NCBI GenBank assembly: GCA_002686955.1
Contig: NYZA01000249.1
Coordinates: 1-44,159 of the forward strand
Direction of reading: 5' to 3'
Length of the DNA stretch: 44,159 nucleotides
Source: Gemmatimonadota bacterium
GTDB taxonomy: Bacteria; GCA-2686955
Under the pieces are notes generated by a model. The model had not been told where the DNA came from, ran no database searches, and saw only the letters and a list, made by a program, of their open reading frames with translations. Shown here piece by piece: positions 1-44,159 of this stretch; the stretch's first letter is position 1, and each line of letters opens with the position of its first letter. The position numbers and the translations under genes are program-made.

Positions 1-60
1 CGAGGAGCTGATCCACAAAACCCTCACCCCGCTCCCAAGCTCCGAAGAGCGCAAGAGCAT
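1..60 (-). CDS. Possible start of a further gene downstream of thiG (partial)
   Basis: An ATG on the minus strand at position 60 opens a frame that stays free of stops to the window edge, 24 nt after the thiG stop. Only about 20 codons are visible and no family can be recognised. The position would suit another thiamine or housekeeping gene of the same operon. The upstream ribosome-binding site is weak, and an in-frame GTG a few codons later has a better purine-rich stretch before it. Confidence 0.25.
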   Translation of the reverse strand, partial: MLLRSSELGSGVRVLWISSS

Positions 61-84
61 GGTCCCGAGGGTCGCGTCCCCGGG

Positions 85-864
85 TCACTTCCCCGGAACG
101 CCCTGGGTCGGCGAGGAGGGCGATGCGTACTCCTTTTCGGCCATGCGACCGGCCATGAATGCCTCGCGACCGGCTTCGACCGCCAGGCGCATCGCGCGCG
201 CCATTCGTGGCGGATCGGCGGCGAGCGCGAGCGCGGTGTTCATCAGGATTCCGTCGATCCCCAGCTCCATCGCTTCGGCCGCATGCGAAGCGGTCCCCAC
301 GCCGGCGTCGACGATCAAGGGGACCGAAATGCTCTCGCGGATGAAGCGGATCGGCAGCGGATTCAGAACACCCCGACCAGAACCGATCGGCGAAGCGAGC
401 GGCATGACCGCGGCGACACCGAGCTGCTCCAGCCTTCTCGCGGTGATGAGATCGTCGCTGGTATAGGCGAGCACCGTGAATCCTTCGCCCACCAGGACCT
501 CCGTCGCCCTCAGCAGCTCGTGCACATCGGGAAGCAAAGTTCGCTCGTCCCCGAGCACCTCGAGCTTGATCAGATCGCCGAAACCGGCCGCCCGTGCCAG
601 GTGTGCGATGCGGATCGCTTCGTCGGCCGTGTACGCGCCGGCGGTATTCGGAAGGATCGTGAAACGCGATCGGTCGATGTGATCGAACCAGTGCTCTCCC
701 TCGCGCGGCGCGTCGAGATCGACCCGACGCATCGCCACGGTGACCATCTCGGCGCCCGACGCTTCATGTGTGCGCACCATCGTATCCGCATCGGAGAACT
801 TGCCCGTTCCGACGATCAATCTGGATCGAAAAACGTGGTCACCGATCTTCAGGACGTCGTCCAT
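85..864 (-). CDS. thiG: Thiazole synthase ThiG
   Basis: ThiG builds the thiazole phosphate ring of thiamine in the cytoplasm from 1-deoxy-xylulose 5-phosphate, dehydroglycine and the thiocarboxylate of ThiS. The 259-aa product has the family length and a TIM-barrel pattern. The N-terminal 'F.SRLIVGTGKF' strand, the 'IKLEVLGD' segment with the Schiff-base lysine, 'PLASPIGSGRG' and 'VDAGVGTASHAAEAMELG' phosphate-binding loops are all present. A GGAGA ribosome-binding site lies just before the ATG. It is the last full gene of the yajC-def-fmt-tenI-thiS-thiF-thiG series, separated from thiF by 107 nt, the only sizeable gap in the set. No TPP riboswitch was recognised in that gap. Confidence 0.95.
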   Translation of the reverse strand: MDDVLKIGDHVFRSRLIVGTGKFSDADTMVRTHEASGAEMVTVAMRRVDLDAPREGEHWFDHIDRSRFTILPNTAGAYTADEAIRIAHLARAAGFGDLIKLEVLGDERTLLPDVHELLRATEVLVGEGFTVLAYTSDDLITARRLEQLGVAAVMPLASPIGSGRGVLNPLPIRFIRESISVPLIVDAGVGTASHAAEAMELGIDGILMNTALALAADPPRMARAMRLAVEAGREAFMAGRMAEKEYASPSSPTQGVPGK

Positions 865-971
865 GGTGAGATCTCCGTTCGCGGGGTGTCTGGGAGCCTA
901 TCGGGATTAGATCAGATGCGCCGCTCCGTTTCCAGCCGGAACTTCGCGACACAATTTCTCCTACGCGCTCT

Positions 972-1991
972 TCATGTGCCCACGTATCGATCGTAGAAGG
1001 CGCGCGCGCGATCCGCGTTGCCGGCCCCTTCGATCAGCGCGCGCCCATCGGCGAAGACCGTCAGTCTCTCGGCACCGAGATCGAGACGCAGGAAAAGACG
1101 GTTGACGAGAAGATGGTCGCTCTCGGCGTCCAGGCGATCGGCCAGAGCTTCCAGGTCGAGCCGGGGCCCCGGAGGAGGCAGAATCTGGTGCGTATCGCGG
1201 CCGCAGAGCTCGATGACGCGGGTGGAACGTTCGTCGTGCAAGAAGTCCCTCTCGCCGAGGGCGCAGGCGGGGCAGTCGGCACGTGGCGGCAGCGCGATGT
1301 CGCGAACACGCCAATCCCAGAAATCGATCGTACGGAGCTTGCGCGCTTCGGGCTGCGACGCTCCCGCCAAGATCTTCATCGCTTCGATCGCGGCCATGGC
1401 CCCCATCGCGGTCGGGATCGGTCCGAGAACGCCGGCCGTATCGCAGGTGGCGAGGCTGCCCGGCGGCGGAGGCTCGGGAAGGAAACAGCGCAGACAGGGG
1501 CCGCGGGGCGGCACGATCGGCAGAAGCATGCCCTCTCCCCCTACCGCACCGACATAGACCCAGGGCACGCCCGTTTCGAAGCACCAGTCGTTCAGCAGAA
1601 AGCGGGTCGAAATATTGTCGGTTCCGTCGAGCACGATCGACACGTTGTCGAGAATCCGGTCCACATTGGAGGCATCGAGATGGGTGGCCTCGACAGTGAG
1701 GCGGATCGCGGAGCTCACGCGCCGAAGATGCTCCCCCGCCGCGACCGCTTTCGGGCGCCCCTCACGGGCATCCTCTTCGTCGAAGAGCACCTGCCGGTGC
1801 AGGTTGTCGAGGGCCACGATGTCGCGGTCGATCAGGATCAGGCGCCCCGCCCCGGCCCGCGTGAGAAGCTCGGCGGCCGCTCCGCCGGTCGCGCCGCAGC
1901 CGACGACCGCCACCGTGGCCGCGGCGAGCGCTGCCTGACCCTCGCTCCCGAAAGGCCCGAAAGCGACCTGGCGCCGGTGCCGATCATCCAC
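972..1991 (-). CDS. thiF: ThiF/MoeB-family sulfur-carrier adenylyltransferase
   Basis: E1-like enzyme that adenylates the C-terminal Gly-Gly of the adjacent ThiS so that sulfur can be loaded on it. The nucleotide-binding 'VVGCGATGG' loop is near residues 30-37, followed by 'LIDRD.V...NLHRQ.LF' and 'DGTDNISTRFLLND', all E1 hallmarks. Two Cys pairs (CLRC and CPAC) form the structural zinc site. About 90 extra C-terminal residues end in 'DGRALIEG....ARAFYDRYVG', an extension I recall in MoeB/ThiF proteins of several phyla. I chose the GTG at 1991, which overlaps the thiS stop by 8 nt. An ATG at 2030 would add 13 residues that only read through the end of thiS. Confidence 0.9.
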   Translation of the reverse strand: MDDRHRRQVAFGPFGSEGQAALAAATVAVVGCGATGGAAAELLTRAGAGRLILIDRDIVALDNLHRQVLFDEEDAREGRPKAVAAGEHLRRVSSAIRLTVEATHLDASNVDRILDNVSIVLDGTDNISTRFLLNDWCFETGVPWVYVGAVGGEGMLLPIVPPRGPCLRCFLPEPPPPGSLATCDTAGVLGPIPTAMGAMAAIEAMKILAGASQPEARKLRTIDFWDWRVRDIALPPRADCPACALGERDFLHDERSTRVIELCGRDTHQILPPPGPRLDLEALADRLDAESDHLLVNRLFLRLDLGAERLTVFADGRALIEGAGNADRARAFYDRYVGT

Positions 1992-2184
1992 CGCCGACAA
2001 AACGGACCACCTCCAGCTCGTCGCCCTCACGCAGGCGATTCGTCTCCAGCGCCGCGGCCCCCAAAACCTCGCGGTTCCTTTCCACCACGACGGTCGCGGG
2101 ATCGATCTCTCGGTCGCGCAGCAGCTCCGCGATCGTGATCTCGTCCCCCGTCTCGATCTCCCGTCCGTTCAGCACCAACTTCAT
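1984..2184 (-). CDS. thiS: Sulfur-carrier protein ThiS
   Basis: A 66-residue ubiquitin-fold protein whose C-terminal glycine is converted to a thiocarboxylate and donates sulfur to thiazole formation. It begins 'MKLVLNGREIE' and includes 'TIAELLRD' and 'VVVERN.EV', the usual ThiS pattern. It ends Gly-Gly-Gly rather than the usual Gly-Gly, so either the last Gly is tolerated or it is trimmed. Its start overlaps the stop of the upstream tenI-like gene (ATGA), and its end overlaps thiF, so the three are probably translationally coupled. Partners ThiF and ThiG follow directly. Confidence 0.93.
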   Translation of the reverse strand: MKLVLNGREIETGDEITIAELLRDREIDPATVVVERNREVLGAAALETNRLREGDELEVVRFVGGG

Positions 2185-2843
2185 GCGCGCCCCTTCGTCC
2201 TTTCGCCGCGATCGAGAGCTTCGCGGATCGCGCCGATCGACCGCCTCGGCTCCGAAGGCCCGAAGACCGCCCCTTGGACCGCCACTCCCGAGAAGCCCAT
2301 GCGCAGAACCTCGTCGATTACACCTTCATCCACGCCCCCGATCGCCACGATAGGAACCGTGCCGGCCGCCGCGATCGAGGCGGCCGCCCCGGAGCGATCG
2401 AGTGGCGGCGCCCCGCGATGAGATGCGGTCGGGAAGATGTGCCCCAGAAAGACCCAGTCCGCTCCCGCTTCGATCGCCGCAGCGACGCCCGCGGCATCGT
2501 GGCGAGACGCTCCGACCTCGACCGGCGCCAGGCCAAACTCCTCTTCCAGCAAAGCCCTCGCCACCGGAGGCTCGAACGATCGCTCCGGGAGCTGAATCGA
2601 CCGGATGCCGAGCGCCGCCGCCAGATCGATCCGATCGTTCACGACGACACCGCACGATTCCGTCCCCCCGATACCGGCCAGCAGCTCTTCACCCAGCTCG
2701 AGCGCCCGAGAGGTGGAGAGATCCGGCGCCCGCAGATGGATCCGATCGGCCCCACCCAGGGCGACTTCGCGGGCAAGCTCGCAGGCGCCTAGATCTAGCC
2801 AGCGCTCGGGAGAGACGATCACGTGCAGCTGTCCTCCGCTCAT
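2181..2843 (-). CDS. tenI: Thiamine-phosphate synthase/TenI-family protein, TenI-like
   Basis: A 220-aa TIM-barrel of the ThiE/TenI superfamily. ThiE joins the pyrimidine and thiazole phosphates; TenI is a thiazole tautomerase. The barrel shows 'RIHLR', 'VVVNDRIDLAAALGI', 'ADWVFLGHIFPTASHRG' and 'VPIVAIGGV'. The segment 'NDRIDLAAALGIRSIQLPERSF' (split here by memory of TenI) has the 'QLP..SF' of Bacillus TenI where ThiE normally has 'VHLGQ.D'. 'GHIF' is also TenI-like, so aromatising the ThiG product is the likelier role. The start is the ATG at 2843, which overlaps the fmt stop as ATGA. A longer frame to 2963 only covers fmt coding sequence. An annotation pipeline may still call it thiE. Confidence 0.85.
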   Translation of the reverse strand: MSGGQLHVIVSPERWLDLGACELAREVALGGADRIHLRAPDLSTSRALELGEELLAGIGGTESCGVVVNDRIDLAAALGIRSIQLPERSFEPPVARALLEEEFGLAPVEVGASRHDAAGVAAAIEAGADWVFLGHIFPTASHRGAPPLDRSGAAASIAAAGTVPIVAIGGVDEGVIDEVLRMGFSGVAVQGAVFGPSEPRRSIGAIREALDRGERTKGRA

Positions 2844-3769
2844 CCCTCCGTCCCCAGACGCTCGCCCCCTTGCAAGGGACGCCCCAGCAGATAGGCATCG
2901 GCGGGCATCGGCGGACGCCCCGCCGGCCCCACCCGCACCAGGCGCAAGGCTCCGCCTGAGCACTGCACGGCGCAGCCGCGGTCGAGAGGAAAGAGAGAGC
3001 CCGCTTCGAGACCGGAGGAAGCCGTCACCGGCTCCGCTTCGAGCACCTTGAGCAGCTCACCGTCCCTGCGGGTGCGCGCGCCCGGGGCCGGTGCGAGCCC
3101 GCGGATCGTTCGGTCGAGGGTGGTGGCGTCCAGGCCCCAATCGAGCTCCAGATCGTCGCCCTCGATTCTGGGAGCGTAGGTGGCCCGATCATGGTCTTGG
3201 GGGCGCGGCTCGATCTCGGGAAGTCGCGCGAGCGTCTCCACGAGCAGCGCCGCCGCCACCGGCGCCAGGCGATCGTGCAGGTCGCCCGCCGTATCGCGCG
3301 CGCCGATCGGAACCTCTCGCGCCAGAAGCATATCGCCCGTATCCATCCCCCTATCCATCTTCATCGTGGTGACGCCGGTGACCGAATCGCCGCCGAAAAT
3401 CGCCTGCTGAATCGGCGCCGCCCCGCGCAGATGGGGCAGGAGCGACGCGTGCGCATTGATGCAGCCCCAGCGCGGAATCTCCAGCACCCGCCGCTTGAGG
3501 ATGCGGCCATAGGCCACGACCACGAAGAGCTCGGCGCTCAGGTCTCGAAGGCGGTCCCGAAACTCCGGGCCGGACACACGTTCGGGTTGGGCGACATCGA
3601 GCCCCAAGCGATCGGCGGCGGCGGCGGCATCGGTGCGGCGAACCCGGTGCCCCCGACCCCGGCGTCGATCCGGCTGGGTCACCACCAGCGCGAGATCGTG
3701 GCCGGCGGCCACCAGCGCCTCGATAGCCGGAACCGCGAAAACCGGCGTTCCCATGAAGACGATGCGCAC
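2840..3769 (-). CDS. fmt: Methionyl-tRNA formyltransferase
   Basis: Transfers a formyl group from 10-formyl-THF to Met-tRNAi for translation initiation. The 309-residue protein has family length, with the N-terminal 'MRIVFMGTPVFAVPAIEAL' Rossmann start, the catalytic and folate-binding 'INAHASLLPHLRGAAPIQ' segment, 'TGVTTMKMDRGMDTGDML' and a C-terminal OB-like tRNA-binding domain that begins around residue 205. It sits 12 nt after def, the standard def-fmt pairing, and its stop overlaps the next start by 4 nt. This ties formylation genes to thiamine genes in one transcript. Confidence 0.96.
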   Translation of the reverse strand: MRIVFMGTPVFAVPAIEALVAAGHDLALVVTQPDRRRGRGHRVRRTDAAAAADRLGLDVAQPERVSGPEFRDRLRDLSAELFVVVAYGRILKRRVLEIPRWGCINAHASLLPHLRGAAPIQQAIFGGDSVTGVTTMKMDRGMDTGDMLLAREVPIGARDTAGDLHDRLAPVAAALLVETLARLPEIEPRPQDHDRATYAPRIEGDDLELDWGLDATTLDRTIRGLAPAPGARTRRDGELLKVLEAEPVTASSGLEAGSLFPLDRGCAVQCSGGALRLVRVGPAGRPPMPADAYLLGRPLQGGERLGTEG

Positions 3770-3781
3770 GGTGGGGGGTCC

Positions 3782-4285
3782 TCAAAGACGGGCGCGATAC
3801 TCCCGGAGCAGCGCGCCCCGTTCGTTCGGCGCGAGGTTATCGATGAAAAGCTTGCCCTCGAGATGCTCGATCTCGTGGCAGAAAGCCCTCGCAAGCAGGC
3901 CTTCGCCCTCGATCTCGTTCTCTTCGCCCTCCATACTCATGGCTCGAACCGTGACCTTCATCGGGCGCTCGATATCGGCCATCATGCCCGGAAGCGAAAG
4001 GCAGCCCTCCTCACCGATCTGGCTCCCCTCCCGCGCCACGATCCGGGGGTTGATCGTCACGAGAAGGTCCTCATCCTTCAAACCGTTCACGAAGGCGAGA
4101 TCGAAAACGGCGAAGCGCCGCGATACGCCGACCTGGTTCGCCGCCAGCCCGACACCATCAGCGGCGTACATCGTGTCGATCATGTCCTCGATCAAGCGCT
4201 CCAGCTCGGCGTCGATCTCGTCCACCGGCTTGGTCGGAGCGAGGAGCACCGGGTCTCCGTATTTGCGGATATCCAGGATGGCCAT
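3782..4285 (-). CDS. def: Peptide deformylase
   Basis: Removes the N-formyl group from nascent proteins with a metal-dependent active site. All three deformylase motifs are intact in the 167-aa product: GVGLAANQVG (residues 44-53), EGCLSLPG with metal ligand Cys95, and HEIEH with His137, Glu138 and His141. The start at 4285 ('MAILDIRKYGDPVL') has an AGGAG ribosome-binding site at good spacing; a frame to 4312 adds 9 residues without support. It precedes fmt and follows yajC. Confidence 0.96.
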   Translation of the reverse strand: MAILDIRKYGDPVLLAPTKPVDEIDAELERLIEDMIDTMYAADGVGLAANQVGVSRRFAVFDLAFVNGLKDEDLLVTINPRIVAREGSQIGEEGCLSLPGMMADIERPMKVTVRAMSMEGEENEIEGEGLLARAFCHEIEHLEGKLFIDNLAPNERGALLREYRARL

Positions 4286-4339
4286 GGCGATGCTCCTCTC
4301 TCCGAAGGGCACTCACGGCCCTCGCTCCCGGCTCCCAAG

Positions 4340-4654
4340 CTACTCGCCGTTCTGCTTCGCCTTGTAGAGCTGCGAGACGTTGCTCTTCATCACGTCGATC
4401 TTCAGTTTGTCGGACACCTTGAGCGCGACGACATCGCCTTTGACCGACGCGACCGTGCCGACGATTCCGCCGCTCGTAACGACCTTGCTCCCCTTCTCGA
4501 GCCCCGCGATCAGCTGATCGCGCGCCTTTTGACGCTTGCTCGCGGGGCGGATCAGCAAGAAGTAGAAGACAAGGAAGAGAAGCGCCAGGGGGGCGAACTG
4601 CACCAGGGGACTCTGTGCGGGCGCGTCGGGCGGCGCGAAGAGGAAGGGGTTCAT
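4340..4654 (-). CDS. yajC: Preprotein translocase accessory subunit YajC
   Basis: Small single-pass membrane protein of the Sec holotranslocon. The 104-aa product has one hydrophobic helix ('FAPLALLFLVFYFLLI', about residues 19-34), then the family signature 'RPASKRQKARDQLIAGLEKGSKVVTSGGIVGTV' in its usual place. The start at 4654 gives 'MNPFLFAPP'; a longer frame to 4756 adds 34 residues without homology. No tgt or secD is visible nearby, so yajC here heads the def-fmt-thi series, with the degraded region upstream. Confidence 0.92.
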   Translation of the reverse strand: MNPFLFAPPDAPAQSPLVQFAPLALLFLVFYFLLIRPASKRQKARDQLIAGLEKGSKVVTSGGIVGTVASVKGDVVALKVSDKLKIDVMKSNVSQLYKAKQNGE

Positions 4655-4763
4655 CGGCTTTCGTCGGTTTTCGGGGTTGAAGGGGATCGCAGGGAAGCCC
4701 CGATAATAGACTGTGGTCGGGGAGCCCACAAGCGCGGAACCCGCGTCGGAGAGCACGGAGTCG

Positions 4764-4943
4764 ATGAAACGAATTCACATCTTCGGCGCCTCAGGGACCG
4801 GCACAACCACCCTCGCGGGCGCATTCGCGGCCCACAGCTCCTGCCGACATTTCGATGTCGACGACTACTTTTGGATTCGCACCGATCCTCCCTTTCGATC
4901 GATCCGAGGAATCGAGGAGCGACGGAGACTCTTGAGCAAGGAA
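4764..4943 (+). pseudogene. Truncated P-loop NTPase/adenylate-kinase-like gene, 5' fragment
   Basis: Sixty codons from an ATG with a GGAG ribosome-binding site encode a convincing kinase N-terminus. This has the Walker A loop 'FGASGTGTTTLAG', then 'HFDVDDYFWIRTDPPF', a pattern of small adenylate-kinase-like/AAA proteins. After about residue 60 ('RRRLLSKE') family resemblance stops. The frame runs on to a TGA at 5255 as Arg/Pro/Ala-rich sequence with none of the later kinase motifs. The gene therefore looks cut, probably by the deletion that also joined the next fragments. 4944-5179 holds nothing I can identify. Confidence 0.6.
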
Positions 4944-5179
4944 GATGGGGATGGACGGAGTATTGACTCGCTGATCTCCGCCCCTGCGGTGCGAGGCGCG
5001 CCCCCCGGCTCCGCGTCGCCGAACGCGGCGCCCTCGATGCCCCAAAAAGCGGCCGATCTTGGCGCGCCCCTCTCCGCGTCGCGGCACTCGCGCGCTCGAG
5101 GGCATATCGAAACGTCAGCGACTCTCCATAAACTTGTTGCCTATCTCCGCCGATTGTGCGCCCCGCAGAGCAACAGCAG

Positions 5180-5673
5180 ATTCGATTCAGTGTTGTCGCC
5201 ACCGCGCGCGAAAGGAGGATGCGGGCCAGATCCCCGTCGGGAAGCGAGTGGCTGAGCTGTGCACGGGCCTCTTCGAGCTTCTCCACGAGCTCTCTGCCGA
5301 CGGTGAGGGAGAGACTGTAGAGCGCTTCGGCACCGGCCGCCGCTTGGTCTTCGGTGGGGGCCGGTGTTGGATTGTATGTGGCCGGCGATCGACCCGCGCC
5401 GCGGCCCGGATTGGGGACATTGGTGACTGGTGCATGCGTGCCTTTGCCGGGCCGTTCACCGTTCAACTTTGCGCCGGTGTGGACTCGCCCCGGGGCGAGT
5501 CGCGCCGCCACCCCTCGATCGGGTCCGCCGTCTTCCGTCCCTCCGCCGGCAACAGGCGACACCGGCCCGCGCCCACGCCCAACCGTGGCTCGCCGGCGCC
5601 GAAGCGTCCCCTTCCGGCGAGGAGGCGTCGCCGCCGGGAAACGGTCGGCCACCAGCGCCTCGATCTTTGGCAT
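5180..5673 (-). pseudogene. HNH-endonuclease family remnant (central part)
   Basis: On the minus strand a frame reads 'PKIEALVADRFP', a long low-complexity Pro/Gly/Arg linker, then 'YSLSLTVGRELVEKLEEARAQL' (split) and 'SHSLPDGDLARILLSRAV'. I recall this layout from a large family of HNH endonucleases in deltaproteobacteria-like genomes. There a '.EALVA..FP' helix, a Pro-rich linker and a 'L.EAQ.LL.H..P.GD...I..RAL' helical segment precede the C-terminal HNH motif. Neither the N-terminal domain nor the HNH residues are found in any frame here. It is a remnant, abutting the next fragment at about 5674-5679. Confidence 0.5.
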
Positions 5674-5678
5674 CCTGG

Positions 5679-6372
5679 AACGAGGGGATCGAGTTTCGGA
5701 TACGGCGTTCGACCGATGGAGGACGCAGTTGGGAACAGACCCTTTCGAAGCCCATCACACGAGGATGGGGCGGTCGGTCTCTGGCCTTCGACGCTGTCGA
5801 TCCGCTCCTGGCCTTCGCCGGTATGCTGAGGGTCGCTTCCCACGCCGCGCTCTACAGAAGCACTGACGGAGGTCGGACGTGGAGTGAGAGAATCGTGGCG
5901 GAGGCCGCGAGCGGAGGCTGGCTGGCGGTCGATCCGGAGGTCGGAGGACGTCTTTTCGTCGCCCTGCGCGACGGCCGCCTCTTTCGCTCCCTCGACGGCG
6001 CAGAAGAGCTCACCCAGGTCGAAGGGATCACGGTCGGAAGCGAGGGCGCGGTCTGGACCGATCCCGACGATCCGGATCTCCTGCTGCTGGTCTCCGGCCG
6101 GGTCTTCACGAGCGCCGACGGCGGGGCTTCCTTCACCGAGATCTCCGACGCCATCGACGGCCCCGCACGCCGGATCGGTGAAGTTGAGCGTTCACGATCC
6201 ACGCGGGTCGCGGGTGCGCACTCTGGTCGATGGCGTTTTGGCCGCGGGTAGACATCGTGTCGCGTGGGACGGGATGGATGACCGCGGGCGCAGGGTCGCG
6301 TCGGGGCGGTATTTGGTGAGGTTCGAGGTTGGGGGGAATGCGGACGTGAGAGAGATCGCGATCGTCAAGTAG
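5679..6372 (+). pseudogene. BNR/VPS10-type repeat protein with FlgD-Ig tail, truncated and frameshifted
   Basis: The frame from about 5679 carries Asp-box-like repeats typical of sialidase or photosystem-stability-factor-like propellers ('RSTDGGRSWEQ', 'YRSTDGGRTWSER', 'FTSADGGASFTE'). No start codon, signal peptide or N-terminal repeats remain. Near 6175 the reading frame shifts: after 'DGPARRIG' homology continues in another frame as 'VKLSVHDPRGSRVRTLVDG' and 'ASGRYLVRFEVGG', a FlgD-type Ig/secretion tail ending in a TAG at 6372. The join probably reflects an internal deletion. The intact ancestor would have been a secreted or surface protein. Confidence 0.7.
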
Positions 6373-6407
6373 GGCATGGGCCGGCCCCCCGGGGGGCAGC
6401 CCATGCC
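6373..6407. repeat. Perfect hairpin just after the BNR pseudogene; otherwise empty stretch
   Basis: Nine-base arms at 6373-6381 and 6399-6407 are exact reverse complements, with a C6/G6 block inside that can extend the stem. No T-run follows, so it may be a factor-assisted terminator or a palindromic repeat. The rest of the gap to 6686 (about 280 nt) holds only a weaker hairpin (7-base arms near 6546 and 6570) and no gene I can support. Confidence 0.5.
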
Positions 6408-6686
6408 GGCGGAATTGGAGCCGGCGGCCGGGGAGGTGCGCTCACGGCTCAACCCCGCCCGTGCTCACGCCCTGAGCCGGCGGTCGGGGAACGCCAGACC
6501 CCGGTCGGGACCGCGGCGAGGCAGAATCTCTGGAGAGAGACGCGCTGATCCGCGCTTGCGCGGCGTGAGAGGATCAGGCGGTCGGGAGCGGTCGGCGGAG
6601 GAGAGAACACAGTGGCCGCGGCATCGAAGAAGCGGAGCCGGGGAGGGATTGCCTGGCTTTCAGAGACGGCGAGCGGTAGCCGAGTG

Positions 6687-7279
6687 TCAGTCGTCCAAAT
6701 CCTCTTTCGACTCGAATGCCCCTCTGCACCAGCGCTCGATTCTGAACTCGATCTCACCTTCGAGCTCGGGCGCCTTCGTTTCGATCCGGCGAAATCCGGC
6801 GGCGATCGGGTCGGGGAGATGGGTGTCGCAGCCGTGGTCTCCTCTCACGCGGGTCCAGTGGAGAATTCGGGAACGGGGATCGTCGAAGGCGGCGCGGTAG
6901 ATCTCGCCCCCTCCGAGGACGAAGATGCGGAGGGGGCGGTGGCTGCGGAGTTGGAGGAGGGCGTCGTCGAAGGAGGGGGCGGAGAGGACGCCTTCGGGGA
7001 GGTCGATGTCGCGGCGGCGGGTCAAGACGTGATTGAGGCGGCCGGGGAGGGGACGGAAGCGGATCGGGATGCTCTCCCAGGTCTTCCTCCCCATCACCAC
7101 GGCGTTCAAGGCGCCCTTGGGAGAATCGACGGGGACGGAGCAGGTCAGCCTCTTGAAATGGACCATGTCTCCTTTCAGATGCCAGGGGAGCGTGCCCCCG
7201 CGGCCGATGCCGAGGCGATCATCGGAGGCAACGATGATTTCGAGGATCGTGTCCGGGGACGGGGCGGAGGAGGAGCGGC

Positions 7280-7283
<4 letters not shown>
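6687..7283 (-). CDS. folA: Dihydrofolate reductase
   Basis: Reduces dihydrofolate to tetrahydrofolate with NADPH, regenerating the cofactor that the adjacent thymidylate synthase oxidises. The 198-aa protein shows '[32 protein letters not shown]' (in two parts: the active-site loop and the PWHL...D..FK helix), '[12 protein letters not shown]' and '[14 protein letters not shown]'. The C-terminus is somewhat longer than the 160 residues of enteric enzymes. The start at 7283 overlaps the thyA stop as ATGA. The frame to 7496 is only the thyA shadow. Confidence 0.94.
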
Positions 7284-8062
<779 letters not shown>

Positions 8063-8171
8063 CATTCGGTCTCCGGTGGATGGTTGGAAGAGTGCTGGGG
8101 CGGCGTCCTGGCGTCAAGTGTCGCGAGGGGGGACCGGCGTGCGCCACCGATTTGGAGCGGGTCGACTCATT

Positions 8172-8187
8172 CGGCACGATCCCTGCT
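8172..8187 (+). promoter_or_regulatory. Candidate sigma54 (-24/-12) promoter for the radical SAM peptide locus
   Basis: The sequence CGGCACGATCCCTGCT has GG and GC separated by exactly 10 nt. It matches the sigma54 consensus TGGCACG-N4-TTGCW except for the first T and the first T of the -12 box. It lies about 75 nt upstream of the maturase start, which would place the transcript start near 8198. A sigma54 activator gene is in the same window, at 31940. The match is by eye and could be chance in GC-rich DNA. Confidence 0.4.
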
Positions 8188-8262
8188 CGAAGGGTGTCTC
8201 GCTCGTCTCGCGACAGCGGGTCGAAGCGCCAGGCAGATCCACTACACCGCTGGGAGATCATG

Positions 8263-9639
8263 ATGCCGACGACTCGCTACAAGCTCTCCAAGTACAACTG
8301 GAGCTTCGACTCCGATGATGGGGAGGGTAGCTACGTTTTCAATGGCCTGAGCCGGGCGTTGGTCGCGCTGAGCTCGGGCGAGACGGCGCAACTGCGAGCG
8401 GTCAAGGATCGATCCGCTGTGGCGAGAATCGACCCGGAGCTGCGACGCCAGTTAGTGCGCGGTGGCTTCATGATTCCAGAGGACGAGGACGAGCAGGCAC
8501 GATTGAAACTCCGATATGAGACGGCCCGCTTCCGGGCGGAAGCTCTGAGCCTGACCGTCGCGCCGACCCTCGACTGTAATATGCGTTGTTTCTACTGTTT
8601 CGAAGGGGAGAAGGGCCGGCAATCGATGTCGATCGAGACGGCGGACAAGCTCTTGGCCTTCGTCGACCGTTACCTTCGCGCACACGCCCTTCGAAAAGTG
8701 TCGCTGTGTTGGTTCGGAGGAGAGCCTTTGTTGGCTTTGCCGGTGATCGAGCGCGTCAACGATGGGATCCTGGGCATCTGCGATCGGGAAGGGTTCGAGT
8801 TCGAGAGCCGTGCGATCACGAACGGCGCGTTGCTCGATCCCGCGGCCGCGCGCGTTCTTCTTCGTGGCAACTTGAGCAGCTTGCAGATCACTTTCGATGG
8901 ACCACGTTCCGCACACGACCGAACGCGCGCTCTCGAAGGGGGCGTGGGCTCGTTCGATCTGATTCTCGAAAGGCTCGCGGAGCTCCACAAGGCGGGTCTG
9001 CTGAAGAATGTCGGAATCGCTTTTCGCGTTAATGTGTGGCGAGAGACGGCCGATCCAGTGGAGCTCGATCTATTGCGGCGCGAGCTCATCGGCTTGCCCT
9101 GGTTCGATAGATCGAGGATGAACATCTACCTGGGGCATCTCAAAGCTTACGAAGAGAGGGCGGACGATTCGCGGTACTTGAGCCCGGCGGAGTATGTGCG
9201 TCTCTGTCAGTCATTCGCCGCGTCCGAGGGCGAGGAGCCGAAAGCGCGAAACCCTTACCCGAGGGGCGCATCGCTCTGCACCGCCGTGCGAGCCCACTCC
9301 TTCTCCATAGGCCCTCTCGGTGAGATCACGAAATGCTGGGTTTCCTTCGGCGAAGAGGAGGAAGTCGTCGGCAGCATCGACGATCTGCTGGATACAGAGG
9401 AGAGCATCCCGCTGTTACCGGAGTGGATTCGGTGGCTGACCTTCAATCCGGCGGACGACCCGCACTGTCGTGGCTGCAAGAAGCTCCCGCTCTGCATGGG
9501 AGGCTGCCCCTTCTTCGCGCGGGGATCGAGAGACACGCGACACATATGTCACGAGGGCGGTGTTGTAGCGCAACTCAAACGTTTCCTGCGATCTCGCGAT
9601 GGCGTCGAAGCGATCGGCGCCGTTGAAGGAGTCGTCTAA
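8263..9639 (+). CDS. Radical SAM/SPASM peptide maturase
   Basis: A 458-aa radical SAM enzyme likely to modify the cysteine-containing peptide encoded just downstream. The N-terminal ~95 residues resemble a peptide-recognition segment ('SYVFNGLSRALVAL'). The 4Fe-4S motif is C105-x3-C109-x2-C112 ('CNMRCFYC'), followed by 'CWFGGEPLL' and 'ITNGALLD'. A SPASM domain follows with Cys in 'LCTAV', 'ITKCW', 'CRGCKKLPLCMGGCPFF' and 'HICHEGG', enough for two auxiliary clusters. This is the layout of thioether-forming (sacti-/ranthipeptide) enzymes, though other chemistries use the same fold. Two ATGs lie at 8260 and 8263; the second is better spaced from the GGGAG site. Confidence 0.88.
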   Translation: MPTTRYKLSKYNWSFDSDDGEGSYVFNGLSRALVALSSGETAQLRAVKDRSAVARIDPELRRQLVRGGFMIPEDEDEQARLKLRYETARFRAEALSLTVAPTLDCNMRCFYCFEGEKGRQSMSIETADKLLAFVDRYLRAHALRKVSLCWFGGEPLLALPVIERVNDGILGICDREGFEFESRAITNGALLDPAAARVLLRGNLSSLQITFDGPRSAHDRTRALEGGVGSFDLILERLAELHKAGLLKNVGIAFRVNVWRETADPVELDLLRRELIGLPWFDRSRMNIYLGHLKAYEERADDSRYLSPAEYVRLCQSFAASEGEEPKARNPYPRGASLCTAVRAHSFSIGPLGEITKCWVSFGEEEEVVGSIDDLLDTEESIPLLPEWIRWLTFNPADDPHCRGCKKLPLCMGGCPFFARGSRDTRHICHEGGVVAQLKRFLRSRDGVEAIGAVEGVV

Positions 9640-9743
9640 TGGAGTTCTCCGGGAGGCAAATTCGGGGACCTCCGCCGCTTCCGGCGATCGAATCGACCCC
9701 TCTCTCCGTCAGAATCATCACTCGAAACTCAAGGAACACCGAA

Positions 9744-9902
9744 ATGAAATGGATCGTCACACCAAGCTCGACTCTTCCGGATGACACCTGCATCAACCAG
9801 GACTGCGCTCCGCAGGAGTGCGACTGCTTCGTGAAACTCCCCGACCCGGATGAGAAGGCCGATGGGGGCGGCTTGACCGTTACCTTCCAGGCGAAGAAGT
9901 AG
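9744..9902 (+). CDS. Putative cysteine-containing RiPP precursor peptide
   Basis: A 52-aa peptide starting 'MKWIVTPSSTLPDD', with Cys16, Cys21, Cys26 and Cys28 (C-x4-C-x4-C-x-C) in the middle and an acidic/Gly tail ending in two lysines. An AAGGA ribosome-binding site lies 8 nt before the ATG. It is placed directly after the maturase and before two hairpins and an exporter, the standard position for a precursor. No Gly-Gly cleavage site is seen and the exporter has no peptidase domain, so any leader removal must be by another protease. An in-frame ATG at 9639, overlapping the maturase stop, would add 35 residues; I think it less likely. No known precursor family is recognised. Confidence 0.65.
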   Translation: MKWIVTPSSTLPDDTCINQDCAPQECDCFVKLPDPDEKADGGGLTVTFQAKK

Positions 9903-9909
9903 GAGCGTG

Positions 9910-9931
9910 TTGCGCATGGTCTGATGCGCAA
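9910..9931 (+). terminator. Hairpin immediately after the precursor gene (attenuator-like)
   Basis: TTGCGCAT and ATGCGCAA form a perfect 8-bp stem with a 6-nt loop, starting 8 nt after the precursor stop codon. Only a weak pyrimidine stretch follows, so full termination is unlikely. Partial termination or 3'-end protection would give more precursor than exporter mRNA. Confidence 0.5.
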
Positions 9932-9940
9932 TAGGTCCCT

Positions 9941-9991
9941 TGCCGGAACCGGTCGAGGGCTTCGTGATTCGGCCGGCGGCCGGTTCCGGCA
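9941..9991 (+). repeat. Second hairpin between precursor and outer-membrane gene
   Basis: Twelve-base arms at 9941-9952 and 9980-9991 are exact reverse complements, enclosing a 27-nt GC-rich loop. Together with the hairpin at 9910-9931 it fills the 153-nt gap and probably isolates the precursor message from the downstream genes. No T-run follows it. Confidence 0.5.
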
Positions 9992-10055
9992 TCCTTCATG
10001 GCGCGCCGCGCCGATTGCGGAGTCGACTCCGTATCAAGAGCATTGGAGGCAGATT

Positions 10056-12224
10056 GTGTCCAGAGCACCCATCTTCGCCGCGTTCTTTTCGATCGTGTTG
10101 ATCGCTCTCGTCTTGGTGACTGGAGCGAGCGGGGAAGAAAGCACCGGCGAGATTCCGGTCGTGAGGTTCAGCAAGGTCGACACCCCTCCGGTCATCGATG
10201 GTCGAGTGGATGATCGATGCTGGGGCTCGCTGCCGACCTACGGGTCGTTCACCGCCGCTTCCCCGCATCCCGGAACTCCCTCGTGCATGAGCACCAATGT
10301 GAGCGTGTGCTATGACGATTCGCTCATCTATGTCGGCTTCCGCTGCGCCGATCCGAATCCGGACGAGATCATCGTCCGCTCCGGAAATCGCGATGCGAGG
10401 CTGCAAGGCGATGCGGTCTTCGTCATCCTCGACACTTTCGACGACAACAGAACGGGATATCTATTCCAAGCGAATGCGGCCGGTGCCCAGACCGACGTTC
10501 ATATCGAAGACGATGGCCGAGTGCGTGATGATACCTGGGATGCCACTTGGCGCTCCGGTGCTTGGATCGCTCCGGATGGCTGGGAAGCGGAATTCGCGAT
10601 CCCGATTCGGGAGATGCGCTTCCCCCGGGGAGAGGTGATGACTTGGGGGATCAACTTCGGCCGCATCATCGCCCGCGAGCCGGAATACTCGTACCTGGCG
10701 CCGCTGGCGATCGATGACCAATGGCTGAAGATCTCTCGCTGCGCGAGGGGAATCGGCCTCGAGGGCGACTTCAGTCCCGCCAAAGGCCAGGTTGTTCCGA
10801 CCTTCGCCGCACGGCTTCGCACCGATCACGGAGGGAGCGAGTTCGAGGGGCACACCACAACCGGGCTCAACGCGAAGATCAATCTCTCATCGAACTTCGC
10901 CGTAGATGTCACGACCAATCCGGACTTCGGCGAGATCAGCGCGGATCCGAACGTGGTCAGTCTCTCGCGCTACGAGATCCGCTACGCGGAACGTCGCCCC
11001 TTCTTCGTGGAAAGGAACGACGCATTCGCCACGCCGCTGGAGCTCTTCTACTCGAGGCGAGTCGGGCGGGCACTTGGCGACGGCACTGCGGTGCCGATCG
11101 ACGCGGGGGCGAGGCTAACGGGCAAGCAGGGCGGCGTGACCGTGGCGGCCCTGGGTGTTCGCACCGGCGCGGCCTCATACCTCGACGCCGGGGGCTTCGA
11201 TGCCGAAGAAGCCAGCGCGCTACACGGCGTCTTCAGAGCTTCTTACGAACGTGAGAATGAGCAGAAATGGGGTGTGCTCGCCACGTCGCGGAGAGAAGCC
11301 GGGGAAACACAATCGGTCGCCGGTCTCGATGGATCCGCCTCTCTGCCGTGGGGGTGGGAGGCGTTGGGGCAAACGGCGGTCAGCTTGTCGAGCGCGGCGA
11401 ACGACCACGGAAACGGCGCGTTCAAGGGCAAGCTCTGGAGATACCGAGATTCCTACAATATTTCTTTTCGATACCGAGAGATCGGCCGCGGCTTCGATGC
11501 GAACGACCTCGGCTACGTGCCGTGGATAGGGCAGAAGAGGATCAAGGGTTACGCCGGTCTCACACCACGTCCGGATCGTTGGGGCGTACGTCGCGTCGCG
11601 ATCGGAAGCTCGTTGTCGGCGTATCGGGTCGTCGGGGACCGGCAGTGGTCGCGCACAATCGCGCCTTCCGTATCGGTGTCGCTCGATGGTGGACACGGGT
11701 TCTTCATCGGTGGCGACCGCTTCTCCGAGTACTACGACGGACAGTCGTGGGAAGGAGGCAGCTGGAGCACGGGAGGCTACACAAATGGAAATCTGCCCTT
11801 CTGGATCTCCTCGACGATCGGCGGTGGCGACCTCCTCGACTACAGTCGAGTGGAGCTTGCGGACCACCTCTGGGGCTTCGTGGCAATGGGGTGGAAGATC
11901 GGTGAGACCGCGTCCTACTCCGCGAGCGCCTACCGGCTGTGGACGGAGTTCGCCGACGCATCCAGCGACTACGAGGTCTCTACGTTCATGAATCAATTCT
12001 CCTACTTCTTCACGAACGACCTGTACTTCCATTGCTTCCTGCAGGGGATCGATTACTCCCTCTGGGACGGTCCATGGGAGGATCGAGTCGATTTCGATCT
12101 GAATGCACTCGCCTCCGTGCGCGAAGGCGGCTTGACCCTCTACGTCGGGTGGAATATCTCGGGCAGTTGGAACTACAACGAGAAGGCGCGAGTGGTAAAA
12201 GTGTCTTATCTGAGTCGATTCTAG
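10056..12224 (+). CDS. CBM9/DUF5916-type outer-membrane beta-barrel protein
   Basis: A 722-aa exported protein. The GTG at 10056 has a GGAGG site 6 nt upstream and yields a clear signal peptide ('AAFFSIVLIALVLVTGASGE'). Next comes a CBM9-like sandwich (about residues 35-220: 'PPVIDGRVDDRCWGS', 'LIYVGFRCADP', 'GWEAEFAIPIREMRFP', 'WGINFGRI'). A 'TTNPDFGEISADPNVVSLSRYEIRY' stretch (two parts), 'ERRPFFVERND' and alternating-residue barrel strands run to a final aromatic ('SYLSRF'). I recall this arrangement from DUF5916 proteins, usually stand-alone. Here it lies between precursor and exporter, 5 nt before the exporter start. It may therefore be an outer-membrane conduit or receptor for the peptide, which is inference. 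Confidence 0.82.
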   Translation: MSRAPIFAAFFSIVLIALVLVTGASGEESTGEIPVVRFSKVDTPPVIDGRVDDRCWGSLPTYGSFTAASPHPGTPSCMSTNVSVCYDDSLIYVGFRCADPNPDEIIVRSGNRDARLQGDAVFVILDTFDDNRTGYLFQANAAGAQTDVHIEDDGRVRDDTWDATWRSGAWIAPDGWEAEFAIPIREMRFPRGEVMTWGINFGRIIAREPEYSYLAPLAIDDQWLKISRCARGIGLEGDFSPAKGQVVPTFAARLRTDHGGSEFEGHTTTGLNAKINLSSNFAVDVTTNPDFGEISADPNVVSLSRYEIRYAERRPFFVERNDAFATPLELFYSRRVGRALGDGTAVPIDAGARLTGKQGGVTVAALGVRTGAASYLDAGGFDAEEASALHGVFRASYERENEQKWGVLATSRREAGETQSVAGLDGSASLPWGWEALGQTAVSLSSAANDHGNGAFKGKLWRYRDSYNISFRYREIGRGFDANDLGYVPWIGQKRIKGYAGLTPRPDRWGVRRVAIGSSLSAYRVVGDRQWSRTIAPSVSVSLDGGHGFFIGGDRFSEYYDGQSWEGGSWSTGGYTNGNLPFWISSTIGGGDLLDYSRVELADHLWGFVAMGWKIGETASYSASAYRLWTEFADASSDYEVSTFMNQFSYFFTNDLYFHCFLQGIDYSLWDGPWEDRVDFDLNALASVREGGLTLYVGWNISGSWNYNEKARVVKVSYLSRF

Positions 12225-12229
12225 AGCGC

Positions 12230-14005
12230 ATGGCTTTCATCGGATTGCGGCGTCGCGTCTCGGTCTCGGTGGAGACGCGGACGGGCTTTCGCCTCCTTCT
12301 CGACCATACGCGCGGTCATCGGAGACTCGCGCTCGGTGGTGGCTCACTGCTCGGTCTGTCGACCCTGCTCAAATTGCCGCTGCCCCTTGTGACCAGGTAC
12401 GTGATCGACGACCTGCTCCTGGGCGGTCCGGACGGCGCGGGCGGATTTGATTCTGCGGTCGCGTTCCTGATTGCTGCGCTCGTGATCCAGGTGGCGATCG
12501 TGCTCGCTCAGGACTGGGTTTTCGCCGTCTTCGTCGAGCGTGTGGTCCGCGAGATACAGGTGGAGCTCTACGCACACGTGAGCCGTGCCGGCTCCGCGGA
12601 GCTGAGCTCGAAGCCCTCCGGCTACCTGCAGGCGAGAATCGTCTCGGACTGCGAGCGCCTCAGAGGCGTGATGGCGACGAACATTTTTCGCGCTCTGCGC
12701 GACCTGCTCACGCTGATCGTCGGCGTCAGCATGCTCTTCTACCTCTCCCCCACCTTGGCCACGATCTCCCTGGCTCTGGTCCTCCCCTATGGCGTCACGC
12801 AGTACGCGTTCGGACAGCAAGCGAGAACACGATCCGCGCGGGCGCAGGAGGAGAGTGCGCTATTCCGTGGCGTGCTTCAGGAGATGCTCGGAGCCGCCAA
12901 GGGGATCAAGATCCACATGCTGCATAGTTTCGCGCTCAAACGCGTCTCCGATGGCGCCGAGGCCGCTAAAGAAGCGAATCTCGATTGGGCTAGAGTGTCG
13001 CTGCTCGCATCCGCCGCAACCGGATTGATCATGGGAGCCGCGCCGCTCCTTGTGTTGTGGATCGCTGGAAGGGAGATCATCGCGGGGCGTATGACCATCG
13101 GCACTTGGCTCGCGTTCAACACCTTTCTGGCTTACGCCTTCGGTCCCGTGGGCTCCTTGCTGAACATGAACATCGTTGCGCAAAGCTCCATGGCGGCGCT
13201 CCATCGAATCGTGGCTTTGATTCGCATTCCCGGCGAAGGCGATCGCTTCGGCCGGCACCCCGCCGCCATCGGCAACGTGCCTGAAGTGCGTTTGCGAAAT
13301 GTGTCGTTTGCGCACGAAGACGGGAAGCTCGCTTTGCAAGGGATTGACATCACAATTCGGCCCGGCGAGACGATCGCCATCGTGGGCCCATCCGGATGCG
13401 GCAAGTCGACCTTGGCGGATCTCTTGTTGGGATTGCATGTGCCTACGAGCGGTACGATCGAGCTCGATGGCGTGCCGATGACCGATCTTCCGCTCGACGA
13501 GATCCGCGCCCGCATCGGCCTGATCCTTCAGGCCTCTTTGGTATTCTCGGGCAGCATCGCCGAGAATGTGGTGGCGGGCACGATTGAGCAGGGTGGGAAG
13601 GACCCGGACGGCGCCCTACGAATGACCGGTGCCGACGCGATCGGGGAGGATCTGGCGCGCCGCGACGGAGGCGAAATCTCTGAGGGCGGGGCGAACCTCT
13701 CGGGTGGCGAACGCCAGAGGATCGCCCTCGCCCGGGCGTGCCATCGCGACAGGGGGGTTCTGATCCTGGACGAGGCGACTTCTCAGCTCGATTCGGTGTC
13801 GGAAGAGGCGATCAGGAATGAGCTCATCTCTAGGCGCCGCGGCTCCACGACCATCGTCATCGCGCATCGGCTATCGAACGTCGCGGGCTTGGATCGGATC
13901 GTTTTGATGCAGAATGGGCAAGTGAGGGCTACTGGAACGCACGCGGAACTCCGGGACTCGAACGCTCTCTACACCGAGCTCATGCGTGCCTACGCGGCCG
14001 CGTAG
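12230..14005 (+). CDS. ABC exporter, fused transmembrane and ATPase domains
   Basis: A 591-aa half-transporter of the MsbA/lipid-peptide exporter type. Residues 1-330 carry about six membrane helices. The NBD has Walker A 'GPSGCGKST' near 385, 'LSGGERQR' near 490, Walker B 'VLILDEATSQLD' and the H-loop 'IVIAHRLS'. All catalytic residues are present, so a homodimer would be active. There is no N-terminal C39 peptidase domain. The start ATG lies 5 nt after the stop of the barrel protein, which argues for a common transcript. The likely cargo is the modified peptide; lipids or drugs remain possible. Confidence 0.88.
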   Translation: MAFIGLRRRVSVSVETRTGFRLLLDHTRGHRRLALGGGSLLGLSTLLKLPLPLVTRYVIDDLLLGGPDGAGGFDSAVAFLIAALVIQVAIVLAQDWVFAVFVERVVREIQVELYAHVSRAGSAELSSKPSGYLQARIVSDCERLRGVMATNIFRALRDLLTLIVGVSMLFYLSPTLATISLALVLPYGVTQYAFGQQARTRSARAQEESALFRGVLQEMLGAAKGIKIHMLHSFALKRVSDGAEAAKEANLDWARVSLLASAATGLIMGAAPLLVLWIAGREIIAGRMTIGTWLAFNTFLAYAFGPVGSLLNMNIVAQSSMAALHRIVALIRIPGEGDRFGRHPAAIGNVPEVRLRNVSFAHEDGKLALQGIDITIRPGETIAIVGPSGCGKSTLADLLLGLHVPTSGTIELDGVPMTDLPLDEIRARIGLILQASLVFSGSIAENVVAGTIEQGGKDPDGALRMTGADAIGEDLARRDGGEISEGGANLSGGERQRIALARACHRDRGVLILDEATSQLDSVSEEAIRNELISRRRGSTTIVIAHRLSNVAGLDRIVLMQNGQVRATGTHAELRDSNALYTELMRAYAAA

Positions 14006-14054
14006 GGCGGTGTAAGATCCCCTCCTCGCCCTCCCAATCCCAGGAGTCGTGTCG

Positions 14055-16613
14055 ATGCAGCCCCTGAACTCGCCCCTTCTCTTCGAACGGATTCCCGCCG
14101 GCCGTCGCGCCGAGGACGAAGAGCTGCTCGACCTCTTCTTCGACTGGACCGCGGAGCTGGGTCTTGAGCTCTATCCGGCCCAGGAGGAAGCGATTCTCGA
14201 GGTAATGTCGGGCAACCATGTGATCGTGAATACGCCGACCGGCTCGGGTAAGTCGCTCGTGGCGATCGCGGCACATTTCTGGTGCGCGGCCCGCAACCAT
14301 CGCTCGTACTACACCGCCCCGATCAAAGCCTTGGTCAACGAGAAGTTCTTCGACCTCTGCCGGCATTTCGGTGGCGAGAATGTCGGCATGCTCACCGGTG
14401 ACGCCAGCATCAATTCCGATGCGGCGATCATCTGCTGCACGGCCGAGATCGTCTCAAATATGGCTTTGCGGCAGGGAAGCCGCGCTCCGATCGATTACGT
14501 GGTGATGGACGAGTTTCACTACTACGGGGATGTGGACCGGGGTGTGGCGTGGCAGATCCCTTTGTTGGCATTGCCGGAAACGACATTCATGCTGATGTCG
14601 GCAACTCTGGGGGACACCGCGTCCATCACGTCGCATATCGAGAAGCGCAGCGGCAGATCGGTCTCGGTCGTGAAATCGGTTGGGCGACCGGTTCCTCTGA
14701 GCTTCTCCTACAGCGAGATTCCGATACATCACACGGTCAAAGGGCTGTTGGAGCAAGATCGGGCGCCGATCTATCTGGTGAACTTCAGCCAGAAGCAGGC
14801 GGCGGAACAGGCGCAGAATCTCACGAGCATCGACCTTTGCCCGAAGGCGGAGAAGCGGGCCCTCGCCGATGCGATGAGAGGATTCGCGTTCGACAGTTCA
14901 TACGGAAAGACGTTGCGTCGCTTCTTGAGCCACGGTGTGGGGCTGCACCACGCCGGTATTCTCCCGAAATACCGGCTCTTGGTCGAAAAGCTCGCGCAGA
15001 AAGGGTTGCTCAAGATCGTTTCAGGGACCGATACGCTCGGGGTGGGCGTCAATATCCCGATCCGCACGGTTCTTTTCACGCGTCTCTGCAAGTACGACGG
15101 TTACAAGGTGAGAATCCTGTCCGTCAGGGATTTCCAGCAGATCGCCGGTCGGGCGGGTCGCAAGGGTTTCGACGATCAGGGGTGGGTCGTCTGCCAGGCG
15201 CCGGAGCATGTGATCGAAAACCGAATGGCCGAAGCGAAGGCTGTCGATTCCGGGGGCAAGAAACGGAAATTCAAGAAGAAACAGGCCCCCAAGCTCGGAT
15301 TCGTGGGATGGGACGAGAACACATTCCGACGCCTGGAGCGCGGAACGCCGGAGACGCTTCGCTCACGCTTCAAGGTCGATCACGCGATGCTCCTGAATCT
15401 CTTGCAGCGAGACCAACATGACACGGCGCGAGGAGGAGGCTATCGCGCGCTCATCGAACTGATCGAGCGCTCCCACGAGCGGCCCGCCCACAAGCCCAGG
15501 CTCAGGCGCGAGGGCAAGACGCATTTCGAGGCGCTTCGGCGGGCGGAGCTGGTCGACCTGGTCTCCCGGCGCGATGAGCGAGGCCAAGACGTCATGGTGT
15601 CACAGGAGATCCAGGACGATTTCTCGATCTTCCACACCCTCTCGCTCTACCTGCTCGAGGCCGTGGCGGTGCTGGACGAGAGCGATACGGATTACGGGGT
15701 CGACCTGCTCACCCTCGTCGAATCGGTGATCGAGCACCCCGGCGCGATCCTGCGACAGCAGGTCTCGCGATTGAAAGGGGATCGCGTTGCTGAGCTGAAA
15801 GCGCAGGGAGTGGAGTACGAACGACGGATGGAGGAGCTCGAAAAGGTCACCTATCCCAAACCGAGCGAACAGTTCATCTACGCGACATTCAACGCATTCG
15901 CCGCCCATCACCCGTGGGTCGGCGCAGAGAACATCAAGCCGAAGTCGATCGCGCGGGAGATGTACGAGGGGTACTACTCTTTCCGCGACTACACGACGCA
16001 CTACAAGCTCGAGCGGATGGAGGGCACGCTGCTCCGCTATTTGAGCCAGTGCTACAAGACACTCATCCAAAGCGTTCCCGATCGCGACAAGAACGAAGCG
16101 GTGAACGAAGTGATCGGCTTCTTGAGGGCGACGCTCGAGCGTGCGGATTCGAGCCTCTCACAGGAGTGGGAGCGGATGGTCGGGGGGGCTCCGAGCGCCG
16201 ATGAGGGCGCCCCGACCGAGTTGCCACCCGATCTTTCGCGAGATCGCAAGCTCTTCGAGGCCAGGATCCGCGCGGAGCTGCACGGTATTGTACGCGCGCT
16301 ATCTCTGAGAGACTATGAAGAAGCCGTTCGATGTTGCAGGCGGCGCGACGAGGGGGAAGAGACCTGGGCTCCCGCCGATTTCGAAGAAGCGTTGGCGCCC
16401 TTCTTCGAGGAGTTCGGGGAGCTGCGTTGCGATCACCAGGCACGCCTGGCCGACAAGACCCGCATTCGTGAGATCGGCGAACACCGCTGGGAAGTGCAGC
16501 AGGTGCTCGTCGATCCGCTGGACGAAAACGTCTGGCTTCTGGAGGGTTTCGTCGACCTCGCCGGCGACCATGCGCCCGAAGGGCCGATTATCGAGATCGA
16601 TCGGATTCGGTAG
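14055..16613 (+). CDS. Ski2-like DExH RNA helicase with DUF3516-type C-terminus
   Basis: An 852-aa superfamily-2 helicase. Walker A 'TPTGSGKS' is at residues 60-67, motif II 'DEFH' at 152-155, and 'LMSATLGD' is motif III. 'GVGLHHAGILPKYR', 'GTDTLGVGVNIPIRTV' and 'QIAGRAGRKGFD' are the second-RecA motifs of the Ski2/MTR4 group. The ~400-residue tail looks like DUF3516, found in bacterial members of this size. An RNA-processing role is inferred from the family. The ATG at 14055 has AGGAG at 8-nt spacing, better than the GTG at 14049. It starts 49 nt after the exporter and may be read from the same transcript, but it looks like a housekeeping gene. Confidence 0.88.
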   Translation: MQPLNSPLLFERIPAGRRAEDEELLDLFFDWTAELGLELYPAQEEAILEVMSGNHVIVNTPTGSGKSLVAIAAHFWCAARNHRSYYTAPIKALVNEKFFDLCRHFGGENVGMLTGDASINSDAAIICCTAEIVSNMALRQGSRAPIDYVVMDEFHYYGDVDRGVAWQIPLLALPETTFMLMSATLGDTASITSHIEKRSGRSVSVVKSVGRPVPLSFSYSEIPIHHTVKGLLEQDRAPIYLVNFSQKQAAEQAQNLTSIDLCPKAEKRALADAMRGFAFDSSYGKTLRRFLSHGVGLHHAGILPKYRLLVEKLAQKGLLKIVSGTDTLGVGVNIPIRTVLFTRLCKYDGYKVRILSVRDFQQIAGRAGRKGFDDQGWVVCQAPEHVIENRMAEAKAVDSGGKKRKFKKKQAPKLGFVGWDENTFRRLERGTPETLRSRFKVDHAMLLNLLQRDQHDTARGGGYRALIELIERSHERPAHKPRLRREGKTHFEALRRAELVDLVSRRDERGQDVMVSQEIQDDFSIFHTLSLYLLEAVAVLDESDTDYGVDLLTLVESVIEHPGAILRQQVSRLKGDRVAELKAQGVEYERRMEELEKVTYPKPSEQFIYATFNAFAAHHPWVGAENIKPKSIAREMYEGYYSFRDYTTHYKLERMEGTLLRYLSQCYKTLIQSVPDRDKNEAVNEVIGFLRATLERADSSLSQEWERMVGGAPSADEGAPTELPPDLSRDRKLFEARIRAELHGIVRALSLRDYEEAVRCCRRRDEGEETWAPADFEEALAPFFEEFGELRCDHQARLADKTRIREIGEHRWEVQQVLVDPLDENVWLLEGFVDLAGDHAPEGPIIEIDRIR

Positions 16614-16654
16614 ACTCGGTACCCAGTACTCTTGTCTCGAGCTCGTCGCCCGAA

Positions 16655-17023
16655 TCAGTTCCCCATTCCGCCACTCCGAACCCGCCGAAGCTCCAGCGTG
16701 ATCACCTCGGGTTCGTGACCGCAACCGTTGTTCAAGCAGGTTCGCAGCAGATGCCTGCGCTCTCCGGGATCGAGCCGCACCTCGGCGAGCGCCCGCGGAG
16801 TTTCGGCGTCGTCAATATCCCATGCTCGAGTGATCACGAGGGTGACGATCACCGCGCTGCCTTGATTGCGATTCCAAAGCGAGTATTCGATCTGCTCGCA
16901 AGCTGTGGGTGGGTCGACTTCGGCCTCCAGAAGGTCGACCGAAGAGTCGAGAGAGAAGGAGAAGGCAGCACCCGCGAGTAAGAGCGCCGCCAGATTCGGC
17001 GCGAAGACAACCAACTTCTTCAT
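16655..17023 (-). CDS. Small secreted hypothetical protein
   Basis: A 122-aa protein with a signal peptide ('MKKLVVFAPNLAALLLAGAAFSFS', in two halves charged then hydrophobic). Mature Cys residues lie in 'ACEQIEY' and 'TCLNNGCGHEPEV', so one or more disulfides are possible. The remainder is predicted beta-rich. No family is recognised. It is convergent with the helicase (41 nt apart) and has its own ATG with a GGGGG-rich site. A frame to 17053 adds 10 residues of no obvious value. Between it and phoU (17024-17210) there is an 8-base inverted repeat at 17163-17170/17206-17213 overlapping the phoU stop, without a T-run. Confidence 0.65.
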   Translation of the reverse strand: MKKLVVFAPNLAALLLAGAAFSFSLDSSVDLLEAEVDPPTACEQIEYSLWNRNQGSAVIVTLVITRAWDIDDAETPRALAEVRLDPGERRHLLRTCLNNGCGHEPEVITLELRRVRSGGMGN

Positions 17024-17210
17024 GGAGTCCCCCTTTTCTGCCGTGCCCCACACTCTACGACCGTTTTCAGTGAGCGAGAATCCGTGATTTCACGTTCGCA
17101 TCAACCGTGCCAGGTCTCCAACCACTTCCAAGCCCCCCCTTTGCGCGCGAGCATCCGCCCGATAGTCGGAATAGATGACGCTTGTCCCGTCAAATCGCAA
17201 ACGAATCCGA

Positions 17211-17870
17211 CTACTCCTCGTCCATATGATGCCGAATGTCCACTCCTTCCACTACATAGATCACCTCTTCGCAGACATTGGTGGAGTGATCGGCGATCCT
17301 CTCGAGCGATCGGGCCAAGGAGATCAGCGCCATCGCAGTGTGGATCGTGTCGGGGGATTCGATCATCCGTTCGACCAGATCGCTCTTGACGCTGTCGTAG
17401 AGAGCATCGACGTCGTCGTCCTGTTCGAGGGTCGTGCGAGCAAGGCTGGCATTCCCGTCACGAAACGAGATCAGCGATCCACGGACCATTCCGATCGCCA
17501 ACTCGCCCATCCGCGGCAGATCGACGAGCGGCTTGATCCCGTCGGCCACACTCAGCTCTTCGACGTGGCTCCACATATTGATCGCCAGATCGCCGATCCG
17601 CTCCAGATCGCTGGTGATCCTCGCCACCATCATGAGGAAGCGCAGGTCCATCGCCGCCGGTCCATAGATCGTGATCAGTCGAATCGTTTCGCGGTCGATG
17701 TCGACCTGGGCCCGATTGACCCAATCCTCCTCCTCTCGAAGCCGATCCAGCTGAGCCGTGCTCCTCTCTTCCAGCGCCTGTAGAACGGTGGAGACCATCC
17801 CCAGGGCTCGCTCCCCCATCTCCAAGAGGTTCTGCTTCAGTGCGGTGATGTCTTGATCCAACTTCTGCAT
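17211..17870 (-). CDS. phoU: Phosphate-signalling protein PhoU
   Basis: A 219-aa all-helical protein that couples the Pst transporter to phosphate signalling. Both three-helix repeats are visible: 'QVDIDRETIRLITIYGPAAMDLRFLMMVARITSDLERIGDLA' in the first half, and 'DDDVDALYDSVKSDLV' with 'LISLARSLERIADHSTNVCEEV' in the second (quoted in parts). The E(D)xxxD metal-binding positions are kept. It is the last gene of the pst operon, 34 nt after pstB. No phoR/phoB pair is nearby, so the signalling partner is elsewhere or different. Confidence 0.94.
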   Translation of the reverse strand: MQKLDQDITALKQNLLEMGERALGMVSTVLQALEERSTAQLDRLREEEDWVNRAQVDIDRETIRLITIYGPAAMDLRFLMMVARITSDLERIGDLAINMWSHVEELSVADGIKPLVDLPRMGELAIGMVRGSLISFRDGNASLARTTLEQDDDVDALYDSVKSDLVERMIESPDTIHTAMALISLARSLERIADHSTNVCEEVIYVVEGVDIRHHMDEE

Positions 17871-17904
17871 CGTCTCTCGCTCTCTCAGCGGCGTCCGGCG
17901 GACC

Positions 17905-18672
17905 TCAACCGTAGCGTCCTTCGACGTACATCTCCGTCTCTTTCCTTTTGGGGTTCAAGAAGAGATCCGCGGTAGTTCCGTGCTCGATCAGCTCCCCCAA
18001 GAGCATGTACAGGCACTCGTCGGTGGCGCGGCGGGCCTGCGCCATATTGTGGGTCACGATCACGATCGTGTAGGCGCCCTTGAGCCGGTCCATAAGCCGC
18101 TCGATCGCCATTGTACCTTCGCCGTCCAGCGCTGAACAGGGCTCGTCCATCAGGATGACGCGGGGCTTGAGCGGCAGGAGCCTGGCGATACAGAGTTTTT
18201 GCTGTTGCTCGAGGGTGAGTCCGGTCGCGCGGGCACGCAGCCGGTCCTTCACGTCGCCCCACAGATCGACTTCGCGCAAAGCACTCTCAACCGCGTCATC
18301 GACAATGCTCCTCCGCAGCTTCGTCCTGCGGTTATGAACTTGCGTACCGAAGGCGACGTTGTCGTAGATGGAAATCGGCAGGGGATTCGGCCGTTGGAAG
18401 ACCATCCCGACCGATTTGCGCAGCTCTTCCAGGCAAACATCCGGGTCGTAGATGTTCTTGCCCAAGACCTGGATCTCTCCGGTGGTCCGTACATTGCCGT
18501 ACCGTTCATTCAATCGATTGAAACAGCGCAGGAACGTCGACTTGCCACAGCCGCTCGGGCCGATCAGACCGGTGATGATGCCCTCGCGAACCTCGACGTC
18601 GATGTCGATCAACGCACGGAAATCGCCGTACCAGAGGTTCAGGTCTTTGGTGACGATGCTGCAGTCGCTCAT
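17905..18672 (-). CDS. pstB: Phosphate ABC transporter ATPase PstB, subunit with degenerate signature motif
   Basis: A 255-aa ATPase of the Pst transporter. Walker A 'GPSGCGKST' (38-46), Q-loop Gln93 ('GMVFQRPNP'), Walker B 'VILMDEP' and H-loop His208 ('IVTHNM') are intact. The ABC signature is not: where PstB has LSGGQQQR, this protein has LTLEQQQK (152-159). 'LEQQQKLCIARLLPLKP' and 'DEPCSALD' recur in a PstB subfamily that I recall from other phyla, so this is inherited rather than a local error. The gene overlaps a second pstB by 4 nt; see the finding on the pair. Confidence 0.92.
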   Translation of the reverse strand: MSDCSIVTKDLNLWYGDFRALIDIDVEVREGIITGLIGPSGCGKSTFLRCFNRLNERYGNVRTTGEIQVLGKNIYDPDVCLEELRKSVGMVFQRPNPLPISIYDNVAFGTQVHNRRTKLRRSIVDDAVESALREVDLWGDVKDRLRARATGLTLEQQQKLCIARLLPLKPRVILMDEPCSALDGEGTMAIERLMDRLKGAYTIVIVTHNMAQARRATDECLYMLLGELIEHGTTADLFLNPKRKETEMYVEGRYG

Positions 18673-19436
18673 CCGAACTGACCCCGGACGTAATCGGCGG
18701 TTAGCTGCTGCTCCGGTCCATCGGAAAAGATCTTCTCGGTTGGACCGACTTCGACGAGCTTGGAGGCGTTCACGAACGCCACCCGATCGGCCAGCCGCTG
18801 TGCCTGTTGCACCAGATTCGTCACCAGAATGATCGTGATCTCGCTCTTGAGGCCGAGCAGAACATCTTCGATCTTCATCGTGGTCACCGGATCGACGGCG
18901 ATCGAGAACTCATCGAGACAGAGAATCTCGGGTTGATGCGAGAGAGCGCGCGCGATCGTCAAGCGCTGCTGCTGACCGCCCGAGAGCTTGGTGCCGAGCA
19001 TGTCGAGCCGATCGGCGACCTCGTCCCAAAGGGCCGCCTGCTCGAGGCAACGCCTGACCAGGGCATCCAATCGCTTCCGATCGCTGATCCCCGCCATGCG
19101 TGGAGCGTACGCGACATTGTCGTAGACCGAAAGAGGAAGGCCGACCGGGAGCGGAAACACCATTCCGATTCGACGCCTGAGCTCGTAGACGTTCCTCATG
19201 CTCGCCACGTCGACGCCGTCGATCCTAACGCTTCCCACGACTCCGGCCGCCGCAACGAAATCGATCGTACGATTGATGCACTTTAGAAGTGTCGTTTTAC
19301 CGGAGTTGGCCGGACCGATTATCGCGAAAATCTGATTGCGAGGGATCTCCAGATCGATCGATCGCAGCGCGATAGTGGCGCCGTAGCGCACTGTTACGTT
19401 CTCGAAGCACACTTTGGCCGGGCTGTTCCCTACCAT
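18669..19436 (-). CDS. pstB: Second PstB-like ATPase, lacking Q-loop Gln and H-loop His
   Basis: Also 255 aa, it has an intact signature LSGGQQQR (151-158) and Walker A 'GPANSGKTT' (41-49). The Q-loop Gln is Pro95 ('GMVFPLPVG'), the H-loop His is Asn207 ('LVTNLVQQ'), and the D-loop reads 'SIAVD'. Alone it should hydrolyse ATP poorly. Paired with the other PstB it would supply the missing signature. The true start is the ATG at 19436, overlapping the pstA stop by 7 nt; the frame to 19802 is a pstA shadow. Gene order is pstS-C-A-B(this)-B-phoU. Confidence 0.9.
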   Translation of the reverse strand: MVGNSPAKVCFENVTVRYGATIALRSIDLEIPRNQIFAIIGPANSGKTTLLKCINRTIDFVAAAGVVGSVRIDGVDVASMRNVYELRRRIGMVFPLPVGLPLSVYDNVAYAPRMAGISDRKRLDALVRRCLEQAALWDEVADRLDMLGTKLSGGQQQRLTIARALSHQPEILCLDEFSIAVDPVTTMKIEDVLLGLKSEITIILVTNLVQQAQRLADRVAFVNASKLVEVGPTEKIFSDGPEQQLTADYVRGQFG

Positions 19437-20362
19437 TTCTTCTTCGACCTCAGATAGACGCGAAACGAGATCGAGACAGCATTCACGGCCAAGACCAAGC
19501 CGATCAAGACGGCGGCGGTGGCGTACTGCTGAGCTTCCGTCACACCGGTGACCTGGGTCGAGATCGTGAATAGATGGTACGATAGGGCCATGCAACGATC
19601 GCCCAACCCATAGGGGAAGTAGTAACCGAATCCCTGATCGGCGACCTTGACGTAGAAGACCGCGCCGGTGAAGAGGATCGGGGCGGTCTCTCCGGCGGCG
19701 CGGGAGACCTGTAAGATGATTCCAGTTAAGATCCCGCTGATCGAATTCGGCAGGACGATGGTGCGGATCGTCTGCCATCGCGAGGCACCCATATTCCAGC
19801 ACGCCTCGCGAAACGACATCGGAACGGCGGCCAGAGCTTCGCGCGTGCTCGTGATGATGACCGGCAATGTCATGACGGCCAGGGTGAACGCCGCGGCCAA
19901 GACCGATCGTCCCATGCCCGCGAAATGGACGAAGGCCCCCACGCCGAAGAGGGCGTGAACGATGCTCGGCACTCCGGCGAGGTTGACCACGCAGAGGTTG
20001 ATGAGGCGAGTGGCCCAGTTGTCGCGCGCGTACTCGTTGAGATAGACCCCGGCCAGGACTCCGATCGGTGTCGCGGCCAGTAGGGAGAAGAAGACCAGGT
20101 AGAAGGTGCCCACCAAGGGGGCCCAGACGCCCCCCTCCCGCATGTAGTTCCGAGGGTTCTGGAAGACGAAATCGAGGGAGAGAGCTGGCCAGGCCTGCCA
20201 GCTGATGTAGCCGAGGATACCGACCAGGGGGATGAGCAGCGAGAAGGTCAGTGCCAGCAGGAGCGCTCGCACGCGCCCCTCGGTCTTTCGTTTGCGCACC
20301 GCCATCTCGGTGAACTGGAATACGCCACCCGGAGGAGCGATCGGCGCACGAAGTGAGCTCAC
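19430..20362 (-). CDS. pstA: Phosphate ABC transporter permease PstA
   Basis: Inner-membrane permease, 310 aa, with six predicted helices and the EAA-type loop 'EALAAVPMSFREACWNMGASRWQTI' (in parts: EALAAVP, REACWNMGASRW). 'QVSRAAGETAPILFTG' is the characteristic PstA end segment. The GTG start at 20362 overlaps the pstC stop as GTGA; an internal ATG 19 codons later is a possible alternative. It partners PstC in the membrane and docks on the two ATPases. Confidence 0.93.
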   Translation of the reverse strand: MSSLRAPIAPPGGVFQFTEMAVRKRKTEGRVRALLLALTFSLLIPLVGILGYISWQAWPALSLDFVFQNPRNYMREGGVWAPLVGTFYLVFFSLLAATPIGVLAGVYLNEYARDNWATRLINLCVVNLAGVPSIVHALFGVGAFVHFAGMGRSVLAAAFTLAVMTLPVIITSTREALAAVPMSFREACWNMGASRWQTIRTIVLPNSISGILTGIILQVSRAAGETAPILFTGAVFYVKVADQGFGYYFPYGLGDRCMALSYHLFTISTQVTGVTEAQQYATAAVLIGLVLAVNAVSISFRVYLRSKKKW

Positions 20363-21267
20363 GACCGCTCCTCGGAGCGGATGCCCTTGACCACCAGATC
20401 CGCGGTGATGTTGACCGCCATCGCGATGAGCATCAGAACGGTGCCGATCACGAAGAGCGCCTGGTAGTGCGATTCGCCCTCGACCGTCTCACCGAGCTCC
20501 GCCGCGATCGTCGCGGTCAAGGTGCGAACGGGGTCGAGGATGCCGGAGGGGATCTGAACGGAGTGCCCGGTCGCCATGAGCACCGCCATCGTCTCGCCGA
20601 TCGCCCGGCCGACGCCCAAGAGGACCGCGGCCAGCAGTCCGTTCCGAGCCGCAGGCAGGAGCACGCGATAGATCAGCTGCCAACGGGTCGCTCCGAGCGC
20701 GACCGCCGCCTCGCGAAAGGAATCGGGAACCGCTTTCAGCGCATCCTCACCCACCGATACGATGATCGGAACACTCATCAGCGCCAGAATGATACCCCCG
20801 TTGAGCACGTTGACGCCGACCGGAGCCCCGGTGGCCCAGATGATGATCGGATTCATCACCATATAGCCGATGAACCCCCACACGACCGAGGGGATGGCCG
20901 CGAGCAACTCGAGCACGATCTTGAGCGATTCCTTGGTCACTCCGTCGCAGAACTCCGATATGTAGATGGCCGCGCCGAGACCCAGAGGGACGGAAAGGAG
21001 CATGGCCAAGGCCGTGACCGAGAGCGTGCCGGCCAGAAGCGCGTAGATCCCGAACTGCTGGCGCACCTCGGAATCGGGCCGCCAATTCGGGCTCGAGAAG
21101 AACTCGCCGAGATCGAGCTCGTGAACCAGGAAGGGCGCACCTTCCCGGACAATGAAGAAGAAGATGCCGAACACGAACAGGATCGCGCTCCAGCCGCTCA
21201 GATAGACGAAGAGCTCCATCACGGACTCTGCCCGCAGGCCAACCCGACGTCGCACGCTGTTTTCCAT
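20359..21267 (-). CDS. pstC: Phosphate ABC transporter permease PstC
   Basis: Permease of 302 aa from the ATG at 21267 ('MENSVRRRVGL'). The frame extends to 21399, but the added residues overlap the pstS end and have no family match. 'SEFCDGVTKESLKIVLELLAAIPSVVWGF' (in parts) and 'DSFREAAVALGATRWQ' with 'GVGRAIGETMAVLMATG' are standard PstC motifs. The start has no close Shine-Dalgarno sequence, so coupling to pstS, 25 nt upstream, may matter. Confidence 0.92.
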   Translation of the reverse strand: MENSVRRRVGLRAESVMELFVYLSGWSAILFVFGIFFFIVREGAPFLVHELDLGEFFSSPNWRPDSEVRQQFGIYALLAGTLSVTALAMLLSVPLGLGAAIYISEFCDGVTKESLKIVLELLAAIPSVVWGFIGYMVMNPIIIWATGAPVGVNVLNGGIILALMSVPIIVSVGEDALKAVPDSFREAAVALGATRWQLIYRVLLPAARNGLLAAVLLGVGRAIGETMAVLMATGHSVQIPSGILDPVRTLTATIAAELGETVEGESHYQALFVIGTVLMLIAMAVNITADLVVKGIRSEERS

Positions 21268-21292
21268 CGACGGTCCGGGCGATTCCTTCGGT

Positions 21293-22210
21293 CTACTCGA
21301 CAGCCTTGATCGGAACGTAGCCGATCTCGGCGACGATCCGCTGTCCCGCGGGGGAGTAGATCCAGTCCAGATAGTCTCGAATGGCGCCCGTGGGCTCACC
21401 GGCAGTGTAGATCAGCAAGGGACGAGAAATCGGATAGTCGCCCGATGCCGCGGTCTCGGTAGTTGGAGTGATGGCCTCCGCCCCCTTCTCGGCCGCGACC
21501 GGAAGGGACTTCACCTCCGGTGTCGCATAGGCCATGCCGCTGTAGCCGATGGCGCAGGGGGTCTTCGATACGAGCGCCACGACGTCTTTCGAACCGCTTT
21601 GGTCGATCGAGCCGAGCTTGTATTCCCGACCGGCACCCAGCACCGCTCTTCGGAAGTAGACATAGGTGCCCGAGTTGTTCTGGCGGCTGATCCGAACGAT
21701 CTCGTCTCTCGAGCAAGCGGCGGAAGACCCACCGATCTGTGCCCAGAGCGTCGTCTCGCCGCCCTCCCCGTAGATCTCCGCGAGCTCTGGAATCGCAATC
21801 GATTCCAGTGGGTTGTCTTTGTGCACGTATACGGCGAGAGCGTCGAGACCGACGACGTGCTCCACCGCGGACATACCGAGCGCTTGCTCGGCACGCTTCA
21901 ACTCGGTGCTCTTCATCTTGCGGCTGGCGTTCGCCATGTCGACGATGCCGTCGATCAGCCCCGCGATCCCCACTCCGGAACCGCCGCCCGCCACCTGGAT
22001 CGAAATCTCGGGGTGGTCGCCCTGGTAATCCTCGGCCCATGCTTGAGCCAGGTTCACCATCGTGTCGGAGCCGGTGACCCGGATGATGTTGCTCTCGGCC
22101 GGGGACTCCGGTGCGTGCCCCCCTTCGTCGCCGGCGCCGCCGCAGCCGGAGGTCGACAAGCCTACGAGAACAGCGATCGGTGTGAGGTGCAGCCGATGCG
22201 GGGAGATCAC
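21293..22210 (-). CDS. pstS: Phosphate-binding lipoprotein PstS
   Basis: Periplasmic phosphate receptor. The GTG at 22210 has an AGGAGGG site 6 nt upstream and gives a 305-aa precursor with a short hydrophobic signal ending 'LSTSGC', a loose lipobox, so it is probably a lipoprotein. Binding-site motifs are 'VTGSDTMVNLAQAWAEDY', 'GGGSGVGIAGLIDG', 'DMANASRKMK', 'RQNNSGTYVYF' and 'AIGYSGMAY'. It heads the pst operon; the 118-nt gap upstream (22211-22328) probably holds the promoter, but I see no convincing Pho box or -35/-10 pair. Confidence 0.93.
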   Translation of the reverse strand: MISPHRLHLTPIAVLVGLSTSGCGGAGDEGGHAPESPAESNIIRVTGSDTMVNLAQAWAEDYQGDHPEISIQVAGGGSGVGIAGLIDGIVDMANASRKMKSTELKRAEQALGMSAVEHVVGLDALAVYVHKDNPLESIAIPELAEIYGEGGETTLWAQIGGSSAACSRDEIVRISRQNNSGTYVYFRRAVLGAGREYKLGSIDQSGSKDVVALVSKTPCAIGYSGMAYATPEVKSLPVAAEKGAEAITPTTETAASGDYPISRPLLIYTAGEPTGAIRDYLDWIYSPAGQRIVAEIGYVPIKAVE

Positions 22211-22328
22211 GGTGAGCCCTCCTGAGATCCTGTGGATGATCGACAAAAGAAACGACTTTAGACGGCGGCATAGTAACGCGCGCGGAGGAGCTTGCAGAGA
22301 AAAAGCGCGCCCCACGATCTCGGAGATC

Positions 22329-23213
22329 TCATCGAGCGTTGATGCCTCGGCGCCGCACCCCGGCCATGGCAAGGGTTACGAAGAAAAGGGCGCCCACGGA
22401 GAGAACGATCGCTCCCCCGGTCGGCACGAGCAGATGGTTGGAGATGAAGAGCCCCCCGACACAGGCGAGCAGCGCGAGCCCAACACTCCAAAGCAGATAG
22501 GCGCGCATGCTTCGCGACAGGTTTCGCGCAGCGGCGGCCGGGACGACCACGAGCGCCTCGACGAGGAGCGCGCCGATAACCTTGAGGCTGACGACGATGG
22601 CACAGGTCAGAAGCACGACGAAGAGATACTCGTTGAACGCTGATCTGCCGCTTTCGAATCGACTCAGCGTAGGGCTCACACTGTCGAGCAGAAGTTCGTT
22701 GTACCGGCGACAGAGAACCAGGCCGACCGCGAGACCGACCCCCGCCAGTAGGACGAGATCGCGATCGGTGACCGTGAGCAGACTTCCGAACATCACCGCC
22801 TCGATCTGGTGGATATTGAATCGCTTGGTGACCGCAACGAGCAAGCAGATCCCCAAACCGAGAGAGAGAGCCAAAAAGACCCCGATGAGGGTGTCGGGGG
22901 GCAGCTTCGAACGACGGCGAACGAACACCATCGCAACCGCCGTCAGGAGGCAGAACCCGAAGATCCCTCCGTACGCTGAGTTGATCGGCTCGCCGAGAAC
23001 CAGGCCGATCGTCAATCCCGTCAGGGCGGCGTGTCCCAATGCCGCACTGAAGAAGGCGAGACGCCGGCTCACGACGAGATGGCTCATTCCGCCCAACAGC
23101 GGCGCCACCAAGAGCACCGCGATCAGACCGCGAACGAAAAATGCGTATTCGAACGACGCGGGCAGGATGCCGGAACGGGCCTGCTCCGCGATCCAGGCGT
23201 AGAACACCTCCAT
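22329..23213 (-). CDS. Zinc/manganese-type ABC transporter permease
   Basis: A 294-aa membrane protein of the ZnuB/MntB (ABC-3) family. It has about eight helices, the 'FFSAALGHAALTGLTIG' motif, and the family C-terminal segment 'KVIGALLVEALVVVPAAAARNLSRS' (in parts). It follows the ATPase gene with no gap and ends the metal-uptake operon. The metal cannot be told from the permease alone. Confidence 0.9.
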   Translation of the reverse strand: MEVFYAWIAEQARSGILPASFEYAFFVRGLIAVLLVAPLLGGMSHLVVSRRLAFFSAALGHAALTGLTIGLVLGEPINSAYGGIFGFCLLTAVAMVFVRRRSKLPPDTLIGVFLALSLGLGICLLVAVTKRFNIHQIEAVMFGSLLTVTDRDLVLLAGVGLAVGLVLCRRYNELLLDSVSPTLSRFESGRSAFNEYLFVVLLTCAIVVSLKVIGALLVEALVVVPAAAARNLSRSMRAYLLWSVGLALLACVGGLFISNHLLVPTGGAIVLSVGALFFVTLAMAGVRRRGINAR

Positions 23214-23927
23214 CTAGCTTTGCCCCCTGAAATCGTAGACGCCCCCTCCCCCGATCCCCGCCAGCGCCTCGCCGGGGGCGCCTCGCTGAAGCACCTTCCG
23301 ATCGAGCACCGTCACCTCGTCGGCCAGCCTGTGCACCTGAGCCAGATCGTGCGACACCATCAGAATCGAGGGCGCGGATGCATCGCGTAGATTCGCCAAC
23401 ACGGCCTCGAAGCGATCGCTCCCCTCGATATCGAGGCCGGCGGTCGGCTCGTCCATGATCAAGAGCTCAGGCATCGGATCGATCGCATTGGCGAGCAAAA
23501 GGCGTTGCAGTTCCCCTCCGGAGAGCCCGCTCAGTGGCAAATCGGCGTGCGATGGCAGCCCGACCCGCTCGAGCAGGTAGGCGATCTCCCGCCGGCGCCT
23601 CCTTCCGACGCCGGCGAAGACCGGTCGCCTCGAACGGCCCAGAGCGAGGAATTCGCACGCCGTAATCGGGACCGATGGTTCGATCTCGGTCCGTTGGGGG
23701 ACGAATCCGATCCGCCCATCTCCGCGCCAATGAATCCTCGCACTGCCTCCGAACTCCACGCGCCCGAGGAGCGCCGCGAGCAAAGTGCTCTTGCCCGCTC
23801 CATTCGGTCCGACGATGCAATGACACGAACCCCTTTCCACGGTCAGCGACACGGAACGAAGAACTCTCTCGCTCCCGATCTCCACGCTCATCCCATCGAC
23901 TTCAACGATCGGATCGGCACTCTTCAT
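23214..23927 (-). CDS. Zinc/manganese-type ABC transporter ATPase
   Basis: A 237-aa ATPase of the ZnuC/MntA type with Walker A 'GPNGAGKST', 'VPQR' Q-loop, signature 'LSGGELQR', Walker B 'LLIMDEPTAGLD' and H-loop 'MVSHDL', all intact. The ATG at 23927 overlaps the stop of the binding-protein gene as ATGA. A Gly-rich 'GIGGGGVYDFRGQS' tail is unusual but short. Confidence 0.92.
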   Translation of the reverse strand: MKSADPIVEVDGMSVEIGSERVLRSVSLTVERGSCHCIVGPNGAGKSTLLAALLGRVEFGGSARIHWRGDGRIGFVPQRTEIEPSVPITACEFLALGRSRRPVFAGVGRRRRREIAYLLERVGLPSHADLPLSGLSGGELQRLLLANAIDPMPELLIMDEPTAGLDIEGSDRFEAVLANLRDASAPSILMVSHDLAQVHRLADEVTVLDRKVLQRGAPGEALAGIGGGGVYDFRGQS

Positions 23928-24799
23928 CGAGCGGCCGCCAGTGAGCGCACCAACACCCGCGCATTCTCGTGCATCTCAGTCTCGAACTTTTCGGCCGTGT
24001 ATTCACCGGTGGCGATATGGCTCAGCCGATACACGCGGGCGGCGCTTGCATCGTCGAGCACGCGCAGGAGCGCATCGGGGAAGCGCTCCTCGGTATAGAT
24101 CACCCGTACATCTTCGCCCCGGAGCAGGTCGATCACCGATTGCAGCTCCGCCGCCGACGGTACCAGACCATGTGCCGGTTCCACGACACCGGCGAGCTCG
24201 ATGCCAAACTCCTGCAGCAAATAGCTGTAGCCGTCGTGAACCGTTACGACGCGGTGAGTCTTGGGCGCCACCAATTCCTGGGCTGCCTCGCCCTTGATCT
24301 TCCGCAGGCGGCGGGCGTATTCACGGGCGTTTGCACGGAATCGCTCGGAGTGTTCAGGCGCGATCGTCGCAAGCTCCCGAGCAATTGTGTAGCTCTGCTG
24401 AATCGCATTTGTAAACGATATGAAAGTATGAGAATTGGCGGATCCACCTCGCGCGCCCGCGATCAAAGGCGCGCCATCGTTCGGTCGAATGAACAAAACC
24501 CCCTTGTTCCCGGATGCCATGATCATGTCGAAGATGAAGTCGTCGTGGCCCAGTCCGTTGACGACGATCGCGTCGATATCAGCGAGTTTTCTGATGTCTT
24601 CCGGCGAAGGTTGATAGCTGCCGGCATCCACCTCGCCCGGGAGGATCGCGCGGACCTGCACATCGGTGCCGGCGACAATATTCTTTGTCCACGAGAAGTA
24701 CGGATGCAGCGTGACACCAACGACTGTTTCGGCCGATGCACCCATCGAAAGAGCCCACGTGAAGCAGGCTATGATGACAGCTTCGGAATTGATTCTCAT
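23924..24799 (-). CDS. Metal-binding periplasmic protein of the ZnuA/TroA family
   Basis: A 291-aa secreted solute-binding protein (signal 'EAVIIACFTWALSMGASA'). Two family metal-ligand sites are visible, His in 'NSHTFISF' and 'TVHDGYSY', and an acidic ligand is likely in 'YTEERFPDAL'. The first canonical ligand, normally the His of a D-P-H-x-Y-E/Q-P motif, is absent: the motif reads 'DAGSYQPSP'. There is no His-rich loop. Metal coordination may therefore differ from ZnuA; the early His in 'TLHPYFSW' might substitute. The start overlaps the preceding stop by 4 nt. Confidence 0.88.
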   Translation of the reverse strand: MRINSEAVIIACFTWALSMGASAETVVGVTLHPYFSWTKNIVAGTDVQVRAILPGEVDAGSYQPSPEDIRKLADIDAIVVNGLGHDDFIFDMIMASGNKGVLFIRPNDGAPLIAGARGGSANSHTFISFTNAIQQSYTIARELATIAPEHSERFRANAREYARRLRKIKGEAAQELVAPKTHRVVTVHDGYSYLLQEFGIELAGVVEPAHGLVPSAAELQSVIDLLRGEDVRVIYTEERFPDALLRVLDDASAARVYRLSHIATGEYTAEKFETEMHENARVLVRSLAAAR

Positions 24800-25413
24800 C
24801 TCATATCTCCTGCGAGCACGATCTGGCTCCACCCCTGAGTCATCGGTAGAGCCGAGATCGGTTCCGGCGGTGGTCCCGCGCGCATCCAGATACCAACATC
24901 GAGAATCGTACCGTCGTCGAGGCGCCGATGAAGGCTATCGATCGACCGCATCGCCCGATGGCTCGGGTCGGGTGCGCGGGGATCGGGTTCGGCGATGACG
25001 ATCAGGAACGAGTTGCGGTTCAGCGTCGCCGCTCCATGGTAGCGGATCAGATTACCGTCTACGTCGAGGGTCCACCGGTACGCGCCATCGTCGAGCGGAT
25101 GCGCGGCGAAGGGGGGCACGCCATCGCTCCGGAGCGTCTGCGCAGAGGGGAATTCGCCCTCGACCGATCGAAGCAGTAGCGCCTCCACCAACCCCTCGCC
25201 CACTTGCCGGAACATCCGTTGATCGGTCGGCGAGAGATCACGAAACCGCGTCTGGAATGGAAAGAGCGCGGCGGCGGTCCCGCCCTTCGCGCTCCGTCCC
25301 CACACGCCGAGGAAGAGCAGAGCATAAACGACCGCGAGGAAACGAAGGACCGCCAGCGCCTCGTCGCGAATCGAGAGAGGGCGTATCTCCACGGTGCAGG
25401 GGTTAGTGCGCAT
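24796..25413 (-). CDS. Membrane-anchored protein heading the metal-uptake operon
   Basis: A 205-aa protein with one N-terminal membrane helix ('LAVLRFLAVVYALLFLGVWG') and a periplasmic remainder. It is coupled (ATGA) to the binding-protein gene, so it probably serves metal uptake. It reminds me of the DUF6162 proteins sometimes found with Zur-type zinc operons; this is from context and rough pattern only. No Cys or His cluster for metal binding is evident. A 20-codon ORF (25403-25465) ending in His-Ala-His overlaps its start codon; see the findings. Confidence 0.72.
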   Translation of the reverse strand: MRTNPCTVEIRPLSIRDEALAVLRFLAVVYALLFLGVWGRSAKGGTAAALFPFQTRFRDLSPTDQRMFRQVGEGLVEALLLRSVEGEFPSAQTLRSDGVPPFAAHPLDDGAYRWTLDVDGNLIRYHGAATLNRNSFLIVIAEPDPRAPDPSHRAMRSIDSLHRRLDDGTILDVGIWMRAGPPPEPISALPMTQGWSQIVLAGDMR

Positions 25414-25487
25414 GCGTCGGGCTCGTCTCCGGTTGCAGTATCGTCGAAGGCTTCTTCCATGTCATCGGTGATAGGGTGGGGTCCACA

Positions 25488-28208
25488 ATGATTGGTCCCG
25501 TTGCACTGTCCGCCCTATGCCTCCTCGCCGCCGTCGACACTCTACCCTCCCCTGCTCCCATCGATCCGCGGGAGCTCGACCGCCAGGAGCAAGCCACGGA
25601 GTCGCTCGCCAACGCGCTCCTCGATCTCTCGGTGGCTCTTCGCGACGGAGAGTTCGGACTGCTGGGCCGGGCCTTCCTGCCCGGCGCGAGTGTAGATCGC
25701 CTTCCCCTCCCGGAAGGGGAACTCGGCGAGGCCGATCCCTGGGCCGATCGGCGCATTTGGGCCGGAGGTTCCGAAGAGGCAGGCGGTGTCGAGCTCTTCA
25801 TCCGGAGTGCACGAGACTGGCACCGCGACATGGGCGCGATCGACGATGTGAGATTCAAGGTGAAATCGTCTTCGCTGATCGAGGGTGGAACGAAACTGAA
25901 AGCTCGGATCCACTACTCCCTCATCGGGCGCTCCCCCGATTCCCGCCGCGAATGGCTCCGTGGCTGGGCCGACGGGTTGGCCGCCGCGAATGCTGAGGGC
26001 GATTGGCGGATCGATGAGTTGAGGATGGAATCGGCGTCCTCCTTGCGCGCGAACGCGGAGCTCTTCAGTGAGATCGGCGCGCCGGCCGGCGTAGCGGACG
26101 ACCTCCCCCCCTTCCGGTGGACCGAGGGGGTGGAACACGGAGCGGCCGCGGGCGACCTCGACCGAAACGGCTGGATCGACATCGTCGCCACCGGTCCCGG
26201 TCGCCCGCATGTCTATCTGAATCAAGGGGACGGGACATTCGCCGACAAGGGAGCACTGCTCGGGCTTCAGGACCATCCGCGGGCCACCGCGCCGCTGCTG
26301 CTCGATTGGGACAACGACGGCGATCTCGATCTCTTTCTGAGTGCCCTCGGCCCGGTTCAGTTCTACGAAAACCGTCTCGTCCCGGAAGGCGCGCTCGCCT
26401 TTCGAAACACGAGCGATCGGTCGGACACGGCTGCTCCGATCGGCTATTCGGCGATCAGTACAGATGTAGATCGGGATGGATACGCGGATATTTATGTCGC
26501 ATCGTACAATCGATACGCTCGCGTTTTCCCAGACGATTGGGCAAGAGCTGAAAACGGAACCCCCAATCTGCTCTTCGTCAACCGGGGGGATGGGACCTTC
26601 GCCGATAGATCGCGGGAATGGGGAGTCGACGATCGGCGCTGGACCTACGCGGGCGCCTTCGCCGATCTGAACGAGGACGGCGCGCCCGATCTGTATCTAG
26701 CCAACGATTTCGGTGAAAACGCGCTCTTTCTAAACCGTGGGAAGAGATACGAGGACGTCGCCGCGGACTGGGGCGTGATCGATCGGGGCAGCGGCATGGG
26801 CGCGGCGTTTGGAGACATCGACAACGACGGCGTACTCGATCTCCATGTCACGAATATGTCCTCCACCGCCGGCAAGCGGATCATAGCCCGCCTCTACGGC
26901 TCCGCGCCCCCGCCCCTGCTCGAGAAACTGGCGGCCGGCAACAGTCTTTATCGTCGAGTTCCTGGAGCGGGATTCGAGAACTGGACGAAGCGGAGCGGAG
27001 GACTGGCGGCGGGCTGGGCCTGGGGGGGCGGGTTCTTCGACTTCGACAACGACGGCTGGCAGGATCTATATACCCCAGCGGGCTTTGTATCGGGCGCATC
27101 GATGCATGACACCTGAAGCCAACACTGGCGCCACGTGTTGGCGGCTCAGGCGGGAGTGGAAAAGGCGGGGCGTTCGGCGCTGCTGAATGAGCAAGAGGAG
27201 CTGATGGGACTGGGCTTTTCGTTCAGCGGTTACGAGCGAAACCGCCTCTACCGGCACCGGGGCCGAGACTCGTCTCCTCTCTACATCGACCTCTCCGGTG
27301 TGTCGGGAGTCGACGACATAGGAGATGGTCGAGGGGTCCTCTTCGCCGATTTCGACAACGACGGCGACAGCGATCTCTTCGTCACCAATCTGCAGCGCAG
27401 AACCCATCTGCTCTACCGCAACAACGTCGGCCAGAGCGCGCACTGGATCCGCATCGATCTCGAGGGCCGACGGCGAGGGAGAGACGCCTTTGGCGCCGCC
27501 GTGCGGGTGTCGAGCTCGGCCGGCACCCAGACCCGCGTTCTGGCGGGCGGATCCGGCTTCCTTTCGCAGCACGATCCCCGGCTCCTCTTCGGTCTCGGGG
27601 TGGACGAAGAGGCGAGGGTGGAGATCACTTGGCCCTCCGGATCGGTCGCCAGTGTGGGTGTTCTGAAGGCGGACCGCACCTGGAGAATCGTCGAGGATGA
27701 GCCGGGCGCGGAGCTCCTCGATCTTCCGGCCGGAACCCTTCCCGATCCGGTGGCGGATCGCCTGCTGGCCATCAAAGTGGGAGATCGACTGCCGGGCGGC
27801 CGATTCCGCGGGGTCGCCGGCGGAAGCACCGACCTGTCGGAGCTGCTTCCCGCCGGATCACGCCATATCGTGAATCTCTGGGCGTCCTGGTGCCGGATCT
27901 GCCCCCGTGAAATGCGCTATCTGGCAACTCTGGCCCGCGGGCAGGGCAGGAACGCGATCGTCGGCATCAGCATCGACGACCCGAACGATCTCGACAAGGT
28001 CCGCTGGCGGCTGCATGAGGCGGGAGCCGACTACCCGGCCGTCGTCGCTAGCGAAGAATATATCGCCCGGCTTTTCGGATCCGTCGCGGTGCGGGTTCCG
28101 ATCACTCTCCTCGTCGCGGCCGACGGGACGATCGCCGAGATCCACTCCGGTTGGAGGCCCTCCAAGGCGGCTCGACTCGAGCGCTTCCTTCAAGCCTCCG
28201 ATCGCTGA
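25488..28208 (+). CDS. CRTAC1-like FG-GAP/ASPIC-UnbV/thioredoxin fusion with in-frame TGA (candidate selenoprotein)
   Basis: A 907-codon frame interrupted once, by TGA at codon 543 (27114-27116). After a signal peptide and a ~180-aa N-terminal domain come at least seven FG-GAP/Ca-binding repeats (e.g. DLDRNGWID, DWDNDGDLD, DVDRDGYAD, DIDNDGVLD, DFDNDGDSD). An ASPIC/UnbV domain follows ('DAFGAAVRV', 'SQHDPRLLFGLG', 'ITWPSGS'), then a TlpA-like thioredoxin domain with 'WASWCRIC' (Cys802, Cys805). Coding quality is equal on both sides of the TGA, and the last FG-GAP repeat lies after it. The residue falls in 'MHDT-?-SQHWRHV', where I recall Cys in relatives. Readthrough as selenocysteine is proposed; a nonsense mutation or sequencing error is the alternative. 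If the TGA is a stop, the pieces are 25488-27116 and 27135-28208. Confidence 0.75.
27114..27142 (+). promoter_or_regulatory. TGA codon plus immediate hairpin, possible bacterial SECIS
   Basis: One nucleotide after the TGA, GCCAACAC (27118-27125) and GTGTTGGC (27135-27142) form a perfect 8-bp stem with a 9-nt loop TGGCGCCAC. Two further loop pairs could leave a GCGC tetraloop. Bacterial SECIS elements are hairpins just downstream of UGA with a G near the start of the apical loop. Here the loop is about 10 nt from the UGA, nearer than the usual 16 or more, so the fit is good but not perfect. Confidence 0.45.
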
Positions 28209-28235
28209 CCTCGCTCGCGAGATCGACCTCCCAGG

Positions 28236-28695
28236 CTACCGTGCCCCCGCCGCTCTGCGTGCACGGGCCCGCGGCGCGCGCGGCGGCTCCACGATCTTCC
28301 GCGCGGCCAGCGACGCGCCGACCAGGATCGGATCCCAGACCGGCGCCGCCGATGGAGTGTAGGCGACGTCTATCGTGGCGACATCTTCCGCCATCAGCTC
28401 GGCGTGGAGCGCCGTGGCATAGGTGTTGATTCGGAGCACCGCTCCGTCCTGCCCGCAGCAATGCGCACCGAGAAGACGCCCGTTCTTGCGACTCCGCGAT
28501 GATCGCCATATTGATCGATCGGCTCTCCGGCCGTCCCGGCGCCCGCGAAGGTGCACTCGTGGCGGCCATGACGGGATCGAGCCCGGCAGCCTTCGCCTCC
28601 GCCATTGTGAGCCCGGTGCGGGCGACCTGCAGGCCGCACACCTCCGTCGCCATGGTACCGACGACCCCATGGAAGTAGCCCGACGATTCGGCGAG
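28236..28695 (-). pseudogene. Fragment of an FAD/NAD(P) disulfide oxidoreductase (C-terminal dimerisation domain), frameshifted
   Basis: The minus strand reads 'FHGVVGTMATEVCGLQVARTGL' (in parts) and 'EAKAAGLDPVMAAT' in one frame. It then continues in another frame as 'NGRLLGAHCCGQDGAVLRINTYATALHAELMAEDV' (in parts) and 'VWDPILVGASLAARKIV'. Together these are the dimerisation domain of CoA-disulfide-reductase/NADH-oxidase-type enzymes. The frame changes near 28495, and the FAD and NAD domains are missing upstream, so it is a dead 3' remnant. It lies between the CRTAC1-like gene and the HTH gene. Confidence 0.72.
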
Positions 28696-28725
28696 GCGCG
28701 GTGAGACTTTGCGTCACGCAAGGCT

Positions 28726-29484
28726 CTACGGCGCCCCGACGCGATCGAGAAGCAGGCGAATCGCGGACTGCACTTCGTTGGGAGCGGCAAGGAAGCGGAT
28801 CGCCAGAGTCAAGGCGTCCATCGCTTCCTCCGCGACCGCTTTCGACTCTTCGACGTCGATCCGCGAATCGAACGATCCCTCGCCGACCGGCTGGGAGAAG
28901 GTGGGGGCCGCCTGAGCGGGGAGGGCCGAGAGCTTCGCCGTCGATCGACCGGCCTGCGGCGGTTTCGCGCTCACGGGCTGCCGAGAGTTCGACTCGACCG
29001 GCTTCGGTCCACTGACCCGTTGCTGATCCCTGAGCTGCTTGAAGAGGTCGGCGGCATCGCTCGGGTACTGGGTTCTGCCCCCGACCTTGCGACTCGGAAT
29101 GCGGGTTGCGTAGGCCCTGGAGATCTTGTGCAACTGCACACGGTTGATCCCTGTGATTCGCGCCATCTCCGCCAAACTGTGGTACTGCTTCGAGACGAGC
29201 GTCGACGGCGCCGCCGCGGGGCGCCCCGGCTTTCTCTTCACGTCCGAAGGATCCACCTTCGCGCGGCTGGTGACCGGCTTGCCGACCCTTCTGAGCCCCT
29301 CTTCTCTGATCTGCTCGAAAGCCTCGATCGCGGATTCATGGAACTTCGTTCGGGCACCGAACTGCCGGGCGAGAACTCGGTCTGGATGCGATTTCACATA
29401 CTTGTGTAGCTGAGCGCGGTTGATCCCGGTCAATCGGGACATCTCGGACAGATTGTACCATTTGTCGTCGTCAGCGACGGTCAT
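28726..29484 (-). CDS. DNA-binding protein with two tandem helix-turn-helix domains
   Basis: A 252-aa protein with a duplicated ~57-residue module at residues 8-64 and 100-156. Each has '(Y/H).L.EM.R.TGINR.QLHK' followed by '(R/P)S/AR..G.RT.(F/Y)', a MerR- or excisionase-like winged helix in which 'INRxQLHK' is the recognition helix. The linker is basic and Pro/Ala-rich with an AT-hook-like 'KRKPGRPAAAP'; the tail is acidic then helical. A GGAG site 6 nt upstream supports the ATG at 29484; the frame to 29754 is noncoding in appearance. The family is not recognised. It is transcribed divergently from uspA and may regulate that region. Confidence 0.75.
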   Translation of the reverse strand: MTVADDDKWYNLSEMSRLTGINRAQLHKYVKSHPDRVLARQFGARTKFHESAIEAFEQIREEGLRRVGKPVTSRAKVDPSDVKRKPGRPAAAPSTLVSKQYHSLAEMARITGINRVQLHKISRAYATRIPSRKVGGRTQYPSDAADLFKQLRDQQRVSGPKPVESNSRQPVSAKPPQAGRSTAKLSALPAQAAPTFSQPVGEGSFDSRIDVEESKAVAEEAMDALTLAIRFLAAPNEVQSAIRLLLDRVGAP

Positions 29485-29683
29485 GAGACACTCCAATATC
29501 GTCATCATCACGCGTGTCGTCGAATCCGAGGCGTCGAGCCTGGTCGGCCACACACGCGACTCCGCTGTCGAAGCGGAGCATTCAAAACCCTGCGGGAAGC
29601 AACCCGTATCGGGAATGGGCAGAGTGCATCCCACCGATGCAGATTTGACCGAGACCATGGTAACGCCGATCAGGGGGCGCTTT

Positions 29684-29698
29684 TCAACCCCGGGTTGA
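29684..29698. promoter_or_regulatory. Inverted repeat TCAACCC-C-GGGTTGA in the HTH/uspA intergenic region
   Basis: Seven-base arms are exact reverse complements around one central base, the size of a dimer operator. The 29485-29872 gap is 388 nt between divergent genes and holds little else beyond the elements given at 29807-29831. The two-module HTH protein or another regulator could bind here; this is inference. Confidence 0.35.
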
Positions 29699-29806
29699 GG
29701 AATTTCTGCGGATTGGCCTATTTTTCCTTGGCCGCAGCCGTCACCAAGCGGCACGCTCTCGTTTGCACCTTACGGTGGGACCCCGATCGGTCCTCCCGGC
29801 GCTGGA

Positions 29807-29831
29807 ACCGGAAACCGGTGTGAACTACAAT
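29807..29831 (+). promoter_or_regulatory. Candidate promoter and operator-like dyad upstream of uspA
   Basis: TACAAT at 29826-29831 is a good -10 box; a poor -35 (TGGAAC-like) sits 17 nt before it. Between them ACCGG-AAA-CCGGT (29807-29819) is a perfect dyad, suitable for a repressor site. The uspA start lies 42 nt after the -10. Confidence 0.35.
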
Positions 29832-29872
29832 GGATTACGTGCTTTTCAACCGGGTCGACAGGAGACGCAACC

Positions 29873-30334
29873 ATGGCCGGTATCCACCGCATTCTCGTGC
29901 CGATCGACTTCTCGCCCTGCTCCAAGAGCGCCGCCGAGTACGCGCTCTTCCTCGCGGAAAAGACCGGAGCTACCATCGACCTCGTCTATGTCTGGGAGCC
30001 GCCGGTCTTCCTGGGACCGGAGTTCTTCGAGGGCGTTCACAAAGAGCGGAATCTCTCACTCTCCGAGGTCGCACACGGAAACGCCTTGCAGACACTGAAC
30101 GAGTTCGCCCAGGAGATTCCGATCCCCGATGACGCGAAAGTGCGGCCGAAGGTCGTGAGCGGGAGGGTCCACGAAGAGATCCTCGCGCTCGCCGCGTCGG
30201 AAGGCTACGACCTCGTCGTAATGGGGACGCACGGAAGGAAAGGGCTTGCGCATCTTCTGCTCGGAAGCGAGACCGAGAAGGTCATCAGAGAGGCCTCCTG
30301 CCCCGTGGTCGTCGTGCACGAAGGCGTGAATTAG
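29873..30334 (+). CDS. Universal stress protein UspA family
   Basis: A 153-aa cytoplasmic protein, 'HRILVPIDFSPCSKSAAEYAL' at the start (in parts) and the ATP-binding signature 'GTHGRKGLAHLLLGS.TEKV' near the end, of the G-x2-G-x9-G-S/T type. It is 16 nt ahead of the kinase gene, so it probably belongs to the same operon and may be part of its stress output. The ATG has an AGGAG site. Confidence 0.92.
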   Translation: MAGIHRILVPIDFSPCSKSAAEYALFLAEKTGATIDLVYVWEPPVFLGPEFFEGVHKERNLSLSEVAHGNALQTLNEFAQEIPIPDDAKVRPKVVSGRVHEEILALAASEGYDLVVMGTHGRKGLAHLLLGSETEKVIREASCPVVVVHEGVN

Positions 30335-30350
30335 GGGGGGTCGACTCGCG

Positions 30351-31943
30351 GTGCGCCCCTCGATGGGCGCCAGGACAAACGAGATGTTCTCCGCCGATTT
30401 CGCCGCTCCGATCGGAGCGCTGCGCCGGGCCCTCGTCGAAGGGGGTGGAAAAGGGGTGAGTCTGCTCGATCCCCTGGGGTGCATTCTCCGGGCTGGCCCC
30501 GGACTGGCCGAGACCCTGGGGACGACGGACGTGCAAGTTGTCGGCGCGCCCCTGACCCGCTTTCTGCCTGGCTTGACCGGCCGACTTCCGGCCCTGCTGG
30601 AGGAATCTCGCCGATCGGGCTGGGCCGCCAGTTGGGGAGAGATCTCTGCGGCCGGCAAGCGACTGGCCGTCTCGATCGCGCCGGTGGCGAGCTCGTCCAC
30701 GGAGCAGCTCTCTCCGCCAGTAGGAGAACAAGACTCCGAGAGCCTCTGGGTGCACACCTGCGGACGCAGCGAAACCGATGGACGCCGGACCTGTGGGCCG
30801 TGCAGCTTCGCCCTTTTCGTCCGTGACGAATCGACGGTGACCGAGCCGCTCGACCAAGTTGTTCACCAGTTCGAGCTCTTGCGCTCTTTCCTCTCCGGTT
30901 CCGGCGACGCCGTGATTCTGCTCGATCCGGACCTACGTGTTTTTGGCTGGAATCGAGCCGCCCAACACGTCTACGGCTACACCGAAGAGGAGGTGCAAGG
31001 AATGTCGCTGGAGGAGCTGCTTCCCGAGCGGCTCAGGAAGGCCGGTGAGCTCGACGTTCTGCAACGGCAGCTCATGCGCCTCGGAACGGTGCAAAGCTAC
31101 GAGACCACCCGAGTCACGAAGCAAGGCGAGGAACGCGAAATCGAGCTCACGCTCTCCTGCCTGAAAAACGCGGAAGGTGAGTGTGTCGGCTTCTCCGCGA
31201 TCCACCGAGATGTCACGGTGCGCGCGCAACTTCAGGAGCGGGTCGTGCGCGATGGCCAGCTCGCCGCTATCGGGCGGATGGCTACGCAGGTTGCGCACGA
31301 ACTGCGCAATCCGCTCGGCGCCATCCAGCTCAATGTAGAGATGGCCCGTGACGAGTTGATCGATCTGCCCGGTGCGAATGCCCATGAGGCGGGCAAGCTG
31401 CTCGATTCGGTGCTTAGCGAAGTCGATCTTCTCGCTCGGATCGTCAATGAGTATTTGCAATTCAGCCGGATGCCGCCCGCTCATCCTCAGGCGCTGCCCC
31501 TGGCGGAGCTGGCCTCGGAAGCGGCGGATCTTCTGCGCGGTGAATTCTCGAACCTGGGCGTGTCGTTGCGATTGCGCGGACCCGATGCGCAGATCGTCTG
31601 CAGGGGTGACCGCGACCAGCTTTACCGAGTTGTCGTCAATCTGTTGCGCAACGCAATGGAAGCGTCGCCGCGCGGTAGTTTCGTCGACATCGAAGTAGTG
31701 GAAGACGAAGGGGAAGCGGCCCTACGCGTGATCGACGAAGGCTGCGCTTTGACCGCCGATAAGCTCGATTGGATTTTCGAGCCCTTTCATACGACCAAGC
31801 TCAGCGGGACCGGCCTCGGACTCCCCTTGGCACGCAAGATCATCGAAGAACATGGCGGTACTCTCTCAGCTCGACTTCGCAAGGGTCGAGGCATGCAATT
31901 CGAGATCAGGCTGCCGATCCAAGAGGAGGACGAAGCGCGGTGA
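30351..31943 (+). CDS. PAS-containing sensor histidine kinase
   Basis: A 530-aa kinase without obvious membrane helices. An N-terminal PAS-like region (about 30-160) ends in a cysteine trio Cys137-x10-Cys148-x2-Cys151 that could hold a metal or act as a redox switch. A second PAS domain (about 178-290: 'DAVILLDPDLRVFGWNRAAQ', 'YGYTEEEV', 'HRDVTVRAQ') follows. The H-box is 'VAHELRNPLGAIQ' with His316, the N-box 'NLLRNAMEA', and the G boxes 'DEGCAL...' and 'GTGLGLPLARKI'. The first G box is DEGCA instead of D-x-G-x-G. GTG at 30351 follows a G-rich site; ATG at 30363 is an alternative. Its TGA overlaps the regulator's GTG, so the two form a cognate pair. Confidence 0.9.
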   Translation: MRPSMGARTNEMFSADFAAPIGALRRALVEGGGKGVSLLDPLGCILRAGPGLAETLGTTDVQVVGAPLTRFLPGLTGRLPALLEESRRSGWAASWGEISAAGKRLAVSIAPVASSSTEQLSPPVGEQDSESLWVHTCGRSETDGRRTCGPCSFALFVRDESTVTEPLDQVVHQFELLRSFLSGSGDAVILLDPDLRVFGWNRAAQHVYGYTEEEVQGMSLEELLPERLRKAGELDVLQRQLMRLGTVQSYETTRVTKQGEEREIELTLSCLKNAEGECVGFSAIHRDVTVRAQLQERVVRDGQLAAIGRMATQVAHELRNPLGAIQLNVEMARDELIDLPGANAHEAGKLLDSVLSEVDLLARIVNEYLQFSRMPPAHPQALPLAELASEAADLLRGEFSNLGVSLRLRGPDAQIVCRGDRDQLYRVVVNLLRNAMEASPRGSFVDIEVVEDEGEAALRVIDEGCALTADKLDWIFEPFHTTKLSGTGLGLPLARKIIEEHGGTLSARLRKGRGMQFEIRLPIQEEDEAR

Positions 31944-33298
31944 CGACGGAACCAAGAACAGTACTGGTCGTCGAAGATGACGAGGCACATCGTTCGGCGA
32001 TCTGTCGCGTCCTCGAACGAGAAGGCTATGTCGTTCTGCAAGCGGACAGTGGAGATGATGCCCTTGCCGAGATCGGGGAGAAGGTCCCAGGGGTCATCGT
32101 CTCCGATCTGCGCATGCCGGGCATGGACGGGCGCGAGCTTCACAGAAAGGTACAGAGTAGACGCCCAGACGCGGTGTTCGTGATGGTCAGTGGCGAAGGG
32201 ACGGTTGAGGAGGCGGTCGCGAGCCTGAAGGAGGGTGCGTACGATTACCTCACAAAGCCCGCGGGCAAGAACGAGCTGATTCGCGCGGTGAGCCATGCGT
32301 ATGACCGCCACCGATTGCTGAGGGAAAATGTGCTGCTCCGAGAGCGTCTCGAGGAGCACGAAAGGAAGCAACATATCGTCGGCACCAGCCGCCAGATGAG
32401 ATCGGTAATCGAGCTGGTGGAGCAAGTGGCCCCGAGCTCCGCTACGGTCATGGTCAAGGGCGAGAGCGGCACCGGCAAGGAGCTTCTCGCCAATCTGCTC
32501 CACAGCCTTTCGCCCCGCCGCGAGAAACCCTTCGTCAAATTGAATTGTGGAGCGCTGCCCGAGACGCTGCTCGAAGCCGAGCTATTCGGTCATGAGAGGG
32601 GATCGTTCACCGGCGCGGTCGGGGCGCGACGAGGCCGATTCGAAATCGCGGATGGCGGGACTCTACTGCTCGACGAGATCGGTGATATGCCGGCTTCGAT
32701 GCAGATCAAGCTCCTGCGAGTGCTGCAGGAGGGGGAGTTCGAACGGGTTGGAGGAGCCAGAACTCTGCGAACCGATGTGAGAATCGTCGGCGCGACACAC
32801 CGCGATCTGGCTGTCGAGGTAAAGGAGGGCAGGTTCCGGGAAGATCTATACTTCCGGCTCAACGTGATCTCCGTCGTTGTCCCGCCGCTCCGGGAGCGCC
32901 CCGACGATGTTCCCCTCTTCGTGAACCACTTCCTGGCGCTCTACAATCGGAAGAACTCGAAGGCGATCAGAGGGATGACCCGCTCCGCGATGGAGGCGAT
33001 GGTCCGCTACGATTGGCCGGGAAACGTGCGAGAGCTCGAAAACGTCATCGAGCGCGCGGTCGTTCTGTGCAAGGACGAGTTCATCGATTCGTCCCAGCTT
33101 CCGGCTCCCGTAAACGACGCCGACGGATCGGCCGATGTGCTGCATTTTCCCGTCGGGACCGAGCTGGCGGTGGTCGAGCGGGAGATGATCTTGAGGACCT
33201 TGAATCGTAGCGGCGGAGACAAGAGAAAGACCGCCCGGGTTCTCGGCATCGCCCCCCGTACGATCTACCGGCGCCTGGCGGAGTGGGGAATCGGTTGA
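31940..33298 (+). CDS. NtrC-family sigma54-dependent response regulator
   Basis: A 452-aa activator: receiver (1-120) with phospho-acceptor Asp56 ('VSDLRMPGMDG') and 'YLTKPAGK'; AAA+ core with Walker A 'GESGTGKE', the sigma54-contacting loop 'GSFTGA' (a common variant of GAFTGA), 'LLLDEIGDM', 'DLYFRLNV' and 'YDWPGNVRELENVIERAVV'; and a Fis-type HTH ('GDKRKTARVLGIAPRTIYRRL') at the end. All parts needed for phosphorylation-dependent activation are present. A GTG start overlaps the kinase stop. A near-perfect sigma54 promoter lies 0.8 kb downstream, before the small RNA. Confidence 0.95.
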   Translation: MTTEPRTVLVVEDDEAHRSAICRVLEREGYVVLQADSGDDALAEIGEKVPGVIVSDLRMPGMDGRELHRKVQSRRPDAVFVMVSGEGTVEEAVASLKEGAYDYLTKPAGKNELIRAVSHAYDRHRLLRENVLLRERLEEHERKQHIVGTSRQMRSVIELVEQVAPSSATVMVKGESGTGKELLANLLHSLSPRREKPFVKLNCGALPETLLEAELFGHERGSFTGAVGARRGRFEIADGGTLLLDEIGDMPASMQIKLLRVLQEGEFERVGGARTLRTDVRIVGATHRDLAVEVKEGRFREDLYFRLNVISVVVPPLRERPDDVPLFVNHFLALYNRKNSKAIRGMTRSAMEAMVRYDWPGNVRELENVIERAVVLCKDEFIDSSQLPAPVNDADGSADVLHFPVGTELAVVEREMILRTLNRSGGDKRKTARVLGIAPRTIYRRLAEWGIG

Positions 33299-33299
33299 G

Positions 33300-33725
33300 C
33301 TACTCGCGCGGCGGGGTGCCCACCAGCGCTCTGGCGACTCCGAGCAGCTCGGAGCCCTGAACCGGCTTCGAGAGCACATCGAGAGCGCGATAGCGCCTCG
33401 CCTCCGAGATGATCCACCCGCTCAGATGGCCGGTCACGACCGATGCCGTCACGCTCGGGTATTCGGTGGCGAGCTTGCGAAGAAAGGCAAGGCCGTCGCT
33501 GCCGCGCAAGACCGGATCGAGCAGCACACCGTCGACCTGAGAGCTCTCGAGGATCTCGGTTGCGTGTCGAGTCGTCGTGGCCACCTTGACGATCATCCCA
33601 TCATCCGCGAGCACCCTGCTCGCCGAGCGCAGAAATCCCGGGGAATCGTCGATCAGCAGAAGGACCGGGGGGCGTGCGCTGCCGAAGGGCGATGCGTGGA
33701 TCGAATCCGAGCTCTGCTTCTCCAC
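33300..33725 (-). CDS. Stand-alone receiver-domain response regulator
   Basis: A ~141-aa CheY-like protein with 'VLLLIDDSPGFLRSA', the acceptor Asp in 'VDGVLLDPVLRGSDG', Thr in 'SVVTGHL' and Lys in 'VLSKPVQG'; no output domain. The usual 'D-x-R-M-P' loop is 'DPVLRG', so the active-site surroundings are unusual. The start is uncertain: the frame is open to 34013, but only the part from about the GTG at 33725 looks like a receiver, and that GTG lacks a clear ribosome-binding site. It ends 1 nt from the NtrC-type gene, tail to tail, suggesting it may compete for the kinase phosphate. Confidence 0.78.
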   Translation of the reverse strand: MEKQSSDSIHASPFGSARPPVLLLIDDSPGFLRSASRVLADDGMIVKVATTTRHATEILESSQVDGVLLDPVLRGSDGLAFLRKLATEYPSVTASVVTGHLSGWIISEARRYRALDVLSKPVQGSELLGVARALVGTPPRE

Positions 33726-33844
33726 TGAGGTGCAGCATCCGAAAGGGTGTGATCGATGGGACCACCCGGCCGAGGCCGGTTCTTGAAAGTCTCCATTCCT
33801 CGAATGAGCTCGCAAGTTGTGGGCCGGATCGAAAACGGCTTCCA

Positions 33845-33905
33845 TGCACCCATAAGGGGTTGCACGGCATCGCCGGAAGCCATCGTCCCGGCTGTCACCG
33901 TGACA
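33845..33905. promoter_or_regulatory. Two dyads, candidate activator (enhancer) sites for the sigma54 promoter
   Basis: TGTCAC-C-GTGACA (33893-33905) is an exact 13-bp dyad centred about 170 bp upstream of the -24 box. TGCACCC...GGGTTGCA (33845-33864) is a near-symmetric dyad resembling NtrC-type sites. Both sit at the usual distance for enhancer-binding proteins. The stretch 33726-34068 contains no gene I can support; the plus-strand frame at 33756-34088 lacks any family resemblance. Confidence 0.4.
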
Positions 33906-34068
33906 ACCCTCGTCGGGCATCGGTGCCTCATCTGCGCCAGATCGGCAATCCTCGTCAAAGAAGGGATCGCCGATCGGCCGGACACGATTCCGAGGACGGG
34001 CAGCCAAACCCAACCCGTTGACCGCCTTCTAGCCTCTGGCGACGCCCACCTGCCCGCGGCGATCGAAA

Positions 34069-34085
34069 TGGCACATCGCTTGCGG
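34069..34085 (+). promoter_or_regulatory. Sigma54 (-24/-12) promoter
   Basis: TGGCACATCGCTTGCGG matches TGGCACG-N4-TTGCW at all positions but the G before the spacer and the final W. GG (34070-34071) and GC (34082-34083) are 10 nt apart, as sigma54 requires. The predicted start is at about 34095, at the base of the 11-bp RNA stem. Confidence 0.75.
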
Positions 34086-34094
34086 TAAGGCATG

Positions 34095-34223
34095 AACACA
34101 CCAAGCCCCGCATAGCGTCTCCCCCGACGCGCACCCGGATTGGTTATGCCGACCGCCTCCTTGGGGCTTGGTGCACAATGGGCCGGCGTCCCGCTTTTGG
34201 CGAGGGCGTCGGCCCTTTTTTTT
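34095..34223 (+). ncRNA. Putative sigma54-dependent small RNA with C-rich, anti-SD-like segments
   Basis: From the promoter to the terminator the RNA is ~129 nt. An 11-bp perfect stem (34099-34109 with 34163-34173) is stacked on a 5-bp stem (34110-34114 with 34145-34149), which encloses a 5-bp hairpin (34115-34119/34126-34130) with the loop UCCCCC. A 13-nt bulge (34150-34162) reads CGACCGCCUCCUU and contains CCUCCUU, the complement of a Shine-Dalgarno sequence. A terminator forms the 3' end. Exposed C-rich motifs are how many regulatory RNAs block ribosome-binding sites. There is no downstream plus-strand gene, so it is not a riboswitch leader. No known RNA family (6S, SRP, tmRNA, RNase P) was recognised. 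Confidence 0.7.
34180..34223 (+). terminator. Strong intrinsic terminator of the small RNA
   Basis: A 15-bp GC-rich stem with one bulged A (34203) and a UUUUG loop is followed by eight T residues (34216-34223). It is the clearest intrinsic terminator in the window, and no plus-strand protein gene precedes it. The following 34224-34379 contains nothing I can support. Confidence 0.9.
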
Positions 34224-34379
34224 CTCTCTGTCCCTAGCCCGGATTTCTCACCAACTTCCGTCACGAGGCGGCGCAGATTCATGCCCCGGTGGTACTTCGC
34301 GCCGCTTCCCGCGGACTCGGCTCCTTGATCTCGAAACGAGCTCGAATACCGGGCTCGAAAGTCTATGCGCAACAGGCTC

Positions 34380-35591
34380 CTAGTGGGGGATCTTCAACTC
34401 GGTGAGATGGATCGCGTTGGAGAAGATCCACGGGTGGAGAGTCCGTTCTCCTGAGTTCTTCTCATCCCGAACCTGCCGCACCTCGACTCGCCAAATACCC
34501 GGATCCGGCTCGAGCACGACGATCCTTGGAGTGGAATCGGGACCCAAGTGCGCGTGCACCTTCCCGTTGTGGATCAAGCTCAAATCGGTCCCCACCCCAC
34601 TCGCGGCGAGCTCGATGCTGAGCTTCGTGACCACATCGGCCGGCAATCGAGCGCCGGCGACCTCGAGCCTGCCTTCGACCGTCTCGGCAACAAAGGCCAG
34701 GGGTGGAACCGCGCCGAACGCGGGAACGACGGCATCGGAACGCCCGGATTCGAGCGATTGGCGCGCCAGATCGATTCTCGCTGAAGCGCTCGATGGCCAG
34801 GGAAGCGGCACATAGACCCGAGTGGACAGGACGCGAAAGAGATCTTGATACCTCGGGAATCGAAGCATCGAGTCGCCGATCAGGTCGAGGCGGGAATGAG
34901 CATCGACCGAAGCGATCAGCGGTGGAGGCGAGTCGAAAGTTGCCAAGAGCTCCAGCTCGTCGACCGGCTCCCGGATGATCGACGCAAACGCGGCGCGGCG
35001 TTCGAAGGGGATCGCCAATACCGCCGCCGCCAGCTCGATCGGGGAGCGAATTCGCCAAGACGAGTTGAAGCTCATCAGCTCCATCCCCCCCCCGGCCGGC
35101 CAAACATCGGCTGCCCAGGGATGGCGCTTGTTGGTCGGGTGCGCGACGAAAGGCACACGCGAAGGCGAAAGAGCATCATAGAAACGCCGTCCGCCGTGCC
35201 CGACCTCTTCATCTCTCAAGCCCGAGGAGCCGAGAAACAGCGCGTGACCATCACTGCCAAGCGAGCACTCGATCCCGGAAAGCACCAGGACCCCCAAGCG
35301 CTCTCCCTCCTCCGCGGCCGTGCGAAGTGTGTTGTGGTCACATAGCACGACAAAATCCAGCTCCGCTGCGGCCGCTTCACGAACCACTTCGTGAACCGTT
35401 CCCCCTCCGTCGGAAGCTAGGGTATGAACGTGTATGGCGCCGGTGAGCGTCTTCCAGCCCCTGGGGGCGGCATCGGGATCGGCCAGTGCTACTTCCAACG
35501 GAGCCCAAGGACGTACCCAAAGCACTGACAACGCTGTCGCGATCGCCCAAAAAACCACCAGCACGGTCAACAACCAGCGTACGGTTCTCAT
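34380..35591 (-). CDS. Membrane-anchored PHP-domain metallohydrolase (CehA/McbA-like)
   Basis: A 403-aa protein: an N-terminal anchor ('WLLTVLVVFWAIATALSVLWV', in parts) then a PHP domain with metal ligands His54 and His56 ('GAIHVHT'), 'LCDHNTL' (Asp85, His86), 'SGIECS', 'DGHALFLG', 'FVAHPTNKRH' and 'SVDAHSR'. A C-terminal beta-rich region is of unknown role. PHP domains hydrolyse phosphoesters, but the substrate is unknown. The ATG at 35591 overlaps the rfaE2 stop as ATGA, making this the last gene of the envelope operon. Confidence 0.83.
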   Translation of the reverse strand: MRTVRWLLTVLVVFWAIATALSVLWVRPWAPLEVALADPDAAPRGWKTLTGAIHVHTLASDGGGTVHEVVREAAAAELDFVVLCDHNTLRTAAEEGERLGVLVLSGIECSLGSDGHALFLGSSGLRDEEVGHGGRRFYDALSPSRVPFVAHPTNKRHPWAADVWPAGGGMELMSFNSSWRIRSPIELAAAVLAIPFERRAAFASIIREPVDELELLATFDSPPPLIASVDAHSRLDLIGDSMLRFPRYQDLFRVLSTRVYVPLPWPSSASARIDLARQSLESGRSDAVVPAFGAVPPLAFVAETVEGRLEVAGARLPADVVTKLSIELAASGVGTDLSLIHNGKVHAHLGPDSTPRIVVLEPDPGIWRVEVRQVRDEKNSGERTLHPWIFSNAIHLTELKIPH

Positions 35592-36076
35592 GCTTCCCCT
35601 TTCTCCGCGGAGAGTCGAATTCGACGTACCAATTCGCTGGTCGACACTCCCTCGATCATCGGTACCAGCTTCACGACTCCGCCCCACGACCGCACTTCGT
35701 CGGCGCCGACGACCTCTCGATTCAAATAGTCGTGGCCTTTGACCAATACGTCGGGCCGTAACGCCAGTACGGTATCGAGCGGGGTGTCTTCGGAGAATGG
35801 AACAACCAGATCGACCGATTCGAAAGCGGCCAGGATCCGTGTCCGCCCCTCGAGCGGAAGCAGCGGCCGGGTTGCTCCCTTGATTCGCCTGACCGATTCA
35901 TCGTCATTGACCGCCACTACGAGGAGATCGCCAAACGATGCCGCTGTTTCGAGTACGGCCACGTGACCGTGGTGAAGCAGATCGAAACAACCGTTGGTGA
36001 AGACGATCCGCTTGCCCGACTGTCGCGCGACCTCGCATACACGGCACCCCTCGGCCCGCTCTACTACACGCCCCAT
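35588..36076 (-). CDS. rfaE2: Heptose 1-phosphate adenylyltransferase (RfaE2, HldE C-terminal type)
   Basis: A 162-aa nucleotidyltransferase with 'FTNGCFDLLHHGH' (residues 26-38), 'NDDESVRRIKG', 'RTRILAAFESVDLVVPF' and 'KGHDYLNREVVGADEVRSWGG' (in parts), typical of RfaE2. It makes ADP-heptose precursors for LPS. A stand-alone start exists at 36076, overlapping rfaE1 by 13 nt; the longer frame is the rfaE1 shadow. The split into two genes contrasts with the fused HldE of enterics. Confidence 0.93.
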   Translation of the reverse strand: MGRVVERAEGCRVCEVARQSGKRIVFTNGCFDLLHHGHVAVLETAASFGDLLVVAVNDDESVRRIKGATRPLLPLEGRTRILAAFESVDLVVPFSEDTPLDTVLALRPDVLVKGHDYLNREVVGADEVRSWGGVVKLVPMIEGVSTSELVRRIRLSAEKGEA

Positions 36077-37071
36077 GTCCGCTCGCCTTCTCCGATCGCC
36101 GCCAGTATCTCCTCGGTCTCGACCGCGGAAACCCCCATACGTCCGACCTCGATCCCGGCCGCGATGCTCGAGAGCACCGTCGCGACTCGCAGCGACACTC
36201 CGGCCGCTACGGCAAGGGTGAGGGTCGCGATTACCGTGTCTCCCGCCCCCGACACATCGAACACCTCCCTGGCGCTCGGTCGCAACGAAAAAGGAGCTTC
36301 CCGGTCGCTGTCGAAGAGAGTCATGCCGCGATGCCCACGGGTCAGCAAAACCGCCTCGCACCGGAGCCGCCGACGCATCTCAGCCCCCGCATCAAAGGTC
36401 TCGTCATCGCCGTCGAGCTCCGTCCCCAAGCTCTTCTCGACCTCCTGCAGATTCGGCTTGAAAAGCGTCACACCCTCGTATCGGAAGAAGTTTCGAAACT
36501 TCGGATCCACCGTGACCGGCTTCCCCGCGTCGCGCGCGAATGCCACGAGTCGTTCGATCGACCGAGCGGTCAGAACGCCTTTGTCGTAGTCCTCGAGAAG
36601 AAGAGCATCGCTGCGTTCGATCGCCTCGAGCCCGGCTTCGATCAACGCATCCTCGTATTCGGGCAAAGCCGGATCCGCCCGCTCCCGATCGACCCTGACG
36701 ATCTGTTGCCCCCGCGCCCTCACCCGTGTCTTGACGGTCGTCGGACGGGTAGCGTCCTCCACCAAACCGGTGGCCCGCACACCCTGATCCCGCAGAAGTC
36801 GCCCGAGATCCCTGCCGGCGGGATCGGCCCCGATCAGCCCCACCACGCTCACATCACCACCGAGGACGCGTACGTTGCGCGCCACATTGGCCGCCCCCCC
36901 GGGCTGATGATGAACCTCGTCGACCTCGACCACCGGCACGGGTGCTTCGGGCGAAATGCGCAGTGTATCTCCGTCGAGATACTGGTCGACCATCAGGTCG
37001 CCGATGACGGCGACCCGTCCGGAAGCCACCCGATCGAGGGCTTCGCGCAGATCCTGGCTGGTTACACTCAC
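36064..37071 (-). CDS. rfaE1: Heptose 7-phosphate kinase (RfaE1, HldE N-terminal type)
   Basis: A 335-aa PfkB-family kinase: 'VIGDLMVDQYLDG' and 'RISPEAPVPVVEV' at the start, 'QPGGAANVARNV', 'DPKFRNF', 'FKPNLQEVE', and the catalytic 'DVSGAGDTVIATL'. It phosphorylates heptose 7-phosphate at C1. The GTG at 37071 overlaps the methyltransferase stop as GTGA. With RfaE2 it makes ADP-heptose, showing this cell builds heptose-containing LPS. Confidence 0.93.
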   Translation of the reverse strand: MSVTSQDLREALDRVASGRVAVIGDLMVDQYLDGDTLRISPEAPVPVVEVDEVHHQPGGAANVARNVRVLGGDVSVVGLIGADPAGRDLGRLLRDQGVRATGLVEDATRPTTVKTRVRARGQQIVRVDRERADPALPEYEDALIEAGLEAIERSDALLLEDYDKGVLTARSIERLVAFARDAGKPVTVDPKFRNFFRYEGVTLFKPNLQEVEKSLGTELDGDDETFDAGAEMRRRLRCEAVLLTRGHRGMTLFDSDREAPFSLRPSAREVFDVSGAGDTVIATLTLAVAAGVSLRVATVLSSIAAGIEVGRMGVSAVETEEILAAIGEGERTWGV

Positions 37072-37724
37072 GCTTTTTTCTCTCGCCGCATGAAGCTGGC
37101 CACCATCGTATCCCATCCCCTCTTCTCCTTTCCCGGCTCGGATCGTTCGGAGAGCAGCTCGAAACGGGCCTCGCGATCGGCCAAGGCGGCCGTCATTTCG
37201 TCGCGCAGGCGCCGCTCCGTGAACTCGTCGAAGAGGTGGTGCCTGATCCTCGCGGGGAGATTGTTTATGCCGTCGTTGTCGAGAATCGGGCCGAGGATGC
37301 GGGTCAAGACGCTCGCTCCATAGGGGTAGCTCTCGCAAACGACGATCCGCGGAATCTTCAAGCGGCCGATGCCCCGAAGAAAATCCCCCACATTCGGGAT
37401 CAGGTGGTGAAGCAGATCGCCCGCCACGAGCACGTCCACATCGGTCGGGTAGCGATCGAAATCGAAAACGTTCAGCTCTATCGTCTCGATCCCCCGGGCC
37501 TCGGCGTGTGCCCTGAAGGTCGGATTCAGCTCGGCGCCGATGTAGCGGCAGCTCGGATGCAGAAAGGCGGCGAGCCGGCAGGTGCCGGCCCCGAGATCCA
37601 GCACCCGTTGGCCCTCACCCACGATCGACGCGATCAGGCCGAATCTCCGGCCGACGGTATCGCCGTGCAGCCAGCTCAGCATCTTGTCGTATCGCTCCGC
37701 CTTGCGATAGAGCCAGGATCTCAT
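37068..37724 (-). CDS. Class I SAM-dependent methyltransferase
   Basis: A 218-aa protein with the SAM-binding motif 'VLDLGAGTC' and 'YIGAELNP', then 'VLVAGDLLHHLIP' and 'IVVCESYPYGASVL'. Similar proteins in cell-envelope clusters modify lipids or sugars, but the substrate is unknown. It lies 48 nt after the phosphodiesterase-like gene, and its stop overlaps rfaE1. Confidence 0.85.
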   Translation of the reverse strand: MRSWLYRKAERYDKMLSWLHGDTVGRRFGLIASIVGEGQRVLDLGAGTCRLAAFLHPSCRYIGAELNPTFRAHAEARGIETIELNVFDFDRYPTDVDVLVAGDLLHHLIPNVGDFLRGIGRLKIPRIVVCESYPYGASVLTRILGPILDNDGINNLPARIRHHLFDEFTERRLRDEMTAALADREARFELLSERSEPGKEKRGWDTMVASFMRREKKA

Positions 37725-37772
37725 GAGGTCTCGCTGTCCGTAGGGGTGCGCTGTTTCGCTCTCCTGTGATCT

Positions 37773-40064
37773 CTATCTTAGATACCCGAGGGCCTCGAGT
37801 CGCTTGCGAAACTCTTCGTCGGCCCGCCCACGGTAGACGCCTCCACCGGTCTCTCGCTCGCCCCAAGAGGCGATCGATCGCGGTGGATTCTCATCGAGCC
37901 ACTCCGGATCGAGGAGTTCCCTCAGAACACGCCCCTCGGTGTCATCAGGGACCGGCAACCCGAGAAGTGTCGCCACGGTGGGCGCCACGTCGAGAGCGCT
38001 CACTCCGAGGATCGTAGCTCCGTCCTCCCGGAGGCCCGGGCCGGCCGCGGCGATGATCCCCCCCATGCGGTGGTTCCCCGAAAACGAGCTCACCTTCGAT
38101 TCCGGAGCGAAGTCGGCGGCGTCCAACCGCTCTCCGCGGGGAATGATGACCGCCATGCCGGTGTCCAGTCCCCCATTGAAACGAAGGCTCAAGTCGGCCG
38201 CCAGCGGGTCGGCGGCGTGGAAATCAAGGATGTCGATATCGGAAAAGAGGGGGCGGCGATCGGATCGGCGAAGCTGACTGAGCAAGGCGACGGCTTCATC
38301 ACGGGCCTGCTCGGCCCGCGAGGGGTCGAGGAGCCCTTCGCGATCCCTTCCGGCGATGGAGAGGTGGAGGAATCGGCAAGGACTCCAAAAGGGGACTTCA
38401 TCCCTTCGCTCATAAAGAATCGATCGCGAGAGATCGATTTCGCCCTCCCGATCGACCTCCTGTAGCCCGAGCCTCCGAAGCAAGGGGTTCAGGTCGTAGC
38501 TGCGTGTCGTCCCGAGGCGGGCCCCCGCCCCATGATCCGATACGACAAAGACCGCGGTCTCCTCCCCCGCAAGATCGATCAGACGTCCGATCCTCCGGTC
38601 GGTCCAGGCGTAGATCGAATCGACGACAGCCGCGCGTCGCTCCAGCGTTCCCGGGTCCACGTCCCAGAGCCGGCCGGCCAGGGTCGGGTTCGCAACCGCT
38701 GTCCTATACTTCCAGAGCAGATGCTGCGCCGAATCGGTGGCGCGCACATAGACGCACGCGAGACGCCACTCCTCTTTGGACAGCAGAGTGTCGGCCACAT
38801 CGAGAATCAGGCGATCCTCGACGAGCTCTTCGCGCAGGAGGTCCAACGCTGATCGCTCCTCTTCGGTCGCCGGCTCGGATGGTCCCAGAATCGGCTCGAA
38901 CCAGTCCGCGTCGGAGCGGATTCGCCTCAGGATCCCGTCCACGTCATCGCAGAGCGTTTCCGGGGCGCATCTCCCCTCGAGCTCCGCGGCAGCCCGGTCG
39001 CTCACCATCGCGCCCGACAATGGTGTCGCTGGGAAAGACGCGTACCATCCCGCGCAAAGCACGGGAAGGCCGGCCGTCGAGGCCACATCCCACAGGGCCG
39101 GCACGCGGCGATGGACCGAGCCGACGAGCTCTGATCGGTAGTCTCCGGGAATCGGAATCGCGAAACGATCGATCCCGTGGCGCCATGGACGTACGCCGGT
39201 GGCGATCGTCGTCCAGACCGGCGGCGAGAAGGGAGGCATGACCGCCCGCAGACGGCCACCCGCTCCGCGTTCGAGAAGCCCCGCGAGGTTCGGCACGAGG
39301 CCCACATCGATCAGTCGATCGATCACCGGAAAGCAGGCCCCGTCGACGCCGATCAGAAGAACACGCTCCGGGGAATCGATCGGAGCTGCGCTCGCGGTCT
39401 CGATCCGCTCCGCGCCCCTTCCCGCCGGAGGAGAGAGGGCACCGATGAGGAGCAGAAGGAGCGCACCGATCGGCAACGCACCGGCAAGCCGTTCGAATCG
39501 ACGGGACCGGTTTGGACCCAAGCCCCCCAAAACGGGGCGAAAAAGAGCCTGAACCGTAAGCGATACGACGAAACCCACCAGCGGCGCCGTCAAGATGCCG
39601 AAGAGCAGCAACTTCACCACGGCGGGGCTAGCGACCAGAGAGGCCTCGAAGGCCAGGCTCTTCGCTTCGATCGCCAACCATGCCGCCCCGGAGATGGCAA
39701 CCTGGAGCCCGGCGTGCCGCCCAAGCCGCCGTGCTTCCCGCTCGGGGTGCTTCCACGGCCCTCCGCGCGCCCTCGCCCAAAAATAGGTGAGCGGCGCCAG
39801 GGCCGCCCCCACCGTCGCCGCGATCAGCCCCGCCGTGGCCGCGAGAGCGCCGGCCCCTCCGAGTCGGAGTGCGGCTGAAGCTCCCATGAGATGCAGGGCC
39901 TGAAAGACCAGCGCCTCGAGCCCGAAATCGACGATGTGGGCCGACTCCGACCAGAGACGCGATCCCCACCAGAGCGTCCATCCAACCACGAACCCAACGC
40001 CCGAAGCCACGGCGAGCTCTCCACAGGGTCGGCTCCCCGCGCCGCCGGGATCTTCGAATCGCAC
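37773..40064 (-). CDS. Membrane protein with alkaline-phosphatase-superfamily (phosphodiesterase-like) domain, copy A
   Basis: A 763-aa protein. Residues 1-210 hold several membrane helices; residues ~233-700 are a type I phosphodiesterase/nucleotide-pyrophosphatase fold. The first metal Asp is Asp241 ('LLIGVDGACF'), nucleophile region 'SPPVWTTIATG' (Thr285/Thr286), and 'VFVVSDHGAG' with 'FSGNHRMGG' are metal ligands. The C-terminus ends 'LEALGYLR'. The GTG start overlaps the stop of the paralogous gene upstream by one base. It may hydrolyse or transfer phospho-groups on envelope lipids, which is inference. Confidence 0.85.
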   Translation of the reverse strand: MRFEDPGGAGSRPCGELAVASGVGFVVGWTLWWGSRLWSESAHIVDFGLEALVFQALHLMGASAALRLGGAGALAATAGLIAATVGAALAPLTYFWARARGGPWKHPEREARRLGRHAGLQVAISGAAWLAIEAKSLAFEASLVASPAVVKLLLFGILTAPLVGFVVSLTVQALFRPVLGGLGPNRSRRFERLAGALPIGALLLLLIGALSPPAGRGAERIETASAAPIDSPERVLLIGVDGACFPVIDRLIDVGLVPNLAGLLERGAGGRLRAVMPPFSPPVWTTIATGVRPWRHGIDRFAIPIPGDYRSELVGSVHRRVPALWDVASTAGLPVLCAGWYASFPATPLSGAMVSDRAAAELEGRCAPETLCDDVDGILRRIRSDADWFEPILGPSEPATEEERSALDLLREELVEDRLILDVADTLLSKEEWRLACVYVRATDSAQHLLWKYRTAVANPTLAGRLWDVDPGTLERRAAVVDSIYAWTDRRIGRLIDLAGEETAVFVVSDHGAGARLGTTRSYDLNPLLRRLGLQEVDREGEIDLSRSILYERRDEVPFWSPCRFLHLSIAGRDREGLLDPSRAEQARDEAVALLSQLRRSDRRPLFSDIDILDFHAADPLAADLSLRFNGGLDTGMAVIIPRGERLDAADFAPESKVSSFSGNHRMGGIIAAAGPGLREDGATILGVSALDVAPTVATLLGLPVPDDTEGRVLRELLDPEWLDENPPRSIASWGERETGGGVYRGRADEEFRKRLEALGYLR

Positions 40065-42319
40065 TACTGTATGTACCCCAGTGATCGAAGCTGCTCCTTG
40101 ATCACTTCGTCCACCCGCGCGTCGGAACGCACCCCTCCCGCCTCGACCAATCTTGTGGAATCGTAGCTTTCCAAATAGACCGGAGCACGCGCCGCCGGCT
40201 CATCGGCCAGCAGCTCCGTGAGAACTCGACCATCCATGTCGCGGGCAATCGGCTGACCGAGCAGGTGCAGCACCGTCGGAGCGATGTCGAGTACGCCGGC
40301 CCCCCGCACCTTTCTCCCACCATCCACGCCGCGGCCGCACATCAATAGTGTCGCGTCCATACGGTGCATACCCGAGATCCGAAAGTTGACCGCCATCTCG
40401 GAAACAGGAAAGTGCCGCCCATCCGGCAACAGAATCGATCCGTCGAGTGGAAGATGACGATTAATCTGAACTACCAGGTCGATGCCACCGGACAGCTCCG
40501 AAGAACGGACATCGGTGAAGACCGCCAGTCCATTCGTTGTACGCAAGTTCTTCAGATCCGCCTGGAGCTCACTCACAAGCCTCCGATTGGCCTCGCGCGA
40601 CTGCGTTCCTTGCGGCTCACGTCCAGCAAGATTGGCGGATACGCGGCGCTTCGCCGCAATTCGAAGGTTGTTGGGATTGTCGAAAAACCCGGTACGGGAC
40701 CAGTCGATCTCTTCGGTGCCCTCGTTGAAATGCAGAAAACCCAAGGCCTGCAGCAAACGATCTACTTTGACCGCGCGCCCACCCGCGAGATTGAAGCCAA
40801 AACCATGATCCGAGGCGATGACGAGAGTGGTCGATTCGTCCATCAGATCCATGATCTCGCCGAGAAGATCGTCGACAGTTCCGTAGTAGCCGCGAACCGC
40901 TTCGCCGAACGACTCGATATCTTCTCTCTCCACACCCCATAGACGGCGAGCAATCCCGGGATTGCTGCTGGCGACATGGTGCTTCCAGTGAATATGCGAT
41001 ACGGCGTCGCTTGCACGAATGTACACCGCGAGCAGATCGGATGAGTCGTCGGACGCGCTCTCGATGGCGACGGCGGACCGAATCGATGCGACATCTCGCG
41101 CGATCGAGCGCTCCAGTACCATGTAGAAATGGTGCCGCTCGTAATCGAGTGTATTCTTCGGGAAGCGCTTGTATTCCTCATCGAATTCGAGATCGACATA
41201 TCGATCCATCGGATACGCATTCCACCCGCTCGATACTTCGTGCTGAACGATCGGCGCGAGCGAATCGGGCGCGACATTCAGCGGCAGATCGGTATATGCC
41301 AGGCGGTCGGAAACCATGTATCCATCGCCCGGGCGTACGGCTGGCCATGTATAGTACCAGTTGACGAATCCGCCACGCAGATTTCGTGCGGCGGCGATAT
41401 CCCAGAGTGCCGCCGACCCGATATCGCGACGATCGAGCAGATCGGCGTCATGGGTCTCGGCGTCGACGAAGCCGGTGACACCGTGCTTGTGAGGGCGCTT
41501 GCCGGTCGCGACCGAGGTCCAAACGACCGGCGAATAGTAGGGGATGATGGTGCGCAAAGGGCCGATGACGCCGCCGGCGATGGCGCGTGCGAAGTTCGGC
41601 AGCCGTCCCTCGGCGGCCAGCTCGTAGATGAGCGAACGTTCCAGACCATCGATTCCGAGCAGGATGACGCGGCCTGGAGGAGAGAGCGTGTTGGGCGTGG
41701 CATCGAGCGCGCGCCGGCTGCGCTCCTGGAGAGCGCCGGCCAGCCCTGGGCCTAGCACGACGAAGGCCAAAACGACGAGAACGATCCCGCGTCCCGGCAC
41801 ACGGCTGCAGCGATCGATGGCCGGCCCGGCGACTCGTCCCGCAGCCCAGCCCAACAAGACCGCCACCAAGAAGATCACCCCTATGATCCGCCGGGCCATG
41901 GAGGTCACCTCGGCGTGGCTGAACGCCACGTCGAATGTGCCGACCAGTCCGTATGAGAAGAGGAGCAGGAACACCGCGAGGCCGAAGTGGGCGCCGGCCA
42001 GCCGACTCCTCGCACCAAGGCGACGGCCGAAAGGCGCCAGCAAGATCGCTTGCAGAGCTCCCGTCGCCAGTCCGGCCACGCCGAAGAGCGTGAAGGCCCC
42101 GGCGAGCGAGCCGAGCCCGGCGTAGAGCCACTCCGGGGCGGGGCCGGCCGCCAGGCGAAGCCCGTACTCCCACACGAAGTACCAACTTCCGAGCAAGGGG
42201 TTTTCGGTCCACGAAGCGGCGGTCGCGGCGAGTACGCCGTTGGCCAGACCGATGAAGAGTCCGAGCCAGAGCGACTTGCGCCAATCGTAGCTCTGGTATC
42301 GAACCCCGGGCCTGTTCAT
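40064..42319 (-). CDS. Membrane protein with alkaline-phosphatase-superfamily (phosphodiesterase-like) domain, copy B
   Basis: A 751-aa paralogue of the next gene with the same plan: membrane helices (residues 1-200), then the hydrolase fold. Asp224 ('LLGIDGLERS'), 'SPVVWTSVATGKRPHKHGV' with Thr268, 'LVIASDHGFGF' and 'ISGMHRMDATL' mark the active site, and the end reads 'LRSLGYIQ'. Side-by-side paralogues suggest two related substrates or a heteromer. The ATG at 42319 overlaps the upstream stop by 4 nt. Confidence 0.85.
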   Translation of the reverse strand: MNRPGVRYQSYDWRKSLWLGLFIGLANGVLAATAASWTENPLLGSWYFVWEYGLRLAAGPAPEWLYAGLGSLAGAFTLFGVAGLATGALQAILLAPFGRRLGARSRLAGAHFGLAVFLLLFSYGLVGTFDVAFSHAEVTSMARRIIGVIFLVAVLLGWAAGRVAGPAIDRCSRVPGRGIVLVVLAFVVLGPGLAGALQERSRRALDATPNTLSPPGRVILLGIDGLERSLIYELAAEGRLPNFARAIAGGVIGPLRTIIPYYSPVVWTSVATGKRPHKHGVTGFVDAETHDADLLDRRDIGSAALWDIAAARNLRGGFVNWYYTWPAVRPGDGYMVSDRLAYTDLPLNVAPDSLAPIVQHEVSSGWNAYPMDRYVDLEFDEEYKRFPKNTLDYERHHFYMVLERSIARDVASIRSAVAIESASDDSSDLLAVYIRASDAVSHIHWKHHVASSNPGIARRLWGVEREDIESFGEAVRGYYGTVDDLLGEIMDLMDESTTLVIASDHGFGFNLAGGRAVKVDRLLQALGFLHFNEGTEEIDWSRTGFFDNPNNLRIAAKRRVSANLAGREPQGTQSREANRRLVSELQADLKNLRTTNGLAVFTDVRSSELSGGIDLVVQINRHLPLDGSILLPDGRHFPVSEMAVNFRISGMHRMDATLLMCGRGVDGGRKVRGAGVLDIAPTVLHLLGQPIARDMDGRVLTELLADEPAARAPVYLESYDSTRLVEAGGVRSDARVDEVIKEQLRSLGYIQ

Positions 42320-44142
42320 TGGAGCTCCTCGGGATTGCTCGGAGGGAGGTCCGCGAGCGGCAGATCGGCGGGGAGAACCCGCTCGGCGCCGTCCGGCGAG
42401 CAGAGGAAAACCCGGTTTCGTGGCGAATCGAGTCCACCCTCCAGGTCGAAGGCCATCGAGCGCACGCCCCCTCTTGCGCCTCGAGCGCCCACCTCGACCG
42501 AGAGCCCCCCGCTTCTAACGAGACTGCCTTCGCGCGGCACCGTCTCGCCCCAGAGAAAGAAGCGTTCGATGAAAGTGGCGAAATACTCGCCGCCCGGGCG
42601 GTCCACGATCAGACGATCGGCACGATCTCGCCGCAGTCTCACCGATCCCGCCGCATCCGCGGTGGCGGCTGAGGAAGAGCCGATCCAGCGGGCGACGCTC
42701 GGAGGCAGCTCCGGCGAGAGGGTCAAGGCGGTCACTTCGATATGGGGCATCGACAAGATGTGGCGGATTGCCGCTCCGAATCCCATGCACACGAGGGGCG
42801 GCAGATCGATAAAGTAGAGATGGTCCCCCGGCCGAATGGCCTCGCGCCGGTCGGCGAGGGCGTGAAGCGGAGCCATTGTGTCGCGAACGAGTCCGTCCCG
42901 GAAGGCGGTCTTCACCCAGGAAGCCGAGATGAAGAGGCCGCACAAGGCGGCGAGAACCCAGCGGCGACGGTCTTTCCACGCCGCCAGAGCGGCCCCGAGG
43001 GCAAGAGCGTATCCGGCCGAGGGCAGATAGAGGAAGCGCTGACCTTCCACCACCGGAATGGCCGGCAGGAGCGTGACGAGAACGAAGAGAAGGCCCACGA
43101 TGACCGCGCGGCTCGGGCGGACGAGGCGATGGGCACCCCAAGTGAGCAGCACCAAGGTCGACGATAGGGCGATGACCACGGCGGGCCGCGCGGCGAGTGC
43201 CGGGCCGACCACGACTGGTTCCACGGGGATCAGGAAGACGAGGTTCGCGAGGTAGAGGAAGTAGCGCCAGAAGGCGACCAGCACGAAATCGGCCGAGGTG
43301 GGCGAGCTCAGATACGCGGATCCGGGACTGCCGAAGCCGCCCGTTGCCATGCGCAGGGCGATATAAGCCGTGGTGACGAGGATGGAAGGCCAAGCGGCGG
43401 CGAAACTCGCGGCGATCCGGCGGCGCCATGGAGAGGGGGAGGCATCGAGCCAGGCGAGGAGGGCCACGAGCAAGGGAAAGGCGGCGGCGCTCTCTTTCGC
43501 GAGGAAGGCGAGAGAGAGGAGAAGGACCGCCGTGAGGCCCCAAGCCCGCCGCTTCGAGCCCTCGCGCCAGCGAAGATGGGCGAGCAGGGCGGCGAGGAAG
43601 GGGATCGCCGCGATCAGATCGGTTCGCCCGGTGATCCAGGCGACACTGTCTTGGTGAGAGGGGTGGACGGCGAAGATCGCGCCGGCGATCAGTCCGGTGC
43701 GCGCGTCGCGCGAAAACCTGGCGGCGACCGCGGCGACGAGGAGCGTGGCGATGGCGTGGAGGAGCGAATTGGTGAGGTGGTAGCCGGCGGGCAGGTCCCC
43801 CCAGATTCCCCAGTCCAGAGCGAAGAAAGCCTGAACCAGCGGCCGGAAATAGTAGACGGACCAGTCCGCGTTCGCGAGCCATAGCGGTGTGACGTCGGCC
43901 GGACCGAAACGAAAACCGGTGAAGAGCGCGCCCAGGTCTTTCCACACGGCCTCGGCGCGTTCGAGCTGCAGGAAATCGTCCAGCCAGAAGGGGGACGCCA
44001 GCGCGGGCGCCCAGGCCAAAAGCGCGAGCAGCGCGAGAATCGCTTGAGAACGCGAGGGAAGGCGCAAGGGGTTCCTGGCGCGTGGGGTTCGAGGTTGGTA
44101 GTGACTCGTTGCAGTGTAGGAAGTTGCGGGTGGATAGTTCAA
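42316..44142 (-). CDS. Multi-pass GT-C-like (Tmtc/PMT-type) membrane protein
   Basis: A 608-aa protein with about ten membrane helices. The first loop has 'FWLDDFLQL' (Asp55, Asp56), the acidic loop of GT-C glycosyltransferases. Later 'FAVHPSHQDSVAWITGRTDLIA' (in parts) strongly recalls Tmtc/O-mannosyl transferase-like proteins. No C-terminal TPR array is present; instead a ~170-aa soluble region ends the protein. It is the first gene of the envelope operon visible here and may add sugars from lipid-linked donors. The start at 44142 lies 17 nt from the window edge, so a longer start is possible. Confidence 0.78.
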   Translation of the reverse strand: MNYPPATSYTATSHYQPRTPRARNPLRLPSRSQAILALLALLAWAPALASPFWLDDFLQLERAEAVWKDLGALFTGFRFGPADVTPLWLANADWSVYYFRPLVQAFFALDWGIWGDLPAGYHLTNSLLHAIATLLVAAVAARFSRDARTGLIAGAIFAVHPSHQDSVAWITGRTDLIAAIPFLAALLAHLRWREGSKRRAWGLTAVLLLSLAFLAKESAAAFPLLVALLAWLDASPSPWRRRIAASFAAAWPSILVTTAYIALRMATGGFGSPGSAYLSSPTSADFVLVAFWRYFLYLANLVFLIPVEPVVVGPALAARPAVVIALSSTLVLLTWGAHRLVRPSRAVIVGLLFVLVTLLPAIPVVEGQRFLYLPSAGYALALGAALAAWKDRRRWVLAALCGLFISASWVKTAFRDGLVRDTMAPLHALADRREAIRPGDHLYFIDLPPLVCMGFGAAIRHILSMPHIEVTALTLSPELPPSVARWIGSSSAATADAAGSVRLRRDRADRLIVDRPGGEYFATFIERFFLWGETVPREGSLVRSGGLSVEVGARGARGGVRSMAFDLEGGLDSPRNRVFLCSPDGAERVLPADLPLADLPPSNPEELQ

Positions 44143-44159
44143 CGGGGGCGGTGCCGCGC

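Follow-up and report, generated by a model that had tools for sequence, protein, structure and literature searches.

In the Gemmatimonadota DNA analysed here (44,159 nt; referred to as the window), positions 34069 to 34223 hold a promoter-like motif, an inverted repeat and a terminator close to a two-component system. Is this a small RNA gene, which regulator would switch it on, and how would its product act? A sigma54-driven small RNA gene is the best reading of the segment and a highly probable one; it is well supported because of the anatomy of the locus and the rarity statistics given below. The full explanation, in which a stand-alone sigma54 sRNA gene is served by the neighbouring regulator and its RNA acts in trans via C-rich segments, is considered likely. 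The promoter core, fold, terminator and lack of coding signal are read directly from the DNA, as are the presence of RpoN and the type of regulator; we infer that the unit is transcribed. The features are collected in Table 1.

Table 1. Features of the putative small RNA locus and its neighbours, in positions of the window
Feature	Position	Strand	Remarks
Universal stress protein	29873-30334	+	upstream of the kinase gene
PAS histidine kinase	30351-31943	+	likely partner of the NtrC-type regulator; PF00989, PF00512, PF02518
NtrC-type response regulator (REC, sigma54 AAA+, Fis HTH)	31940-33298	+	proposed activator; PF00072, PF00158, PF25601, PF02954
Stand-alone receiver-domain protein	33300-33725	-	divergent from the RNA; PF00072 5e-17; coding score 0.167
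Palindrome TGTCACCGTGACA	33893-33905	.	weak candidate activator site, ~165 nt upstream of the promoter
sigma54 (-24/-12) promoter core TGGCACATCGCTTGC	34069-34083	+	exact TGGCAC-N5-TTGC
Predicted ~129-nt small RNA	34095-34223	+	fold z -5.6; promoter 12 nt upstream, terminator at end, no coding signal
Closing stem, 5' arm CACCAAGCCCC	34099-34109	+	exact 11 bp
UCCCCC hairpin loop	34120-34125	+	unpaired p>=0.98 (fold prediction)
CCUCCUU single strand at three-way junction	34156-34162	+	unpaired p 0.67-0.99 (fold prediction)
Closing stem, 3' arm GGGGCUUGGUG	34163-34173	+	exact 11 bp
Intrinsic terminator	34180-34223	+	16-bp hairpin with one bulge (34180-34215) and T8 (34216-34223)
Gene with weak PHP-domain match	34380-35687	-	next downstream, convergent with the RNA

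The promoter core is the sole exact match to its pattern found by a scan of the 44-kb window. Its GG (34070-71) and GC (34082-83) are 10 nt apart, it agrees with 10 of the 13 positions of the extended consensus YTGGCACGN4TTGCW, and the predicted start at 34095 lies 12 nt past the GC; the spacing and the predicted start given by an earlier, sequence-only reading both agree with this. A genome search finds an RpoN gene in both genomes of the phylum. Across the source genome, with both strands counted (2 x 4.28 Mb), there are 20 exact cores. About half of these may be chance matches, because the reversed pattern used as a control gave 10 matches against the 20. Judging by its positions, the consensus appears to be in use in the source organism, since other exact cores stand before dnaK, a flgB-like gene and a second flagellar gene of the hook/rod type. 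Exact cores are found upstream of dnaK in both phylum genomes (L084, G000:C257:20715; L035, G001:C81:13479); sigma54 control of dnaK would, if so, be unusual.

The unit that follows the promoter is predicted to fold into the 11-bp closing stem, which encloses two hairpins, and a terminator hairpin set apart from these, with a minimum free energy of -69.6 kcal/mol and a z-score of -5.6; none of 200 shuffles equalled it. An RNA of ~129 nt with an exact 11-bp closing stem had been described from the sequence, and the description holds. The pairing probabilities agree with the further claim that the UCCCCC loop and CCUCCUU are unpaired. The eight Ts of the terminator are also as described, while its hairpin, given before as 15 bp, has 16 pairs and one bulge.

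No protein product is evident for this unit. In a codon model that gives real genes leave-one-out scores of 0.10 to 0.23, the ORFs overlapping the RNA score as non-coding, and they have no Pfam match; two short overlapping + strand frames run through the terminator. A coding reading of these ORFs was rejected on the scores and on the course of the + strand frames. The RNA is followed by no + strand gene, the next one (34380-35687) being on the opposite strand; the locus does indeed, as first suggested, serve no ORF. Elsewhere in the window (8263-14005), a radical SAM/SPASM peptide maturase-like gene (8263-9639) lies near an ABC exporter-like gene (12230-14005); this is a possible modified-peptide cluster.

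How rare is such an arrangement? The statistics on terminators and targets come from a 444-kb sample of the source genome (L107-L126 and the window), which is about 10% of the genome and whose contigs were partly picked for containing earlier hits. The terminator at 34180-34223 has the only T8 run in this sample. With a strong terminator defined as a hairpin of -15 kcal/mol or lower followed by 8 nt with at least 7 T, the sample contains two, that of the RNA at -30.9 and the other at -18.7 kcal/mol. From the 20 cores, the probability that an exact sigma54 core falls on the strand of a given terminator and 100-200 nt ahead of it is calculated as ~2.6e-4; the features were picked after being seen, and this figure is a guide and not a formal test. 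As a separate observation, long-T intrinsic terminators are almost absent from the source genome (two in the 444-kb sample), which suggests that termination in this organism is mostly factor-dependent.

These statistics bear on a different reading, in which a longer rightward transcript has the structure as its 3' end or terminator, such as one read through from the NtrC-type gene or one from an unrecognised + strand ORF (33756-34088), and in which the sigma54 match is an accident. In favour of this, the ORF stops just short of the RNA and would be served by the terminator, and chance also produces exact sigma54 cores. Against it, the ORF scores -0.056 where real genes reach 0.10 to 0.23, Pfam gives no match for it, the opposing gene 33300-33725 intervenes, and a core and a terminator at such a spacing would be met by chance at about 3e-4. 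A longer transcript is improbable. It is very improbable that the 11-bp inverted repeat has its function at the DNA level, either as a protein-binding site or as the ends of a small mobile element; the repeat is perfect, but it is present as a single copy in the genome besides short terminator-like matches, is bounded by promoter and terminator, and belongs to a unit whose fold has a z-score of -5.6.

The putative small RNA gene has no detectable relatives in the material searched, in which the phylum is barely sampled, with two genomes in the collection. The Rfam and covariance searches suggested by the sequence-only reading returned no convincing homologue from Rfam or from up to 386 genomes. 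Rfam gave nothing above threshold at the gathering score and E<=10. A DNA search of 41 genomes gave only short, terminator-like matches elsewhere; the apparent matches to a covariance model of the whole unit in 192 genomes were terminator hairpins or weak, and the model without the terminator gave only chance-level matches in 386 genomes. Plasmids and phages held no meaningful match to the RNA, and 16 stretches with the stem pattern in viral contigs are taken as chance. The sister genome has no match to the RNA and no clear kinase orthologue; among named genomes, the kinase has only distant relatives, all of them Phycisphaerales kinases.

A different element, unlike the RNA, is conserved between the two phylum genomes. 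It consists of a sigma54 promoter and a ~150-nt leader with an SD-containing hairpin before a lipoprotein-like gene (L083:623-790, G000:C236:10422; L059:15-180, G001:C765:15). When the two genomes are compared, eight pairs of this leader have changes at both positions (RNAalifold); the leader has no Rfam match.

Which regulator would act on the promoter? The NtrC-type gene overlaps the kinase gene by 4 bases, and the top-scoring models for its product are AtoC, NtrC and ZraR, all below curated cut-offs. It ends 771 nt upstream of the promoter, with the opposing receiver gene (33300-33725) in between; the sequence-only reading had omitted this minus-strand gene between the regulator gene and the RNA. 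A palindrome search found no significant activator site upstream of the promoter at 34069. The best palindrome in the window is TGTCACCGTGACA, and palindromes of that size are expected there by chance. The interpretation given in the sequence-only reading is supported in part. The protein encoded at 31940 is truly a sigma54 activator of the NtrC type, and a PAS kinase gene lies upstream; that it switches the RNA on is a proposal, in which the regulator gene is near but an opposing gene intervenes.

The two closest NtrC relatives are encoded in the source genome (G000:C162, 46% identical) and in the sister genome (G001:C588, 43%). Both are followed by a sigma54 promoter 90-130 nt past the stop (~125 nt behind the regulator gene in G000:C162, ~90 nt in G001:C588), which leads into a predicted exported protein. 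From its proximity, and because of these promoters behind two related NtrC genes, we infer that the regulator at 31940 controls the RNA; this is plausible, with a chance slightly better than even. Between the G000:C162 gene and its downstream sigma54 promoter there is a perfect 16-bp palindrome, CACCTCATATGAGGTG (L064:2902-2917), which may be the site bound by that activator.

The mode of action was approached by target prediction with length-limited duplexes and accessibility, for the starts of 357 genes in the genome sample; an unrestricted run, which gave implausibly long duplexes, was replaced by this one. Predicted pairing with these starts is mainly through the UCCCCC loop and the junction segment. 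The predicted binding of the real RNA to 80 sampled leaders was equalled or exceeded by 3 of 27 RNAs shuffled with their structure preserved. Such shuffles have an unpaired CCUCC in 6% of cases and some anti-SD-like 5-mer in 21%. Two-component genes are three of the five strongest predicted targets in the 357-gene sample, in which no target class is clearly enriched (two-component rank test, p=0.23), and no single target stood out. Because predicted pairing is barely above matched controls and there is no standout target, repression by SD pairing is put forward as a hypothesis from modelling, with somewhat less than an even chance. The exposed C-rich segments on which that claim was built do exist; their predicted binding is not significantly better than that of shuffles, and no target class is clearly enriched.

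No match to Hfq is found in either phylum genome, both of which are only ~84% complete. By analogy, the RNA, if real, probably works without Hfq. NfeR1 (PMC10746234) is an Hfq-independent anti-SD-type RNA acting on ntrBC, and LhrC (PMC4132741), also Hfq-independent, is cited with NfeR1 for anti-SD or UCCC motifs. A wider proposal is speculative and improbable. It takes the sRNA to be lineage-specific, in a phylum where Hfq is not detected, and to carry the strongest of the very few intrinsic terminators of its genome; a sigma54 two-component system would make it, and through anti-SD loops it would feed back on the mRNAs of signalling genes.

Two alternatives accept the small RNA and differ on its control or its action. 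A sigma54 sRNA may be made but activated by some other NtrC-type regulator, the neighbouring system being unrelated or controlling the opposing receiver gene. The source genome has many NtrC-family matches (dozens of NtrC-family or receiver genes), and the intervening receiver gene and the lack of a significant activator site are in keeping with this. However, two related NtrC genes adjoin sigma54 promoters, and the published cases of the same layout, CrcZ (PMC8871633) and NrsZ (PMC9308961), are regulated by the neighbouring regulator; another activator is somewhat unlikely. The RNA may also act by binding a protein, in the way of CrcZ or the Rsm type, and not by pairing with ribosome-binding sites. 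Pairing no better than matched controls would fit this, as would a stable structured RNA with two exposed C-rich segments. Against protein binding, which is unlikely, stand the failure to find Hfq and the absence from the sequence of an AAnAAnAA repeat or a loop-exposed GGA, as in the CrcZ and Rsm types.

If the neighbouring regulator is the activator of a stand-alone sRNA gene, the following course of events can be proposed. The phosphorylated NtrC-type regulator (31940), with its PAS kinase (30351), would most likely bind upstream and open the promoter, and the RNA would appear only under the kinase's signal. Sigma54 RNA polymerase would transcribe a non-coding RNA of ~129 nt rightward from ~34095 and stop at the intrinsic terminator. 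The stable, Y-shaped product would act in trans; its exposed C-rich loop and junction would probably touch G-rich ribosome-binding sites without Hfq.

The locus is a credible orphan sRNA gene in a known layout. If transcribed, it would represent an sRNA family without Rfam counterpart, in a phylum with two genomes in the collection. The layout of kinase, NtrC-type regulator and sigma54 sRNA would then extend beyond Pseudomonas and myxobacteria, and there would be a candidate trans-acting RNA in bacteria in which no Hfq was found.

Compared with known systems, the locus has two marks of a sigma54 sRNA beside an NtrC-type regulator: a promoter before a non-coding unit and an activator gene nearby (31940-33298, PF00158). 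By the tests available, the RNA falls outside the Qrr, CrcZ, NrsZ and CCUCCUCCC families. It shares with Qrr and LuxO of Vibrio the pairing of a sigma54 activator with an sRNA; there is no Qrr match in Rfam, the regulator scores 364.8 bits against a LuxO cut-off of 800, and no Hfq is found. NfeR1/alpha-r14 is similar in that NfeR1 is ~123 nt long and Hfq-independent, has an unpaired CCUCCU-type motif and silences ntrBC (PMC10746234). Unlike the RNA described here, NfeR1 has three identical CCUCCUCCC motifs in hairpins, with LsrB as its activator and NtrC as its repressor. The RNA has only one CCUCCUU, and among the alpha-proteobacterial CCUCCUCCC anti-SD sRNAs (CcsR1, alpha-r14) the CcsR1 model gives 13.9 bits against a gathering score of 65.3.

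CrcZ of Pseudomonas is a sigma54 sRNA downstream of cbrAB (PMC8871633), and thus also lies behind a kinase-regulator pair. CrcZ antagonises Crc/Hfq, whereas here there are no CA motifs, no match to Hfq and no Rfam match to CrcZ. NrsZ of Pseudomonas aeruginosa is an RpoN/NtrC-dependent sRNA in the ntrC-PA5126 spacer (PMC9308961) and is likewise encoded next to an ntrC-type gene; it differs in being 226 nt long and processed and in acting on rhlA via the motif ACAGGCAG, which is absent from 34095-34223. Pxr of Myxococcus is encoded downstream of the NtrC-type gene nla19 (PMC5568312). Compared through the Rfam search only, it shows no detected relation to the RNA; Pxr is 108 nt long, forms three stem loops and has a role in development that is known, and the opposing receiver gene is found only here. 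Like Pxr, the RNA is small and multi-stemmed, has a sigma54 promoter and lies behind a gene for a sigma54-dependent response regulator (PMC5568312). The layout of kinase, NtrC-type regulator and sigma54 sRNA is thus already known from CrcZ, NrsZ and Pxr, and the RNA itself is new.
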